DNA of 64,000 nucleotides from Zobellia amurskyensis. GTDB lineage: Bacteria > Bacteroidota > Bacteroidia > Flavobacteriales > Flavobacteriaceae. The translations under genes were made by a program, and so were the position numbers. Of the stretch, positions 1-64,000 are shown piece after piece. The notes below the pieces were generated by a model, which was not told the DNA's origin, did not search any database, and saw only the letters and a list, made by a program, of their open reading frames with translations. The stretch's first letter is position 1. Every line of letters starts with the position of its first letter. Location: contig NZ_RCNR01000021.1 of assembly GCF_009725985.1 (NCBI RefSeq), positions 1 through 64,000 of the forward strand. Reading direction: 5' to 3'.

Positions 1-2697
1 ATTAGGACTGGTATACAACCCTTCTATTCCAAAATTCCAGTTGTGGAATATGTTGGAAAATTCGCCACTATAGGACAAATCAAAACCTGATGTACTGGTA
101 TAAAAAGCAGCATTAATACTATGTTTATACGTGAACGGATTACGTTGCAAACTATATGAAGTGTGGTTGCTCACTACGCCAATTTTGAGTCCGTCATCTG
201 GGTTAACGGCCAGTATGGGAAGTAACTGATTAAAATTATACTTCACCTTCTTATGGTCGTAATTATTCAACTCATAATCATTTACCAACCATTTTTTGGA
301 GCGCTTATTTACTATGGTATTCTCTTTGTCCTTATAATCGTATAGTTTTACTCTTCTGGTGTTTCTAAAATCATAGGTATCATTCTTCTTCCCTCCAACA
401 ATCTTAATTTTTATTGGATGGTCTCCTTCCCCTTCAACCACAAAATTATCCTTACCATCTAAACCGAAAATCCATATTTCCTTGGTGATATCCTTGGAAA
501 AAGTATGATCTAAAATTCCCAAATCCTTACGGTCTATTTTTAAAGACGTTTTCCCATTGGGCAATCTGGTTATGGTAAAGTCATCAGCTTTTTGGGTACC
601 GGTTACCACCTGAAATTTGTTTAGATATAAATAATATGCTTTAGCAATTTCCATAAGGTTATCGCGTCTGCCTTGTAGCTTTACTTTAATATCTTCTATT
701 ACGGCGCCTTTTACTTCCTCGGGAATAGCCTCAAAAGCATTTTCTATATCCGCATTGGTAAGCTCGTTTTGAATATGGCCAGCTTGCTTTTCCCATTCTT
801 CCCAACCTGATGCATGTATCAATGTCAAATCTAAATGATAAGGCGATGATGCAAACCACTTTACACTTCTCAACTCATCATCATAAGTTTGCATTTTACG
901 CAACCCTGGTATAAGTCGGGTCAAAGTACTGATTAACGTACCGTCATATTTAGAAAATGCCTGATCACGGTCTCTTGGGATAGGACTGCAATACTCCGTA
1001 CCATCTTCATTTTTATAAAGTGCCCAGCGCCATTGGTCTTCATGGCGGTCCCAATCCCCCAAGAGCATATCAAATAATCTAGCTCTTATATAGGAAGGTT
1101 CATCTACAACCGCTTTTCCCGATTTATTTATTTCCTGTAAGACATCGGCCGTGCTCAATATATCTTCAGGCGTTCCAAAACTCTCAGACTCTATTTGTGT
1201 ATCTCCTACATGCTCTTCGATCATATAAAGTTCATCTCCAAAATCATCATTGAAACTCCCTAGTACTTTCTGTTTTGGTATATAATACAAAACGGGGTTG
1301 GTATGATTCACCCCAACTGCACTAGATAGTCCACCTATAACAAAAGGCGTATATGGGTTTGAAGTCGTATAAAAATCGGCTAAAAATTTATCTACTGTAG
1401 TGCCATCTAAAACATCGCCAATATAAGTTTCCTGAAAAGCGTTGGCCTGAAGGAATTTGATCGTACTCTTTTTTAGCGCACGCATCACATATTGTCTACC
1501 TGCTTTATCCTCTAAACGTAAAGATTTGGATTGTTGTCCGCCTCCACGTTTTACAGGTAGCAACCCTCCCATTAAAGTATCTAACAACACTACCTGCGCA
1601 TTTACCTTTTTACCATAAAAATCACGATAATGCTCGCCCCAAAGCGTTTTGTAAAATCCACTTTTGGTAGTTGCTTTTTTAGTGTAGATAGAAGCCGATT
1701 GAGTGTTAGGATGGTTTTCTTTAAAGGTATAAGGTTCCAATTGGTTAGTATCTCCTTTCAATACTATGGTCTTGAACACTTCTTTAAAAGTTCCATCCTC
1801 ATATGCGTGATAATTTGCGGTTACCCCACCATCCGTTGCAATATCTAAACGGACATATCCGTTTTTCTTCAATGAAAAATCTCCTTCTTCTCCGTTTTTT
1901 ACAGCTTCTAAACTTCCTGCTGCGCCACTATTAATTTGGGGCACACTCCCTTTTATATATTGTAGATTTTTTCCTTGCCCGGATATAAAAATGACATTCT
2001 CCGCTCCCCTAGCAATAGTTTTCAACCTGTTTCTGAGCGTTCTGTATTGTTTGTTCTGAAAATTTTGACTAGAAAACCCTCCAATATTTTTAAAAAGACC
2101 TTGTTTGTTATTGGTTTCTATAGGATGATACATGGCTACAAGTATGATTTTACCTTGTGCCTTTTTTATTCTGTTCTCAAACTCTAAAAAGAATAATGTT
2201 CTGTTCTGAATTTCGGAATCTTCATTGATATACACATGGTTATCCCAATCCTCTAAAAACCATTGCGAATCTACTGTAATCAATTCTATATTTTCTCCTA
2301 AACCATGATGCTTAATAGGTTCTGCATTATCAGGAAAAAACTTTGCGTTGCTATGGTCTTGAATATAATCTTCAATGTTCCTAACGCCCTTATGCCCTTT
2401 TGTCCATTCTTTATAACCCGGAATAAATACTACTTCGTCGGCATCATTTAAAACGTTAAGCTGAGGAGCAATAACCTTTTTTAGATTGGATTTTGAAACC
2501 GCATTCCCTATGATAAGAACAGAGGAATTTTCTTGATTGTTTGCTTCTGAAATAATATGTTTCAACACGCCCGAATCATTATAATCCGCCGTATTTGCGG
2601 TTATAAATATAGACCTTTCAATTTGTTGGGAAAATACTGTAGTTGTTGCAAAAAAGAGAATGTATGCAATAAGAAGTTTAATTCTAATGTAATTCAC
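1..2697 (-). CDS. Outer-membrane protein with degenerate metallophosphoesterase domain, C-terminus cut by window edge
   Basis: An uninterrupted frame of 899 codons runs from GTG at 2697 to base 1, so the C-terminus lies outside the window. An in-frame TGA lies at 2712-2710 and the first ATG is codon 189, so GTG (or ATT just before it) must start the gene; it gives a signal peptide ending near VFSQQ. Residues 25-300 follow the layout of Bacteroidota calcineurin-like phosphoesterases, but the metal motifs are altered: the GDN block reads GNA (64-66) and the GNHDW block reads GYKEW (94-98). Residues 400-600 hold GDWDRHEDQW (D548, D550, H552) and PRDRDQAF (D576, D578), reminiscent of an atypical kinase fold. 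After about residue 760 the alternating polar/apolar strands look like the beginning of a beta-barrel. It sits 116 bp after the sulfatase gene and may end the same operon. Family assignment is by pattern only; function unknown. Confidence 0.75.
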   Translation of the reverse strand, partial: MNYIRIKLLIAYILFFATTTVFSQQIERSIFITANTADYNDSGVLKHIISEANNQENSSVLIIGNAVSKSNLKKVIAPQLNVLNDADEVVFIPGYKEWTKGHKGVRNIEDYIQDHSNAKFFPDNAEPIKHHGLGENIELITVDSQWFLEDWDNHVYINEDSEIQNRTLFFLEFENRIKKAQGKIILVAMYHPIETNNKQGLFKNIGGFSSQNFQNKQYRTLRNRLKTIARGAENVIFISGQGKNLQYIKGSVPQINSGAAGSLEAVKNGEEGDFSLKKNGYVRLDIATDGGVTANYHAYEDGTFKEVFKTIVLKGDTNQLEPYTFKENHPNTQSASIYTKKATTKSGFYKTLWGEHYRDFYGKKVNAQVVLLDTLMGGLLPVKRGGGQQSKSLRLEDKAGRQYVMRALKKSTIKFLQANAFQETYIGDVLDGTTVDKFLADFYTTSNPYTPFVIGGLSSAVGVNHTNPVLYYIPKQKVLGSFNDDFGDELYMIEEHVGDTQIESESFGTPEDILSTADVLQEINKSGKAVVDEPSYIRARLFDMLLGDWDRHEDQWRWALYKNEDGTEYCSPIPRDRDQAFSKYDGTLISTLTRLIPGLRKMQTYDDELRSVKWFASSPYHLDLTLIHASGWEEWEKQAGHIQNELTNADIENAFEAIPEEVKGAVIEDIKVKLQGRRDNLMEIAKAYYLYLNKFQVVTGTQKADDFTITRLPNGKTSLKIDRKDLGILDHTFSKDITKEIWIFGLDGKDNFVVEGEGDHPIKIKIVGGKKNDTYDFRNTRRVKLYDYKDKENTIVNKRSKKWLVNDYELNNYDHKKVKYNFNQLLPILAVNPDDGLKIGVVSNHTSYSLQRNPFTYKHSINAAFYTSTSGFDLSYSGEFSNIFHNWNFGIEGLYTSPN

Positions 2698-2813
2698 AAT
2701 CGGTTGGTTTCAACCTTTTGTCGCAAAAAAGAGAACTTTCTTTCATTTATATATTTACAAATTAAGATAACGTATAAAAAAGGAAAGTCTGTCTATTAGA
2801 ACCAACGTGGGCT

Positions 2814-4448
2814 TCACGGTGTACCTCGCAATCTTTTAAACTGTTTATAAGCCTTATCTACGGCAGCTTTCGGTGCTTTATCAAATTCCTTGTCCGTAAC
2901 ATTGTAAACCTCTTGTATGCTGTCTAGCTTGTAATGCATTTGGTCAATAACAGAGGAATATGTGCGGTCATCAATGAGATTGGTCAACTCCCTAGGGTCT
3001 TTGTATAAATCATAGAATTCCCAGCTATCTATATCATCGTAAAAATGGATGAGCTTATACCGTTTAGTTCTAACTCCATAATGCTTTTTGACCATGTGAA
3101 AAGCCGGGTAATCGTAATAATGATAGTAGAGCACATCCCGAAATTCATCAGAATTCATACTCCCATCCAACAAACCTTTGAACGATTGTCCCTGCATGGC
3201 ATCACTTTCGTTTTTCACTTCGGCAAAGTCTAGGAATGTTTGTGCAAAATCCAAGTTCTGTACCATAGCATCTATTTTGGTCTTTGGGGGAATCGTTCCT
3301 GGCAACTGCATCAACAAGGGTGTGCCAAATGAGGTTTCGTACATAAATCGCTTATCGAACCAACCGTTCTCTCCCAAGTAGAATCCTTGATCGGAAGTGT
3401 AGACCACCAACGTATTTTTATCTAGTCCGCTTTCTTCCAAGTAATCTAAAATTTCACCAACGCCTTCGTCTACTGCGGCTATAGTAGCCATGTAATCACG
3501 TAAGTAGCGTTGGCCTTTCCATTCGGCAAGGGCCTTTCCCTTTAAGTTTGCCTTATGAAATGTATTGTTTTTAGATAAATAGGCTTCATCCCAAGCTATC
3601 CGTTGTTGGGGTGACATTCGCTCAAAATCGGTTGTCCATGGGTTATGAGCCAATTCTGTGCTGCCGTACCCTTGGGTCATTTTTAAATCATGCCCTTCGT
3701 ACATATCATCATATATGGTCTGTAATTGCTCTTCCGCCGCCCTTTGCTTTTTAAAGGAAGGAAAATAAGTGTCGGGAAGGGGAAACTGCACGGAGTCATA
3801 TGTATTCATATGACGTAAGGCCGGCATCCAATTACGGTGAGGGGCCTTGTGATGCACCATGATAAAAAAGGGAAGACTGTCTTTTCTTTCATTTTTCAAC
3901 CAGCTTAAAGCATCATTGGTAATAATATCCGTGGCATAACCTTCTATACGGGTTGTGTCTCCATTTTCAACAAAATCAGGATTATAGTAATTGCCCTGAT
4001 CAACAAGTATCTTAGAATAATCGAAACCTTGGGGTGCACCGTCCAAATGCCATTTGCCAATCAATGCCGTCTGATAACCTTCTCGCCTAAGTATTTTTGG
4101 CAAGGTAGTTTGATTACCATCAAAACGGTCTCCGTTCTGTCTAAAACCATTTATATGACTGTGTTTGCCCGTAAGAATGACCGCCCGACTTGGACCGCAA
4201 ATGGAATTCGTTACATAACTATGCGTAAAAAGGGCCCCGTTCTTAGCCAATCGGTCAATATTGGGTGTGGGAGCCAATTGCCCAATAGGATGACCATAGG
4301 CACTTATGGCCTGAATAGCATGGTCGTCGGCCATGATGAAAAGAATATTGGTCTTTTGTACTTTCTCCTCTGGTTGTGGGGGATTCTCTTTACAAGCTAG
4401 AAAAGTAAAGGCAAAAAATACAAATAGGAAGCGTGATCGTAAAAACAT
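2814..4448 (-). CDS. S1-family sulfatase (lipoprotein)
   Basis: A 544-residue formylglycine-dependent sulfatase that should remove sulfate esters from a glycan in the periplasm or on the cell surface. The N-terminus is a lipoprotein signal with lipobox cysteine C19. The metal-binding start of the fold is NILFIMADDH (34-43). The maturation site is C84 in SICGPSRAV, the canonical CxPSR form, so C84 should become formylglycine. The C-terminus keeps the usual short arylsulfatase subdomain (YDLYKDPRELTNL). It follows the GH3 gene by 17 bp and is part of the beta-glucan operon, which is unexpected because beta-1,2-glucan is not known to be sulfated. The exact S1 subfamily cannot be read by eye. The family includes a few phospho-ester hydrolases, so the leaving group is not certain. 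Confidence 0.9.
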   Translation of the reverse strand: MFLRSRFLFVFFAFTFLACKENPPQPEEKVQKTNILFIMADDHAIQAISAYGHPIGQLAPTPNIDRLAKNGALFTHSYVTNSICGPSRAVILTGKHSHINGFRQNGDRFDGNQTTLPKILRREGYQTALIGKWHLDGAPQGFDYSKILVDQGNYYNPDFVENGDTTRIEGYATDIITNDALSWLKNERKDSLPFFIMVHHKAPHRNWMPALRHMNTYDSVQFPLPDTYFPSFKKQRAAEEQLQTIYDDMYEGHDLKMTQGYGSTELAHNPWTTDFERMSPQQRIAWDEAYLSKNNTFHKANLKGKALAEWKGQRYLRDYMATIAAVDEGVGEILDYLEESGLDKNTLVVYTSDQGFYLGENGWFDKRFMYETSFGTPLLMQLPGTIPPKTKIDAMVQNLDFAQTFLDFAEVKNESDAMQGQSFKGLLDGSMNSDEFRDVLYYHYYDYPAFHMVKKHYGVRTKRYKLIHFYDDIDSWEFYDLYKDPRELTNLIDDRTYSSVIDQMHYKLDSIQEVYNVTDKEFDKAPKAAVDKAYKQFKRLRGTP

Positions 4449-4465
4449 AATTATCTGAAATGGGG

Positions 4466-6739
4466 CTATTTTAATCTGAAGGATGTTTTCAAATCTGCGG
4501 TGGCATTGGTTCCTATAAAAATTTGGAACTCACCTGGCTCGGAAACAAATTCCAATGCCGCGTTATAAAACTTCAGGTCTTCAGGCTTTAAAGTGAGCTC
4601 AACCGTTTTTGTTTCACCCTTCTTTAAGAATATTTTCTTGAACCCTTTTAATTCTCGCATGGGCGGGGTTACCGAGCGTACTACATCCCGTAGATATAAC
4701 TGAACCACTTCTTCCCCATCGTACACTCCAGTATTGCTTACCTCTACCGAAACCGAAATCGATTCGCCCTGTCCAATTTCATCTTTATTCAATTGGATAT
4801 TCGAATAACTGAAATCGGTATAACTCAGACCATGACCAAAAGGTAAGAGCGGCGTATTTTCCACATCCAGATAATTCGATTTAAATTTCTGAAAGTTATC
4901 TCTCTCTATGGGTCTGCCCGTGTTTTTCATACTGTGATATACTGGAATTTGCCCAACATTCCTGGGCCAAGTTGCCGTTAGTTTTCCTGATGGATTATAA
5001 TCCCCAAAAACTACATCGGCTATAGCATTACCCGCTTCTATACCTGGGTGCCATACTTGAAGTATACTTGCAGGAAGCTCCAGTTCATCGGCAATGGTCA
5101 AGGGTCTTCCGCTCATCAGGACAATTACCAGAGGCTTTCCGGTCTTTGCCAATTCCCTTAAAAGTTGCTTTTGACTTGTTGGAAGTGAAATATCCGTTCT
5201 ACTCGCGGCCTCTCCACTAAACTCACTGGCCTCGCCTACCACGGCTACAATGACATCGGCATCTTTGGCTAAACCTAAAGCCTCCTTTAAAAGGATCTCC
5301 GAAGAACGTTCGTCTATTTCTACCCGTGTTCCAAAAACATTGGCCCGTTTGGCCAAATCGGGGTTATCCGTAATATTGGCGCCTTTGGCATAGCCTATTT
5401 TGGCTTTTGAAGCCACATTTTTGAACCCTTCTAAAACAGGAACAGATAACTGTGGGTCCCCCGTTGGAGCCCAAGTACCCAACATATTGTTCTTGTTATT
5501 CGCCAAAGGTCCTATCAACGCTATTTGGGAATTCTTTTGTAACGGAAGTATATTGCCCTGTTTCTTTAATAGTACGAAAGAGCGCTTTGCCGCCTCACGG
5601 GCCAAATTTCTGTTCCCTTCCGAGAGAATATCTTTTGCCGGTCTACTTTTATCGGAATAGCGGTAAGGGTCATCAAAAAGTCCTAATTTGTATTTGGCGG
5701 TCAATATCCTACGGCATGCCTCGGTTATTGCGGCTTCGGTAACCTTGCCCTCGGCTACCGATTGCTTTAATGTGGTAAGAAACCCTTCCCCTACCATATC
5801 CATATCAAGCCCTGCGTTTAAGGCCAAAGCCGATACCGATTGTAAATCTCCCAATCCGTGGGCGGTCATCTCGTTTACCGAAGTGTAATCGGAAACCACA
5901 AAACCTTTAAATCCCCATTGTTCACGCAATAAATCGGTTATTAACCATTTGTTGCCCGAAGCCGGAACGCCATCAATATCATTAAACGAAGTCATGGCAC
6001 TACCCACTCCGGCATCTACGGCCGCCTTGTAAACGGGCAGATATTGGTTGTACATTTTCAACTTACCCATATCTACCGTATTGTAATCGCGCCCGCCTTC
6101 TGCGGCACCATACAGAGCCAAGTGTTTTACCGTGGCCATCATCGTATTTGGCGCTGACAAATCAGCTCCTTGATACCCTTTTATCATCGCTTTGGCAATG
6201 GCACTCCCCAAATACGGGTCTTCTCCAGCCCCCTCGGCAATACGTCCCCAACGAGGGTCTCTGGCAATATCCACCATAGGAGAGAAATTCCAGTTGATTC
6301 CATCTGCAGTAGCCTCCTTAGCTGCAGTTTCGGCCATTTTTTGAATAAGTTCCAAATCCCAACTAGCTGCTGTTCCCAGTGGAATGGGAAAGGTGGTCTT
6401 ATACCCATGTATGATGTCCGAACCAATAAGCAAGGGAATCCTTAACCGTGAATTTTCAATGGCTATTTTTTGTGCCTGCCTTACTTTTTCGGGTCCGGAA
6501 ACCCCAAAAAGACCTCCTACTTGGCCAGCCTTGATTTTCGCCTCTACATTTTCGCTCACCACAGAACCTGTAGCAATGCCACCTCCCGGGGTCAGTAGAT
6601 TAAGCTGACCAATTTTTTCTTCCAATGTCATTTTGGAAAGAAGTTGCTCCACCGCTTCTATCTTTTCTTGGGAACGAACGAAAGTCGTAAAGCCCAGCAC
6701 GAGTATTAAAAAACAGATTTTTCTCTTTATATCCTTCAT
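4466..6739 (-). CDS. GH3 beta-glucosidase, periplasmic
   Basis: A 757-residue BglX-like glycoside hydrolase family 3 enzyme that releases glucose from beta-gluco-oligosaccharides. A cleavable signal peptide ends near VRSQ (21-24). The N-terminal (beta/alpha)8 domain holds KHLALYGAAEGGRDYN (205-220) and the nucleophile D284 in GFVVSDYTS. The alpha/beta sandwich follows, and the last ~120 residues form the fibronectin-III-like domain (SYTDFSYS, GEEVVQLYLRD). Length and domain order are normal for the family. In this operon it would finish products of the two GH144-type enzymes; a GH3/GH144 pairing is known from Bacteroides beta-1,2-glucan loci. The 112 bp gap to the GH144 gene upstream is the largest inside the operon and could hold an internal promoter, but I see no clear box. 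Substrate linkage is inferred from context. Confidence 0.9.
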   Translation of the reverse strand: MKDIKRKICFLILVLGFTTFVRSQEKIEAVEQLLSKMTLEEKIGQLNLLTPGGGIATGSVVSENVEAKIKAGQVGGLFGVSGPEKVRQAQKIAIENSRLRIPLLIGSDIIHGYKTTFPIPLGTAASWDLELIQKMAETAAKEATADGINWNFSPMVDIARDPRWGRIAEGAGEDPYLGSAIAKAMIKGYQGADLSAPNTMMATVKHLALYGAAEGGRDYNTVDMGKLKMYNQYLPVYKAAVDAGVGSAMTSFNDIDGVPASGNKWLITDLLREQWGFKGFVVSDYTSVNEMTAHGLGDLQSVSALALNAGLDMDMVGEGFLTTLKQSVAEGKVTEAAITEACRRILTAKYKLGLFDDPYRYSDKSRPAKDILSEGNRNLAREAAKRSFVLLKKQGNILPLQKNSQIALIGPLANNKNNMLGTWAPTGDPQLSVPVLEGFKNVASKAKIGYAKGANITDNPDLAKRANVFGTRVEIDERSSEILLKEALGLAKDADVIVAVVGEASEFSGEAASRTDISLPTSQKQLLRELAKTGKPLVIVLMSGRPLTIADELELPASILQVWHPGIEAGNAIADVVFGDYNPSGKLTATWPRNVGQIPVYHSMKNTGRPIERDNFQKFKSNYLDVENTPLLPFGHGLSYTDFSYSNIQLNKDEIGQGESISVSVEVSNTGVYDGEEVVQLYLRDVVRSVTPPMRELKGFKKIFLKKGETKTVELTLKPEDLKFYNAALEFVSEPGEFQIFIGTNATADLKTSFRLK

Positions 6740-6851
6740 TTTCTGTTATTTATATTTTTATATCGAATAAAATTTTGGCAAAACCATCCCTTTGACAAAT
6801 CAGTTAAAACCGATTCCTCACATGATATTCGTTGATACTTAAAGTAAATTC

Positions 6852-8246
6852 CTAATAGGTAAAACCTAAATTATCGAGTCCGCGCTGCACATCTTCGTTT
6901 TGCATAAAGAGTTGCCATAACAATCCCGACCTATGGTTCTCAATCATTACTAAAATGGGACCTTGATCAATGGCCAAATACGCATCGGCTACCCAAAAAT
7001 CATATTGCGGACTAAAAGCATCATAAAAACCGGCAGGCCCTAAAAGCTGGTCCTTTTTACCATAGAAATACCGCAGTGCCTTCATGGATTCCTCCGGTGT
7101 ATATGGCATAGAGCTCAAAGCCGCTGTAGGTGAAATTACACCTGTATCATTGGACGGGCTATGGGCGTTATAGCCTAAACTTCCATCCGCATTTCTACTG
7201 TAACTGGCGGTAAGCCCCCAGCAATCTCCCCCATAATCTTTATAATTTTTAGGGTTATCCACGCAGTAGGCATAATTGATTTTTGCATGGTTTAGCGTAG
7301 CATCACCATAATTCACAAAGGCATCGGCCAAATTACTGGGATCTAGCCCCATATAGGAGTAGTGTGCCCAGAACAATGGCCCGCCTTTTTGGGAACTACC
7401 TGCATGATTAACAATAAGTGGAATTTCACAAGCCGAAGCGCCATTGTCTATAGCACCACTGGACGCCCAACCATTTTCATATGTTTCTTTGGTGATAGAA
7501 AAATCAGGGGAAGCCGATGCCATGACATAGGTTATCAATACTTCATTATATCCCTTTAATTCTAAATTGATGTCAAAACCAAAATCAGGACTCCAATGCC
7601 AATACAACGTATTTTTATTTTGCGTGAACCAGTCCCACTCTACGCCTTTCCAAAGTGCATCCGCTTTTTCGGCCACTGCTTTTTCTTCGGAACTACCCTC
7701 TTTTAAATATTCTTTTACGCAGATAAGCCCCTGCACCAAAAAGGAAGTTTCAACCAAATCAGCACCATTATCCTTTTCACTAAAGGGAAGCGTTTTCCCG
7801 TTACGCCCATCTAACCAATGGGGCCATGCGCCATGAAACCGATCAGCACTTTCCAAAAAAGAAATAATATTAGACAGTCTTTCAACACCTTCGCTACGGG
7901 ACACGAAACCTCTTTCCATAGCGACCAAAATTCCCATAAGACCAAAACCCGTGCCTCCAACAGTTACCGTATTAGGATCGTTGGATGGTTCTTGGGGATG
8001 ATACCTTTCACGTGCAGCACCCGATTCCGTTTGGGCAAAATTCCAAAAATATTTAAAGGTTTCTTTTTGGGTCAAGTCGAGAAGCTCCTCATCCGTCAGC
8101 TTCACTTCTTCCTCCTCTACTTCCTGTTCATTTTCTACCGGTGTTTCCGGAAGTTCGGAAACGCCGATTGCACCACCATCTGAATCATCCGAAGTACATG
8201 AAATGAACAGAAACGACACCAAAATTGAAACGAATAATTTACTCAT
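6852..8246 (-). CDS. GH144-type beta-1,2-glucanase (lipoprotein), copy 2
   Basis: A 464-residue protein of the glucoamylase-like (DUF3131-related) fold now classed as GH144, whose studied members hydrolyse beta-1,2-glucan or its oligosaccharides. The lipobox cysteine is C17, followed by a strongly acidic linker (residues about 30-50) that probably holds the enzyme off the membrane. Family landmarks are TVGGTGFGLMGILVAMERGF, YWHWSPDFGF, ISPTAALSSMPYTPE and AIDQGPILVMIENHRSG. Its ATG lies inside the end of the other GH144 gene (8 bp overlap), so the two are translationally coupled. The proteins align over their whole length but differ at many positions, so they probably have different chain-length or endo/exo preference. 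The catalytic acid cannot be assigned from the sequence alone. Confidence 0.82.
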   Translation of the reverse strand: MSKLFVSILVSFLFISCTSDDSDGGAIGVSELPETPVENEQEVEEEEVKLTDEELLDLTQKETFKYFWNFAQTESGAARERYHPQEPSNDPNTVTVGGTGFGLMGILVAMERGFVSRSEGVERLSNIISFLESADRFHGAWPHWLDGRNGKTLPFSEKDNGADLVETSFLVQGLICVKEYLKEGSSEEKAVAEKADALWKGVEWDWFTQNKNTLYWHWSPDFGFDINLELKGYNEVLITYVMASASPDFSITKETYENGWASSGAIDNGASACEIPLIVNHAGSSQKGGPLFWAHYSYMGLDPSNLADAFVNYGDATLNHAKINYAYCVDNPKNYKDYGGDCWGLTASYSRNADGSLGYNAHSPSNDTGVISPTAALSSMPYTPEESMKALRYFYGKKDQLLGPAGFYDAFSPQYDFWVADAYLAIDQGPILVMIENHRSGLLWQLFMQNEDVQRGLDNLGFTY

Positions 8247-9606
8247 TTGGAATATTTTCTGAACTAAAACCTAATTTTTTCAATCCGCTTTGAACATCTG
8301 TATTTTTCATAAAAAGCTTCCAAAAGAGTCCACTTCTGTAGTTTTCTATCATTACCGGAATAGGCCCTTGGTCAATTGCCAAATACCTTGGTACGTACCA
8401 TTCATTTTCTAGACTAAAGGCATCGTAAGGTCCGTATTTACCAATCAGGGAATCTTGTTCCGTATACATATACCTCAAGAAGTCCTGACTTTGTTCCGGC
8501 GTGTAGGGCATTGAGGAAAGTGCAGCGGTTGGAGAAATAACGCCCAAATCCTTATCAGGTCTGTGGCCGGCATAGCCCTTCATGGAATAACTTGAGGTCA
8601 ACCCCCAAAGGTTCTTTCCATATCCTTTGTATTCATGTGGGTTTTCAACCGCATGACGATACTGAATTAACGCGTGGTTTTCGTTCAGTTTCCAATAATC
8701 CGCATATTGATCCGTCAATCCTTTTGGATTCAGACCTAAATAGGAATAGTGCGCCCAAAACATGGGACCTACTGGAGACCTATCATGCTCATAATGATTC
8801 AGCACAGTGCGAAGTCCGTAAAAAGTAGTGTCATTTTTAATTCCTCCACTTTTTGCCCAACCTTGCTCATATACTTCTTTATTGATAGCATGTGTAGGTG
8901 AAGAAGCCGCCAAGATATACATGACCAAAGCTTCATTATAACCGCCCACTGGAAAGTTCATCTCCCATTTGTATTCCGGAGACCAATGCCAATAAAGTAC
9001 ATTTTCTCCTTTGGTATACCAGTCCCATTCTACTTCTTCCCAAATTTTTTGAATTCTGGCCGCCAATTCCTTTTCACGTTCATTACCACCCTCAAAGTAT
9101 TCCTTAACGGTCAACAAACCTTGAACCAGAAAAGCGGTTTCCACCAAATCGCCACCATTATCCATTTTACTGAACGGTGTCATTTTACCATCGGGCATAA
9201 GCCAGTGAGGCCAAGCTCCATGAAACCGGTCTGCTTTTTCAAGGAAGCCGATACTTTTTTCATAACGCTCCAAGGCCTGTTCACGAGTAATAAACCCTCG
9301 TTCCACGCCGACCAAAATGGCCATTAATCCAAAACCTGAGCCTCCGGTAGTTATAATATCCTTATCATGTGCGGGATATACATTATCTAGGTGAATACGT
9401 TCTCTGGCTAAACCTGATTTAGGTTCCGCTCCTTCCCAAAAATAATTGAACGTTTGTTTTTGAACGGAATCCAATAATTGGTCATCCGTTAGTTCTTGTT
9501 CAACCTTAGATTCGGTTTTGTTGTTTTTATTATCCGTTTTAGAAGGGTTGCCACCACAACCCACCAAAAGCGTGCCTGTTACCAAGGCAATTGTAACTAA
9601 TTTCAT
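8239..9606 (-). CDS. GH144-type beta-1,2-glucanase (lipoprotein), copy 1
   Basis: A 455-residue GH144-type lipoprotein, paralogous to the next gene in the operon. The lipobox is LLVGC with C17, followed by a short Lys/Asn-rich linker. The conserved stretches are TTGGSGFGLMAILVGVERGF, YWHWSPEYKW, VISPTAALSSMPYTPEQS and AIDQGPIPVMIENYRSG. Length matches characterised GH144 proteins. The stop overlaps the start of copy 2 by 8 bp. It follows the LamG surface lipoprotein by 41 bp. A likely role is cleavage of bound beta-1,2-glucan at the outer membrane, with copy 2 or the GH3 acting on the products; which copy is surface exposed is not visible here. Other glucoamylase-like activities cannot be excluded without comparison against characterised members. 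Confidence 0.82.
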   Translation of the reverse strand: MKLVTIALVTGTLLVGCGGNPSKTDNKNNKTESKVEQELTDDQLLDSVQKQTFNYFWEGAEPKSGLARERIHLDNVYPAHDKDIITTGGSGFGLMAILVGVERGFITREQALERYEKSIGFLEKADRFHGAWPHWLMPDGKMTPFSKMDNGGDLVETAFLVQGLLTVKEYFEGGNEREKELAARIQKIWEEVEWDWYTKGENVLYWHWSPEYKWEMNFPVGGYNEALVMYILAASSPTHAINKEVYEQGWAKSGGIKNDTTFYGLRTVLNHYEHDRSPVGPMFWAHYSYLGLNPKGLTDQYADYWKLNENHALIQYRHAVENPHEYKGYGKNLWGLTSSYSMKGYAGHRPDKDLGVISPTAALSSMPYTPEQSQDFLRYMYTEQDSLIGKYGPYDAFSLENEWYVPRYLAIDQGPIPVMIENYRSGLFWKLFMKNTDVQSGLKKLGFSSENIPNE

Positions 9607-9647
9607 ATATTTTTATAAAGTGATTATTGAACTTCTGTTGGGTTTAT

Positions 9648-11441
9648 TTACAATCCCGAGTTCATAATTTCCTGTATTTCTTCTTGTGTAAGGGCCTTGT
9701 CAAATAAACGAAGCTCATCGATCAGGCTTTCGTCCGCCAAGTGGCCCCATTCCGTAAATCTAGGCGCCCCAGAACCTATGGATAGCAAATCGCATCCGGA
9801 CCAATCTATTCCACCGCTTATCACATTTTCAGAAACTACTTCACCATTAATGTATAGAACCGCATTTGAACCTGAAATGGAAAATGCCAAGTGTACCCAC
9901 CCATCGGTTGTTGGATTAATAGCTGCTAAATCACGACCGTCTAACCAAACATCAGATTCACCAGTACCAATATTTAACTTAAAAATTTCCTTTGTAGCAT
10001 CACCTTCATGTAGCAACCTAAATCCACTAGTCCTCAAGTTCTGAGTTTCAGGATAATTTCCATTTTCAGTATCTTCAGGACTCATCGTCAATACTCCTCC
10101 ATTACCTGATTCAATATCGACCTTATACCAGAGTGCAGCACTAAACTCATCAGTTGTTAAACCGTTAGAAGGAACTGTCAAATATGAATCCGCTGCTCCA
10201 GCGTAAGCACCTTCGCCAGCTACACTTTCTTCGGAAATAGAGGGTGTTCCAACCACATCGGCCTCTGCATCCGTAAACAGATTCGTGTACAAACCTTCAA
10301 AAGGCATATAGAACATCTCTCCTGGGAAATTAGGCGGATAATTGGATATTACGATACCCGAGTCATCCTGAATAATCTGTTTTACTTCATCTTGGGTGAT
10401 AGCACGATCAAATATGCGCAGCTCATCCATTAGACTTAAATCTGACTTATGATTCCAAGCCGAAAAATTGGGCTCACCGGACATGATTGAAAGAATATTC
10501 ACATCTGTCCAATCGATACCTGTTATTTGATCTTGACGGACCATCTGCCCATCAATATAAACTGTAGATTCCGTTGACGAAATTGTTAACGCTACGTTCA
10601 CCCATTCCTCTCCGGAAGGGTCAACTTCAGCAACTTCCCATCCTCCTAAATTAGTGCTACTATCCCCAGAACCTACGTTAAGCATAAGGCGTTGATTTCC
10701 ATTTGAGGCTTCGCGAAAGAACCTAAAACCACTGTTTATATTGTTTCCTCCATCTTCATTAAGCGGGGGACTCATTGCCAAAATACCGGCACGGTCAGGA
10801 ACTGCATTTAGTTTTACCCAAAAAATGGCGCTTAATTCGGTATTCTTGAATCGCTCGGGGTCTAGGGTCAAATACGCGCCTTCTGCCCCTGCATAAGCGC
10901 CATCTCCCGCTAGACTCTCCTCAGTTATTGTAGGCGAACCAATTTGTTCCGCTTCTTCAAAGCTTAATAAATCTACATACCCACCTTCAAAAGGCATATA
11001 TAGAATTTCACCAGGGTATTTTCTAATGTAGGCCGGTTCCTTAGTGAAGTTAACTACCTCACTAGTGGACTTTCCATCCAAATCTTTGGCAATAACCGTA
11101 AGCTGATGCGTTCCATCTTCAAGTTGGTCGTACACTAAATCATTTACGATCAACTTACGGTAGTCTTTAAAACTATTGTAATTGCCTATTCTATTACCAT
11201 CAAGCAGTACTTCAACCGAACCCAACTCAATATCATCTTCGGCATGGAACTTTACCGTTATCGTTGCCAACTCTTCATTCACCTTTACCGCTAAACCTTC
11301 CGCAGGCGAAGTAATGGTAATGGCCGGAGCAGAAGCGTCTGCACCCGGATCAACCTCGGTTAAGGCGTCTATGCCTTGATCACAGCTATAAAAAAGAGCA
11401 GTGAGCACCAAACACGATACTATATATTTTACATTTTTCAT
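9648..11441 (-). CDS. Surface glycan-binding lipoprotein with two LamG domains
   Basis: A 597-residue lipoprotein (lipobox cysteine C20) directly after susD, the place where surface glycan-binding proteins (SusE/SusF position) are encoded. An Ig-like domain covers about residues 38-135. Two concanavalin/LamG-like domains follow, each opening with a near copy of the same phrase (GEILYMPFEGGYVDLLSFEE and GEMFYMPFEGLYTNLFTDAE) and closing with a helix of the type LIDELRLFDKALTQEEI. No catalytic residues of GH16 or PL7 are visible, so binding rather than cleavage is most likely. It would hold the glucan near the SusCD transporter. It is 25 bp downstream of susD. The ligand is inferred from the operon only. 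Confidence 0.82.
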   Translation of the reverse strand: MKNVKYIVSCLVLTALFYSCDQGIDALTEVDPGADASAPAITITSPAEGLAVKVNEELATITVKFHAEDDIELGSVEVLLDGNRIGNYNSFKDYRKLIVNDLVYDQLEDGTHQLTVIAKDLDGKSTSEVVNFTKEPAYIRKYPGEILYMPFEGGYVDLLSFEEAEQIGSPTITEESLAGDGAYAGAEGAYLTLDPERFKNTELSAIFWVKLNAVPDRAGILAMSPPLNEDGGNNINSGFRFFREASNGNQRLMLNVGSGDSSTNLGGWEVAEVDPSGEEWVNVALTISSTESTVYIDGQMVRQDQITGIDWTDVNILSIMSGEPNFSAWNHKSDLSLMDELRIFDRAITQDEVKQIIQDDSGIVISNYPPNFPGEMFYMPFEGLYTNLFTDAEADVVGTPSISEESVAGEGAYAGAADSYLTVPSNGLTTDEFSAALWYKVDIESGNGGVLTMSPEDTENGNYPETQNLRTSGFRLLHEGDATKEIFKLNIGTGESDVWLDGRDLAAINPTTDGWVHLAFSISGSNAVLYINGEVVSENVISGGIDWSGCDLLSIGSGAPRFTEWGHLADESLIDELRLFDKALTQEEIQEIMNSGL

Positions 11442-11466
11442 CTTTCTGTTTTGTTAGTTGATTAAT

Positions 11467-13005
11467 TTAATTGCCCAATACAGGAAACTGGTCTACTTGC
11501 GGCTGCGGATAAGGCAGAAAAGTTTTTGCCTCGGTAAAGGTGCGACCGTCATATGTTAGTTCATCAAACTTTTTAAGGCGAATCATGTCGTAATAGCGCT
11601 TGCCCCATTCCATGGCCAACTCGGCAAATTTCTCATCAATGACTTGATCCAAGGTTACACCGGACAAAGCAGGAAGCCCAGCTCTTTCCCGAACCAAATT
11701 CACCGCTTGATCGGCCGACATAACAGAACCTGAAGCCCCTTGTGTCAAAGCTTCGGCATACATCAACAAGATTTCGGCATAACGGATAACATTGTTATTC
11801 TTATTACTGCCATATTCCGTTCGCCCTTCAATCAACTGATTAGAAGGTAGATAGTGTTTTCCACTTGAAAAATAACCTCGGGCAAAATCATTTATAACAT
11901 CTCCGTCTCTAGTAACATTGGTCATAAAGGAAGGTAAATCAGCATACGATGGATCGGTCTGTAGTTCTGCAATACCTCGCTCCGTAAAAAGAACACTTGT
12001 TTCCAAACGTACGGTTTCACCACGGTCTAACATGAACTTGATAAATTTAAAGCTAGGCTCAAAGAAACCCCACCCGCTGTTGGAACCTTCTACCGCTGGA
12101 GTCCAATTTTGTGGACCATAGGGGGCATATAAATGTGCGAAACGGTCGCCCTCACCTTGATTAAAGTCCGAGTACTGTAAATCAAGAATGCTCTCGTCAC
12201 TCAATTTTCCGGGCGTTTTAAAAAGCTCATAGAAATCCGGATAAAGGCTGAATTTCCCCGATGCTATAATCTGCCCGGCAGCATCTGCTACAAGCTGGTA
12301 ATTCTCTAATTCCTGATTAGCCAAAGCTTTGATGGCCAAAGCCGTATATTTGGTAACGCCTCCTTTTAAATCCGTTCTTTCATTGGGTCGCATTTCGGGT
12401 AAAACCGGAATGGCCAAATCCATCTGGTCAGAAACGTGTTGCATAACCTCTGCCTTAGTAGGCAAGGTCTCTACTTCTAAAAGTAACTCCGTATCCGAAG
12501 ACTCAGGAATAAAAATATCTCCATAAACCTGTGAAATTTGAAACAACATCATTCCGCGTAACACCTGAATTTCAGCTATATACTGGTTGCCCAACGCAAT
12601 TTCTGCATCCGTACCAAACTCTTGGTATCTAGCAATCTGCTCCATTGCTGTATGGGCCGAAATAACATCTGCATAAATGTTTTCCCAAAGGGAGTTTACC
12701 ATCCAATGATCCTTACTGTAATTGAATTTGTCCATTTCAGTAAACTCGGGCTGATCGCCAAGACCACCGGAATTAACATCGTCTCCACGCACGGAAATAA
12801 TTAAGGGTTGCTCCCATCCCCTGGAATAATAGGCCTCGTATGCTCCAACGGTAGACAACAGCATTCCAGATGCATCCGTAAAGTCTGTTCCTCCGGCAAA
12901 ATTATTGTTCAGTTCAGGTTCGTCCAATTTATCGGTACATCCCCAAACGGCCAGAACCAAAAGCAACACTAGGGAAGGTTTTGAGATTTTTTGTAATAGT
13001 TTCAT
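11467..13005 (-). CDS. SusD/RagB-family glycan-binding outer-membrane lipoprotein
   Basis: A 512-residue SusD-like protein that lids the SusC channel and binds the incoming oligosaccharide on the cell surface. The lipobox is AVWGC with C23. The N-terminal SusD-like region carries the early helices with TPR-like character (ISAHTAMEQIARYQEF, RGMMLFQISQVYGDI), and the C-terminal RagB part has the usual RYAEILLMYAEALTQ and ELAMEWGKRYYDMIRLKKFDE. Length is normal. It lies 11 bp after susC, so the two are surely cotranscribed and form one transporter complex. Confidence 0.93.
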   Translation of the reverse strand: MKLLQKISKPSLVLLLVLAVWGCTDKLDEPELNNNFAGGTDFTDASGMLLSTVGAYEAYYSRGWEQPLIISVRGDDVNSGGLGDQPEFTEMDKFNYSKDHWMVNSLWENIYADVISAHTAMEQIARYQEFGTDAEIALGNQYIAEIQVLRGMMLFQISQVYGDIFIPESSDTELLLEVETLPTKAEVMQHVSDQMDLAIPVLPEMRPNERTDLKGGVTKYTALAIKALANQELENYQLVADAAGQIIASGKFSLYPDFYELFKTPGKLSDESILDLQYSDFNQGEGDRFAHLYAPYGPQNWTPAVEGSNSGWGFFEPSFKFIKFMLDRGETVRLETSVLFTERGIAELQTDPSYADLPSFMTNVTRDGDVINDFARGYFSSGKHYLPSNQLIEGRTEYGSNKNNNVIRYAEILLMYAEALTQGASGSVMSADQAVNLVRERAGLPALSGVTLDQVIDEKFAELAMEWGKRYYDMIRLKKFDELTYDGRTFTEAKTFLPYPQPQVDQFPVLGN

Positions 13006-13016
13006 AGTCGCTATTT

Positions 13017-16000
13017 TTATATTTTAATATTTACTCCTACCGTATAGATAGCAGGTATTGGGTATGTATCATTGTCCACGCCATTAGACACTTCTGGACT
13101 AAAGCCATTGTAGTTAAAGACCGATAAAGGTTTCTCTGCCGTTACATAAATACGGGTTCGCGGAAGCCCTTTGATAGCTCCATCCTTATTAATGGTATAG
13201 CCTAAAGTGATATTCTGAATTCTAAAGAAATCCCCTTTTTCGATAAAGAAATCACTCAACTGCTGATTCCAACCTTTTCTAATACCTGCCGAAGAAGGAT
13301 AACTGTTAGAAGTACCTTCTCCATGCCACCTGTTCAGCGCAAAATCACGGTCCCAGTTGGTATCATTGGTAAAGATGACCTCGCCACGTTTACGGTTTAG
13401 AATTTTGTTTCCACCTTGACCTAATGCGGCAGCCGAGAAATCCCAGCCTTTATAATTAAAGCCCATATTGAAACCAAAAGAATAGGTTGGCAAGTAATTG
13501 CCCAACATAACACGATCATCTGCGGTAATGCCATCTACCCCATCCTGATCTTTAAATTTTAAGTCTCCAGGTACAATAGTTCTTCCATTGGCAATTTCTA
13601 CTTGCGCTGCAGGATCAGCCGCTATTTGCGCATCGTTTTGGTAGACGCCATCAACCTCTAGGCCGAAGAAAGAAAAAACAGGGTCACCTACTCGGGTACG
13701 TTGCCTGAACTCTGCAGAACCGGTATCAATATTCAATTGACGGTCCGTATCCAATACTTCATTTTTTAAGGATGAAAAATTAGCACCCAACGAGTAACTG
13801 AAATCATCCGAAACCTGATCGTTCCAGTTTAAGGCCACTTCAAGACCTTGGTTTCTAATTTCACCAACATTCTGTCGGGTAGCATCAGGAATCAATGGAA
13901 CTTCAATAGGAATTACGGCGTCCTTGGTATCCCTTACGTAATAATCAGCTTCCAACGAAAGTCTATTATTAAAAGAACGAGCGGATATACCAACGTTTAC
14001 CTCTTCTGTAACTTCCCACTTTAGTGCCGTAAAATTACTAGTTGTATTTACCCCACTTACCATAGTATCCCCAAAGGCCGTAGTTACTACCGTAGAAGTA
14101 ATAGCTCCTTCACTGCCAGGTACTTTATCATTACCTAATTTACCCCAGCTACCTCGGAATTTAAGAAAGTCGAAAACACCGTTGTCCTGCATAAAGTTTT
14201 CCTCGGACAGCACCCATCCTGCACCAATAGTTGGAAAATAGCCCCACTTTTCTTGATACTTGTTGGTACCATCTGCACGGTACGTACCGTATAAGAGATA
14301 TCTATTATCATAATTATAGGAAACCCTACCAAAGAATGATAGACCGTACTCACGGCGACCATCATCCTTAACATCATCCTGCACGATAGTCTGCGCTTGA
14401 TCTAAATAATAAGCCTCTTCTCCTGATAGTGGAAAGTTTAAGCCTTTAGCCTCCAAGCGCTCAAAAGACTCGTCTCTAAAAGAAGAGCCTCCTAAAACGG
14501 TTAAATTATGTTTCCCAAAAGATTCGGTATACGTTAAGGTGTTGTCCCAAATTTGATTAGAGTAGGTATCGTTACGCTTTAAAAGCTCTGCATTTTCCCG
14601 TTGAAAACCATTTCCTATAAAGTAAGGTAAACGTACCTCGCTACGCTCAATGGTTTCAAAATTATGATTGTATGCTGTCTTAAAAGTCAATTTTTCAGGA
14701 ATAATATGTACCTGAGCATAAAAATTGGCCAATACATTTCTGATTTTAGAACGTAATTCGCTATTATCCATAGTTGGGAACGGATTCTGTCCGCCACGAT
14801 ATCCTAAGTCTTGCGCATTTGCATAATTGGTAGGGAATACATTTTCGTTCCCTGCAAGGTTTTGATCGTTTACAGGAAGTATAGGAACCGCATAATAGGC
14901 CAATCGGAAAGCCGAGTTTTCCGCATCGTAACGGGTAGCGTTGCTTATCACCATATTTCCTCCAACGGTCAAATTATCGTTTACCTTAAAATCTATCTTA
15001 CTTCTAAGATTAAAGCGCTCATACTCATTCTTCATTTTAAGGATACCCTGTTGCCCAAAATAGTTGGCCCCAATGGCATAGGTAGCATTATCACTACCGC
15101 CGGTAACTCCCAAACTATGGTTTTGAATCAATGCCGGTCTTAGTATTTCATCATACCAGTCCGTATTTACATTAGGTACATTGGGGTTGATTCGGCTACG
15201 GCCGTAGCGCTGCATGGCATTGTCTATAAATTGAATGTCAGGTGCAGAACCGGATTCTTGCGCCAAGGTCACGAATTGCTCCGAATTGGCCAGTTTTAAC
15301 ACGTTCTGTGCCACTTGAAAGCCCGAATACCCATCATAAGTAATCTCGGCCTTCTGATTGTATGCCCCAGATTTAGTTTCTATGAGCACTACCCCATTGG
15401 CTGCTCGTACGCCATAAATAGCAGCAGCCGATGCATCCTTTAATACCGAAATAGAAGTGATGTCCGTAGTATTTAAAAAGTCGATATCATCAAAGAACAT
15501 TCCGTCTACCACATAAAGTGGACCAGAAGCACCTGTATCGTACGAACCGATACCACGCACACGAATTGTTGGACCTTGACCGGGGCTTCCGTTGCTCACC
15601 ACTTGTAGACCGGCAACTTTACCTTGTAAGGCCTGCATAGGTGAACCCGTTGGTGTAGCGGCCAGCTCCTCTGCCTTAATCGTGGTAATGGAAGACGTAA
15701 GGTCTTTTGACTTCATTTCGCCATAACCAATAACCACTACTTCATCTAAGGCTTGAGCATCCTCAGATAAGCTTACATTAATACTTGCTTGCCCGTTCAC
15801 GGCAATTTCTTGAGATGTAAAACCGATATAGCTTACCACTAAGGTTGCATCTTCATCTACACTGTTGAGCGTGTAGTTTCCGTCAAAATCCGTTTGGGTT
15901 CCTGTTGTGGTACCTTTTAAAACGATACTTGCTCCCGGAAGTGGCTCTCCATTGGCATCGCTTATTATACCCGTAACAGTAATTCCATCTTGGGCAAACA

Positions 16001-16055
16001 ACACCAGTTGAAAGAGAAAGAAGCATATCGATAAAAAAATGTTTCTTATTTTCAT
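13017..16055 (-). CDS. SusC/RagA-family TonB-dependent glycan transporter
   Basis: A 1012-residue outer-membrane TonB-dependent transporter, first gene of the glucan operon. After the signal peptide comes the carboxypeptidase-regulatory-like domain (ISDANGEPLPGASIVLKGTT, about 28-105), then a likely TonB box (ALDEVVVIGYG), the plug with the SusC signature (VRGIGSYDTGASGPLYVVDG, SVLKDASAAAIYGVRAANGV) and a 22-strand barrel. There is no N-terminal STN domain, so signalling to an anti-sigma factor is not expected; control more likely comes from the LuxR-type regulator upstream. Length is typical. The 263 bp upstream contain dyads and direct repeats described separately. Confidence 0.95.
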   Translation of the reverse strand: MKIRNIFLSICFFLFQLVLFAQDGITVTGIISDANGEPLPGASIVLKGTTTGTQTDFDGNYTLNSVDEDATLVVSYIGFTSQEIAVNGQASINVSLSEDAQALDEVVVIGYGEMKSKDLTSSITTIKAEELAATPTGSPMQALQGKVAGLQVVSNGSPGQGPTIRVRGIGSYDTGASGPLYVVDGMFFDDIDFLNTTDITSISVLKDASAAAIYGVRAANGVVLIETKSGAYNQKAEITYDGYSGFQVAQNVLKLANSEQFVTLAQESGSAPDIQFIDNAMQRYGRSRINPNVPNVNTDWYDEILRPALIQNHSLGVTGGSDNATYAIGANYFGQQGILKMKNEYERFNLRSKIDFKVNDNLTVGGNMVISNATRYDAENSAFRLAYYAVPILPVNDQNLAGNENVFPTNYANAQDLGYRGGQNPFPTMDNSELRSKIRNVLANFYAQVHIIPEKLTFKTAYNHNFETIERSEVRLPYFIGNGFQRENAELLKRNDTYSNQIWDNTLTYTESFGKHNLTVLGGSSFRDESFERLEAKGLNFPLSGEEAYYLDQAQTIVQDDVKDDGRREYGLSFFGRVSYNYDNRYLLYGTYRADGTNKYQEKWGYFPTIGAGWVLSEENFMQDNGVFDFLKFRGSWGKLGNDKVPGSEGAITSTVVTTAFGDTMVSGVNTTSNFTALKWEVTEEVNVGISARSFNNRLSLEADYYVRDTKDAVIPIEVPLIPDATRQNVGEIRNQGLEVALNWNDQVSDDFSYSLGANFSSLKNEVLDTDRQLNIDTGSAEFRQRTRVGDPVFSFFGLEVDGVYQNDAQIAADPAAQVEIANGRTIVPGDLKFKDQDGVDGITADDRVMLGNYLPTYSFGFNMGFNYKGWDFSAAALGQGGNKILNRKRGEVIFTNDTNWDRDFALNRWHGEGTSNSYPSSAGIRKGWNQQLSDFFIEKGDFFRIQNITLGYTINKDGAIKGLPRTRIYVTAEKPLSVFNYNGFSPEVSNGVDNDTYPIPAIYTVGVNIKI

Positions 16056-16318
16056 AATTGTCTAAAAGTTGAGTTATAAATTTATCAATCTGTTAAATTC
16101 AAGCACAAGTTATCAAAATGACCTCCTCACATTTTTGAGAAAGGGTACATAAAAAGTACATCAGTCCTTATAGTGGACTTAAGCCCCGTAATACACGCTA
16201 TTTGCAGTAGTCCTAATGTTAAGTAAGTATTAAACTTTAACATTGTGATGTAGTGTTGATGTAGTAGTTTAATCTAATGAAAATTAGATATGTAAGAATT
16301 GTATGGTTATAACACCAT
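16056..16318 (-). promoter_or_regulatory. Leader/promoter region of the glucan operon
   Basis: This 263 bp gap separates the regulator gene from susC on the same strand and must carry the susC promoter. I see no exact TAnnTTTG box for the minus strand. It holds an 8 bp inverted repeat (AATGTTAA at 16215-16222 and TTAACATT at 16237-16244) and next to it an 8 bp direct repeat (GATGTAGT at 16247-16254 and 16258-16265) spaced by 11 bp, one helical turn. Both lie about 160-210 bp upstream of the susC start, a plausible site for an activator. The regulator coding end is only about 55 bp away. Binding is inferred, not shown. Confidence 0.4.
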
Positions 16319-19075
16319 CTATTTGAACTTAATTAAAAAATTGGATAGGTTTTGTGAACTATCTATACCCAATTTCTTCCTTAAACGGTACCGATGTATT
16401 TCTACACCACGTATAGAAATGGCCATAAGAGGAGCTATTTCCTTACTGGACAAATTCATTTTTAGATAGGCACAAAGCTTCAAATCTTTAGGGGTCAGTT
16501 TTGGGAACTGCTGTAATAAATTGTCAAAGAAATCATCGTGAAGTTCTTTAAAATTGACTTCAAAATTCTTCCAATCTTCATTCTCGTTAATAGACCCATC
16601 CAGTTTTTTGGTCAGCGAACGGTAACGTTGTTTGTTTGGGAAAGCATCCTTGTTTAAGACCATTAAATCTTTTAGCTCTAGAATAAGCTCGTTCTTTTTG
16701 GCTACGCTCATTGTGGTTCGGGCCAATTCGGTCTGTTTGCGTTTTATTTCTTTCTCTAGTTTTTCTTTCTCTAATTGTGCCAGACGTTCTTCCTGCTCAC
16801 GTTGTAACCGTATTTTTAAAATCTCGTGCTTTCTTCTGAGTTTTTGCCTGTTGTACCAACGTACTCCCAAAACAATCAAAACTAAAATCAACACATACCC
16901 CAACATACTTAGTTTAGACAGGTACCAAGGAGAGGCTATTGCAAAAGCAATGGTTTTAGGACTGCTCATTCTGTTGTCCATAGTCACGGAATGTACATTT
17001 AATGTATAATCACCATGAGGTAGGTTTTGAAACTCCAATGTACCTTGGGTTCGGTATGCTTCTTGTTCTAAAGGACCTTTTAGCTCATAATAATACCTAG
17101 GTTGTACCATACTGGGCACCGACAACTGAAGTATCAATTCTTGAGAATGCGCATAAGGCACCCCAAAAAGGGAGTCTTTAACGGAATACCTCTCTTGATC
17201 ATCCTTAAAGAAGGTAAGCTCCGGAACAGGAATAGCATTCGTGTTCAATTGCCGCTGCAACTGGGCAATGTTCATTTTTGCAAAACCGTCACTCAACGTT
17301 AAAAGGTAAATGGAGTCATTGCGTTTTACCGCTCGCTCCATATCGGGCATTAAGCGCTGGTTCAATTGGGTTTCACTTATCGCTATGGCATTGTTCCGCA
17401 AATCCGTATACAGAAGTTCTTTGGTATCGGCATCCTTTAAAAACCAAAAGTGCTCACCATCTGAGTAAATAAGCGATTTATTTGTAAAAGGCTCAAACTC
17501 TTCTAAAGTTGCTATTTTACCTACTAGAGGGTCATATTTAAACCAATTACCCTCACTTTGCATTACAATCTGGTTTTTAATGCGATACAACCTTACGTTG
17601 TAAATATTGGGTAATACCGTGGTATTAAAAGCAGTTTTCTCTTCTACGGCGGTCAAATCCTCGTTCAGTTTAAAACGAAAGAGGCCTTTATAATGGTGCG
17701 CTGCCCAAATGGTACGATTGTCTTCAAAACACAATTGTTTTACGGGAAAGTCAATTCCTGTAACCGTACTTACATTCCACCTATTATTGGAATCCTTTAT
17801 ATACTTGGTTACTCCTGTATATGTCCCTTGCAAAAAGACATTGTTCTTTTCCGGAACCTTTACAAACTGATAGCCTCCAGCACGATCGGATATTTTAGTG
17901 AGTTTCTCACCATCTACTTTAAAAGTTCCCGTATTATGGCCGGCCAAAACATCATTAGCAATTAACTCCAGGTCCCAAACATGGCCTTGTGAACCCTCAA
18001 AAAATTGAAGTTCATCATCCTTAAAATAATAAATGCCCGTGTTACTACCCAAATACATGGAGTTGTCTTGTATAGCCACATCATGAGTTGTACCTAGGGC
18101 CCCTGTATGATCCGTATAAAATGTTATAGCCGAGTTTACTTGAATACGGTCCATGCCACTCTCCAGCCCTACCCAGAATTGGTCTTTGAATTTAGCCAGA
18201 GATAATACGGTATTGTTCTGAAGTCCTGTTTTCCTATTCAAATTACGATAGGACCCCGAAGCGGAATCAAAAAGATAAATTCCGTTTTTAATGGTTCCAA
18301 AAGCAATTTCGCCCGTCTCCAAAGCAATCAGCTTATTGAGCTGATATTTCTTTAAAAGGCTGTTCATATTTTCATCCAACGATGTAAACTGTCCGTTTTG
18401 ATATACTACACAACCGTTTAATTGTGTACCAATGAGCAGGCCGTCCTTAAAAGATGCCATGTCCGTTACCGTCTGGTCCTTAAGTACGTCATCATTTCCT
18501 ATGGGTTCCAACTTTTCGCCATTTACCACATAAAGCCCCAAGTTTTTGGCCGCTACGAAAACCTTGCCATCATAAACGGCCAGTCCCGTAATAACAAATT
18601 CAGGGTCTATTACCGTAATACGGCCCTCCTCATATTTATAAAGTGCCGAAAACGAACGGAAGTAAACAGCTTCTTTAAAAGGTAAAATCTGCCAGAATTC
18701 TTCACTCGTAAATGTATGGTTTTGAATCAAATGGGTAAGTGAGGTGTAATTCAGCTCCCCTGTTTCCGTGGTTTGCCAATATCCGAATTCCTCATAAGAA
18801 CCTGTATAGACCTTGTCCCTTACCGAAGTTACCGATCGTAAAATTGTAGCGTTCGGTAACTTGTTCAAAATCCACTCCTCACCATTAAAAGAAAGTAAAC
18901 CTTTGTCATTGGCAGAAAAAACGTGGCCTTTTTCATCTACGGTCAACCCCCAATTTTGAGCTCCCGCATTGTATTCAAAAACTTTATAGTTATAAATGGG
19001 CGGCAATAAGGTCTGAGTGCTTGAGACCCATGGCAATAGAAATAGTAAAAAGCATATGTAATATCCGTTTCTCAT
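16319..19075 (-). CDS. Membrane-spanning LuxR-type regulator with beta-propeller sensor
   Basis: A 918-residue regulator: signal peptide (1-20), a periplasmic Reg_prop-type beta-propeller sensor (about 25-620), a Y_Y_Y immunoglobulin-like domain (about 625-710), one membrane helix (LSMLGYVLILVLIVLGVRWY), a long charged coiled coil (about 745-790) and a C-terminal LuxR/GerE-type helix-turn-helix (LTPKDLKLCAYLKMNLSSKE, then IAPLMAISIRGVEIHRYRLR). There is no histidine kinase or receiver domain, so the sensor and DNA-binding parts are joined directly across the membrane, a layout common in Flavobacteriia. It lies upstream of susC in the same orientation and probably senses a glucan oligosaccharide and activates that operon. 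A minus-strand TATCTTTG box lies 46-53 bp upstream of its start. Confidence 0.85.
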   Translation of the reverse strand: MRNGYYICFLLFLLPWVSSTQTLLPPIYNYKVFEYNAGAQNWGLTVDEKGHVFSANDKGLLSFNGEEWILNKLPNATILRSVTSVRDKVYTGSYEEFGYWQTTETGELNYTSLTHLIQNHTFTSEEFWQILPFKEAVYFRSFSALYKYEEGRITVIDPEFVITGLAVYDGKVFVAAKNLGLYVVNGEKLEPIGNDDVLKDQTVTDMASFKDGLLIGTQLNGCVVYQNGQFTSLDENMNSLLKKYQLNKLIALETGEIAFGTIKNGIYLFDSASGSYRNLNRKTGLQNNTVLSLAKFKDQFWVGLESGMDRIQVNSAITFYTDHTGALGTTHDVAIQDNSMYLGSNTGIYYFKDDELQFFEGSQGHVWDLELIANDVLAGHNTGTFKVDGEKLTKISDRAGGYQFVKVPEKNNVFLQGTYTGVTKYIKDSNNRWNVSTVTGIDFPVKQLCFEDNRTIWAAHHYKGLFRFKLNEDLTAVEEKTAFNTTVLPNIYNVRLYRIKNQIVMQSEGNWFKYDPLVGKIATLEEFEPFTNKSLIYSDGEHFWFLKDADTKELLYTDLRNNAIAISETQLNQRLMPDMERAVKRNDSIYLLTLSDGFAKMNIAQLQRQLNTNAIPVPELTFFKDDQERYSVKDSLFGVPYAHSQELILQLSVPSMVQPRYYYELKGPLEQEAYRTQGTLEFQNLPHGDYTLNVHSVTMDNRMSSPKTIAFAIASPWYLSKLSMLGYVLILVLIVLGVRWYNRQKLRRKHEILKIRLQREQEERLAQLEKEKLEKEIKRKQTELARTTMSVAKKNELILELKDLMVLNKDAFPNKQRYRSLTKKLDGSINENEDWKNFEVNFKELHDDFFDNLLQQFPKLTPKDLKLCAYLKMNLSSKEIAPLMAISIRGVEIHRYRLRKKLGIDSSQNLSNFLIKFK

Positions 19076-19404
19076 CTACATTTATTTCTTTTCATGTTAA
19101 CAGAAGTAGCGCTACAGTAGCAAAGATAAACAGTTTAAGGAACCTTATCCATATAGTTCAAGAATGAGCGGCCATCTTAAAAATGCCCATAGCTAAGTTG
19201 ATAGTTTCCCTTACGTGGAATTATTCAATGATTTTCTAAGTAGGTATGGAGGAAAGGAAAAAAGGTAGAAAACGGGTAGAATTATGTAATTTTGAATGTT
19301 TATTTGGTTGATACAAGTTCATTTTTGAAAAGAGAGCAAAGTATCAACACACTTTTTTACATTCGGTTGTACCTAGCGATGTATGACAAACACCCATTTA
19401 ATTT
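19076..19404. other. Divergent intergenic region between regulator and deaminase genes
   Basis: These 329 bp contain no convincing gene on either strand. The only clear signal is the minus-strand -7 box at 19121-19128. It must also hold the promoter for the plus-strand deaminase gene, for which I see no exact box. The deaminase-side sequence is AT-rich with runs of T and A but no strong dyad. Confidence 0.5.
19121..19128 (-). promoter_or_regulatory. Candidate -7 promoter box for the LuxR-type regulator
   Basis: On the minus strand the sequence is TATCTTTG, an exact match to the Bacteroidota sigma-ABfr -7 consensus TAnnTTTG, 46 bp from the ATG of the regulator. I do not see a good -33 TTG at the usual spacing, so the call rests on the single box and its position. 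Confidence 0.45.
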
Positions 19405-19887
19405 ATGAATATGATGAAAGAACATGAAGTTTTTATGCGCCGGGCTATTGAGATGGCGGCCAAAGGAATGAACTCAAATGCCGGTGGCCCTTTTGGCGCT
19501 GTAGTGGTAAAGGATGGTGAAATAATTGCCGAAGGCCACAATAAAGTAACCTCTACGAACGACCCTACCGCCCATGCAGAAATGGTAGTAATCAGGGAAG
19601 CTTGTAGTAAATTGAATAGTTTTCAACTAACTGACTGCATTATTTATACCTCTTGTGAACCCTGCCCTATGTGCTTTGGTGCTATCTACTGGGCAAGACC
19701 TAAAGCGGTATACTACGGCTGTGATAAGGCCGATGCGAAAGCGATAGATTTTGATGACCAATTTATCTATGATGAACTGGATAAAGACATGGAAGACAGG
19801 CAGATTTATTTTAAGCAAATGCTACAAGATGATGCGGTTCAAGTTTTTAATAACTGGGCAGAAAAACACGATAAAACCAAGTACTAG
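19405..19887 (+). CDS. Nucleoside/guanine deaminase of the cytidine-deaminase fold
   Basis: A 160-residue zinc-dependent deaminase. The zinc and catalytic motifs are intact: PTAHAEMVVI (HAE) and SCEPCPMCFGA (PCxxC). The following segment ARPKAVYYGCDKADAKAIDF and the C-terminal part resemble Bacillus-type guanine deaminase GuaD, which converts guanine to xanthine, more than TadA tRNA deaminases. The size fits GuaD. Three near-by ATG codons (19405, 19411, 19414) can start it; the first is used here. Its neighbour is a broken acetyltransferase gene, so the context gives no pathway. TadA or another purine deaminase is the alternative. Confidence 0.82.
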   Translation: MNMMKEHEVFMRRAIEMAAKGMNSNAGGPFGAVVVKDGEIIAEGHNKVTSTNDPTAHAEMVVIREACSKLNSFQLTDCIIYTSCEPCPMCFGAIYWARPKAVYYGCDKADAKAIDFDDQFIYDELDKDMEDRQIYFKQMLQDDAVQVFNNWAEKHDKTKY

Positions 19888-19946
19888 TGTTACTATCAAA
19901 AATTGATATTCTATTTAAAGAAGCCTTCCATTGAATCTAGACGACT

Positions 19947-20518
19947 ATGACCGAAAAAGAAAAAATGATCAATGGCGAAGTTTATGATTCTCGTGACGCG
20001 GAACTCCTTAAAATGTACCATAGGGCCCGTAAAATACTACAGGCCTATAACACTTTGGACTCAGAACTATTAGAAGAAAGGGAGCGACTTTTAAACCAGT
20101 TGCTGGCACAAAAAGCTGCTGGCGTATGGATTGAGGCTCCCTTTTTCTGTGACTATGGAAGTAATATTTCTATAGGTGAAAACACTTTTGTGAACACCAA
20201 TTGTATGTTTATTGATAACAATACCATTACAATTGGCAAAAACGGGTTAATTGCCCCTTTTGTACAAATCTACACCGCCACCCACCCATAAAAGCAACGG
20301 ACCGAATTATTGAAGAAGGAAATGCTTCCCGTTATTTAACCCACACCAAACCAGTTGTAATTGGTGATAACGCGTGGATTGGAGGTAACACAGTTATCTT
20401 TCCCGGTGTAACCATTGGCAACAACGTAACCATAGGCGCAGGAAGTGTTGTTACCAAAGACGTACCTAATGATGTTCTTGCTTACGGTAACCCTTGCAAA
20501 GTAATCAGGTTTCTTTAA
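19947..20518 (+). pseudogene. Maltose/galactoside O-acetyltransferase-like gene broken by a -1 frameshift
   Basis: The first frame runs from ATG 19947 and stops at TAA 20289-20291 just after QIYTATHP. The next frame continues exactly where the family would, [17 protein letters not shown], through the hexapeptide-repeat part ([20 protein letters not shown]) to TAA 20516-20518. One C missing from the run CCC at 20285-20287 (CACCCCATAAAA expected) explains the break. Restored, it would encode about 190 residues, the normal length of Maa/LacA-type left-handed beta-helix acetyltransferases that acetylate sugars with acetyl-CoA. The first part has the normal N-terminal maltose acetyltransferase domain (MINGEVYDSRDAELLKM). 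The end abuts the convergent DUF4861 gene with no gap. It is either a recent pseudogene or a homopolymer sequencing error. Confidence 0.85.
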
Positions 20519-21715
20519 TTATTTCAAATAACTAATCTGTAGTGGAAACCGGAGCTTTTTTGAAAACTCGGCCAAATAATTTTCCCACTCCTTGGCATTG
20601 GAAAATTGTCCGCTTTCTTTCCAAGTAAAACCTGCATAGTAATCCACCGTGCCATTTTCTACCTTTAATTGGGCATACACATTATTCTCATCAGGTTTTC
20701 CATTTTGGTATTCTTCTACCTGTAATAGGGTTTTGGGATTGCTAACAATAGCTGTACCCAATTCAGATTCTTCATGCGGTTGCCAATAACTTATATAACC
20801 TTTAGACTTATTAACACTTGTTTCACCATCGTTCTCGTGCATGGTCAAACCTGCAGAAATATGGTCCGTTCCTTTAACTTTAATTTTAAGACGAGAGAGG
20901 TTAGAACCATAATCCAATGATATGTGCTTTTCTTCCGTAATAATGTCTTCCCCAGCATTCCAATCCGCATATTTTAAAACAAAACTTGTTCTAATAGGGC
21001 CTATAGTTACCCTCTTATAGCTCTCAAAATTCTTTGAAATATGGTGCGTGCTATCTTTTTTAACCGCAATACCACCTACGCCCCTGCTTACTCCTACATG
21101 AAAATTATCCAGTCCTTCGCCAGTATCTTCATGATAGGTACCGTCGGTTTCCAACTCCTTTTTATACCACTTGTTTATAATAGGGTAATCTACCTTTTTT
21201 AACCAGGCGTCTATTCCACTGGACAGGGTTCCGCCAGGAATACCGTCTTCCTTCAATTTTTGCGCCGTTGGACCATAGGTTCTAAAAGCAACCCGATTGT
21301 TTTCCCATGCATAATCATCTGTTCTTTCAGGAACAAAACGCGAGTAACAAGCGGGATTATTCTCGACCTCCACAATCTCTTCAGATGGTACTATCTCAAA
21401 AATTTTAGTTGCTTTAGCTTCAATATTAGGTTGAAACAAAAGCTGATCAAAACGCCCGTCTCCGTCATTGTCTACAGCTTGCGAAGTTATTTTCGCTTTT
21501 GTGGACGAATCAATAAGTTCATACGATTTTGCCGATGCCAAAATTCCTTGTTTAAAAGGAACGGCATGTAAATCTATTTCCACCGTTTCAAACGAACGAG
21601 ATTCATTTAACGGATTCTCTATCTCAACTTGATAGATTTCTTGGGCAGCGTCCGCGCAACCTAAATGTACTAATGCTCCATAAACCCCAATGGCAACTAA
21701 TACCTTTCTTTTCAT
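20519..21715 (-). CDS. DUF4861 lipoprotein
   Basis: A 398-residue exported protein with a lipobox-like HLGC (C20), matching by eye the DUF4861 family that accompanies pectin and uronate degradation genes in Bacteroidota. It is beta-rich and contains several conserved Trp/Gly turns (GEGLDNFHVGVSRGVGG, TMHENDGETSVNKSKG, YYAGFTWKESGQF). No catalytic motif that I recognise is present. It lies 4 bp downstream of kduD and should be cotranscribed with kduI and kduD. A role in the periplasm on uronate-containing sugars is inferred only from neighbours. Confidence 0.72.
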   Translation of the reverse strand: MKRKVLVAIGVYGALVHLGCADAAQEIYQVEIENPLNESRSFETVEIDLHAVPFKQGILASAKSYELIDSSTKAKITSQAVDNDGDGRFDQLLFQPNIEAKATKIFEIVPSEEIVEVENNPACYSRFVPERTDDYAWENNRVAFRTYGPTAQKLKEDGIPGGTLSSGIDAWLKKVDYPIINKWYKKELETDGTYHEDTGEGLDNFHVGVSRGVGGIAVKKDSTHHISKNFESYKRVTIGPIRTSFVLKYADWNAGEDIITEEKHISLDYGSNLSRLKIKVKGTDHISAGLTMHENDGETSVNKSKGYISYWQPHEESELGTAIVSNPKTLLQVEEYQNGKPDENNVYAQLKVENGTVDYYAGFTWKESGQFSNAKEWENYLAEFSKKLRFPLQISYLK

Positions 21716-21719
21716 AAGC

Positions 21720-22514
21720 TTATTTTTCGTTGGATGGTTTTCCTATAGTGGCCAAAATTCCTCCATCAACATATAGCACATGTCCGTTTACAAAATTACT
21801 TGCCTCTGAGCTTAAAAAGATGGCCGCTCCTTGAAGCTCATTGGGATCTCCCCATTTGGCCGCTGGGGTTCTATTGATAATAAATTCATTGAACGGATGC
21901 CCGTCAACCCGAATAGGTTCTGTCTGTGACGTCGCAAAATACCCCGGTCCAATTCCATTTACCTGAATATTATGTTTGGCCCACTCCGTAGCCATATTCT
22001 GGGTAAGCATTTTTAAACCTCCTTTGGCAGCTGCATAAGCCCCTACGGTATTTCTACCCAGTTCGCTCATCATGGAACAGATATTAATAATCTTGCCCTC
22101 TTTACGTGCAATCATACTTTTGACTACATGTTTTGATACAATAAACGGACTCACCAAATCAACATCTATCACCTGTTTAAAATCAGACACTTCCATGTCC
22201 TCAAGTGGTGTTCTTTTAATAATACCCGCATTGTTCACAAGAATATCAATCTCACCTACTTCTTTTTGTATTTTTTGAATTGCTTCTATTACAGCCTGCT
22301 CATTAGTTACATCAAATTTATAGCCGTGGGCAATAATGCCTTCTTTTTCATACACTTTAAGCGCCTCATCTATCTTTTCTTGTGACGAGTTTCCATTTAC
22401 GATCAACGTGGCACCGGCATTCCCTAAACCTTTGGCCATAGCCATTCCCAATCCGTGTGTACTACCCGTTACTAGGGCTACTTTTCCTTTTAAATCAAAT
22501 AACGAAATGCTCAT
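21720..22514 (-). CDS. kduD: 2-dehydro-3-deoxy-D-gluconate 5-dehydrogenase (SDR family)
   Basis: A 264-residue short-chain dehydrogenase that reduces 3-deoxy-D-glycero-2,5-hexodiulosonate to 2-keto-3-deoxygluconate. The NAD(P)-binding motif is VTGSTHGLG near the N-terminus, the NNAG motif is ILVNNAGI, and the active-site pair is Y and K in GAYAAAKGG. The C-terminal phrase FLSSEASNFVNGHVLYVDGG is typical of the family. It is 2 bp downstream of kduI and 4 bp upstream of the DUF4861 gene. The tight pairing with kduI makes KduD much more likely than another SDR. Cytoplasmic. Confidence 0.92.
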   Translation of the reverse strand: MSISLFDLKGKVALVTGSTHGLGMAMAKGLGNAGATLIVNGNSSQEKIDEALKVYEKEGIIAHGYKFDVTNEQAVIEAIQKIQKEVGEIDILVNNAGIIKRTPLEDMEVSDFKQVIDVDLVSPFIVSKHVVKSMIARKEGKIINICSMMSELGRNTVGAYAAAKGGLKMLTQNMATEWAKHNIQVNGIGPGYFATSQTEPIRVDGHPFNEFIINRTPAAKWGDPNELQGAAIFLSSEASNFVNGHVLYVDGGILATIGKPSNEK

Positions 22515-22516
22515 AT

Positions 22517-23356
22517 CTATCTTAATTCTGTAATTTTTGCTACGTCCATATCACTATAATCAAGGTTCTCACCGGCCATACCCCAAATAAACGTATAGTT
22601 AGATGTTCCGGAGCCACAGTGAATGGACCATGGTGGAGAGATTACCGCTTGGTGGTTCTGCATCCAAATATGACGGGTTTCTTGAGGTTGTCCCATAAAA
22701 TGGCACACGGATTGATTTTCAGGCACATCTGTATAAAAATAAACTTCCATACGACGGTCATGAACATGAGCAGGCATAGTATTCCAAACACTTCCTGTTT
22801 TTAATTCAGTCATTCCCATTTGAAGCTGACACGTAGTAACGATACCTCCAATAATCATTTGATTCACGGTCCTATGATTGGCCGTTTCCAAACTACCCAA
22901 CTCTAATTTATTAGCCTCTGCCCTACTAACTTTTTTGGTAGGAAACGAAGCGTGTGCCGGAGCAGAATTAAAATAGAACAGAGCAGGCTCATTTGCATTG
23001 TTGCTCTTAAAAATAACTTCCTTTGCACCTGACCCAATATATAATGCGTCTTTATGCTCAATTTTATAAGAGGTTCCATCTACTTCTATGGATCCGGAAG
23101 CTCCTACATTAATTATCCCTATTTCTCTTCGCTCTAAAAAATAGCTGGACTTTAAAGGGTCTATCGCTTCAAGATGCAATGAGGTTTCTGGAACTGCCCC
23201 ACCGGTAATATATCTGTCGTAATGGGAGTAGGTCATGTTCACTTTTCCCTGTTCCAGTAGATTTTCAATCAAGAACTCATCTCTTAATTGGGTAGTATCA
23301 TACCCTTTTACAGCTTCTGGACTTGAAGCATATCGTGTTTCGTAATTCAATTTCAT
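22517..23356 (-). CDS. kduI: 5-keto-4-deoxyuronate isomerase
   Basis: A 279-residue cupin-fold isomerase that converts 5-keto-4-deoxyuronate (the ring-opened unsaturated uronate released by GH88 or GH105 enzymes) to 3-deoxy-D-glycero-2,5-hexodiulosonate. The metal ligands are visible in MPAHVHDRRMEVYFY and in the later IHCGSGTSNYTFIWGMAGEN. Length is the family standard. First gene of a kduI-kduD-DUF4861 operon divergent from the HTCS regulator; the 221 bp between them hold both promoters, though no exact consensus box is evident. It takes up the product of the GH88 enzyme encoded at 27815. Confidence 0.94.
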   Translation of the reverse strand: MKLNYETRYASSPEAVKGYDTTQLRDEFLIENLLEQGKVNMTYSHYDRYITGGAVPETSLHLEAIDPLKSSYFLERREIGIINVGASGSIEVDGTSYKIEHKDALYIGSGAKEVIFKSNNANEPALFYFNSAPAHASFPTKKVSRAEANKLELGSLETANHRTVNQMIIGGIVTTCQLQMGMTELKTGSVWNTMPAHVHDRRMEVYFYTDVPENQSVCHFMGQPQETRHIWMQNHQAVISPPWSIHCGSGTSNYTFIWGMAGENLDYSDMDVAKITELR

Positions 23357-23577
23357 GTTTAAAAACAGTTTCGGTTATGTTTTTGTTTCAATTCTATTTT
23401 CTGTAGGATAAAAGTACTTTTTAACAGTCCAACCATACGGGGCATATAGTCCAATAAAAGGGGGCTAATCATTCAATATCACGTATTCACAGGGCTGAGC
23501 GGAATTACCCTAAATTATAGCTTAGAAAATTCTCTGAAGAATCACTAACTTTTACCTTTTATAATACCTTATGTATA

Positions 23578-26500
23578 ATGAAGTTTAATTTCGCCCTTGT
23601 TGTTCTCTTTGGCTTTCTCGTGCAATTACAAGCACAATCTCCCCACAAGGCTACCGACGAACTGAATTTTAAGAATTACACTACCGAGGAGGGACTTTCC
23701 CAACGTTCCGTAGTTGCCGTTGCACAGGATAAGCAGGGCTACTTATGGTTCGGTACGCGTTACGGGCTCAATAGATTTGATGGACATGAATTTAAAAACT
23801 ACTACTATGATGCCACAAACAAAAATAGCTTAAGCAATAGCTGGATAAAAGTATTGTTCAGAGACGATAGCGGCATCCTATGGGTGGGGACAAAAAATGG
23901 ACTGAATACCTATAACCCCCAAACCGATAACTTTGATAGGGTGCAAATTCCCAATCAAGAAAACAGACCTTTTAAAGGAGAAGTATATGATATTATTTCT
24001 GATGGAAACAAAGGAGTATGGGTAGCCGCAGATATTGGTTTAATGCACATAGATTCCGATTCTAAAGAAATCAACAATTTCAACGAATTATATAAGCCCG
24101 CTACGCTGGAATCCAACAGGGTACTATCACTCCTTAATTTAGAAAATGATGCTTTATGGATTGCTACCTCAAAAACAGTCCATTTATATAATAAGAAAGA
24201 AAATAAAATTCAGGCATATAGTTATCCAGAGGGTCAATCTCCCGAAAGCACAAAGAACTACCATACCGTTCTTTTCCAAGATAAGTCCGGTAGCATTTGG
24301 TTAGGTCACGACGGTGGACTTGCAAAACTTAACAAAGAGAAGCTGAAATTTATAGATTTTAAGATCGCTAAAAACTCAAAACCAATTGAGAGTCCCGTCC
24401 GTACTATTTATGAAGACGATGAACAAAATCTCTGGATCGGCTCCTACAGCGGACTATATTTTTTAAACAAAAAAACAAATGAGGTAACTCATCATGATAA
24501 CGACCCAGAAGATCCTGAAAGCATTAGTCAAAATTCCATTTATAAAATAATGGAAGACTCTAGAGGAGACATTTGGATTGGCACATGGGCGGGCGGAGTC
24601 AATTACTTGAACAGAAAATCTAATATATTCAAAAACTACCAAATAGGTTCTAACGGCCTAAATTACCCTGTTGTAAGTTCTATTGTAGAGACAAAATCAG
24701 AAAATTTATGGGTCGGAACCGAAGGCGGCGGACTCAATTATTTCAACACATCAAACAACACTTTTAAACATTTTGTTCATGATAACGCTGACAAGAGCTC
24801 CATATCCAGCAACAATATAAAAGCCATTGTAAAAGATTACAAGAGTAATTTATGGATTGCCACGCACAACAAAGGGCTTTCTTATGCTTTACTTGAAAAA
24901 CAAGGGCCATCATTTAAAGATTGGGTAGACAAAACTCATACCTTCTCCAACTTTTCAACCAATAGGGCCACTTCTTTAATAGAAGACATGAATAATAACC
25001 TTTGGGTAGGAACAGATAATCGTGGGTTAAACTACTATGATACCAAAACTGGAAAAAGTTTTAGAATTGCCGACCCTAATAATATATTAGGCACTTTCAT
25101 TAGTGCAATTACTCAAAGCCCAAATGAAAAAATCCTTCTTGTTGGTGGTGAAAACGGACTTGGTTCAATTTCTATAGACACCAAAGTAATAGAACCCATA
25201 AAATTTAAGGAAGGCACCCATACTCCGTATGATATTCAGAAAGTAATTAGTATTTACCCCCAGTCCAGCACCCAGTTATGGATAGGTACCGAAGGAGACG
25301 GACTCTATTCTTACAATCTAGAATCTAAAAAATCGGTTCGGTATGGAATAAATAATGGACTCCCAGATGAAGTGGTTTACGGTATTCTCCCCGATGATCA
25401 AGGGTATATCTGGCTTAGTACGAACAAAGGTTTAAGTAGGTTGAATATTTCTACGGATGAAATAAAAAACTACTCGCAATCAGATGGTTTGGTAAACAAC
25501 GAATTTAATTATGGAGCTTATTTAAAGACCAGAAAAGGAGATTTGATCTTTGGAGGAGTAAATGGTTTTACCGTTTTTAACCCTAAGGAAATAGAACGGG
25601 ATTCTTTTATCCCCCCTGTTCTCATTGAAAATTTAAAAATAACAAATACCACCCAAAAAATAGTAGACCACAGTTCCTCCAAATTTAAGTTGGCATACAA
25701 TGAGAACGATATTAGTATTGAGTATGTAGCGTTAGACTATTCCAGACCAAAGAACAATCAATACGCTTATATGCTAGAAGGGTTTGATTCTAAATGGCAA
25801 TTTGTTGGCAATCAAACAAAAGCCACATACACCAATCTAGATCCCGGCAGTTACACTTTTCTTGTAAAGGCCACGAATAGTGACGGTGTTTGGAATGGAA
25901 AAACAGCCTCACTGGACATTCATATAAACCCGCCTTATTGGCTTACTTGGTGGGCATATATAATCTATGCAATTTTATTGGTAAGTGCTTTTTTATTGAT
26001 CAGAAGATATACTCTTATACGCATTAAGGAGCGTCATGATTTAAGAAAAGAACGTCAGGAAAAGACGCAGATTCAGGAATTAAATCAATTAAAATTACAG
26101 CTTTTCACCAACATCTCACATGATTTCAGAACACCGTTAACCCTTATAACCGCTCCGTTGCAACGCCTTATTCAAGAAAAGAAAGGTGATGCGCAAATGC
26201 AAAGACAATTAACGGGTATGCAGCGTAACGCACGTATATTGCTGCAACTTATAAATCAGTTGTTGGATTTTAGAAAGGCTGAAAATGGAAAGCTTAAAAT
26301 GGCTTTTTCCAAAAATGATGTAATTCCTTTTATTGAAGAAACCAAAGCTTCCTTTAACGACCTAGCCCATGACATGGCCATACAATTTGAACTTGATGTT
26401 CCTGAGCCTCCATTGGAAGTTTGGTTTGATCGTATAGAAATGAAAAAGGTGGTTTTGAACATTCTAAGTAACGCATTCAAATTCACCCCTCCCAACGGTA

Positions 26501-27678
26501 AAATAAGTATCAAAATAACAACGGAGAACGATGCAGTAAACATCAAAATAAAAGATTCAGGAAGAGGTATTAATGAAAAAGACATTGAATTTGTTTTTGA
26601 CCGCTATTTCCAATTAGGCCAGAAAAATGATTTACGTTCTGGAACTGGTGTCGGCCTTGCCTTGGCTAAGGATATTGTTGTTCTTCACCAAGGTCAAATT
26701 AGCGTAGAAAGCGAGGTTGGCCAAGGTTCTTGCTTCACCATAAGCCTTCCATTGGGAAAAGAGCATATACAACCGGAAGACCTGATTTATGAAGAGCATA
26801 TTACTGAAGCTGACCCTTTAGATTACTATGACCCTTCCACCTTAAAATCCAATTGGGTAAAAGATGAAATAGATAACGAAACCGATTTTCAAAGTGATGA
26901 CAGCAAACAAACTATTCTCATAGTTGAGGACAACGTAGAAGTCAGAGCTTTTGTAAAAGGTATTTTCAATGATGAATTCAATGTACTGGAAGCCAATAAC
27001 GGTATTTCCGGCATCCACTTAGCTAAGAACAAAACTATAGATTTGATTGTTAGTGACGTAATGATGCCAGAAATGGATGGTATTGAAATGTGCGAAACCC
27101 TGAAATCCGATATACTTACCAGTCATATCCCTGTTATTCTCCTTACAGCCAGAACCTCTTCCAAAATTCAAAAAATAGGTTTTGAGACAGGTGCCGATGC
27201 TTACGTGACCAAGCCTTTTGAAGCGGAATTATTGAAGCTACAGGTGCAAAATTTATTGGCTACCCGAAAAAAACTTGCCAAGAAATTCAGAACCGATCTT
27301 GTATTAGAGCCTAGCGAACTAGAACTGGTATCTACTGACGAAGTATTTTTAAAAAATGCTATGGATATTGTGGAAAAGAATATGTCGAGTGCCGAGTTGA
27401 ACGCAAGCTTCCTTAGCGAGAACATTAATATGAGCCAATCTGTTTTATATCGAAAATTGAAAGCCCTAACGGGCAATACCATTTCCGAATTCATTAGAGG
27501 TGTCCGTTTAAAAAGGGCTGGCCAGCTTCTGCTAGAAACCGAATTGAACATTAATGACGTTGCTTACGAGGTTGGTTTTAACGATATAAAGTATTTCAGG
27601 TCGTGTTTCAAAAAAGCCTATGGCAAAACGCCATCAGCCTTTAAAAAACAGTCCAACTTGAACCCCAAGAACGCTTAA
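23578..27678 (+). CDS. Hybrid two-component system sensor-regulator (HTCS)
   Basis: A 1366-residue one-protein two-component system that senses a glycan fragment in the periplasm and binds DNA. Order: signal peptide (1-19), Reg_prop repeats of a double beta-propeller (about 30-660, repeated motifs such as IWIGTWAGGVNYLNR), Y_Y_Y domain (about 690-780), membrane helix (WAYIIYAILLVSAFLLI), HisKA with phospho-accepting H848 in NISHDFRTP, HATPase (NAFKF, DSGRGI, GTGVGLALAK), receiver with D1160 in IVSDVMMPEMDG, and a C-terminal AraC helix-turn-helix (NDVAYEVGFNDIKYFRSCFK). Length and order are textbook for HTCS. It is divergent from kduI and just upstream of the GH88 gene, and probably controls both directions. 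Confidence 0.96.
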   Translation: MKFNFALVVLFGFLVQLQAQSPHKATDELNFKNYTTEEGLSQRSVVAVAQDKQGYLWFGTRYGLNRFDGHEFKNYYYDATNKNSLSNSWIKVLFRDDSGILWVGTKNGLNTYNPQTDNFDRVQIPNQENRPFKGEVYDIISDGNKGVWVAADIGLMHIDSDSKEINNFNELYKPATLESNRVLSLLNLENDALWIATSKTVHLYNKKENKIQAYSYPEGQSPESTKNYHTVLFQDKSGSIWLGHDGGLAKLNKEKLKFIDFKIAKNSKPIESPVRTIYEDDEQNLWIGSYSGLYFLNKKTNEVTHHDNDPEDPESISQNSIYKIMEDSRGDIWIGTWAGGVNYLNRKSNIFKNYQIGSNGLNYPVVSSIVETKSENLWVGTEGGGLNYFNTSNNTFKHFVHDNADKSSISSNNIKAIVKDYKSNLWIATHNKGLSYALLEKQGPSFKDWVDKTHTFSNFSTNRATSLIEDMNNNLWVGTDNRGLNYYDTKTGKSFRIADPNNILGTFISAITQSPNEKILLVGGENGLGSISIDTKVIEPIKFKEGTHTPYDIQKVISIYPQSSTQLWIGTEGDGLYSYNLESKKSVRYGINNGLPDEVVYGILPDDQGYIWLSTNKGLSRLNISTDEIKNYSQSDGLVNNEFNYGAYLKTRKGDLIFGGVNGFTVFNPKEIERDSFIPPVLIENLKITNTTQKIVDHSSSKFKLAYNENDISIEYVALDYSRPKNNQYAYMLEGFDSKWQFVGNQTKATYTNLDPGSYTFLVKATNSDGVWNGKTASLDIHINPPYWLTWWAYIIYAILLVSAFLLIRRYTLIRIKERHDLRKERQEKTQIQELNQLKLQLFTNISHDFRTPLTLITAPLQRLIQEKKGDAQMQRQLTGMQRNARILLQLINQLLDFRKAENGKLKMAFSKNDVIPFIEETKASFNDLAHDMAIQFELDVPEPPLEVWFDRIEMKKVVLNILSNAFKFTPPNGKISIKITTENDAVNIKIKDSGRGINEKDIEFVFDRYFQLGQKNDLRSGTGVGLALAKDIVVLHQGQISVESEVGQGSCFTISLPLGKEHIQPEDLIYEEHITEADPLDYYDPSTLKSNWVKDEIDNETDFQSDDSKQTILIVEDNVEVRAFVKGIFNDEFNVLEANNGISGIHLAKNKTIDLIVSDVMMPEMDGIEMCETLKSDILTSHIPVILLTARTSSKIQKIGFETGADAYVTKPFEAELLKLQVQNLLATRKKLAKKFRTDLVLEPSELELVSTDEVFLKNAMDIVEKNMSSAELNASFLSENINMSQSVLYRKLKALTGNTISEFIRGVRLKRAGQLLLETELNINDVAYEVGFNDIKYFRSCFKKAYGKTPSAFKKQSNLNPKNA

Positions 27679-27689
27679 AGAACTCAAAA

Positions 27690-27720
27690 ACCCCTATTAT
27701 TAACCCATTACTACCCCTAT
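27690..27720 (+). promoter_or_regulatory. Direct repeat ahead of the GH88 gene, possible regulator site
   Basis: The octamer ACCCCTAT occurs at 27690-27697 and again at 27713-27720, with a partial copy (AACCCATT) in between, so the units are about one helical turn apart. It lies between the HTCS stop and the GH88 start, where a site for the AraC-type domain of that HTCS would be expected. No exact -7 box is present downstream; TAGCTTTA near 27744 has one mismatch. Low confidence. Confidence 0.25.
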
Positions 27721-27814
27721 CAAAAGCAACATGCGCGGTAGTTTAGCTTTAACAAAAAGGTTTTCAGAAACCCTTATATGAGGTCTTAAAAGGAGAGCCT
27801 ATTAACAAAGACAA

Positions 27815-29038
27815 ATGAATATAAAAAACTACCTATCTATCGCTGTCGTGATTGTTCTTATGAATAGTTGTGCCACCAAAACCAACACTGTTACCAAAAC
27901 AGAAGTTATAAAAACAAATGCTATTAATGTAGATGCAGTTTTGGCACATGCGGAGAAACAACTAGCTCTACAAACAGCAATTGCAGAGAGCCAAAATAAA
28001 ATACCCAGGACGGTTACCGCAGATGGGGAAATGCATTGGGCCCACGAAAATTTTGACTGGACGGAAGGTTTCTTTCCAGGGAGCCAGTGGTTTCTTTATA
28101 AAGCCACCAATAATGAAGCTTGGAAAACAAGAGCAGAAAAATCCCAAGCCTTATTTGAGGAACACAAATACAAAACCACCAATCACGATTTAGGCTTTGT
28201 CTTTAACAACTCCTTTGGACACGGTTACGAGCTAACGGGCAATGACGATTTTAAAGCTGTTATGATTGAAGCTGCAAAATCTCTTTCCACAAGGTTCAAT
28301 CCTACAGTAGGTTGTATCCAGAGCTGGGATGTAGACCGCGGATGGCAAGCGGAAAGAGGTTGGAAGTACCCTGTAATCATTGATAATATGATGAACCTAG
28401 AGCTTCTTTTTAAAGTTTCAGAATTTACTGGAGATCCTAAATACAAAGAGATAGCTATTGCACACGCAAACACCACTCTAAAGAATCATTTTAGAGCAGA
28501 TAACAGTTCCTACCACGTAGTAGATTACGACCCTGAAACGGGTGACGTACGCTTCAAGCATACCGCTCAAGGCACGGCCCATGAAAGCGCTTGGACCAGA
28601 GGCCAGGCTTGGGGTCTATACGGCTACGCCCTTTGTTATCGCTATACCAAAGATCCAGCGTATTTAGATATGGCCAAGAAAATAGCCAGCTACATTATCA
28701 ACCAAAAGAATCAAAAAAATGGTATCCCTTATTGGGATTATGATGCTGAAAATATTCCCAACGAACCTTACGATGTATCTGCAGCATGTGTTACGGCTTC
28801 CGCCTTGTTGGAGTTAAACACCTACACCAATGATGCTTACAAGGCTGATGTTGAGCGAATTTTGACTTCCCTAGCTACAGATGAGTTTACTGCTGAAATA
28901 GGCACTAATCATAATTTCATACTAAAACATAGCGTAGGAAGCATTCCGCATAATGCTGAAATAGATGTACCGCTCAATTACGCAGATTACTACTACTTGG
29001 AAGCTTTACTTAGATATAAAGAACAATATGAAAAATAG
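27815..29038 (+). CDS. GH88 unsaturated glucuronyl hydrolase (lipoprotein)
   Basis: A 407-residue enzyme that removes the 4,5-unsaturated uronic acid left at the non-reducing end of oligosaccharides by polysaccharide lyases. The lipobox cysteine is C19. The two Asp residues known to matter in Bacillus unsaturated glucuronyl hydrolase correspond here to D125 in TTNHDLGFVF and D190 in VIIDNMMNLELL. The alpha6/alpha6-barrel landmarks WTRGQAWGLYGYAL and IPYWDYDAENIP are present. Its product rearranges to the substrate of KduI encoded nearby. The gene overlaps the start of the next one by 11 bp. GH88 is favoured over GH105 by the FDWTEGFFPGSQW and HDLGF motifs. Confidence 0.93.
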   Translation: MNIKNYLSIAVVIVLMNSCATKTNTVTKTEVIKTNAINVDAVLAHAEKQLALQTAIAESQNKIPRTVTADGEMHWAHENFDWTEGFFPGSQWFLYKATNNEAWKTRAEKSQALFEEHKYKTTNHDLGFVFNNSFGHGYELTGNDDFKAVMIEAAKSLSTRFNPTVGCIQSWDVDRGWQAERGWKYPVIIDNMMNLELLFKVSEFTGDPKYKEIAIAHANTTLKNHFRADNSSYHVVDYDPETGDVRFKHTAQGTAHESAWTRGQAWGLYGYALCYRYTKDPAYLDMAKKIASYIINQKNQKNGIPYWDYDAENIPNEPYDVSAACVTASALLELNTYTNDAYKADVERILTSLATDEFTAEIGTNHNFILKHSVGSIPHNAEIDVPLNYADYYYLEALLRYKEQYEK

Positions 29039-30614
29039 AGGTAGTTTCTCCATAACCTTGTTTCTCCTTTTTACTTTTTCACTGGCAATAAACTGTGCTG
29101 CACAAGAAAGTAACGTATGGTTAAATTACAAAAATGCTGCCCAGAACAACACTGAACCTATACTCCCTAACTTTTCCTTTGCAGGCTATAGGTTTAGTGA
29201 AACAGGGATTCCCGAGGCGGATCACAAGGTTTTTAATGTTCAAGATTTTGGAGCGGTACCAGATGATGGTATATCGGACAAGAAAGCTATTATCAAAGCG
29301 ATTGATGCAGGAGAAGCAAACGGTAGTGGAATTATCTATTTTCCTGCTGGAAAGTACCTTATCAACTCTAAAACCGATGATTTAAATACAATTAAAATAA
29401 CTTCTTCCAACATTGTTTTAAAAGGCCCAAAAGATATATCTGAAAAAGCGACTTTATTTTTTGAACAAGATATGCCTCCCACAGTGCCTAAAAACTTATG
29501 GACATCACCATACGCCATACAAACTAGAACAACGGAAGAAAGTACGTTCATAACAGATATAACGGGTTCTGCCAGAAGAGAAACCTACACCATAAAGGTG
29601 GCGGATGCTTCTAAAATCAAAAAAGGGGATTGGGTCATTGTTCGAGTAAAAGATAACGACCCCAAATTTGTAGAACAGGATATTCACCCCCTACCCTTAA
29701 ACCCCAAATGGACGTCGATAATTGAAGACGGTGTACAGGTTAATGAACGGCACAAAGTTGCGTCCGTCTCGGGGAACAAAATAACTTTTGTAGACCCCAT
29801 TCATTATAATATTTCCGAACAGCAGGATTGGAAACTATATACTTTCCCGCATTTATCAGAAGTAGGTTTTGAGAATTTGACCTTTGAAGGGAATTGGAAA
29901 AAAGATTTCGTACACCACCGCTCCGCACAAGATGACGGAGGATGGAGCATTTTAAACCTAACCGGATTAGCTGATTCTTGGGTTAAAAATTGTACGTTCA
30001 CTAATATCAATAGAGCCATTTACTTTTCTCATTGTGCGGCTACAACAGCTCTAAATCTTGTGATAGATGGAAAAATTGGACACAGTGCCGTCAGTGTAGG
30101 CGGAGGTTCTACGGGTGTACTTCTCGCCTATATTAATGATAAAGCCGGTATGCAACATGCATCTGGTGTGGGTGGTGGAAGCACTACCGGTACAGTGGTT
30201 TGGCGTTCAAAACACCCGGCACACAGCAGTTTTGAATCACATGCCTCACAGCCAAGGTCTACACTTTTTGATAATATTGAAGGTGGATTTTTTAGCGGAA
30301 GGGCCGGTGGAGCCGTTAAAAACCTTCCCAACCATGGCAGGTATCTTGTTCTATGGAATTATAATGAAACTGATGAGGCCGAAACCAATTTTCCTTTCGT
30401 TGCCAAACATATGGAATATTGGCGGGTTGTACCCCCAATAGTTGTTGGGTTTCATGGTGCTGGTACCACTTTCAAACCAGATGAAGTGCAATTGGTAGAA
30501 AGCTTAAACACTCCCGTTCAACCAGAATCATTATTTGAAGCTCAGTTAGAATTAAGATTGGGCAAATTACCCAAGTGGATACAAGACCTAAAAAACGGTC
30601 TACCCAAGGAATAA
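29028..30614 (+). CDS. DUF4955 right-handed beta-helix protein, candidate polysaccharide lyase
   Basis: The ATG at 29028 is preferred over the in-frame codon at 28965 because it gives a clean signal peptide (ITLFLLFTFSLAINCAAQ) and an 11 bp coupling overlap with GH88; the protein is then 528 residues. Residues 40-110 have the pectate-lyase-superfamily opening (FNVQDFGAVPDDGISDKKAI) and the rest reads as parallel beta-helix turns rich in Gly and Asn (GGWSILNLTGLADSWVKNCT). It matches DUF4955 by eye. Such proteins stand beside GH88 and sulfatases and are suspected lyases or hydrolases of uronate glycans; no catalytic residue can be assigned with confidence. It may generate the unsaturated ends that GH88 removes. 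Confidence 0.72.
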   Translation: MKNRGSFSITLFLLFTFSLAINCAAQESNVWLNYKNAAQNNTEPILPNFSFAGYRFSETGIPEADHKVFNVQDFGAVPDDGISDKKAIIKAIDAGEANGSGIIYFPAGKYLINSKTDDLNTIKITSSNIVLKGPKDISEKATLFFEQDMPPTVPKNLWTSPYAIQTRTTEESTFITDITGSARRETYTIKVADASKIKKGDWVIVRVKDNDPKFVEQDIHPLPLNPKWTSIIEDGVQVNERHKVASVSGNKITFVDPIHYNISEQQDWKLYTFPHLSEVGFENLTFEGNWKKDFVHHRSAQDDGGWSILNLTGLADSWVKNCTFTNINRAIYFSHCAATTALNLVIDGKIGHSAVSVGGGSTGVLLAYINDKAGMQHASGVGGGSTTGTVVWRSKHPAHSSFESHASQPRSTLFDNIEGGFFSGRAGGAVKNLPNHGRYLVLWNYNETDEAETNFPFVAKHMEYWRVVPPIVVGFHGAGTTFKPDEVQLVESLNTPVQPESLFEAQLELRLGKLPKWIQDLKNGLPKE

Positions 30615-30626
30615 AGAATACCCTTC

Positions 30627-32189
30627 ATGAAACAAATATTGCTATTAGCCCTTGTCTTATTGACATTAGGGTGTAAAGAAGAAAAAAAGTCCGAGGTTGT
30701 TTTAGCGGAAACTAAAGCCCCAAATGTTCTAATTATTTATCCAGACCAACTAAGGCGTTACAGCGCAGGGTTCTGGTCCAAAGAAAAATATAGAGCTCAT
30801 GTCATAGGGAAGCCTGATCCCGTGGTTACTCCCCATATTGATAAATTGGCCGAAAACGGCGTGGTTTTTACGCAAGCCGTCAGCAACTTTCCGCTATGTA
30901 GTCCCGCACGAGGCATGATTTTATCAGGAAGGTATCCAGAACAGAACGGAATTTGGAACAACTGTAGAAAGGATCGGGACGAAAGTTTACGTGATGACAT
31001 TGAAACAATAACCGACCTGTTCTATGACGCTGGTTATAATACTTCCTATTTCGGCAAATGTCATTGGCTGAAAAACGAACCCTTATTTGACGAAAAAGGG
31101 ACATACGTAGGTTCTACCGAAGAACCTGGCGGAAACTACATCAATAGGTATGACACCTATGTTCCCCCAGGGAAATCCAGACATAGTATAGAATATTTTT
31201 ATCAATCTATCAGGGATACGCACTATGACCCATTGGTCTATAGTAATGACCCAAATGCCATTGATGGCAAGAAGGACGGTGAATTATATGAACCCAAAAC
31301 CTTCACTCCAAAAATTGAAGCTGAAAAAATCAAAAGCTATCTTCAAAATAAAGATAACCTACGTGATTCCAAAAAGCCTTTCTTTTTAATGTGGTCACTC
31401 AATCCTCCTCACAATCCTTGGGACGATGAGAATACGGACATGGAAACCCTTGCCAAATATTACAATAAAGAAAAATATCCACAAGACAGCCTATTGGCCG
31501 TACGTGATAATGCCGATTTAAAAGTGGCCAACTACGTGCGCCACTATTTTGCCAACCTCACCAGTGTAGACAACTATATTGGTCAGGTTTTAGAAACTTT
31601 AGAAGAAATGGGAGAACTAGACAACACCATTATACTTTTTAGTTCTGACCATGGCGAGATGCTCGGCAGCCACGGTAAAGAAGGTAAAAACGTATTTGAA
31701 ACCGAGTCATTGGCTATTCCTTTTATTGTGCATTGGCCAAAAGGCTTGCAGGGCGGTACTATAAACGATGTCCTCTTTGGTGGCCCAGATGTATTGCCAA
31801 CCGTAATGGGCTTGGCAGGGTTGAGTAAAAAGGTACCGGAAGCTATTGAAGGAATTGATTTCTCCCCACTTTTGACAAAAACTGATGAAAAAGTAGTCCA
31901 GAAACCGGAAGGTATCTTATTGATGCTAGCCAATTCCCGTGGCGTATTGACCAATAGGTATACGCTTTGTGTGGACCAGAGAAAGCACGGAGACGATACA
32001 GCCAAAGATTTACAAGAAGTTTATATGTACGACAATCAAGAAGACCCGTACCAACTAAAAAAGCTCAGCATAGACGAACGACCAGAAGTGGCCGCAAACC
32101 TTTTGAGTATCCTAGGAAAAGAGCTTAAAAGAACCAATGACCCATGGTACCAACAAAAAAAGTTCAAAGATGTTATCCGGTACAAATAA
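30627..32189 (+). CDS. S1-family sulfatase (lipoprotein), CxPAR type
   Basis: A 520-residue sulfatase. Lipobox LTLGC gives C16. The formylglycine site is C91 in FPLCSPARGMI, the CxPAR variant. The first metal-binding strand reads NVLIIYPDQLRR, with D40 followed by Gln where many sulfatases have a second Asp; this is seen in several S1 subfamilies. The second metal site is in LFSSDHGEMLGSHG. It lies 12 bp downstream of the DUF4955 gene in the HTCS-linked operon, so a sulfated uronic-acid glycan (ulvan-like or glycosaminoglycan-like) is a reasonable target. The end of the coding region forms one arm of a terminator hairpin. Confidence 0.92.
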   Translation: MKQILLLALVLLTLGCKEEKKSEVVLAETKAPNVLIIYPDQLRRYSAGFWSKEKYRAHVIGKPDPVVTPHIDKLAENGVVFTQAVSNFPLCSPARGMILSGRYPEQNGIWNNCRKDRDESLRDDIETITDLFYDAGYNTSYFGKCHWLKNEPLFDEKGTYVGSTEEPGGNYINRYDTYVPPGKSRHSIEYFYQSIRDTHYDPLVYSNDPNAIDGKKDGELYEPKTFTPKIEAEKIKSYLQNKDNLRDSKKPFFLMWSLNPPHNPWDDENTDMETLAKYYNKEKYPQDSLLAVRDNADLKVANYVRHYFANLTSVDNYIGQVLETLEEMGELDNTIILFSSDHGEMLGSHGKEGKNVFETESLAIPFIVHWPKGLQGGTINDVLFGGPDVLPTVMGLAGLSKKVPEAIEGIDFSPLLTKTDEKVVQKPEGILLMLANSRGVLTNRYTLCVDQRKHGDDTAKDLQEVYMYDNQEDPYQLKKLSIDERPEVAANLLSILGKELKRTNDPWYQQKKFKDVIRYK

Positions 32190-32209
32190 TACCGGGACAT
32201 CTTTGAACT
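32161..32209 (+). terminator. Terminator hairpin overlapping the sulfatase stop
   Basis: AGTTCAAAGATG at 32161-32172 pairs perfectly with CATCTTTGAACT at 32198-32209, and inside it CCGGTA and TACCGG give further pairing. A T-rich stretch follows. The left arm is the last part of the sulfatase coding sequence. It should end the GH88 operon transcript. Confidence 0.75.
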
Positions 32210-32314
32210 TTATTATACTTAAAACTCAATTTATTCTCCAACAAACCTTTAACGAATAAGCTAAAGTTTAGGTCCATCCTAGAAATAGCTCCCTACTCGT
32301 TAAACTCTTAATAA

Positions 32315-32347
32315 GAACGTGATAGTATACATATTACTATCACGTTC
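32315..32347. terminator. Perfect 13-bp inverted repeat between convergent genes
   Basis: GAACGTGATAGTA (32315-32327) and TACTATCACGTTC (32335-32347) are perfect reverse complements around a 7-base loop. The repeat lies between the convergent sulfatase and DUF5060 genes, 44 bp from the latter's stop. There is no strong T-run, so it may be a terminator for the minus-strand gene, an RNA-stabilising stem or a protein-binding site. Confidence 0.5.
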
Positions 32348-32390
32348 GTTGTAAAGAGGAATGCAATCCTATGCATTCTTTATTTAATGG

Positions 32391-35351
32391 TTATTTTGCT
32401 CTTCTAATTAAAATAGCCCAGTCTTGTTGCTTTTTATCTGGAGATTTCCCTAAATCCACAACTGCCCCACCAGATACTTTTTTAACTTTAGATTTTCTTA
32501 GGTCTCCTCCTTTTTTAGGATTAAACCATAATACTTCAAAATCTCCGGTAGCATTAGATAAATCTAATTTCGATGTTGGAACTGAATTAAGATACACTAC
32601 ATATACTTCGTTTTCTTTTGCCAAACAGTACACGGTATTTTTATTCTCCATATTACCAACAAGGTCATTTCTGTTTTCAGTTCCCCAAAACGGAACATCA
32701 TTATTCTTAAAGAAATCCATAGCGTGTACCGCTTGATCCCAGAACAAATCCCTTGAACGGTAATCTTCACAAGTAAGGTCTGAATGTGGATGTGCATATC
32801 CAAAATACCATTCATTACCCCATCCACCGGCCATAAACGTACCCCATAAGGCATTTCTACGTGCGTTATCATGATCAGGATTTTCAGCATCCGTAATTAA
32901 CGAATGTTGTGCGTCACCGGGTTCATCAACCGCAACGGCCCATTGAAAACCAGCTTCCTTAGATGCTTTCAACCAACGCAATACTTGTCCGTGCACTCTA
33001 CTAAAATCTTCTTTATTGGTCTGAACGGATGGTCCCGTAAGTCCACTATCAGGCCCAAGCATATCATCAAATTCAATTCCATTATGGATTACCAAATGAT
33101 GGTGGTACGGGTCGTTCTTTTTAAAGTAAGCGGCCATAGCTAGACGTTGCTCTTCTTCTTGCGGAGGTGTTGTTGGGTTAGTTACCCACTCGCCATTCTC
33201 TTCACAAAGATTCCAGTTTAAAGCCAAATGGTGTCCAAAACGGGCCATCAATTCTCGATAATACAATTTGGTGTTGGCTCCAACCCCACCATTATCCAAA
33301 AGTCCTTGGTTCTCTACTTCAAACATTTTAAAGTGAAGGAAAAGACCCAACTTTTGAGCATGCTCAAAAATAATTTCCCACTGGTCCATTTTAGATACAT
33401 CAATTCTATCATAGGTATCGTAATCCGTATAAGGAAATACGTTCTGATCGTCACCTGCTATATTATTGGTCAAAAATGAAACCGAATTCAATCCTTTTGA
33501 AGCCAAATAATTTAAAGCACCAATGATAGCTTTACCCTTACCGTTTTTCCAAGTTGGGTCATTCTGCTTATAATCCTGCAAATGTGCCGACCAGGTTTTA
33601 ACCATCTCATCCTTATGTCCATCGTCTTTAAAAGTACCGTCCAAATCTATATACGAAAGAAAATTCTCAGGAGCATCAGGTCCTTGTTTCAAGAAATACT
33701 CCCCTGTTTCGGCAAATTTCAAGTAACGCTCGCCAACATACTGCAGCCTTCCTTTAGCTCTAAAATCGTTTCCTTCCTTATCCGTTTTTTCAATAGTAAA
33801 AGTACCACGGGCACCATCCATATAGGAACCACTTAATCCCGTTGTCAGTTTTGTACTTACCGCCGAATAGTTTCCTTTTCTGAAATCAACCTTGTACGTC
33901 CACTCACCAATTTCGTCAGGAGCAAAATGAACACGCCACTTATTTCCTTCCTCCGAAGAAGATTGCCCCGCATAACCATCACCAGCAAAATAACCGGGTA
34001 TCACATAAGATTTACCACTTTGCTTGTGAGTAAACGTTACATTTAAGCGATAGTTCATAAATGGGTTGTAATCCGCTTTTTCAGAGGTTCTTGGGCCATC
34101 AAAAGTTAAGGTTACCTTATGCCATTTCTTAAGTTCTCCTGAAATTTTTAGATTGGCTTGCTCAGCCATTTTTTGCTGCATCTCTTCCAACAATTCCTTA
34201 CCGGTGCCTGCCTTTACAACTACCAATCCAATCCATCGTGCACGACTAAATTCCTTACCGTCCCTACTCTTAGGAACAGCCTTTATCCCAATTTCATCGT
34301 TGGTATTTAGCTGTATGTTATTGTAAACTTTTACATATTCCAGGCCTTCTTCAAACATATTACTGCTTAACGGAGTCCTAAAATCCTGATAGCTTTCAGC
34401 ATTTTTTCTCAAGGTGTACACAGAGCGACCGTCGTTTTCGCCTACTGTAAACAATACTACATCATACTTACCTTCCGCTCCATCAAAAGAAAGGAAAGCT
34501 TCCGCTTCCTTATACTCCTCAGGATTAATGGCCAACCATTTTCTATCGTTATAGAACGAATTTTTTGTGCTCTTGAATCCTTGTGCCGGATAAATTTTGG
34601 CACTCGACCTCAATTCCTTTGCCATAGCTAACAAATCTTTAGCTCCAGTCGCAGTTTCTTTTGCTTTTAAAGGGTGAAAATTTCTATCCTTGGTTAGAAT
34701 AAATTGGTCCATTTCAAAGCCATCTTCCCGCATGCTAAACTGTATATCATGCTCACCGGCCTTATCAATATCCAAATATATCAATCCGGGTACACCACAA
34801 TGTATTTCTAGGGTTCTTTGGCTACTGCCCCAAGTCCAAGCATCTTTTCCGTCGCACCATTGCATACGCTGACCAGATTCCGGCCATGTTCCATCTACAC
34901 CTACATGAACTCCATTATCTTCCGAACCTGTGCTGTAGGCACTTGCCCACACATAATATTTACCAGGCGTTGAAAAATTGACTTTATAATGCAAAATGGC
35001 CATCTTACCGGGATCATTGGAGAAATTCTCTCCTACAATAAGCTTTTCATCATGATTGGTACGCGTATCCGGTAGAATTTCTATGTATCGCTCTCCACTA
35101 GCATCTTTGTAATGCAGTTTATTTTCGGTACTTTTTAACTTTGATTCATAATTTGAATCTATTACATACCATTTTCGTATATCTGAATTCGTCTGTTTAT
35201 AGAAGTCTTCCGCTTCCACAACTACCTTTCCTCCAGTTTCATTAAATACCTTGGATTCTTGCGCTTTTACTTGAAAAAAACCAAAAGTGGTCAAGGACAG
35301 TGCGACTAAGAAGTGTTTCTTTAAAATGAACTTCCTTTTTTTTTGTTTCAT
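32391..35351 (-). CDS. DUF5060-containing glycoside-hydrolase-like protein
   Basis: A 986-residue exported protein. The signal peptide ends near VKAQ. Residues 40-230 look like a carbohydrate-binding module (VVVEAEDFYKQ, GKYYVWASAYSTGSEDNGVH). DUF5060 covers about 415-510 (WHKVTLTFDGPR, GYFAGDGYAGQSS, APDEIGEWTYKVDF). The next 350 residues read as a TIM barrel (SFLTNNIAGDDQNVFPY, WNLCEENGEW, WAVAVDEPGDAQH, where E residues are candidate catalytic acids), and the last ~80 residues resemble the small C-terminal beta domain of such proteins. Known relatives are mostly uncharacterised. It is convergent with the uronate operon and may be another enzyme for the same glycan. Its upstream region carries three dyads, described separately. 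Confidence 0.78.
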   Translation of the reverse strand: MKQKKRKFILKKHFLVALSLTTFGFFQVKAQESKVFNETGGKVVVEAEDFYKQTNSDIRKWYVIDSNYESKLKSTENKLHYKDASGERYIEILPDTRTNHDEKLIVGENFSNDPGKMAILHYKVNFSTPGKYYVWASAYSTGSEDNGVHVGVDGTWPESGQRMQWCDGKDAWTWGSSQRTLEIHCGVPGLIYLDIDKAGEHDIQFSMREDGFEMDQFILTKDRNFHPLKAKETATGAKDLLAMAKELRSSAKIYPAQGFKSTKNSFYNDRKWLAINPEEYKEAEAFLSFDGAEGKYDVVLFTVGENDGRSVYTLRKNAESYQDFRTPLSSNMFEEGLEYVKVYNNIQLNTNDEIGIKAVPKSRDGKEFSRARWIGLVVVKAGTGKELLEEMQQKMAEQANLKISGELKKWHKVTLTFDGPRTSEKADYNPFMNYRLNVTFTHKQSGKSYVIPGYFAGDGYAGQSSSEEGNKWRVHFAPDEIGEWTYKVDFRKGNYSAVSTKLTTGLSGSYMDGARGTFTIEKTDKEGNDFRAKGRLQYVGERYLKFAETGEYFLKQGPDAPENFLSYIDLDGTFKDDGHKDEMVKTWSAHLQDYKQNDPTWKNGKGKAIIGALNYLASKGLNSVSFLTNNIAGDDQNVFPYTDYDTYDRIDVSKMDQWEIIFEHAQKLGLFLHFKMFEVENQGLLDNGGVGANTKLYYRELMARFGHHLALNWNLCEENGEWVTNPTTPPQEEEQRLAMAAYFKKNDPYHHHLVIHNGIEFDDMLGPDSGLTGPSVQTNKEDFSRVHGQVLRWLKASKEAGFQWAVAVDEPGDAQHSLITDAENPDHDNARRNALWGTFMAGGWGNEWYFGYAHPHSDLTCEDYRSRDLFWDQAVHAMDFFKNNDVPFWGTENRNDLVGNMENKNTVYCLAKENEVYVVYLNSVPTSKLDLSNATGDFEVLWFNPKKGGDLRKSKVKKVSGGAVVDLGKSPDKKQQDWAILIRRAK

Positions 35352-35498
35352 TAATGTTCTGTTTTCTGTTTGTTGGTATTGATATTAAAAATGCCTTCGG
35401 CAAATCTTCATTCTTTTAGTATTTCTATCTTAGCGTTGCCCTAATTAATCCGGGCAGCATAAGAAGCTCAGCAATACTCTTTTAGGTCGATAAACAAA

Positions 35499-35618
35499 TG
35501 CGCAATATTTGCACAAAACTTATATAATCATATTTTATTTAGTGCAAATTCACTAAAAACATACAATTATACTGAATTATTCGATAAAACATCATTTTAT
35601 TGAAGCGCAAAATTGCGC
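35499..35618. promoter_or_regulatory. Cluster of three inverted repeats, candidate operators
   Basis: TGCGCAA-TAT-TTGCACA lies at 35499-35515 (one mismatch), TTTAGTG-CAAATT-CACTAAA at 35538-35557 (perfect) and GCGCAA-AA-TTGCGC at 35605-35618 (perfect). The first and third share the half-site GCGCAA, and they lie 148-267 bp upstream of the DUF5060 gene. The pattern suggests a dimeric repressor or activator, for example LacI or a similar family; no such gene is in the window. Confidence 0.4.
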
Positions 35619-35723
35619 AAATAGAATGTTTGATTTTTTTCTTCAACCCAACGAGTATCACTTTAAATTTTTTCAAATTAGATTCTTTTACCGGCTACAA
35701 TCATGATCTAATTGATTCTATCT

Positions 35724-35731
35724 TATCTTTG
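35724..35731 (+). promoter_or_regulatory. Candidate -7 promoter box for apbE operon
   Basis: TATCTTTG matches the TAnnTTTG consensus exactly, 42 bp upstream of the TTG start. No convincing -33 TTG at the standard distance is seen. It would drive apbE-DUF4266-DUF3570. Confidence 0.5.
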
Positions 35732-35772
35732 TGCAAGACACCGTGTATTATATTTCAATTTAATTATAGGAC

Positions 35773-36753
35773 TTGAAGAATTCCCTGTTCTTATTATTCT
35801 TTCTGCTTTCGTTATCCGTGAGTGCTCAGGGTACGTTTACTAGAACACTAAAATTAATGGGGAGTCGGTTTGACATTACTGTCACTGCCAAAGATTCAGC
35901 CGAAGGAAATAAAAATATTGATTTGGCAGTGGCCGAAATTTCTAGAATTGAAGATTTGATATCTTCGTGGAACCCCAATTCACAAACCTCTGAAATCAAT
36001 AGAAATGCTGGTAAAAATCCTGTAAAAGTTTCTTATGAGCTCTACAACCTCATTGAGCGAGCCATTAGCCTTTCCACACTTACGGATGGTGCTTTTGACA
36101 TCAGTTACGCATCTATGGACAAAATTTGGGTGTTTGACGGCAGCGTGACACAAATGCCAAATACCGCCGATATTCAATCGTCAGTAGTAAAAGTAGGCTT
36201 CCAAAATATAGTTTTAGACTCTAAAAATAGTACCGTTTTCCTAAAAGAAGAAGGTATGAAAATAGGTTTTGGAGCAATTGGCAAAGGCTATGCCGCAGAC
36301 AAAGCAAAGGCTCTATTAATTGAAAAAGGGGTTACAGCCGGAATAATCAATGCTTCGGGAGACATGAATACATGGGGAAGACAATCCAATGGAGAACCTT
36401 GGAAAGTTGCCATTACCAACCCAATGGACAAGAATAAGGTGTTTGCCCTACTACCCATTACACAAGGAGCCGTGGTTACTTCTGGTGATTATGAAAAATT
36501 CGTGACCTTAGACGGCAAGCGATACTCCCATATCATTGACCCAAGAACAGGCTTTCCGTCAACAGGAATTATTAGCGTTACCGTTTTTGCCCCAAAAGCG
36601 GAATTGGCAGATGCTTTGGCCACTTCGGTTTTTGTCATGGGTAAAGAAGTTGGCTTGAACAGAATCAATCAAATGCCCCAAATAGAATGTATTATAATTG
36701 ATGATCAAGGAAATATATCTACTTCCGAGCATATTGAAATAGAGAAATTATGA
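35773..36753 (+). CDS. apbE: FAD:protein FMN transferase (ApbE)
   Basis: A 326-residue periplasmic enzyme that splits FAD and attaches FMN through a phosphoester bond to Thr or Ser of a target protein. TTG at 35773 is the only start that keeps the signal peptide (SLFLLFFLLSLSVSAQ), because TAG is in frame just before it. Motifs are GSRFDITVTAK, ISSWNPNSQTSEINRNAG, DGAFDISYA, IGFGAIGKGYAADKAK, INASGDMNTWG and SHIIDPRTGFPS, all as in known ApbE. It overlaps the DUF4266 gene by 4 bp. Its target could be the DUF3570 protein two genes downstream; see findings. Confidence 0.93.
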   Translation: MKNSLFLLFFLLSLSVSAQGTFTRTLKLMGSRFDITVTAKDSAEGNKNIDLAVAEISRIEDLISSWNPNSQTSEINRNAGKNPVKVSYELYNLIERAISLSTLTDGAFDISYASMDKIWVFDGSVTQMPNTADIQSSVVKVGFQNIVLDSKNSTVFLKEEGMKIGFGAIGKGYAADKAKALLIEKGVTAGIINASGDMNTWGRQSNGEPWKVAITNPMDKNKVFALLPITQGAVVTSGDYEKFVTLDGKRYSHIIDPRTGFPSTGIISVTVFAPKAELADALATSVFVMGKEVGLNRINQMPQIECIIIDDQGNISTSEHIEIEKL

Positions 36754-36962
36754 TAAAACCATTTTTAATAGGGATAGGTATTGCCTTCACCATGAACAGC
36801 TGTGTTGTGGTGAAAGAGTACGAAAAAGTAAACCTCAGCGACCCGGACATGACCCTGTCCGATAAAAAATGTGACCGGAACGTTACCATAGCCCACTCCT
36901 ACAGAGAAGCAGCGGTGGGAGCTAACGGAGGTAAAACAGGAGGCGGCTGTGGCTGCAATTAA
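36750..36962 (+). CDS. DUF4266 small lipoprotein
   Basis: A 70-residue lipoprotein (lipobox MNSC, C18) with a short conserved body (LSDPDMTLSDKKCDRNVTIA) and the Gly/Cys-rich end GGGCGCN, matching DUF4266. It is coupled to apbE by the overlap ATGA and followed 11 bp later by the DUF3570 gene. The trio apbE, DUF4266, DUF3570 is a recurring neighbourhood in Bacteroidota and Proteobacteria. Its job is unknown; a structural partner of the DUF3570 barrel or a metal/thiol-binding role of the terminal cysteines are both possible. Confidence 0.85.
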   Translation: MIKPFLIGIGIAFTMNSCVVVKEYEKVNLSDPDMTLSDKKCDRNVTIAHSYREAAVGANGGKTGGGCGCN

Positions 36963-36973
36963 GTTACAAGGTG

Positions 36974-38293
36974 ATGCACAAACAAATTATGACTTCAATA
37001 AAAAATATAGCTTTTATCTTCTTAATACTAGGACTTCAGTTTGCTTGGTCACAGGAGGAAAACCAAGGATATAAAAAACGGATTCTTGAAACCACCGAAG
37101 TAGATTTTTTGACCAGCTATTATTCCCAAGATGGCGATAACGCAGCTGTAAGCGGTGGGAAAGGAACAGAAGAACTAACGGATGTTACAGGAACAATTAT
37201 CGTATCAATTCCGTTAAACGACGATGATGTACTCACCATAGATGCCGGAGTTTCAGCCTATACCTCTGCCTCATCCAGTAATGTTGACCCGTTTGACAAA
37301 AGAAGCGATGCCGACCCATTTGTTGCCAGTTCAGGAGCTTCACAATCCGATACCTGGGTAAATTTAACGGGTAGCTACAGTCACAGTTCCGATGACAGAA
37401 ACGATGTTTGGTCGGCCAAATTCTCCGTTTCCTCAGAGTACGATTATTTTTCGTTGGGTTTTGGCGGGAGCTACGCTAAACTCTTCAATGAAAAAAACAC
37501 GGAAGCCAGCATAAACGCCAATGTGTATTTGGATAAATGGACTACCATATACCCTTTTGAACTTAGACCTTTTGGCAATGATGGTGTTGGTTTTTTTAGA
37601 CCCGATGAAATTACCGGAAACAGTAATTACACACCCAATTTTACCGAACTTAATAAAACCAACCGCAACTCCTATTCGTTAGGGCTTGGCCTTTCCCAAA
37701 TACTACATAAAAATGTACAGGGGTTGATTTCATTTGATATTATCAACCAACAAGGGCTTCTTTCAACGCCTTTCCAACGCGTGTACTTTTCGGATGTACC
37801 GAACTCTTTTATAGAAAATTTTCAATTGGCGGATGATATTGAACGTTTACCCGATGACAGGCTAAAACTGGCTCTAGGCGGACGTTTAAACTGGTACCTC
37901 AACGAAATTCTAACACTTAGAACGTATTATCGCTATTATTTTGATGATTGGGGTGTCCACTCACATACGGCAAGCATAGAAGCAGCTGCTAAATTGAACG
38001 ATAAGTTTACACTTTACCCTTCTTACCGATTTTACAATCAATCTGGCGCGGATTATTTTGCCCCTTATGAAGGACACCTTTCTAGTGAAGAGTTCTACAC
38101 CTCGGACTATGACCTATCCGAATACACCGCCAACCAATACGGACTGGGAGTTTCTTATACCGATATTTTTACCAAAATGCATATCTCAAAATTTGGACTT
38201 AAGAGTATTGACCTGAAGTTTTATCAGTACGACAGGGACACCACATTTAGCTCATCTATAATTACCGTAGGAGTAAAATTCGTTAGGGATTAA
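36974..38293 (+). CDS. DUF3570 outer-membrane beta-barrel protein
   Basis: A protein of about 439 residues with a signal peptide (IAFIFLILGLQFAWSQ). ATG 36974 or ATG 36989 are both possible starts; GTG at 36971 is less likely. The body is made of paired antiparallel strands with aromatic girdles (WTTIYPFELRPFGNDG, LRTYYRYYFDDWGVHSHTAS), and the last residue is not aromatic. It matches DUF3570. An SGAS tetrapeptide in DPFVASSGASQSDTW resembles the sequence at which ApbE attaches FMN. Function is unknown; context links it to apbE. Confidence 0.85.
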   Translation: MHKQIMTSIKNIAFIFLILGLQFAWSQEENQGYKKRILETTEVDFLTSYYSQDGDNAAVSGGKGTEELTDVTGTIIVSIPLNDDDVLTIDAGVSAYTSASSSNVDPFDKRSDADPFVASSGASQSDTWVNLTGSYSHSSDDRNDVWSAKFSVSSEYDYFSLGFGGSYAKLFNEKNTEASINANVYLDKWTTIYPFELRPFGNDGVGFFRPDEITGNSNYTPNFTELNKTNRNSYSLGLGLSQILHKNVQGLISFDIINQQGLLSTPFQRVYFSDVPNSFIENFQLADDIERLPDDRLKLALGGRLNWYLNEILTLRTYYRYYFDDWGVHSHTASIEAAAKLNDKFTLYPSYRFYNQSGADYFAPYEGHLSSEEFYTSDYDLSEYTANQYGLGVSYTDIFTKMHISKFGLKSIDLKFYQYDRDTTFSSSIITVGVKFVRD

Positions 38294-38317
38294 ATTAAAC
38301 CCACCACTTATTTTCAA

Positions 38318-41300
38318 CTAGTTTGCTATAAGCATTTTATGGATTGTTGACTTTCCATCAACAGTTGAAACCTGAATAATGTACACCTCAGATTTTAAAA
38401 CACTTACGTCCATTTTATAAAGCTTAGGTTTAATCTGAATTGCATTACCCTTTTCCATTTTAACCAATGTTCCATCCATGGTATAAATAGCAATATATTC
38501 CGCTTCTTTTTGCTCTTCCTGAAGTGAAATATGAACTTCCGTATGTGCCGGGTTGGGGTATAAACTTACTACACCTTCGCCCTTCTCCATGAACAAATCC
38601 GAATCGATTCCCGAATCCATATTTCTAGAGAACACATCAACTTCCGTTTGTGCCGTTGAATTTTTACTGCTCAGCGAACATGTAAAATCGGCCTCCCCAA
38701 AACCAGTTGGGAGTTGCCCATTTTTAGTAACATATATTTTATCAAGTTTAGCACCTTGTTCCCTATGGGCAAAATCTATGGTATTATTTCCCTCATTCAA
38801 ATTGAAAGTAACAAACACCATCCTACGCTCCTTATCGTGCAACTGTCTCCAATTAAACCCATTGCCCCCTAAAATGTAATTCCATTTTAACCAAGGTCCG
38901 TTATTCGCCCGTACCCAAAAACTATCCGTATCACCTGTTGGAGTGTCTACTAAAGCATACAGACGATACGCTCCCTCTTCAACAGAGAAATCAAAACGTA
39001 TTCTTGAACCGTCACCGGAAGGCGCACTATTAAAGTAATTGCCAGAAGGAGCTTCCAAATATTTCCCATCTGAAACGGAATTATCTGTTCTAACCAACCA
39101 ATTAGCACCTACATCTGCACACTCCGCCTCTAGCCAAATATCGTCATCCAGACCAACCGCTTCCGGACTAACGACCACTGTCACCTCATCCGAATCTACT
39201 TGACTTTCATCATCGGTTACCGTTAACCGAAAAACATAAGAACCTTCTATTAGATTACTCACATTAAGTTCCGAAGTCACAACTGAAGACAAGGTAGCTG
39301 TACTTGGACCAGTAACCTGCACCCATTTAAATGAAACCGCACCACCATCAGGATCACTGCCCGAACCATTCAAAACCACTTCATCTACAGGTAAAACTAT
39401 GTTCTGGTCCTGACTTGCATTCGCAATAGGTTCAAGTGAAGGTTGCCCGCCTTCCCCGATAATCTCTATAGCATTTATAATAGGGTGCCTAGAGCCTCCA
39501 TCAGAAGACAAGGCAGAAAAATCAACATTAAGCACACCATCCGTAACGGAAACCGAGTGCGTTTTAACCAATAAGGCGTCTGCTCCAGCCAATGCAAACA
39601 CGTCTAAATTATCCTCTACCAATTCATTCTCCAACTGTACGTCAAAAACGCGACTGCCCGCACCTCCGGACCCCCCTCCTGTTGCACCAAACCACAGTTC
39701 GGCAAAATGCAATCTTACCGAATATGCCCCGTTGGGCAACGGAATATCATAACCCATAACCTGAGATCGGCTAAACCTAAAACTCCGGTACGGCTCAGGC
39801 AAACCTGTTTGTGGCCTGTTAAGAGTTGAGCCAGTGTCAAAATACTGGTCGGCAGTAAAGTCGATTCCGTTATAAACCGTAGACGAACCACCTGCGTTAA
39901 TAAATAATGAAAAAGCCCCAGTAGCAGGTTCTGGCAGCACTTTCAGCTTAACCTCATCAAAATCCGATTCGCCCTCATCATCCGTAACTTTTAACCTGAA
40001 TACATAATCACCTTCAACCAAGTTACTAACCGTTAGGTTTTTAGTATTTGCTCCGGACAACTGCACCCCACCAGGACCACTTTGTTTATTCCATTGAAAG
40101 GACACCGTTCCACCGTCCGGGTCATTTCCCGAACCGTTAAAAGTATAGGTTGATGTATCCTCCAAACTCACCGTTTTATCGTTACCCGCATTTGCTTCTG
40201 GCGGAAAAGAAGGTAACTCCCCATCGCCTACAATTTCAATAGCGTTGATTATAGGATGCCTAGCCCCTCCATCGGAAGCCAAAGCTGAAAAATCAATATC
40301 AAGAAGGCCATCTTGTACTGTTACGTTAAAACTCTTTGTCAACAGGGTCTCCGCTCCTACTTCGGCAAAAACATCAAGGTTATCAAGAACTTTAATATTC
40401 TCAATAGCCACATCAAAAACCCTACTACCAACACCACCTGACCCGCCTCCCGTGGCACCGAACCAGACTTCGGCAAAATGTAGTTTCACCGTATAATCCC
40501 CATTAGCCAATGGAATATTGTAACTCATTTGCTGCGTACGGCTAAAACGTATGCTACTATAGGGGTCAGACAATCCTGTTTGAGGCCTGTTCAAAGTGCT
40601 TCCCGTATCAAAATATTCATCTGCAACAAACTCTTCTCCATTCTGTACCACTTTTGGCCCACCGGCATTAATGAGGAGTTCAAAACTACCCGCAATGGGT
40701 TCAGGAAGGACTTTTACCAACACTTCGTCTTTGGCACTCTCGTTTTCATTGTCCGTAACCGTAAACTGAAAAATATAATTGCCTTCAATTAGACCGGAAG
40801 CCGTTAGGTTCTTAGCTATAGTATTAGCCAGAGTCGCCGTATTAGGCCCGCTTTTCTGTTCCCACTTATAAGCTAGCGCTCCCCCATCCGGGTCACTACC
40901 GCTGCCGTTTAAAGTAATAGTAGCTGTGGGCAGAACAAGGGTTTGGTCTTCTCCTGCATCCGAAACCGGCCCACTATTTGCTATAGTCGATTTATTTTCG
41001 AAAATCCGGGGAACAATATGGTCCCAACCAATAGAAACCACATCTAAATCACCATCATTATCAATATCTACCACCTGAGCTCCGTCGTGATGATCAAAAC
41101 CCGTTCCGCCAGCATCTATGGTATGCCTTATCCAATCACCGGAATCACATAAATCATTCTCAAAAACGAGCAATCTATTATCTCCTTTCCATTCGCCCAC
41201 CACAATATCCGGGTCGCCATCGGCGTCAATATCCATGGCATAAAGGCTAAGACTAGAACTAATATCCGTGGCCAATACATGTTTTGTCCATGTTGAAGTT

Positions 41301-42193
41301 GGGTTGGAAGGCGCTTCAAACCATGCAAATTCTTTGCGGTCCGAGGCACTAGTACCAATTCCTAATTGCCCAACCACAGCATCCAAATCGCCGTCCCCAT
41401 CAAAATCGGCCAATTGTGACCTATCCGAAGTAGTACGATAACCTATACCGGTAGATATGGTAGTCCAATTGCCGTTACCGTCGTTTCTCAGCCAATTATC
41501 GGATTGAAATAAATCTAAATCCCCATCACCATCCAAATCGGCACTTTGCAAATCCTCCCCTAAGGAATCATCGCTTATATCCGTCAAGGTCCATGCACCG
41601 TTTTTGGGATCGGCCGGCACCGTCAACATTTGAACCGTAGACCCAGAAGATTCAGCACCGTTCCAATTGATTGCAATTTGAAAAGGCCCGCCAGGCTGGA
41701 ATACACCCGATGTAATACCTTGTATTTTTTTCTCCCAATACGTTGTTCTACCGGCTGGTATATTGGTATGGATCGTAAAGTTTCCAGCACCATCATTCTC
41801 TGCCCAAGCCATATCCGCACCCCTGTATGCCCCTTGAGTGCCTAGTAAATCCTGATCGCCATCACCATCAAAATCATAAACAAAAGCGACGTTTTTTAAC
41901 GGATTCCCTATAGTTTTTTGCTCCCAATTACCAGAAGCGCTCCCAGGGTTTTTATACCACCAACCTCCAGCAACAATGTCTTTTAATCCATCTCCATTCA
42001 AATCCTCTTTTGACAGAATATAAACGGCACGGTAAGGCAATTCTGAACTTTGCAGTTCATGTGTTTGCCATTCATCAGGGAAAGGTGTGGAGTTGCACGG
42101 GGCCGAGGATTGACCGTAGGCCATACCCGTAAATAACATACTTAAAGAAAGTACCCAAAAATAAACCGGTAGAAATGTATCTTCAATTTTCAT
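38318..42193 (-). CDS. Large secreted FG-GAP/malectin/PKD protein with type IX secretion tail
   Basis: 1291 residues. Signal peptide, then FG-GAP/VCBS calcium-binding repeats (about 45-410, motifs such as DLDGDGDLDLFQSDNW), an Ig/PKD-like domain, malectin domain 1 (about 500-660), Ig/PKD-like, malectin domain 2 (about 763-920), Ig/PKD-like, a CBM-like jelly roll (WLEAECADVGANW, about 1020-1150) and a C-terminal sorting domain of type IX secretion (VVSLYPNPAHTEVHIS to HKMLIAN). The two malectin blocks are near duplicates (TGSTLNRPQTGL in both). No catalytic domain is visible. It may be a carbohydrate-binding surface protein. The minus-strand stop lies 24 bp from the convergent DUF3570 stop. 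A paralogue is at 58634-64000. Confidence 0.88.
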   Translation of the reverse strand: MKIEDTFLPVYFWVLSLSMLFTGMAYGQSSAPCNSTPFPDEWQTHELQSSELPYRAVYILSKEDLNGDGLKDIVAGGWWYKNPGSASGNWEQKTIGNPLKNVAFVYDFDGDGDQDLLGTQGAYRGADMAWAENDGAGNFTIHTNIPAGRTTYWEKKIQGITSGVFQPGGPFQIAINWNGAESSGSTVQMLTVPADPKNGAWTLTDISDDSLGEDLQSADLDGDGDLDLFQSDNWLRNDGNGNWTTISTGIGYRTTSDRSQLADFDGDGDLDAVVGQLGIGTSASDRKEFAWFEAPSNPTSTWTKHVLATDISSSLSLYAMDIDADGDPDIVVGEWKGDNRLLVFENDLCDSGDWIRHTIDAGGTGFDHHDGAQVVDIDNDGDLDVVSIGWDHIVPRIFENKSTIANSGPVSDAGEDQTLVLPTATITLNGSGSDPDGGALAYKWEQKSGPNTATLANTIAKNLTASGLIEGNYIFQFTVTDNENESAKDEVLVKVLPEPIAGSFELLINAGGPKVVQNGEEFVADEYFDTGSTLNRPQTGLSDPYSSIRFSRTQQMSYNIPLANGDYTVKLHFAEVWFGATGGGSGGVGSRVFDVAIENIKVLDNLDVFAEVGAETLLTKSFNVTVQDGLLDIDFSALASDGGARHPIINAIEIVGDGELPSFPPEANAGNDKTVSLEDTSTYTFNGSGNDPDGGTVSFQWNKQSGPGGVQLSGANTKNLTVSNLVEGDYVFRLKVTDDEGESDFDEVKLKVLPEPATGAFSLFINAGGSSTVYNGIDFTADQYFDTGSTLNRPQTGLPEPYRSFRFSRSQVMGYDIPLPNGAYSVRLHFAELWFGATGGGSGGAGSRVFDVQLENELVEDNLDVFALAGADALLVKTHSVSVTDGVLNVDFSALSSDGGSRHPIINAIEIIGEGGQPSLEPIANASQDQNIVLPVDEVVLNGSGSDPDGGAVSFKWVQVTGPSTATLSSVVTSELNVSNLIEGSYVFRLTVTDDESQVDSDEVTVVVSPEAVGLDDDIWLEAECADVGANWLVRTDNSVSDGKYLEAPSGNYFNSAPSGDGSRIRFDFSVEEGAYRLYALVDTPTGDTDSFWVRANNGPWLKWNYILGGNGFNWRQLHDKERRMVFVTFNLNEGNNTIDFAHREQGAKLDKIYVTKNGQLPTGFGEADFTCSLSSKNSTAQTEVDVFSRNMDSGIDSDLFMEKGEGVVSLYPNPAHTEVHISLQEEQKEAEYIAIYTMDGTLVKMEKGNAIQIKPKLYKMDVSVLKSEVYIIQVSTVDGKSTIHKMLIAN

Positions 42194-42377
42194 AATCTCT
42201 AGTTCTAGAAAAATGGTTGGTTAAACGTTTCCGCTAGATTAAGGCATTACAGCACGCCATAACTCCATGAATCTCAATAAAAATAGGTTTAAAAAATTGA
42301 CGAACAATGGATACAGCTTCTTAATCGACTAGTTGCTACAATAAAGGACAAACAACTATATAACAATTACTTAAGAA

Positions 42378-43088
42378 TTATTTATTAAGTAAGTCCTCTA
42401 AATCCCCCAGACCAAAACAAGAAACTTTTTGAACCGAAGCAGATACACATAAGGCCGAACAATAGCCTTCTAAGTTCTCAAACGAAAACAGTTTCCAGCT
42501 ATCCTTTTCTTTAGAATCCCAATGTGTCCTTAAGAGTTTCGGATTATCATCAGTAATAGAAACCGAAAAGGAATTTAAATCAAAAGAGAGTCCAGCTCCC
42601 TTTGCCTTAATAAAGGCTTCTTTACGTGTCCAACAATTAAAAAAAGCCTTAGCTCTTTTCTCTTCCGGAAATACTAACAAAGACGAAGTTTCATCTGAAG
42701 AAAAGAAACCTTCCGCTATTTTAGCTATATCAAAATTGCTTTTGATACACTCCACGTCTACCCCTACTTCTCCTATGTCGGTAAAAGCTATTACAATGCT
42801 ATCGCCTGAATGGGAAAGGTTAAAGCGTAAGGGAGTGGAATGGGCATAATTTGGCTTTCCAAATTCACCATACTCAAAATCTACTTTAGCCGAGTCTCTT
42901 TTTAAATAGCGACCAGACAACACACGAAGAAGGCCTCTGGCCAGAGCATACACTTTTTTATCCTTTTCAAACTTAAACCTATTTCTTCGCTCCAATTCAT
43001 CTTGAGAAAGAAACTCCAAATAGTCAAGCTCGTGAAGTTCACTTGTCCTGAAAAACCATATATGTGCTTCATTTTCAAATAACTCCAT
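42378..43088 (-). CDS. 4'-phosphopantetheinyl transferase, Sfp type
   Basis: A protein of about 236 residues from ATG 43088, which clears the preceding NRPS stop by 10 bp; the ATG at 43124 would overlap it by 26 bp. It transfers phosphopantetheine from CoA to the serine of carrier proteins. Motifs: FNLSHSGDSIVIAF, the Mg2+ site VGVDVECI and FFNCWTRKEAFIKAKGAGLSF, all intact. It is the last gene of the hupE/ureJ-NRPS operon and should activate the PCP serines S1027 (NRPS 43099), S35 (stand-alone PCP) and S1333 (NRPS 50619). An 8-bp inverted repeat overlaps its stop and could act as a weak terminator. Confidence 0.93.
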   Translation of the reverse strand: MELFENEAHIWFFRTSELHELDYLEFLSQDELERRNRFKFEKDKKVYALARGLLRVLSGRYLKRDSAKVDFEYGEFGKPNYAHSTPLRFNLSHSGDSIVIAFTDIGEVGVDVECIKSNFDIAKIAEGFFSSDETSSLLVFPEEKRAKAFFNCWTRKEAFIKAKGAGLSFDLNSFSVSITDDNPKLLRTHWDSKEKDSWKLFSFENLEGYCSALCVSASVQKVSCFGLGDLEDLLNK

Positions 43089-43098
43089 AGGGTTCAAT

Positions 43099-46000
43099 TC
43101 AGCCTGTTTTCCTGCTTGTCTCAAATTTTTTCATACATGCATCTATACTAGCCGCTGTTTTCTTGGCAGTTAAAGCATCTTCAAAGAGTTTGTCATGATG
43201 ACCTTCCACGGAAACAGCAATAACCTGTTGATTCGTCATTTTCTCCCATGAAGCCACTACTTTTTCATTAAAATTTTCCTCTTTTTTATCGGTCAAAAGT
43301 AATTGAATAGCATTGCTTATCGGCCTCCATTTGTAATCCCTGTACAACTTAATATGATTATCGTGCAATTTGCGAACAAGCCGTTGACTACCACTACTTG
43401 TAAGCGTCTTATATTTTTCCCTGAAGGGGTAAACTAATTTTGCTTTAATAAACCGACGAATGGTTTGTACCGGGCTTTTTTTGAACCTCTCAACAAATGC
43501 GGTTGTACGCACTTTAGTTCGAGACGAAGCAAACAGACTGAGATAATCCGCCATAGTATCCGCAATGATAAGGTTGGCAGAATCGCTCATTTCGTTCAGC
43601 AATCTTGTAACCTCCATACCAATAGCCGTATTATAACAATAAGCCATAAAATGATACGGCCCATGCGGTTGTACTTTTTTTATTTCTTTTATAAAATCAA
43701 TAGCCATTTGATGAACACTTTTGTGCAAAATGAGCTCATCTTTATGACCCGATGCCTGAAGTGCATAAACTGGACGGTCAGAATTTAAATGATTTGCAAA
43801 CTGATTATAGTAAAAAAAGTGTGTTCCCCCCGAGTGCAGGCAAAATAAAGGAGGTTTTGTTCCTCCCGAACGAATAGCCACTAAATGCTTAAAATCTGAT
43901 GTATCAAAAGCTTTCGCTTTCTTTTGATATTCGGTTTCCAAATATCTGGTAAGCTGGGCAATGGTCTGATGCTCGAAAAGTTGATTGGGAGATACCTCCA
44001 ATTTTTCTGCTTTCGCCTTTGAAATTACTTGTATACTCAATATAGAATCTCCTCCTATATCAAAAAAATTCTCATGTAACCCTATTGAAGGTAGATGTAA
44101 GACTTCCTTCCAAATAGTGGCTATTTTTGTTTCAAGCTCTGTAGATGGATGTTCTATTTCCTTGATGGCGCTATGATTTACAGAGGGCTGGATACGAGAC
44201 AGACTTACTTTATCTACCTTACCATTGGGCAATAAAGGAAACTCAGCCGCTTCAATAATTCTAGACGGCACCATATATTCTGGCAATTTCGCTTTTAAGG
44301 CGCGTTTAAGCCCATTTTCCTCCACTACACCGTTGGTAGTAATGTAAGCCACCAAACGCTTGTTATCTTCTACCATAGCCACTGCAGCCGTCACTTTATC
44401 GTATTCGGATATGATTTTTTCCACCTCATCCAACTCAATCCTAAAACCGCGTACTTTAACTTGATGGTCTACCCTTCCCAAAAATTCAATAGTTCCGTTA
44501 TTCCGGTATCTGCCTAAATCACCCGTTCTGTAAATTGTAGCAGAGCCTACTTCCAACGGATTCTTTACAAACACCTTTTCGGTAAGGTCTGCTCTATTAA
44601 GATACCCCTTAGAAACTCCTGGGCCTCCTATATAAATTTCCCCAACTGCACCGTAGGGAACCATACGCTTAGCTTCGTTTAGAAGATACACCTCTGCATT
44701 AGCAACCGGTCTACCAATGGGCACATCTTCTAAGCTGTTACTCTTTTCTACCTTGTGTGCAAGACACCAAACTGTAGCTTCCGTAGGTCCATATTCATTG
44801 TACAAATGTACCGAAGGCAGTTTCTTATAATGGATTTCACCCAAAGAACGTGTACAGGCCTCACCTGCGACAATAACCGTATCCAAGCTCTCTAATTTTT
44901 CCAGATTCCCGTGTTCAAGCAAAACTTGATACAAAGAAGGTAGCATAAGCGTATGACTCACCTTATGTTTTTCAACTAGGTCCTCTATTCTCGTGAGGTC
45001 CTGTTCTATTCTATTTTCTGTTAGGATAAGATTGCCTCCTGTGCAGAGCGTCCAAAAAATTCCAGCTTTGGAACTATCGAACGAAATAGAGGACATCAAC
45101 AAAAAAGCACTAGGATTTTCCGGGTAGAAATCCAATCTCCCTGCTGTTGAATTGATAATGTTCTTATGGGTTATGGGTACACCTTTGGGTTTCCCCGTGC
45201 TTCCCGAGGTGTAAATAATATAGGCTAAATCATCTTCCTTTACTTCTGGTAAAACAACATCCAACTCTACATCAACATCAATTGTATCAACTAAAATGAC
45301 ATTCTTGTTGGTGCCATCAAAAACATTGGCCAGACTACTATGCGTCACTACGATATTACAATCGGCATCTGCCAAAATAAAATTTAACCTTTCCATGGGA
45401 TAATTGGGGTCCATGGGCAGATACGCACACCCAGCTTTAAGAACAGCCAATAAAGAAACAATCATTTCAACCGACCTATCCATACAAAGCATTAATATCT
45501 CATTTCGCTTATTTGTTTTCTGAAGAATGGTTTGGGCAATAATACCAGCTCGTCTATCCAGCTCACCATACGATAAACACACATCATTAAATGTCAAAGC
45601 GTTATGATTTTTAATTTGATGTGACACATTAGATATAATATCGTGGATTGCCTGAAAAGTTTTGAAATGATTTCTGCCCTCTACAACTTGGGGAAACAAT
45701 ACTTTTTTCTCCTCCGGAGTTACCATTGGTAGCTGACCAATAGGCTCATTTGGGTTTGCGATTACCCCCTTCAATAACATTTTATAATGCGATAAAAAGC
45801 GAGAAATCGTAGCAGATTCAAATAAGTCCGTATCATATTCGAAAGCCAAAGAGAGAGCTCCTTTTGACTCGGAGATAGACAGCGTTAAATCAAATTTGGA
45901 CACCTCGGTATCAAATTCAGTTTCATCTATCAATTTCAAATCAGGCCCAAAAGAAGGTGTAACCGTAGCCGAGTGGTACAAAAACATAACTTGAAAAAAA

Positions 46001-47124
46001 GGACTTACTGACAGAGATCGCTCAACTTTCAATTCTTTTACTAAAATATCAAAAGGCACCTCTTTGTTTGAAAAAGCCGAAAGCGTATTTGTTTTTACAG
46101 CTTCAACCAATTCAGAAAAACGACTTGAGCCTTCTATAGCACTCCTTAAAACCACTGTATTAATAAAGAACCCAAGCACTTTCTCCAGTGATTTTGAACT
46201 TCTATTCGCTATAGGCGTACCCACTAAAATATCAGACTGATCCGAGTACCTATACAAAAGAATGTAATACACGGTAAGCAGGAAAACAAAGGGTGTTGCG
46301 CCAAGTTGTTTTGATGTATTCAATATATCCAAAGACAACTCTTTATCCAGCGGCAAGGCTTGTTGCCTCCCCTTGAAAGAAGGTCTTGCCGGCCTCGTTC
46401 GGTCCGTTTGCAGATTTAAAATAGGTAAATCTCCCGATAACGACTTTTTCCAATAATCCAATTGTTTTTCATCAATTGGTATGTTTCGTTCCCAATACGC
46501 ATAATCCGAAAACTGAAGAGTGCCCTGTGGAATATCCAACGATTGTCCGGATAGTAATTTCAGGTACGTGTCCGCTAATTGCTGTTTTAGGACATCTATA
46601 GACCATTCATCAATAATGATATGATGCATAGTAAAGAACAGAAGCGTTCTATTGGCCGTGAGTTGAATCAACGACACCCTAACCAGGTCTGGAACGGACA
46701 AATCAAATACCTGTGAAGACTGTTGCCGCATGACCGCCTCTGCCTCGTTTCTGGCTTCCGATTCCGTTAAATGACTAAAATCGTATTCACTAAGTTTTGG
46801 GACACCCTCATAAATTCTGGTTATTGGACTGTCGTCAACAGTTGGGTAATACGACCTTAAAACCTCGTTAAGCAAGAATATATGGTTAAGGCTATCTTTT
46901 AAAAATTCAACTTTTAAATCCCCTTGAAAAGTAAGCGCTTCCGAATAATTATAAAACGGATTATCCCTATATAACTGTTGAAGAAACCAGATGCGCTGTT
47001 GCCCTGAGGATAAGGGTATCGTGGTGGCGATAGGAGCTTTGGGAATCTGCAGCAAAGCAGCCCCCTTTTCCTCACGATTCTTCCATCGGTTTAATAGCGA
47101 ATTATTTTTATTGCTTCTTTCCAA
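43099..47124 (-). CDS. Nonribosomal peptide synthetase, C-A-PCP-TE
   Basis: 1341 residues. Condensation (about 35-465; H167, H168 and D172 of HHxxxD are present but Glu follows instead of Gly), adenylation (about 480-985; TSGSTGKPKG near 639-648, NEYGPTEATVW, YRTGDLGRYR, PNGKVDK), carrier (S1027 in GGDSILS) and thioesterase (about 1085-1335). Reading the ten specificity positions by alignment to GrsA gives DSAMIAEVWK; only D, S, A, E, V agree with the published His code DSELTAEVCK, so I leave the substrate open. The thioesterase has C1163 in AYCYN where serine in GxSxG is usual, with H in EGHHDKL. As the TE-bearing protein it should make the last step of a short peptide. It lies 20 bp after hupE/ureJ. 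Confidence 0.93.
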   Translation of the reverse strand: MERSNKNNSLLNRWKNREEKGAALLQIPKAPIATTIPLSSGQQRIWFLQQLYRDNPFYNYSEALTFQGDLKVEFLKDSLNHIFLLNEVLRSYYPTVDDSPITRIYEGVPKLSEYDFSHLTESEARNEAEAVMRQQSSQVFDLSVPDLVRVSLIQLTANRTLLFFTMHHIIIDEWSIDVLKQQLADTYLKLLSGQSLDIPQGTLQFSDYAYWERNIPIDEKQLDYWKKSLSGDLPILNLQTDRTRPARPSFKGRQQALPLDKELSLDILNTSKQLGATPFVFLLTVYYILLYRYSDQSDILVGTPIANRSSKSLEKVLGFFINTVVLRSAIEGSSRFSELVEAVKTNTLSAFSNKEVPFDILVKELKVERSLSVSPFFQVMFLYHSATVTPSFGPDLKLIDETEFDTEVSKFDLTLSISESKGALSLAFEYDTDLFESATISRFLSHYKMLLKGVIANPNEPIGQLPMVTPEEKKVLFPQVVEGRNHFKTFQAIHDIISNVSHQIKNHNALTFNDVCLSYGELDRRAGIIAQTILQKTNKRNEILMLCMDRSVEMIVSLLAVLKAGCAYLPMDPNYPMERLNFILADADCNIVVTHSSLANVFDGTNKNVILVDTIDVDVELDVVLPEVKEDDLAYIIYTSGSTGKPKGVPITHKNIINSTAGRLDFYPENPSAFLLMSSISFDSSKAGIFWTLCTGGNLILTENRIEQDLTRIEDLVEKHKVSHTLMLPSLYQVLLEHGNLEKLESLDTVIVAGEACTRSLGEIHYKKLPSVHLYNEYGPTEATVWCLAHKVEKSNSLEDVPIGRPVANAEVYLLNEAKRMVPYGAVGEIYIGGPGVSKGYLNRADLTEKVFVKNPLEVGSATIYRTGDLGRYRNNGTIEFLGRVDHQVKVRGFRIELDEVEKIISEYDKVTAAVAMVEDNKRLVAYITTNGVVEENGLKRALKAKLPEYMVPSRIIEAAEFPLLPNGKVDKVSLSRIQPSVNHSAIKEIEHPSTELETKIATIWKEVLHLPSIGLHENFFDIGGDSILSIQVISKAKAEKLEVSPNQLFEHQTIAQLTRYLETEYQKKAKAFDTSDFKHLVAIRSGGTKPPLFCLHSGGTHFFYYNQFANHLNSDRPVYALQASGHKDELILHKSVHQMAIDFIKEIKKVQPHGPYHFMAYCYNTAIGMEVTRLLNEMSDSANLIIADTMADYLSLFASSRTKVRTTAFVERFKKSPVQTIRRFIKAKLVYPFREKYKTLTSSGSQRLVRKLHDNHIKLYRDYKWRPISNAIQLLLTDKKEENFNEKVVASWEKMTNQQVIAVSVEGHHDKLFEDALTAKKTAASIDACMKKFETSRKTG

Positions 47125-47144
47125 GTGCTAAATTTTGGGTGTTA

Positions 47145-48404
47145 TTACTTCAAGCCAAAGAAATTCGCAATAGGATATAGTATGTTTCTATTAATTACTT
47201 CATCCAACGGCAAATCAATATCAAAGGCCCTTTCAGTGAGCCAATAAACAGATATAATTATCAAAAGAACAGAAAGCCAAAACATGAGTTTTACATATAA
47301 TCTATAATTTCTGATGAAATATAGAACTGGAAAAATTAATGCTATAATTGCAATTTGACCTAACTCTACCCCCACGTTGAACCCAACCAATGACAACGAG
47401 AGATATTCGCCCTTAAAACCTAAATCCCCTAAGACACTAGCAAAACCAAACCCATGAAAAAGGCCGAACACAAAAGCAATAACCCAATCTTCTCCTTTAA
47501 ATATTGGTCTAATATTATGATAGGCAGCAAGGCCAACGGAAAACGCGATAATAGATTCCACGACCCTAGATGGCAATGTTATAATTTCTAGAGATGCCAA
47601 ACTTAAGGTTATGGTATGGGCAATGGTAAAAAAAGTAACGATTTTAAGGATATACATAAAAGCAGGCCTAAAACTCTTTACTGGCTCCCAGCTCCAAAGA
47701 ACAGGCTTATTGGTATGAATAGCTTCGCCTGTAACCCCTTCCTTTTTACGCCTTCTTACTACGGATGGTAAAATCAAAGCCAATAGGAATAAGATGTGAT
47801 CCATTCCAATCCAGATGTGCCATACACCTTGTTGCACCATTGCTAAAAAACCCTTCCATAGTGAAGTTTCTTTTATGGAAAATGTACCATTTCTTTCCCC
47901 TTCGGACAAATATAAAGCTACAATATGCTCATTATTAATTAGTCCCGCCTTCCAATTGTACTCCATTGCCACAAGACACATATGTGATGGGTCTTCATCA
48001 AAAAAAGCGTTATAATCCAGCGTTAGGCTATCTGGTAAATTTTCTGAATTTTCCAATCGGAAATGAAAGTTGATAAAATCTCCATAAGACAAGTTCAGCT
48101 TTGTTATCTCCCCTGTAAAAATAATTTTATAGTCCGCTAGTTCCGAAGAAAATTTAGCATTTTCAAATAGGTACGCCTGTATTCTTTCTTGGTACGGCCT
48201 TACTTGTTCTATACCTGGGTGCAACCCTAAATCCAGACCAAAAACACTATTAAGTTCATGGGCATTGACCTCAAAACGACCTTCTATTCCGGTCTTCTCA
48301 TAAATCCTAAGGTATATTAAACTCTGTTTAGGTTGGTGGCCAAACGTTAGTATTGGCAATAGCAGAAATAGGCCAAAGATTAATGGCAATAGTAGTTTTT
48401 TCAT
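47145..48404 (-). CDS. HupE/UreJ-family membrane protein
   Basis: 419 residues: signal peptide, a soluble domain of about 190 residues, then the membrane part with the family motifs HIWIGMDHILFLLALILPS, FTIAHTITLSLASL and FGLFHGFGFASVLGDLGF, where conserved His and Asp line the segments, and further helices to the C-terminus. HupE/UreJ proteins are linked to nickel/cobalt uptake in other bacteria; the metal here is unknown. It is the first gene of the minus-strand operon with the TE-bearing NRPS and the phosphopantetheinyl transferase, divergent from the second NRPS operon. Its position inside a peptide cluster suggests it moves a metal linked to the product. Confidence 0.85.
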   Translation of the reverse strand: MKKLLLPLIFGLFLLLPILTFGHQPKQSLIYLRIYEKTGIEGRFEVNAHELNSVFGLDLGLHPGIEQVRPYQERIQAYLFENAKFSSELADYKIIFTGEITKLNLSYGDFINFHFRLENSENLPDSLTLDYNAFFDEDPSHMCLVAMEYNWKAGLINNEHIVALYLSEGERNGTFSIKETSLWKGFLAMVQQGVWHIWIGMDHILFLLALILPSVVRRRKKEGVTGEAIHTNKPVLWSWEPVKSFRPAFMYILKIVTFFTIAHTITLSLASLEIITLPSRVVESIIAFSVGLAAYHNIRPIFKGEDWVIAFVFGLFHGFGFASVLGDLGFKGEYLSLSLVGFNVGVELGQIAIIALIFPVLYFIRNYRLYVKLMFWLSVLLIIISVYWLTERAFDIDLPLDEVINRNILYPIANFFGLK

Positions 48405-48778
48405 AGCGTTCTCAAGATAGAAAATTATTTTTTAGTCTGGTTATTATTCTCGATTTCAAAAATCGTGGTTTGTTTTAAGTAAATAATAAGGTATATAAAA
48501 CCCTTCTTTTTATGAACCCTCCAAAGTCCTTTAAAGCAAATTCCCCCCTATTTATTTTAATGCTAAATAAACCCGAAAACATTCGCCAATATCAATTTAA
48601 TTTAAAAAACACTCGTCCAAAGTCATAATTTTTCGATGATCGACGTGTAAATCGGTTATTGGATTATTTTTTGTTTCGATAAGCTCCAAATCATCATTTA
48701 ACTTAGCCTTGCTATGAATCAGAAGATTTCAATACTGTTTGAAGTCCTCATGGTTTGTGGTATGATATCAACTAAACC
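48405..48778. promoter_or_regulatory. Divergent promoter region of the NRPS/metal cluster
   Basis: These 374 bp hold no gene. They must contain the start signals for both operons. I see two small dyads: CGATTT-CAA-AAATCG at 48451-48465 and TTTATTT-TAATGCT-AAATAAA at 48551-48571. The second is AT-rich with a 7-base spacer and could be an operator for a metal regulator of Fur, Zur or similar type, but it does not closely match any consensus I can quote. No exact TAnnTTTG box is found on either strand. Confidence 0.35.
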
Positions 48779-50362
48779 GTGAATTTGAAATCAACTTATA
48801 TACTACCACAGCTTTTGGAAAGCGTGGCAAATGCATCACCGCAAAGTGAAGCATTTCGCTACTTGGAAGAAACTATTTCTTATAGTGACCTTCACAGGAA
48901 AACAGAGCAATTAGCGTCTTACCTTATCTCTTTAGGTATTAATAAAGGTGACCGTATTGGTATTTATATGAACAGGTGTTTGGAAACCTGTATTGCAGTA
49001 TACGGCATCCTTAAAGCCGGGGCAGCTTATGTTCCCCTAGACCCCTTTACTCCTATTAACCGGACACATGCCATCATAAACGACTGTGGAATTACCTGTT
49101 TGGTAACAACTCCTACTAAAAGAAGAAAAATAGATAACCTGTTGAACGAACAAAATTCCATAAAAACGATTATTGGTGATACAATTAGAAACACAACCGA
49201 ATCTATCTCATGGGAGACTATTTTCTCGGTTTCAACGGACAACTTTGAAGCTCCCAATATTTTAGAGCAAGATTTAGCATTCATACTTTACACTTCTGGT
49301 TCCACAGGAGTTCCAAAAGGCATTATGCATACACACTACAGTGCCTTGAGTTTAGCTAAAATTGCCGCTGATACTTACGGTTTTACCTCCGATGATATTT
49401 TCGGGAATCCTGCTCCGCTTCATTTTGACCCTTCTACCTTCGGGTATTTTGTGGCTCCATTAGTAGGCGCCACAACAGTTATTATTCCTGACGCGCATCT
49501 AAAAATGCCCGCAAGCCTAAGTGCTCTTATCGCAAAAGAAAAAATTACGGTTTGGTATTCTGTACCCCTCATGTTGATTCAACTCTTAAATAGTGGTACT
49601 TTAAGTAAAAACGACTTCAGTTCTTTAAGATGGGTACTTTTTGCCGGTGAGGTTTTTATCACTAAACACCTTAGAGCGCTCATGAACCAATGGCCTCACG
49701 CCAAATTCAGTAATCTATACGGTCCGGCCGAACTCATTCTATGCACCTATTACCATCTACCAGAGCCTCCTAAAACCGATGACCCTATTCCCATTGGTAA
49801 TGTTTGGAGTAATACCGAATTTAAAATACTTGATGAGAACAATAACGACGTAAACCCTAATGAACCTGGCCAGTTAGCAGTACGCTCTGCAACTATGATG
49901 CAAGGATACTGGAACAACAAATTGCTTACGGAACGGTCTTTTCATAAAGTAACCATAGCGGAAGGATACGACCATACCTATTATAAGACCGGTGATTTGG
50001 TAAAACTTAACCCTAAAGGAGAATTACTGTTTTTAGGCAGAAACGATAGACAGATTAAACTTAGAGGATATCGCGTTGAGCTAGACGAAATAGAACTCAC
50101 ATTATTAAGATATAAGGATGTTGAAGAAGTAGCTGTGTTGGTGTTAGGAAAAGAAGAAGAGGTGCAAGAACTGGCCGCTGTAGTAAGACCTGCTAAAGAT
50201 GCGTGTATAAACCTTACCTATCTCATGGAATTCTGCAAAGTAGAACTCCCCTCCTATGCTGTTCCAAAAACCATAGAATTTATGGATGATTTTCCAAGAA
50301 CCAGTTCCGGAAAAATAAGCCGAAAAGAAATAGGTAAATTATTGGAAGAAAACCAAATATGA
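48779..50362 (+). CDS. Stand-alone adenylation enzyme, proline-like code
   Basis: 527 residues from GTG 48779; the nearest ATG is out of frame. A free-standing adenylation domain that should activate an amino acid and load it on the separate carrier protein next to it. Motifs: LYTSGSTGVPKG (T172 at the start of TSG), HFDPSTFGY, NLYGPAEL (Ala where most have Thr), YYKTGDLVKL, LRGYRVELDEIE, RTSSGKISRK. Specificity positions read by alignment to GrsA: DPFYLALLCK; the published code of stand-alone prolyl ligases of the PltF/RedM type is DLLYLALVCK, seven matches. This suggests proline or a close ring analogue. It overlaps the carrier gene by 4 bp. Confidence 0.88.
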   Translation: MNLKSTYILPQLLESVANASPQSEAFRYLEETISYSDLHRKTEQLASYLISLGINKGDRIGIYMNRCLETCIAVYGILKAGAAYVPLDPFTPINRTHAIINDCGITCLVTTPTKRRKIDNLLNEQNSIKTIIGDTIRNTTESISWETIFSVSTDNFEAPNILEQDLAFILYTSGSTGVPKGIMHTHYSALSLAKIAADTYGFTSDDIFGNPAPLHFDPSTFGYFVAPLVGATTVIIPDAHLKMPASLSALIAKEKITVWYSVPLMLIQLLNSGTLSKNDFSSLRWVLFAGEVFITKHLRALMNQWPHAKFSNLYGPAELILCTYYHLPEPPKTDDPIPIGNVWSNTEFKILDENNNDVNPNEPGQLAVRSATMMQGYWNNKLLTERSFHKVTIAEGYDHTYYKTGDLVKLNPKGELLFLGRNDRQIKLRGYRVELDEIELTLLRYKDVEEVAVLVLGKEEEVQELAAVVRPAKDACINLTYLMEFCKVELPSYAVPKTIEFMDDFPRTSSGKISRKEIGKLLEENQI

Positions 50363-50613
50363 AAGAGAAGATAGTATCATATATTAAGAACAAACTGGTT
50401 ACCGAATCTATTGAAACAATAAACATTCATGAAGACCTCCTAGGCTCAGGGCTTGTTGACTCTATCGGCATGGTACAATTGGTTCTATTTATTGAAACCG
50501 AAGCAGGGATAAAAGTCTCTCCAGAAGAAATGACCATTGAGAATTTTATGACCATAAATCATATGTTAAGATTTATAGCTAGCAAACAAAATACGGATAC
50601 GAAGCAAATTTAA
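50359..50613 (+). CDS. Stand-alone peptidyl carrier protein
   Basis: 84 residues, four-helix carrier. The phosphopantetheine attachment site is S35 in GSGLVDSIGMVQL. It starts inside the stop of the adenylation gene (ATGA overlap) and ends 5 bp before the next NRPS. It should accept the amino acid activated by the adenylation enzyme and hand it to the condensation domain of the NRPS at 50619, as in prolyl-carrier systems. No dehydrogenase that would oxidise a prolyl group to pyrrole is in the window. Confidence 0.92.
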   Translation: MKEKIVSYIKNKLVTESIETINIHEDLLGSGLVDSIGMVQLVLFIETEAGIKVSPEEMTIENFMTINHMLRFIASKQNTDTKQI

Positions 50614-50618
50614 GTACA

Positions 50619-53600
50619 ATGAACGATCAAAAAGATGCACTCCTACCACTTACAAAAAGTCAGTCTGCACTTTGGGCCGGTCAGCGAATGCATCCAAATG
50701 TTCCACTTCATAATGTGGTATATACTTTTGAAATAAATGGCGAAATAGATAAAATTCTATTCGAAAAGGCATTTCAAAAACTTATCAATGCGACAGATAT
50801 ACTTCGGATGGTCTTTTCCGAAGAAAAAGGAATTCCAGTACAGAAAGTTCTTGACAAAGTTGATTTTTCCTTGGAATTTGTGGACTTCATGAACAGCAAT
50901 GATAACGTAGCTGTTGAAAAATGGCTTCACCAAAGTACATTGCGGCTCATGGACCTTTCCAATAGTGTATTCCATACCGCTCTATTAAAAACAGGTCCTA
51001 ATAACTATATTTGGTTTTTAAAGCTTCACCATTTGGTAACGGATGCCGTATCCAATTCGATTCTTTATAATCGGATGAATTCCTTTTACAAAAACGAATT
51101 GGAAAAGGTAACGGTCCCATTAGAAAATTTCCCGTCATTTTCAGATTATATAAAATATGAAAATGACCAGAGCACAACACCTTCTGGTTCCAATAGCGAA
51201 AATTATTGGATAGATAAAACAAAAGATATATTAGAGCAACCTCAATTTTATGGGGAAAAGCTTAAGAAGAGTACAGAGGCCAGGCGCACTTCTATTGAGC
51301 TTGGTGGCGAACGCTCTCAGAAGTTACGGAATTTAGCAAAACAACCTGAGTTTAGGGGATGGACGGAAGACCTGACGCTTTTCAACATATTTCTCACATT
51401 ATACTCCACTTATATTCACAGGGTAAGCGGCCAGAATAAAATTGTGATCGGTGCTCCGGCACACAATCGCCCTACTAGGGATTTTCAAAAAACCGCTGGC
51501 CTTTTTATCGAAGTTCTTCCTTTAGTAATCGAAATTGAAGACAGTGATACGTTCATCAGTCTATTTAACCGGGTTAAGGTAGAGACCAATTCATATTTAC
51601 GAAATGCAAGCCCAGGAAGTGCAACGCCCCAGACCAATAGTAGTTTTAATACCATTTTAAACTACATACACGCAGATTTCCCTGATTTTAATAGCTTCCC
51701 CACAAAAACGGAATGGCTGCATTCCGACCATATGGACAGTAATCATGCGCTCCGCACCCACGTCTATGACATGAACAAGAGCGGTACGTTCAAAATGGCT
51801 TTTGACACAAATTGCCTCACTTTTTCAAAAGCTACCGCGGAAGAAATGCCCAATCATTTTCTGAACATCCTAGACGGTTTTTTAGAGAATTTTGAGCAAT
51901 CCATATTTAAGCCCGCACTACTACCGGCTGCATCTTTAAAATCTAACAGTGAAGATATATCATCTACACAATTTCAGTCTATTTTAAGTAGCTTTCAACA
52001 TAATCAGGAACAGCATCCAAATTCCGTTTCGCTACAAGCGGGGAATGAAATTCTCACCTATAGCTCATTAAACAAAAAGGCCAATCAACTGGCTCATTAT
52101 TTAACAAGTAAAGGTGTTAATGAGCAAACTAGAGTGGCTCTTCATTTTTATAGAAGTACTGATTACATTATTAGCGTACTTGCCGTTCTAAAAACTGGTG
52201 CTGCATTCATTCCCATAGCTTCGGACCAACCTTCGGAACGAATTAAATACATCATTTCAAATTCGCAGAGTGCTTTTTTACTTAGTCAAAGTGAACTTAT
52301 TTCAAAAATCGATATACCAGGTATTGGTATTCTAGATATACAAAAGGAACGTTCAATTATTAAAGAACAACCTGACACCGATATTGAAATACAAAACGAT
52401 CCCAAAAGTTTAGCATATATACTTTATACTTCTGGGAGCACAGGTAAACCGAAGGGAGTCTTGATTTCACATGAAGCGTTGTCCAATTATATTTTCTGGG
52501 CAAAGGAAGCTTATAACGTCAATCAAAAATCGGTTTTTCCGTTTTTTACCTCAATAGGGTTTGATTTGACCATTACCTCCACCCTCTTACCTTTGGTTAG
52601 TGGAGGAAGAATCAATATCTATAAAGAACCCACTACCGAGCCGGACGTAAGTCTGTTGAAAGTTATAGATGATAATCTGGTAAATTGTATCAAGCTTACC
52701 CCTTCCCATCTGTCCCTTTTAAAAGACAAAAAACTAGAAACCTCCTATATACATACCATGATTGTTGGTGGTGAGGAATTGAAATTGAACTTAGCCAAAA
52801 CAGTACAGGCTGCATTTCCTTCGGAATTAAAAATTTATAACGAATATGGCCCTACGGAAGCTACCGTAGGCTGTATTGTTTCAAGATACAACCAAGATAA
52901 ACACACGAAGAGCTCAGTGCCAATAGGTCTTCCTATTTCAAACATGAACGCCTATATTTTGGATACCTATAAAAATCAGGTCCCCAATGGTGTTGTTGGT
53001 GAGCTCTATTTAAGCGGTGCTGGATTATCTAACGGATATGCCAATGCCCCTAGCATGACGGCCGAAAAGTTTGAGGAAAACCCTTTTTCACCTGAAACTA
53101 AAATGTACAAGACTGGAGATTTGGGCAGGGTGAATAAAAATGGGGAGTTTGAATATATTGGTCGCCTGGATGAACAAGTAAAACTTAGAGGATACCGTAT
53201 AGAACTTGCAGATATAGAAAGTAACCTCCTTGATGTTCCTGAAATAACTAACTGTGCCGTAGTATTAGTTGAGAACAAGGAAATTACTCCGGAAGATGAA
53301 GTGGTGAACTGTACAACATGTGGACTACCTTCTAACTACCCAAATGCAGATTTTAATGAGGATGGGGTTTGTCATTTATGTACCGCGTTCGAAACCTATA
53401 AAGACAAGACCGAACGCTATTTTAAAAATGATGAGCAGTTGGTTTCGCTCTTAACATCAAAAAGAGGTCAAAACCGCAGTTATGATTGCATTTCACTTTT
53501 AAGTGGCGGAAAAGACAGCACCTATGTTCTTGCTCGGCTAGTTAATATGGGGCTCAAGGTTCTAGCTTTCACCATGGATAACGGCTACATTTCCGAACAG

Positions 53601-54758
53601 GCAAAAGCAAATGTTGACCGTATTGTAAAAAAGTTGGGCGTAGACCACATCTATGGACAAACACCCCATATGAACGAAATATTTGTAGATAGTCTTAACC
53701 AACACCACAACGTTTGCAATGGGTGCTTTAAGACCATTTATACCCTGAGTACCAAAATAGCACTTGAGAAACAAATTCCATTTATAGTTACCGGTTTAAG
53801 TCGTGGTCAGTTTTTCGAAACCCGACTTACCGAAGAACTTTTTTGGGACGACGAACTGGATATCTCCAAAATTGACGACACCATTTTAGAGGCAAGAAAA
53901 CTATATCACCAAGAATCCGATGCTGTAAAGCGACTTTTAGATGTATCCATTTTTGAAGACGAAAGCGTTTTTGAAAAAGTAGAATTTGTAGATTTCTATA
54001 GATTTAGTGATGTCAGCTTAGAAGATATGTTGATATACCTAAAGGAGAAAGCGGGTTGGATAAGGCCTACGGATACCGGTAGGTCTACAAACTGCCTCAT
54101 TAACCAAGTTGGCATATATGTCCATAAAAAGGATTTAGGGTATAGCAATTACTCTTTTCCATATAGTTGGGATGTGCGATTAGGCCATAAAACCAGAGAT
54201 GAAAGCCTTGAGGAAATCAACGAAGTAATTGATGAGAAGGAGGTTTTGCGAATTATGGAGGAAATTGGGTACAACCCTTCACAACCGGAATGGGAAAGCA
54301 ACTCCAAATTAGTTGCTTATTATACGGGTGAAAAAGACATATCCATAAAAAATTTACAAAATTTATTGACCCAGCAGCTTCCTTCATATATGCTTCCATC
54401 TGTGTATAAACACTTGGACGAAATGCCATTGACCTCCAACGGAAAAGTTGATAAGAAAAGTTTAAAAAACCTATCGGCAGTACAACTGGCCATGGAAACG
54501 TCATACACGGCTCCAAGAAATGAAATAGAAGAACTACTGGAGAATATTTGGGCCGAAGTCTTGAAATTGAACAAAGTTGGCGTACATGACAATTTTATTT
54601 CCTTGGGCGGCCATTCATTAGCGGCAATACGTGTTACCGCCCGTATTAACGAGGAAATTGAATATAATTTCTCGCTAAATAAAATATTTGAAATGCCTAC
54701 TATTGCAGAATATTCAACCTATATAGAAGAAACCTTAACATCTCTTCTAGAAAAATAA
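50619..54758 (+). CDS. NRPS, C-A-PCP with a zinc-ribbon/PP-loop ATPase inserted in the A domain
   Basis: 1379 residues. Condensation (about 8-430; H137, H138, D142, Ala replacing Gly). Adenylation N-terminal part (about 455-880; TSGSTGKPKG from T604, FDLTITS, NEYGPTEATVG, A8 LRGYRIELADIE). Then about 330 extra residues, roughly 893-1226: a four-Cys ribbon (C898, C901, C918, C921), a PP-loop SGGKDS at 962-967, CxxC at C1033/C1036 and a later C1159. The adenylation C-terminal part resumes near SKLVAYYTG (about 1229) with LPSYMLPS and K1276 in SNGKVDKK. Carrier serine is S1333 in GGHSLAAIR. Specificity positions read DLTKIGEVGK, one change from the Asn code DLTKLGEVGK. The frame is unbroken, so it is not a fusion artefact of annotation. 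Function of the insert is inferred in the findings. Confidence 0.93.
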   Translation: MNDQKDALLPLTKSQSALWAGQRMHPNVPLHNVVYTFEINGEIDKILFEKAFQKLINATDILRMVFSEEKGIPVQKVLDKVDFSLEFVDFMNSNDNVAVEKWLHQSTLRLMDLSNSVFHTALLKTGPNNYIWFLKLHHLVTDAVSNSILYNRMNSFYKNELEKVTVPLENFPSFSDYIKYENDQSTTPSGSNSENYWIDKTKDILEQPQFYGEKLKKSTEARRTSIELGGERSQKLRNLAKQPEFRGWTEDLTLFNIFLTLYSTYIHRVSGQNKIVIGAPAHNRPTRDFQKTAGLFIEVLPLVIEIEDSDTFISLFNRVKVETNSYLRNASPGSATPQTNSSFNTILNYIHADFPDFNSFPTKTEWLHSDHMDSNHALRTHVYDMNKSGTFKMAFDTNCLTFSKATAEEMPNHFLNILDGFLENFEQSIFKPALLPAASLKSNSEDISSTQFQSILSSFQHNQEQHPNSVSLQAGNEILTYSSLNKKANQLAHYLTSKGVNEQTRVALHFYRSTDYIISVLAVLKTGAAFIPIASDQPSERIKYIISNSQSAFLLSQSELISKIDIPGIGILDIQKERSIIKEQPDTDIEIQNDPKSLAYILYTSGSTGKPKGVLISHEALSNYIFWAKEAYNVNQKSVFPFFTSIGFDLTITSTLLPLVSGGRINIYKEPTTEPDVSLLKVIDDNLVNCIKLTPSHLSLLKDKKLETSYIHTMIVGGEELKLNLAKTVQAAFPSELKIYNEYGPTEATVGCIVSRYNQDKHTKSSVPIGLPISNMNAYILDTYKNQVPNGVVGELYLSGAGLSNGYANAPSMTAEKFEENPFSPETKMYKTGDLGRVNKNGEFEYIGRLDEQVKLRGYRIELADIESNLLDVPEITNCAVVLVENKEITPEDEVVNCTTCGLPSNYPNADFNEDGVCHLCTAFETYKDKTERYFKNDEQLVSLLTSKRGQNRSYDCISLLSGGKDSTYVLARLVNMGLKVLAFTMDNGYISEQAKANVDRIVKKLGVDHIYGQTPHMNEIFVDSLNQHHNVCNGCFKTIYTLSTKIALEKQIPFIVTGLSRGQFFETRLTEELFWDDELDISKIDDTILEARKLYHQESDAVKRLLDVSIFEDESVFEKVEFVDFYRFSDVSLEDMLIYLKEKAGWIRPTDTGRSTNCLINQVGIYVHKKDLGYSNYSFPYSWDVRLGHKTRDESLEEINEVIDEKEVLRIMEEIGYNPSQPEWESNSKLVAYYTGEKDISIKNLQNLLTQQLPSYMLPSVYKHLDEMPLTSNGKVDKKSLKNLSAVQLAMETSYTAPRNEIEELLENIWAEVLKLNKVGVHDNFISLGGHSLAAIRVTARINEEIEYNFSLNKIFEMPTIAEYSTYIEETLTSLLEK
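53301..54296 (+). other. Inserted zinc-ribbon plus PP-loop ATPase domain (part of the NRPS)
   Basis: The segment opens with CTTCGLPSNYPNADFNEDG and CHLC, the same pattern as the N-terminus of WbpG/PseA N-acetyl-sugar amidotransferases (CTRC, then FDE/NGVC, then C). SGGKDS is the ATP-pyrophosphatase loop of the adenine-nucleotide alpha hydrolase superfamily (TtcA, TilS, LarE, WbpG). Its CxxC pair and later single Cys match the three [4Fe-4S] ligands described for TtcA/TtuA thiolases. It sits between A8 and A9, where methyltransferase insertions are known in other interrupted A domains. Boundaries are estimated. Confidence 0.85.
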
Positions 54759-54793
54759 AACCTTTAGTACCCTGTTTCCGTAAGTAAAACTGA

Positions 54794-55276
54794 ATGCAGA
54801 GCAAAAAAGAAAATTTTAGCCGTTCAACAAAGCCAACGCTTATAAAATATGTAGCGTTGATAATCGCTTTGTGCTATGTTATAAATCCATTGCATCAAAA
54901 AATAAGCACTGTTTTTCATGAAGTTTCTCACGTTTTGGAAATGCCTGATTCGGTAATTGGCCATGACTACTCCATTCATGAAAATAATACCCACTATACT
55001 CATCATCATACTGATGTTGATAGGCATGAGCATAATTTTATTAATATAATTGACGCCATTTTTGATGCTTCCGGCACCAATAAATCTCAAGAAGGCTCAC
55101 GCTTAGCAGATTTTAAGTTTGATAAGCATATTACTACGACCTGTCCGGAGTTTCATCTCATCCCAGCGGTAAGATCTTTAGAAAATTTCAAATCCATAGA
55201 AAGCAACCTAAAGCTAGGTCATTTTACCATTTTAGAAGAACCTCCACAACAAACCAACCTCCCCATTTCCTGTTAA
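54794..55276 (+). CDS. Membrane-anchored His-rich protein
   Basis: 160 residues. A single N-terminal hydrophobic segment (YVALIIALCYVI, 19-30) should anchor or export it. Residues 42-80 hold eleven His, including HYTHHHTDVDRHEH, a likely metal-binding stretch; the rest has no recognisable fold. It lies 35 bp after the NRPS and before the TonB receptor on the same strand. No family is recognised. Given its neighbours, a periplasmic metal-binding role is the best inference; the metal is unknown. Confidence 0.7.
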   Translation: MQSKKENFSRSTKPTLIKYVALIIALCYVINPLHQKISTVFHEVSHVLEMPDSVIGHDYSIHENNTHYTHHHTDVDRHEHNFINIIDAIFDASGTNKSQEGSRLADFKFDKHITTTCPEFHLIPAVRSLENFKSIESNLKLGHFTILEEPPQQTNLPISC

Positions 55277-55381
55277 GGTTTATTGCCTACGTTTTAATTT
55301 TTTGATTTAGCATCAAGCTATGCCTATACATTTCTATGGGTTATATGCTTGTATGTTCAATATACTTATAATCTTTTTATA

Positions 55382-57613
55382 ATGAAAAAACATATAACTC
55401 TTATAGTACTGTTAGCTTTTGGCTTGGTTGTCCATGCCCACGACCTTAGCGGTACGGTAACGAACGAAAAACAAATCGCCCTAGAAGGCGTTGGTGTCTA
55501 TAACAAAACTACTGGTGGATATACGTACACCAATGTTTCCGGTTATTTTGAACTAGATGATATATCCGTTGGGGATGTTATCTATTTCTATAGCCTAGGT
55601 TATAAAAACCATCAACTAACCATTTCAGAGCAACTTTTAGACGGAAAAACAAATATCACTTTAATAGAGTCTGCGGTTTCCTTGGACCAAGTGGTACTTG
55701 TATCAAAAGTAAATGCCTTGAGCAATTTTGTAAATGTTGATGTTAAAGCAAGTCCGGTAAAGTCTTCACAAGAAATTCTACGAAAAGTACCTGGGTTGAT
55801 CATTGGCCAACATGCCGGAGGTGGAAAAGCAGAGCAAATTTTCTTAAGAGGATTTGATATTGACCACGGAACGGATTTAGCCATTAATGTGGATGGTCTG
55901 CCTGTAAATATGGTTTCACACGCTCACGGACAAGGGTATTCGGATATGCACTTTATAATCCCTGAAACCATTGATAATATTGACTTTGGAAAAGGTCCTT
56001 ATTATGCAAACAAAGGGAATTTTAATACTGCAGGTTACATCGATCTAAAAACAAAACGCAAACTAGACAACAATTTGATTTCAGCAGAAATCGGTCAGTT
56101 TAACACCTTGCGTACCGTAGGTATGTTCAAAGTGGCCGAAAGCGATTTTAGCAATGCATATTTGGCGTCTGAGCTAGTTTTGACGGATGGTCCTTTTGAT
56201 TCTTCCCAAAATTTCAATCGTCTTAATATTATGGGTAGATATACTTTTAATAATCGTAAAGACCAAGATTTGAGCATTACACTTTCTCATTTTCAGAGCA
56301 AGTGGGATGCTTCCGGTCAGGTGCCACAAAGAGCTATTGATGCCGGATTGATTGGCAGATTTGGCGCAATTGACGATACCGAAGGTGGTAATACAAGCCG
56401 AAGCAATATTCTTCTTAACCACACCAAGCAACTAGATGAGCATTCTAGGGTAAAATCCAAAGCGTATTTAACCAAATATGATTTTGAACTCTTTTCCAAT
56501 TTCACCTTTTTCTTGGAAGACCCCGTAAACGGTGACCAAATAAGACAATTTGAAGATCGAACCATAATTGGCGCGGAAACCAGTTACGTACACTCCGTTC
56601 ATGTTGGGGACCACGATTCACAATTAAAATATGAATCTGGAATTGGTTTTAGATATGATGATGTTAATGATGTCCAATTATCACGAACAAAAAACCGTCA
56701 AACCCTACTGGAGCGTTTGGCCTACGGCGATGTTGATGAATTAAATGCCTACGGATTCTTTGATGTGACATACAAAAAAAACAAATGGACCTTAAACACT
56801 GGTCTAAGATTAGACTATTTTAAGTTTGACTATGTAAACAACCTTACCAAAACCTATGATAGTAAAAGTGAAAACAAACTTTTTCTAGGTCCAAAATTTA
56901 ATGTCATCTATGCGCCGACTTCCAATTTGCAGCTTTTTGCTAAATCTGGTATAGGCTACCATTCAAATGATACCAGAGTGGTAACTGCGAACAACGGCAA
57001 AGAAATTCTACCCCTAGCCTATGGAGCGGATTTAGGAGCAATTTATAAACCTATGGACAAATTGGTTATTAATGCCGCTCTGTGGACCTTGTTTTTAGAA
57101 CAAGAATTTGTATATGTTGGGGATGCCGGTATAGTGGAACCAAGTGGGGAAACTAAAAGACTTGGAGTAGATTTTGGTTTACGCTACCAAATAACCGACT
57201 GGCTCTATGCCAATGGAGACGTTAACTACACCTACGCCAGAAGTACGGAAGACCCAGATGGGCAAGACCTTATTCCACTTGCGCCAGATTTGACTTCTTC
57301 AGCGGGGTTATCATTTATTGATATCAAGAATTTCTCTGGTGGAATTAACTACAAATATGTAAAAGATAGACCGGCAAATGAGGACAACTCCATTGTAGCC
57401 GAAGGTTATTTTGTAACTGATTTAAATTTGAACTATTCCATAAAGAATTGGACATTGGGCGTTATAATAGAAAACCTCTTTGATACGAAGTGGAACGAAA
57501 CCCAATTTGCAACGGAAAGCAGATTGTTTAATGAAACGACACCTGTTGAAGAAATTCACTTTACTCCGGGTATTCCATTCTACCTAAGAGGAAAAATAGC
57601 TGTTAATTTTTAG
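55382..57613 (+). CDS. TonB-dependent receptor of the NRPS/metal cluster
   Basis: 743 residues from ATG 55382; the in-frame TTG 33 bp upstream is not needed and would spoil the signal peptide. After the signal peptide come a carboxypeptidase-regulatory-like domain (about 22-95), a likely TonB box (SLDQVVLVSKV), the plug (about 118-230) with LRGFDIDHGTDLAINVDGLP and the unusual His-rich VSHAHGQGYSDMHF (179-191), then the barrel ending in KIAVNF with a terminal Phe. It is not SusC-like (no SusC signature, shorter). It should import the metal complex made by the cluster, or a metal directly. Confidence 0.9.
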   Translation: MKKHITLIVLLAFGLVVHAHDLSGTVTNEKQIALEGVGVYNKTTGGYTYTNVSGYFELDDISVGDVIYFYSLGYKNHQLTISEQLLDGKTNITLIESAVSLDQVVLVSKVNALSNFVNVDVKASPVKSSQEILRKVPGLIIGQHAGGGKAEQIFLRGFDIDHGTDLAINVDGLPVNMVSHAHGQGYSDMHFIIPETIDNIDFGKGPYYANKGNFNTAGYIDLKTKRKLDNNLISAEIGQFNTLRTVGMFKVAESDFSNAYLASELVLTDGPFDSSQNFNRLNIMGRYTFNNRKDQDLSITLSHFQSKWDASGQVPQRAIDAGLIGRFGAIDDTEGGNTSRSNILLNHTKQLDEHSRVKSKAYLTKYDFELFSNFTFFLEDPVNGDQIRQFEDRTIIGAETSYVHSVHVGDHDSQLKYESGIGFRYDDVNDVQLSRTKNRQTLLERLAYGDVDELNAYGFFDVTYKKNKWTLNTGLRLDYFKFDYVNNLTKTYDSKSENKLFLGPKFNVIYAPTSNLQLFAKSGIGYHSNDTRVVTANNGKEILPLAYGADLGAIYKPMDKLVINAALWTLFLEQEFVYVGDAGIVEPSGETKRLGVDFGLRYQITDWLYANGDVNYTYARSTEDPDGQDLIPLAPDLTSSAGLSFIDIKNFSGGINYKYVKDRPANEDNSIVAEGYFVTDLNLNYSIKNWTLGVIIENLFDTKWNETQFATESRLFNETTPVEEIHFTPGIPFYLRGKIAVNF

Positions 57614-57632
57614 CAGACACCTAAATTCTATT

Positions 57633-57670
57633 AAAGCGGTGGTATGACCTATTTGGCATATCATCGCTTT
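57633..57670 (+). terminator. Rho-independent terminator after the TonB receptor
   Basis: A 14-bp stem: AAAGCGGTGGTATG (57633-57646) pairs with CATATCATCGCTTT (57657-57670), with two G-U wobbles and a 10-base loop, followed by TTATTT. It ends the NRPS-TonB operon. Confidence 0.85.
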
Positions 57671-57728
57671 TTATTTGTCCAATACATCAAAGATGTTAAG
57701 AATTATTCTATTTATAGCGGTTCTAACT

Positions 57729-57736
57729 TATCTTTG
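57729..57736 (+). promoter_or_regulatory. Candidate -7 box for the PHP phosphatase gene
   Basis: TATCTTTG, an exact TAnnTTTG match, lies 71-78 bp before ATG 57807 and inside the longer reading frame that begins at a TTG codon directly after the terminator. It therefore argues that translation begins at 57807. Confidence 0.5.
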
Positions 57737-57806
57737 TAGCGTACAAAACATCATAAATAATGGCATTGTCCGTTATAACTCTTACATAATAACGAAACCA
57801 CTATAC

Positions 57807-58547
57807 ATGTTTCAATTTTTCAATAAGAAAAAATTTTTAGTCGATTACCTAGATGGTTTTATTGACATTCACAATCACATATTACCAGGTATAGATGATG
57901 GGGCAAAAAATGTAGATGATTCTATCGCCCTTATAAAAGCTTTCTCTGAATTGGGGGTCAACCACTTCATTGCCACCCCGCATATTATGTCCAACTATTA
58001 CCCTAATACTAAGGACACTATAAATAGCTCACTTACCGCTCTAAAAAATGCACTGCTCCAAAATGATTTAAAGGATATAGCTTTAGTGGCATCAGCAGAG
58101 CACATGATTGATGATAATTTTGAATATTTATTGGAAAACGCAGGTGTTATGCCTATGAAAAAAGACTATTTACTAGTAGAAATGTCTTATTTACAACCTC
58201 CCATAAACTTTGATGAAGCTATAGTTAAAACTGCCTCAAAACGTTTCTTCCCTGTATTGGCACACCCAGAAAGATATGGATTTCTGCACCATAGAAAAAA
58301 AAGATACCAAGAATATAAAAACAACGGAATCCTCTTTCAAATGAATCTTTTATCGCTTAGTGAATACTATGGAAAAGAAGTACCAAAAGTGGCTTTAGAA
58401 CTCTTAGATAATGGTCTAATAGATTTTGTAGCCTCCGATGTTCATAATATGAATCAACTTGAGGCTTTAAAGAAACTAACCCTTTCAAAAAAAATGGTAG
58501 AACAACTACTACCTCTAATTAACAACACCATTCAGACCTTTTACTAA
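57807..58547 (+). CDS. CpsB/YwqE-type tyrosine-protein phosphatase (PHP fold)
   Basis: 246 residues from ATG 57807; a TTG start at 57675 would add 44 residues containing a promoter box and an unlikely leader. The protein has the metal-binding motifs FIDIHNHILPGIDDG, FIATPHIM, VASAEHMIDD, VLAHPERYG and VASDVHNM, typical of the manganese-dependent PHP phosphatases that act on the tyrosine kinase Wzc of capsule loci. No wza or wzc genes are in the window, so it stands alone here. It is convergent with the large secreted protein downstream, with a hairpin between them. Confidence 0.88.
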   Translation: MFQFFNKKKFLVDYLDGFIDIHNHILPGIDDGAKNVDDSIALIKAFSELGVNHFIATPHIMSNYYPNTKDTINSSLTALKNALLQNDLKDIALVASAEHMIDDNFEYLLENAGVMPMKKDYLLVEMSYLQPPINFDEAIVKTASKRFFPVLAHPERYGFLHHRKKRYQEYKNNGILFQMNLLSLSEYYGKEVPKVALELLDNGLIDFVASDVHNMNQLEALKKLTLSKKMVEQLLPLINNTIQTFY

Positions 58548-58578
58548 TTGTAATAACTACATTTAATTATATAGGATA

Positions 58579-58608
58579 AAAAAATGCGCTAAATTAGCGG
58601 CATTTTTT
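58579..58608. terminator. Bidirectional terminator hairpin
   Basis: AAAAAATGC (58579-58587) and GCATTTTTT (58600-58608) pair, and GCTA/TAGC pair inside, with loop AAT. T-runs follow in either direction. It lies between the convergent phosphatase gene and the large secreted protein gene. Confidence 0.8.
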
Positions 58609-58633
58609 GTTTCAACATTATACTACAAGACTC

Positions 58634-61600
58634 TTAATTCTGTACCAATATTTTCATAGTAACTGGTTTCCCTTTATTATTAGCTATACTAAGGAAGTAG
58701 ATACCATCTCGTAAAAGATATACAGGAATTTGATATGTATCCGCTCCAACCATCATTACTTCATCCGCGTTAATGCCGCTAATCAATCTACCTTGCTGAT
58801 CAAGCAAATTAATACCCAGCATCATGAAATCTTCCGGTTGATTTAAAATTCTAACGTTGGCTACTCCTTCTTTTATAGGGTTTTTCTCCAGAATATATCC
58901 CATTTTATCACCCTCTAAAGTTTCGGAAACTGTTATCACCACTGTGTCCGAATGTGTTTCTCCACCGGCATTGGTAACTGTAAGAACTACTTCATAGGTT
59001 CCATTCTCTATAAAAGTATTTACTGTATTGGAATCTGTTGATGTTTTTCCATCTTTAAAATCCCATAGATACTCTGTTATATCACCAACTGAGTTACTAC
59101 CTGTAAAATTAATCTCTAAAGGAGCTACACCTGCAGTAGAGTCTGCCTCGGCTACTGCCAAAATTGTTGCTACAGTAATTGTAATTGTATCAGTATGTGT
59201 TTCTCCACTAGCGTTGCGCACCGTTAATTCTACTTCATAGATACCATTCTCTATAAATGTATGTGCTGTATCTGCATCTGATGAAGTATTTCCATCTTTA
59301 AAATCCCAGGTGTATTCAGTTATGTCACCAACTGAGTTACTGCCCGTAAATGTGACCTCTAAAGGTAGTACACCTACAGTTGGTGCGGCTTCCGCAACTG
59401 CCAAGAGACCATTTTCCGGAACTACCGTAACTCTTACTTCGTCTGAAACTGTTTGATTCTCATCATCGGTTACTGTCAATTTAAACACATAAACACCTTC
59501 AACCAAACTGCTCACAGAAATTTCAGCCGTTGTTTCTCCATTTAAAGTAGCCGAGTTAGGCCCACTTTCTTGTGTCCACGCAAAAGTAACCGACCCTCCA
59601 TCAGGGTCCGAACCTGATCCTGAGATTACCGTACTGTTATCGGGCAGGGTCAGCATTTGATCTTCGCCAGCATCTGCGGTAGGAGCTCCTGCAACAACTG
59701 GTTCTATTATTTCAATACCCGATATTTTCGGGAATTCCGTAACAGGACTTAAGGTAATGGTCAGACTTCCATCCGTTACATTTATTCCATTAAATGTCTC
59801 AACTATAGCAGTGGCCGCTCCTCCAGCCTCTACAAAAATATCATAGTTTTCAATTTGTTCTTGACCTTCTACATCAATATTGAAAACCCTAGAACCAGCA
59901 CCACCTGCAGAACCATCACCGGGTACACCATAATAAATCTCTGCAAAATGTAGATTAACACTATGCTCTCCATTAGCTACAGGTATATCATAAATTAGAC
60001 TACCTGTGGTACGGTACCTTTCAGTTTGATAGAGAACATCGTTCTCTGTATTTGCTATAGCAATTGCGTTCGCAAGAGTCTCGCCTCCATTACTATGCTG
60101 ATCAGACGCCCAACTTGTTCCATTGAAATTATAGTTAGGCCCGCCACTATTAATACGAGTTACCATAGATGTACTTGATTTGGTCACTGACACATCATCA
60201 AACCCTACATCTCCTTCTTCATCAGTAACGGTCAAGCGAAATACGTAAAGCCCGTCTTGAAGATTACTAACTGTTAATTCTGTTGTAGTGTCTCCAGTTA
60301 ATGTCGCAATACTAGGTCCACTTTGCTGTGACCATTGATATGACACGATTAAACCACCATCAGGATTATTTCCGGACCCAACTAGAGATACGCTAGTTGT
60401 TGATATAATTTTATCAGATCCCGCATTTGCAATTGGTCTATTATCTTGCAAAAGTGGCGTAGTATTTTCGTATATTCTTAATACCCTATCATTTAACCAT
60501 CCATTAGAAACAACATCTAAATCACCATCTGCATCAATATCTACAACTCTGGCACCATCATGATGTTCATAACCTAAAGCGCCTTCATCCAAAATGATTT
60601 TATTAAATTCTCCCGAACCACAAAGATCATTTTCGAATGCTATCAGGCGTTTGTCACCCCTCCACTCTCCAACAACAATATCTTGATCTCCATCAAAATC
60701 TATATCTATTGCAAATACACTTAAACTTCCGTTAACTTCACTGTCCAAATCATGACGTATCCATAGCTGTGTTGGGTCTGAAGGTGCTTCAAACCAAGCA
60801 AATTCTGTCTTAGGACCTGTTCCATCCCCCCCACTCCCTAAACTTAACTGACCAACGACTGCATCTAAATCACCATCACGGTCAAAATCAGCCAACTGTG
60901 CACGGTCAGCTGTTGTAGAATAGGCATCATTTACGCCAGTTTCGAACTTTTCAAAATTTAGCCCGCCATTGTTTCGCAACCAATTAACACCTTGAAATAA
61001 ATCCAAATCACCATCTTGGTCAATATCTCCAGCTTGGATATCCTCTCCCGAAGAATCAAAACTAATATCTATTAAATCCCATGTTTGGGTGGTTATATTA
61101 TTTTTATTGGGAGGTGTAAGCATTTGAATCGGTGAACCAGTAGATTCGGCACCGTTCCAATTTATTGCCATTCTATACGTACCTGTATTATCAAATACGC
61201 CGCCAGCAAGGCCTGCCAAGAAAGGCTCTACATAATCAGTATCTCCTTCCGGAATATTTTCAAAGACCGTAAAATTACCATTCCCATCATTTTGGGCCCA
61301 CACCAATTGAGCTCCAGTATAATCGCCCGTAGTACCTAACAAGTCCATATCTCCATCATCATCAAAATCATACACATGAGCGACGTTTTTGAATGTGCTG
61401 CCTATAGTATTCTTTTCCCAATTACCAGAAGCTGAACCTGGGTTTTTATACCACCATCCGCCAGTAACAATATCTTTAAGCCCATCTCCATCTAAATCGT
61501 CATCAGCAAAAGTATAGACCACTGTATAAGGATTTGGGTCAAATTCATGCACAACCCACGATTCAGGAAACGGAGTTTCATTACAAGTTATTAAACCAGT

Positions 61601-64000
61601 TACATTTACTACTACTTCATCATAAATACCAGTACCCGTATGATCTGCATTAAATAATTCTATTCTAATGGTATGTTCTCCGTCAGCTAAATCATTAAAT
61701 GGGATAGGATCATATCCATAATATTTATCTATTAAGCCACCATCTATGTAATAATGAATGTGAGTATCATCTTCATTTATAACCCAATTATCTACCCTAA
61801 AAGCAACTTCGAAAGGTTTGTTAACATCCCAACCGTTTGAAGGTGAAGTAATGGTTATATTAGCATTTGTAGGAGTTCCTCCTTCAAAAGTATCTTTTGA
61901 TAAAATTTCTATCCCATTAACTTTAGGACTTTGTACCACACCATTAAAGAATATACTCGCAAAGCCATCGGTAACCGTAACATTGTCAAATTCCTTTACC
62001 AAAGCTGTTGCTGGGTCTGTTTCGGAAAGTATGTCAAAGTTAGATAAAACCTCATTACCTTCAATTACGACATTGAAGACACGAGCACCAGGGCCTTTAT
62101 CAAGTTGATTTTCATCAACACCAAAAAATATTTCAGCAAAGTGTAGTCTTATATCGTACTCTCCAGAAAGAGCTACCGGAATTTGATATTCAAAAGAGCC
62201 CTTATTATTGGTGTAACGTTCAGATTGATACAATTCATCATCATCCGTCCCTGCAACATCTACGGCTTTTCCATATTTACTCCCAGAATTAAAGTATTCA
62301 TCTTCTTTAAAAATTTCTCCTCCAGGCCCGGTAATTTGATTTCCACCTGTATTGATTCTAATTTCCTCGAAAACAAAAAATGAAAAACTCTCGGCTACCA
62401 TAGTAATACCGCTGATGTTCTGCACATTGGAAATACTGAGATTATAATCAACATCTGCACTTAAAAGAGACGTATTTAGGTATACAGTGTGTCCGTCTGG
62501 TTGAAGCTCCGCGCTTTGCACAGATACGCCATTAGTGATTGAATAATTTGACACATTCTCTGCAGTGCCCTCATCCACGTATTCGGAAAACTTAACCTCC
62601 AAAACATTGTTTCCATCAGGTTGCACACCATGAACTTCAGGAGGTGTGTTATCTTCTGAAACTCCATTGCCTAAAAATTCAACATAATTCAATCTGAAAA
62701 TATCCTGTGAAGAACTGGTGTTTTTAAAAACAAAGAATAAATCATGCTTTCCCGTAGGCACACTGTTTATTGGAGTTTGCACATGTAACCAATTATCATT
62801 CCCTCCGGTTGAAGGTATAGTTGTGGTTGTTACCAAGGTACCTGTAGGACTGTCCAATCTAAGCTCAACAGTACTGCCTGAATTGTCTGACGCCACCAAG
62901 TATTTGACGGCATTCATATTCATCAAATTACGCCCTTCAAAAGATATATAGGAATTGTTATCTACCTGTATTGCATCCTTAGCTCCTTCTAATTCATACG
63001 TATTCGGGATAATCGTGACACCACTTTGAGCGTCAAAATATTCAGCTTCCCTTCTTTTTGGATGTACCCGTATTTGCCCTCTGGATATAAGTCCATCACT
63101 ATCCGTGTAATTCGCATTTAAAACGTAGAATATATCCATCCCACCATCTATTTGGTGGTCCCCATCATCTAGATTGAGAATTGATGTACACGCATCTACA
63201 CTCCCAACGTCATGAAAATGGTTCTCATGTCCCAGCGATGGTACCACATTAATGTCCTCACAAGCAATAACACCGTCTTCTGCATCATTGGCTACCAAAT
63301 TAAAGTCTACATCATCGTTCCAACTAAAAAAACCACCATCTACAGGTGAATTAAAATCAAATTCTGTAGGTGTATTACCTGCATAAATTTTTATTGTTTT
63401 AGCACCAATAGCCCCTTCAGGGTCCGTAACTTTAAGTTGTGCCGTATATGTACCTTTTGTAGTGTAAGGGTGTGAAATATTAGGCGTAGTATAATCGACC
63501 GTACCGTCTATATCTATATCCCAAGCATAACTTAAAGGAGAATCCCCATTAGGATCCGTAGTCTGATCTCCGGTAAAATTAACAGTTAACGGTAAAGCTC
63601 CAAAAGTCACATCGGCCTCCATAACTACAGAAGGAGGAGAATTTGTAGTAATACCAGTATAATTAACTTGAATAAGCCTGCCTATACCTTCAGGGATATC
63701 CTGAGGGCAGCACCCCTCTCCATAAGCCAAAATGTACATTTTACCATCTGGACCTAGTTCCATATCAATATAACCATCTTTGCTGTTACCCGATCCAGGG
63801 AAAACATCGTCAGATAGCATTTCTTCCGAAATAATAGCACCATCAGTAGCCATTTGTACTGCCCAAATACGACTCGTATTAAAATCAAAGTAAAAGAATA
63901 GCCCATCAAATTCAGCAGGAAGACGTTGCTTATCCAACAATTCATCATTGACATAATTATATCTAAAACCCGCTAAATAACATTTATGAAATTTTTCAAT
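58634..64000 (-). CDS. Giant secreted FG-GAP/malectin/PKD protein with type IX secretion tail, N-terminus outside the window
   Basis: The frame is open from base 64000 to the stop at 58634, about 1788 codons visible; the TTG near 63940 is not the start. The visible N-terminus (LPAEFDGLFFYFDFNTSRIW, then GYIDMELGPDGKMYIL) resembles the end of a PQQ-type sugar dehydrogenase beta-propeller. Then follow PKD, a CBM-like domain (about residues 300-420 of the visible part), an Ig-like domain, malectin, Ig-like, the FG-GAP block (about 830-1200), Ig, malectin, Ig, two tandem PKD domains and a type IX sorting domain (VRILNQPEDF to MKILVQN). The FG-GAP block is very close to that of the protein at 38318. 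Probably secreted and surface bound; whether the propeller is catalytic cannot be judged here. Confidence 0.85.
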   Translation of the reverse strand: MEKFHKCYLAGFRYNYVNDELLDKQRLPAEFDGLFFYFDFNTSRIWAVQMATDGAIISEEMLSDDVFPGSGNSKDGYIDMELGPDGKMYILAYGEGCCPQDIPEGIGRLIQVNYTGITTNSPPSVVMEADVTFGALPLTVNFTGDQTTDPNGDSPLSYAWDIDIDGTVDYTTPNISHPYTTKGTYTAQLKVTDPEGAIGAKTIKIYAGNTPTEFDFNSPVDGGFFSWNDDVDFNLVANDAEDGVIACEDINVVPSLGHENHFHDVGSVDACTSILNLDDGDHQIDGGMDIFYVLNANYTDSDGLISRGQIRVHPKRREAEYFDAQSGVTIIPNTYELEGAKDAIQVDNNSYISFEGRNLMNMNAVKYLVASDNSGSTVELRLDSPTGTLVTTTTIPSTGGNDNWLHVQTPINSVPTGKHDLFFVFKNTSSSQDIFRLNYVEFLGNGVSEDNTPPEVHGVQPDGNNVLEVKFSEYVDEGTAENVSNYSITNGVSVQSAELQPDGHTVYLNTSLLSADVDYNLSISNVQNISGITMVAESFSFFVFEEIRINTGGNQITGPGGEIFKEDEYFNSGSKYGKAVDVAGTDDDELYQSERYTNNKGSFEYQIPVALSGEYDIRLHFAEIFFGVDENQLDKGPGARVFNVVIEGNEVLSNFDILSETDPATALVKEFDNVTVTDGFASIFFNGVVQSPKVNGIEILSKDTFEGGTPTNANITITSPSNGWDVNKPFEVAFRVDNWVINEDDTHIHYYIDGGLIDKYYGYDPIPFNDLADGEHTIRIELFNADHTGTGIYDEVVVNVTGLITCNETPFPESWVVHEFDPNPYTVVYTFADDDLDGDGLKDIVTGGWWYKNPGSASGNWEKNTIGSTFKNVAHVYDFDDDGDMDLLGTTGDYTGAQLVWAQNDGNGNFTVFENIPEGDTDYVEPFLAGLAGGVFDNTGTYRMAINWNGAESTGSPIQMLTPPNKNNITTQTWDLIDISFDSSGEDIQAGDIDQDGDLDLFQGVNWLRNNGGLNFEKFETGVNDAYSTTADRAQLADFDRDGDLDAVVGQLSLGSGGDGTGPKTEFAWFEAPSDPTQLWIRHDLDSEVNGSLSVFAIDIDFDGDQDIVVGEWRGDKRLIAFENDLCGSGEFNKIILDEGALGYEHHDGARVVDIDADGDLDVVSNGWLNDRVLRIYENTTPLLQDNRPIANAGSDKIISTTSVSLVGSGNNPDGGLIVSYQWSQQSGPSIATLTGDTTTELTVSNLQDGLYVFRLTVTDEEGDVGFDDVSVTKSSTSMVTRINSGGPNYNFNGTSWASDQHSNGGETLANAIAIANTENDVLYQTERYRTTGSLIYDIPVANGEHSVNLHFAEIYYGVPGDGSAGGAGSRVFNIDVEGQEQIENYDIFVEAGGAATAIVETFNGINVTDGSLTITLSPVTEFPKISGIEIIEPVVAGAPTADAGEDQMLTLPDNSTVISGSGSDPDGGSVTFAWTQESGPNSATLNGETTAEISVSSLVEGVYVFKLTVTDDENQTVSDEVRVTVVPENGLLAVAEAAPTVGVLPLEVTFTGSNSVGDITEYTWDFKDGNTSSDADTAHTFIENGIYEVELTVRNASGETHTDTITITVATILAVAEADSTAGVAPLEINFTGSNSVGDITEYLWDFKDGKTSTDSNTVNTFIENGTYEVVLTVTNAGGETHSDTVVITVSETLEGDKMGYILEKNPIKEGVANVRILNQPEDFMMLGINLLDQQGRLISGINADEVMMVGADTYQIPVYLLRDGIYFLSIANNKGKPVTMKILVQN
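58925..59400 (-). repeat. Tandem PKD domain repeat, period about 243 bp
   Basis: Two consecutive PKD units are near copies: GSNSVGDITEYTWDFKDGNT and GSNSVGDITEYLWDFKDGKT, and at DNA level CCATTCTCTATAAA recurs at 59001 and 59244. The shared stretches point to a recent internal duplication. Boundaries are approximate. Confidence 0.75.

Follow-up and report, generated by a model that had tools for sequence, protein, structure and literature searches.

A zinc-ribbon PP-loop (AMDH) insert in an asparagine-type nonribosomal peptide synthetase module of Zobellia amurskyensis and its probable role in nitrile formation

What does a PP-loop ATPase do when it is lodged inside an adenylation domain? The question is raised by a nonribosomal peptide synthetase (NRPS) module from Zobellia amurskyensis, found in a window comprising the first 64,000 nucleotides of contig NZ_RCNR01000021.1. 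The module is encoded by a single open frame without breaks (Table 1), and the adenylation motifs A3 (residue 603), A5 (741), A7 (830), A8 (848) and A10 (NGKVDK, 1274) are all kept around a catalytic insert. An A9-like LPSYMLP can be read off the translation at about residue 1254; with A8 before the insert and this motif after it, the insertion point therefore lies between A8 and A9. The initial annotation, which had described an unbroken frame with an insert at this point, is thus borne out by the ORF, the Pfam matches and the motif positions. The adenylation core is similar to known A domains, and the C-terminal subdomain matched AMP-binding_C at 24.1 bits, slightly below the cut-off of 24.5. 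The specificity code reads DLTKIGEVGK, with its final Lys (that of A10) located past the insert; codes of the form DLTK..GE..GK are taken here to denote Asn, in line with the Asn-type domain first annotated.

Table 1. Features of the window discussed in the text (positions in nucleotides of the window; residues numbered in the 1379-aa module protein).
Feature	Position	Strand	Basis or remark
4'-Phosphopantetheinyl transferase	42378..43124	-	Pfam
NRPS C-A-T-TE, code DSALIAEVWK, likely terminal module	43099..47124	-	Pfam and code
HupE/UreJ_2 family membrane protein	47145..48404	-	Pfam; syntenic
Stand-alone adenylation enzyme, code DPFYLALL-K (position 331 gapped)	48779..50362	+	Pfam and code
Stand-alone carrier protein	50359..50613	+	Pfam, profiles, motif
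NRPS module C-A[AMDH]-A-T	50619..54758	+	1379 aa; Pfam and motifs
Condensation domain, HHLVTD 137	50643..51932	+	Pfam Condensation 9-438
Adenylation core, ending at A8	51993..53282	+	Pfam AMP-binding 459-807; Asn-type code
AMDH insert, zinc-ribbon PP-loop (AANH) domain	53295..54296	+	residues about 893-1226
Tetracysteine zinc ribbon C898, C901, C918, C921	53310..53381	+	invariant in 34/34
PP-loop SGGKDS, residues 962-967	53502..53519	+	invariant in 34/34
CxxC C1033/C1036	53715..53726	+	two of three proposed Fe-S ligands
C1159	54093..54095	+	third proposed Fe-S ligand
Adenylation C-terminal subdomain, ending at A10 Lys1276	54306..54446	+	Pfam AMP-binding_C 1230-1276
Carrier (T) domain, LGGHS 1329	54534..54725	+	Pfam PP-binding 1306-1369
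Small protein, His-rich stretch	54794..55276	+	no Pfam family
TonB-dependent receptor	55349..57613	+	Pfam

Searched by itself, the insert matched the WbuX/TIGR03573 profile with an E value of 3.4e-39 and 135.3 bits, which fails the curated family cut-off of 203.2 bits, and in the full module protein residues 957-1030 matched QueC (Pfam, 28 bits against a cut-off of 22). The NASAT motif, described as a tetracysteine CxxC..[GN]xCxxC together with SGGxDS (PMC10607449), is present as CTTC...GVCHLC and SGGKDS, and NASAT/WbuX supplied both the best profile and the best fold (8wex). These matches agree with the zinc ribbon and PP-loop/AANH ATPase originally proposed, and a motif scan located each of the cysteine pairs, the SGGKDS and the C1159 that had been listed. 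When the A domain and insert were modelled together (846 aa), a pLDDT of 84.2 and a pTM of 0.61 were obtained, with the relative placement of the two unsure, whereas the insert modelled alone gave 88.0 and 0.88; both folds are predicted to be intact. A broken remnant, for which structure prediction had been suggested as a check, is ruled out by the complete motifs, the single open frame and the confident predicted fold.

The same fusion was recovered at 34 loci. Conservation was scored over 33 loci plus the window (34 rows), with the truncated L033 excluded here and from the identity count. The insertion site is identical in all 34 rows, as are the eight cysteines of the insert, and every row carries an Asn-type code of the form DL(T/S)K(I/L)GE(V/I)GK; conservation is thereby shown, and synteny was seen as well. 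In each of the 33 further loci whose A domain is complete, the insert is nearer to that of the window than the host A core is, by a median of 20 points; together with the WbuX/TIGR03573 E value, this argues that the insert is not a chance match. ORF calling was crude in the high-GC loci. Matches with E values of 3e-179 or better were found in 12 of 60 relatives, including 7 of the 9 genomes of the genus when that of the window is counted, so uniqueness to the window's genome is ruled out. The distribution is nevertheless patchy, since the fusion is absent from the other two genomes of the genus and, of 395 Bacteroidota genomes sampled, just two carry the clade (E below 1e-160). Between these two and the remaining 60 genomes with matches lies a gap, the best E among the latter being 1.2e-28, and some of the sample's matches fall in frames of 609-680 aa. 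In a tree of 34 inserts and three stand-alone rows, which returned long-branch warnings, the inserts grouped together with support of 100/100 and the window with Zobellia at 100/99; the tree is given no weight in what follows.

This separation bears on whether the insert acts as an amidotransferase, in which case ammonia would attack an AMP-imidate to give an Asn amidine, much as N-acetyl sugar amidotransferases form acetamidines. NASAT/WbuX enzymes share the tetracysteine motif and PP-loop with the insert but are stand-alone proteins acting on sugar acetamides, and no N-acetyl sugar amidotransferase joined with an NRPS was found in the openly licensed literature searched. Given the family cut-off, the gap in E values and the fact that the characterised clade member dehydrates or isomerises, amidine formation seems very improbable.

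That member is CysH, and its existence overturns the initial view that no NRPS of this build had been described, as the fusion has been reported in both CysH and AlbIV (PMC7966384; PMC8949500) and in CysH it has been characterised, an outcome that the initial annotation had itself named as refuting its reading. Others have shown that CysH loads Asn and that, with the domain present, the loaded residue shifts from +114 to +96, whereas without it only loading occurs; deletion of the domain abolishes both the iso-Asn and the cyanoalanine products (PMC7966384). The same source supports Asn specificity for the hosts of AMDH domains and gives 69% identity between the domains of AlbIV and CysH. CysH (A-AMDH-A-T, cystobactamid) resembles the window module in having an insert with SGGKD within an Asn-specific A domain, but it is a stand-alone loading module working with the hydroxylase CysJ and the shuttle CysB, whereas the window encodes an in-line C-A[AMDH]-T module in a flavobacterium, with no hydroxylase found. 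AlbIV (albicidin), compared by description, is an A-T protein that activates Asn; it contains a 342-aa AANH-like stretch with SGGKD, and cyanoalanine was proposed as the product. AlbIV differs in being a stand-alone module with the stretch placed between A and T (PMC8949500).

Kinship to the cystobactamid-type domain is drawn through the inserts of L030 and L031, which are 49-51% identical to that of the window, CysH itself being known here by description. The insert of L031, a Corallococcus contig, is 49-50% identical and has all eight cysteines. From this contig, 10 ORFs and its methyltransferase were scanned (461- and 471-aa frames and a 1984-aa NRPS were among those left out), and genes were found for radical SAM-B12, AurF, LCM methyltransferase, MbtH, alpha/beta hydrolase, aminodeoxychorismate-synthase-like, Methyltransf_2, A[AMDH]-T and TauD proteins, which fits much of the published cystobactamid gene set. 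By this kinship, the suggestion that the insert acts on carrier-bound Asn appears right.

The conserved cysteines suggest a putative iron-sulfur site, and the ligand pattern would place a [4Fe-4S] cluster at C1033/C1036/C1159. A CxxC...C triad is missing in 7 of 10 aligned stand-alone NASAT/WbuX proteins of Bacteroidota (those of 18 loci that passed a motif filter, the other 8 being left out). It is shared, along with the PP-loop fold, by the [4Fe-4S] sulfur transferases LarE, TtuA, NcsA and CtaC; in CtaC, which also acts on carrier-bound peptides, the site is C154/C157/C284, a likeness at the level of the cysteine pattern. Because of this resemblance, the window copy could transfer sulfur, with a non-core sulfide of the cluster attacking the AMP-activated amide to leave a carrier-bound thio-asparagine, as CtaC does on closthioamide precursors. 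However, these enzymes add sulfur, whereas reconstituted CysH gave a loss of 18 Da and a heterologous host gave cyanoalanine and iso-Asn products (PMC7966384). The available parts of that report mention no thioamide, although no sulfur donor is mentioned for the assay either, and no sulfur-mobilising family was matched among the 24 window proteins scanned. A thioamide product is therefore considered unlikely, and of the two chemistries first suggested, thiolation and amidation, both are unlikely in view of the dehydration or isomerisation seen in the relative.

Our preferred reading, which is probably correct as a whole, is that the insert is an AMDH domain (for aminomutase/amide dehydratase), a homologue of the CysH and AlbIV domains, and that it forms beta-cyano-L-alanine. 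The host A domain would place L-Asn on the adjoining T domain, and the PP-loop domain would adenylate the side-chain amide oxygen of the carrier-bound residue to an AMP-imidate. Elimination of AMP to the nitrile would be expected because a CysJ-type hydroxylase was not found beside the module, perhaps with some iso-asparagine. AMP-imidate elimination has been proposed for the ATP-dependent nitrile synthetases of preQ0, auranthine and PesC (PMC13060819, preprint); QueC and ArtA, the latter a nitrile synthetase by its PDB title, share the PP-loop fold but are families apart from the insert. Isomerisation could instead be the main activity, giving a beta-linked iso-asparagine to be taken up by the downstream C domain, and the CysH domain does make iso-Asn even without CysJ. 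Without CysJ, however, the ratio of iso-Asn to Asn linker was six to eight times lower and substantial cyanoalanine product was formed (PMC7966384). No TauD or PhyH match was found among the 24 window proteins scanned, and aminomutation as the main activity is judged improbable.

Under the nitrile reading, the C domain would couple the residue to the unit held by the carrier upstream; a third residue would likely come from the C-A-T-TE protein, which would then release a tripeptide. The stand-alone A enzyme presumably has Cys at the gapped position 331, by our reading; DLLYLALVCK-like codes are those of PltF-type proline. The TonB receptor resembles BtuB, PirA and the colicin I receptor with E values of 1.8e-5 to 6e-4, matches so weak that its substrate is left unnamed. 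A candidate box, TTTTTCGATGATCGAC, occurs between the HupE/UreJ and stand-alone A genes at 11 of 18 loci with at most three mismatches, compared with 4 of 18 for the best box after one shuffle, but as the loci are related, shared ancestry may suffice to explain its recurrence, and no regulator was matched to the box. The cluster appears metal-uptake-like, unlike the cystobactamid and albicidin setting. A wider proposal, more speculative, is that AMDH domains combine a zinc ribbon and a PP-loop with a [4Fe-4S] cluster whose open iron binds the activated Asn amide for nitrile formation or amine migration, a use of the LarE/TtuA/CtaC-type cluster other than sulfur transfer, and that in marine flavobacteria the in-line nitrile tripeptide takes part in metal uptake via the TonB and HupE-type proteins. 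Among the matches listed from the openly licensed literature, no later AMDH mechanism paper was seen by title and nothing on the Zobellia cluster by title or abstract start.

The AMDH fusion itself is already known; in the window it sits in a different, metal-uptake-like cluster. The domain, which in 2021 was said to work by an unknown mechanism, is now placed on one particular branch of its superfamily, with a metal site proposed for it, and nitrile formation from asparagine is thereby made directly testable. A conserved, uncharacterised cluster of marine flavobacteria is brought to attention, and small rhizobial clusters are likely producers of nitrile or iso-asparagine products.

Reading of the adenylation-domain motifs in the window's interrupted module places the break after motif A8; approximately 330 residues follow before the domain restarts ahead of A9/A10. 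The initial annotation's insert inside the A domain is thus confirmed, and its motifs are as described there: two ribbon-spaced CxxC pairs, SGGKDS, one further CxxC, and a distal cysteine. The specificity positions of the A domain read DLTKIGEVGK, which we take to be an Asn-type code.

A collection scan returned 34 loci. Flavobacterial hosts include Zobellia, Pareuzebyella, Gelidibacter, Pricia, Euzebyella, Pseudozobellia, and Robiginitalea, among others, and further hosts were other Bacteroidota, Bradyrhizobium, Microvirga, Mesorhizobium, Gemmatimonadota, Acidobacteriota, and Myxococcota. In the alignment of 33 scan loci and the window (truncated L033 left out), all 34 sequences have the insert at the identical A-domain site, an Asn-type host code, and eight invariant insert cysteines. 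Identity to the window was higher for the insert than for the host A core in 33 of 33 other loci (median gap, 20 points). The insert profile matched 62 of 395 Bacteroidota genomes, only 2 of them in the range of the fused clade (E below 1e-160) and the remaining 60 at 1.2e-28 or weaker; all 10 proteins aligned, out of 18 weaker-match loci, were stand-alone and sugar-amidotransferase-like. Three of these (L040, L048, and L051) have SGGKDS with CxxC...C, and seven (L042, L043, L044, L047, L049, L050, and L054) have SGGVDS without it. The fused form occurs in 12 of 60 relatives, including 7 of the 9 genomes from the window's genus.

The earlier statement that no NRPS of this build had been described did not hold. 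The fusion is present in CysH of cystobactamid biosynthesis (PMC7966384) and AlbIV of albicidin biosynthesis (PMC7966384; PMC8949500), both of which carry an aminomutase/amide dehydratase (AMDH) domain, with hosts reported to be Asn-specific (PMC7966384). The window was tied to the CysH family through the insert of a Corallococcus contig rather than by comparison with the CysH sequence itself. This contig encodes radical SAM-B12, AurF, LCM methyltransferase, MbtH, alpha/beta hydrolase, aminodeoxychorismate-synthase-like, Methyltransf_2, A[AMDH]-T, and TauD proteins, after which a C-A protein begins. Because these genes agree with a large part of the published cystobactamid set, we infer from content and order that its A[AMDH]-T protein is CysH-like; no CysC or CysL homolog was found among the contig ORFs scanned. 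Its insert is 49-50% identical to that of the window and retains the eight cysteines and SGGKDS.

In vitro, CysH converts loaded Asn to beta-cyanoalanine, and no dehydration occurs without the AMDH domain, which is also required in vivo for the cyanoalanine and iso-asparagine products; the hydroxylase CysJ directs the domain towards isomerisation (PMC7966384). The thiolation or amidation first proposed for the insert is therefore mostly not borne out by its known relative. The CysH authors termed the AMDH mechanism unknown, noted a dark brown protein, and found neither a CxxCxxxC motif nor a structural template (PMC7966384). Most likely, the side-chain amide of carrier-bound Asn would be activated by ATP as an AMP-imidate, from which loss of AMP would give the nitrile, an elimination proposed in a preprint for the preQ0, auranthine, and PesC nitriles (PMC13060819). 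The window triad C1033/C1036/C1159 resembles the three-Cys [4Fe-4S] site of LarE (PMC9283937) and the CtaC cluster residues (PMC6772006), and by analogy a putative Fe-S cluster on this triad could be the source of the brown colour noted above. No Fe-S proposal for AMDH was found in the openly licensed literature searched. Should the putative cluster carry sulfide, thioamide formation could be envisaged, an outcome we consider improbable beside nitrile formation.

Coordinates of the features discussed
Feature	Sequence	Position	Strand	Basis
Complete NRPS module, condensation-adenylation-carrier	window	50619-54758	+	frame, translation, Pfam
Second NRPS, with thioesterase	window	43099-47124	-	
TTTTTCGATGATCGAC-like stretch	window	48629-48644		
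Sulfatases, GH3, GH88-like and pectate-lyase-like proteins, TonB receptor	window	2814-35351		
Acyl-CoA dehydrogenase	L014	4343-5494		Pfam
Acyl-CoA dehydrogenase	L028	3679-4848		clustering
Acyl-CoA dehydrogenase	L034	3543-4688		clustering
PhyH-type oxygenase	L034	6261-7016		
DNA match, rhizobial set	L018 vs L021	6586-12918 (L018)		
DNA match, rhizobial set	L018 vs L022	7511-12841 (L018)		

Gene clustering across 18 loci (L001-L017 and the window) showed HupE/UreJ and TonB genes surrounding the module in all 18, and a stand-alone A gene with a small His-rich gene in 17, L017 lacking both. Assembly probably runs from the stand-alone A enzyme and its carrier through the AMDH module to the C-A-T-TE protein, the product likely being a tripeptide with a cyanoalanine. 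The code of the stand-alone enzyme was DPFY(L/F)ALL in 10 of 19 sequences, window included, DQFFRGSR in 5, and different in 4; the first residue is therefore likely variable across loci and the Asn module constant. The TonB, HupE/UreJ, and His-rich proteins suggest a role in metal uptake; neither TonB receptor matches nor the TTTTTCGATGATCGAC-like stretch located between HupE/UreJ and the stand-alone A gene identified a metal. This stretch, common to 11 of 18 loci, is a possible regulator site. Upstream of the stand-alone A gene, three Bacteroidota loci have an acyl-CoA dehydrogenase that is absent from the window; together with a starter code that is presumably PltF-like, this gene may indicate a proline-to-pyrrole starter in some loci. 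In one Cytophagales locus, a PhyH-type oxygenase adjoins the AMDH module and possibly stands in for CysJ. In the second NRPS, the thioesterase reads AYCYN at the expected GxSxG position and may perhaps use a Cys nucleophile.

In seven rhizobial loci (L018, L020-L024, and L032), an A[AMDH]-T protein that lacks a C domain lies within a small gene set, which may make no more than one modified Asn. Clustering places an acyl-CoA dehydrogenase and a PPTase-like ORF in all seven and a TubC-docking thioesterase in six, with Pfam applied to the dehydrogenase and thioesterase of L021. Over 5.3-6.4 kb, the DNA of this set in a Mesorhizobium MAG shares 93.8-94.3% identity with that in two Bradyrhizobium genomes, which belong to a different family; either horizontal transfer in the recent past or mis-binning of a contig would account for this.

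Elsewhere in the window, the sulfatase- and GH3-containing stretch is a polysaccharide-use region. What remains of interest is the proposed metal site, together with the uncharacterised clusters of flavobacteria and rhizobia.
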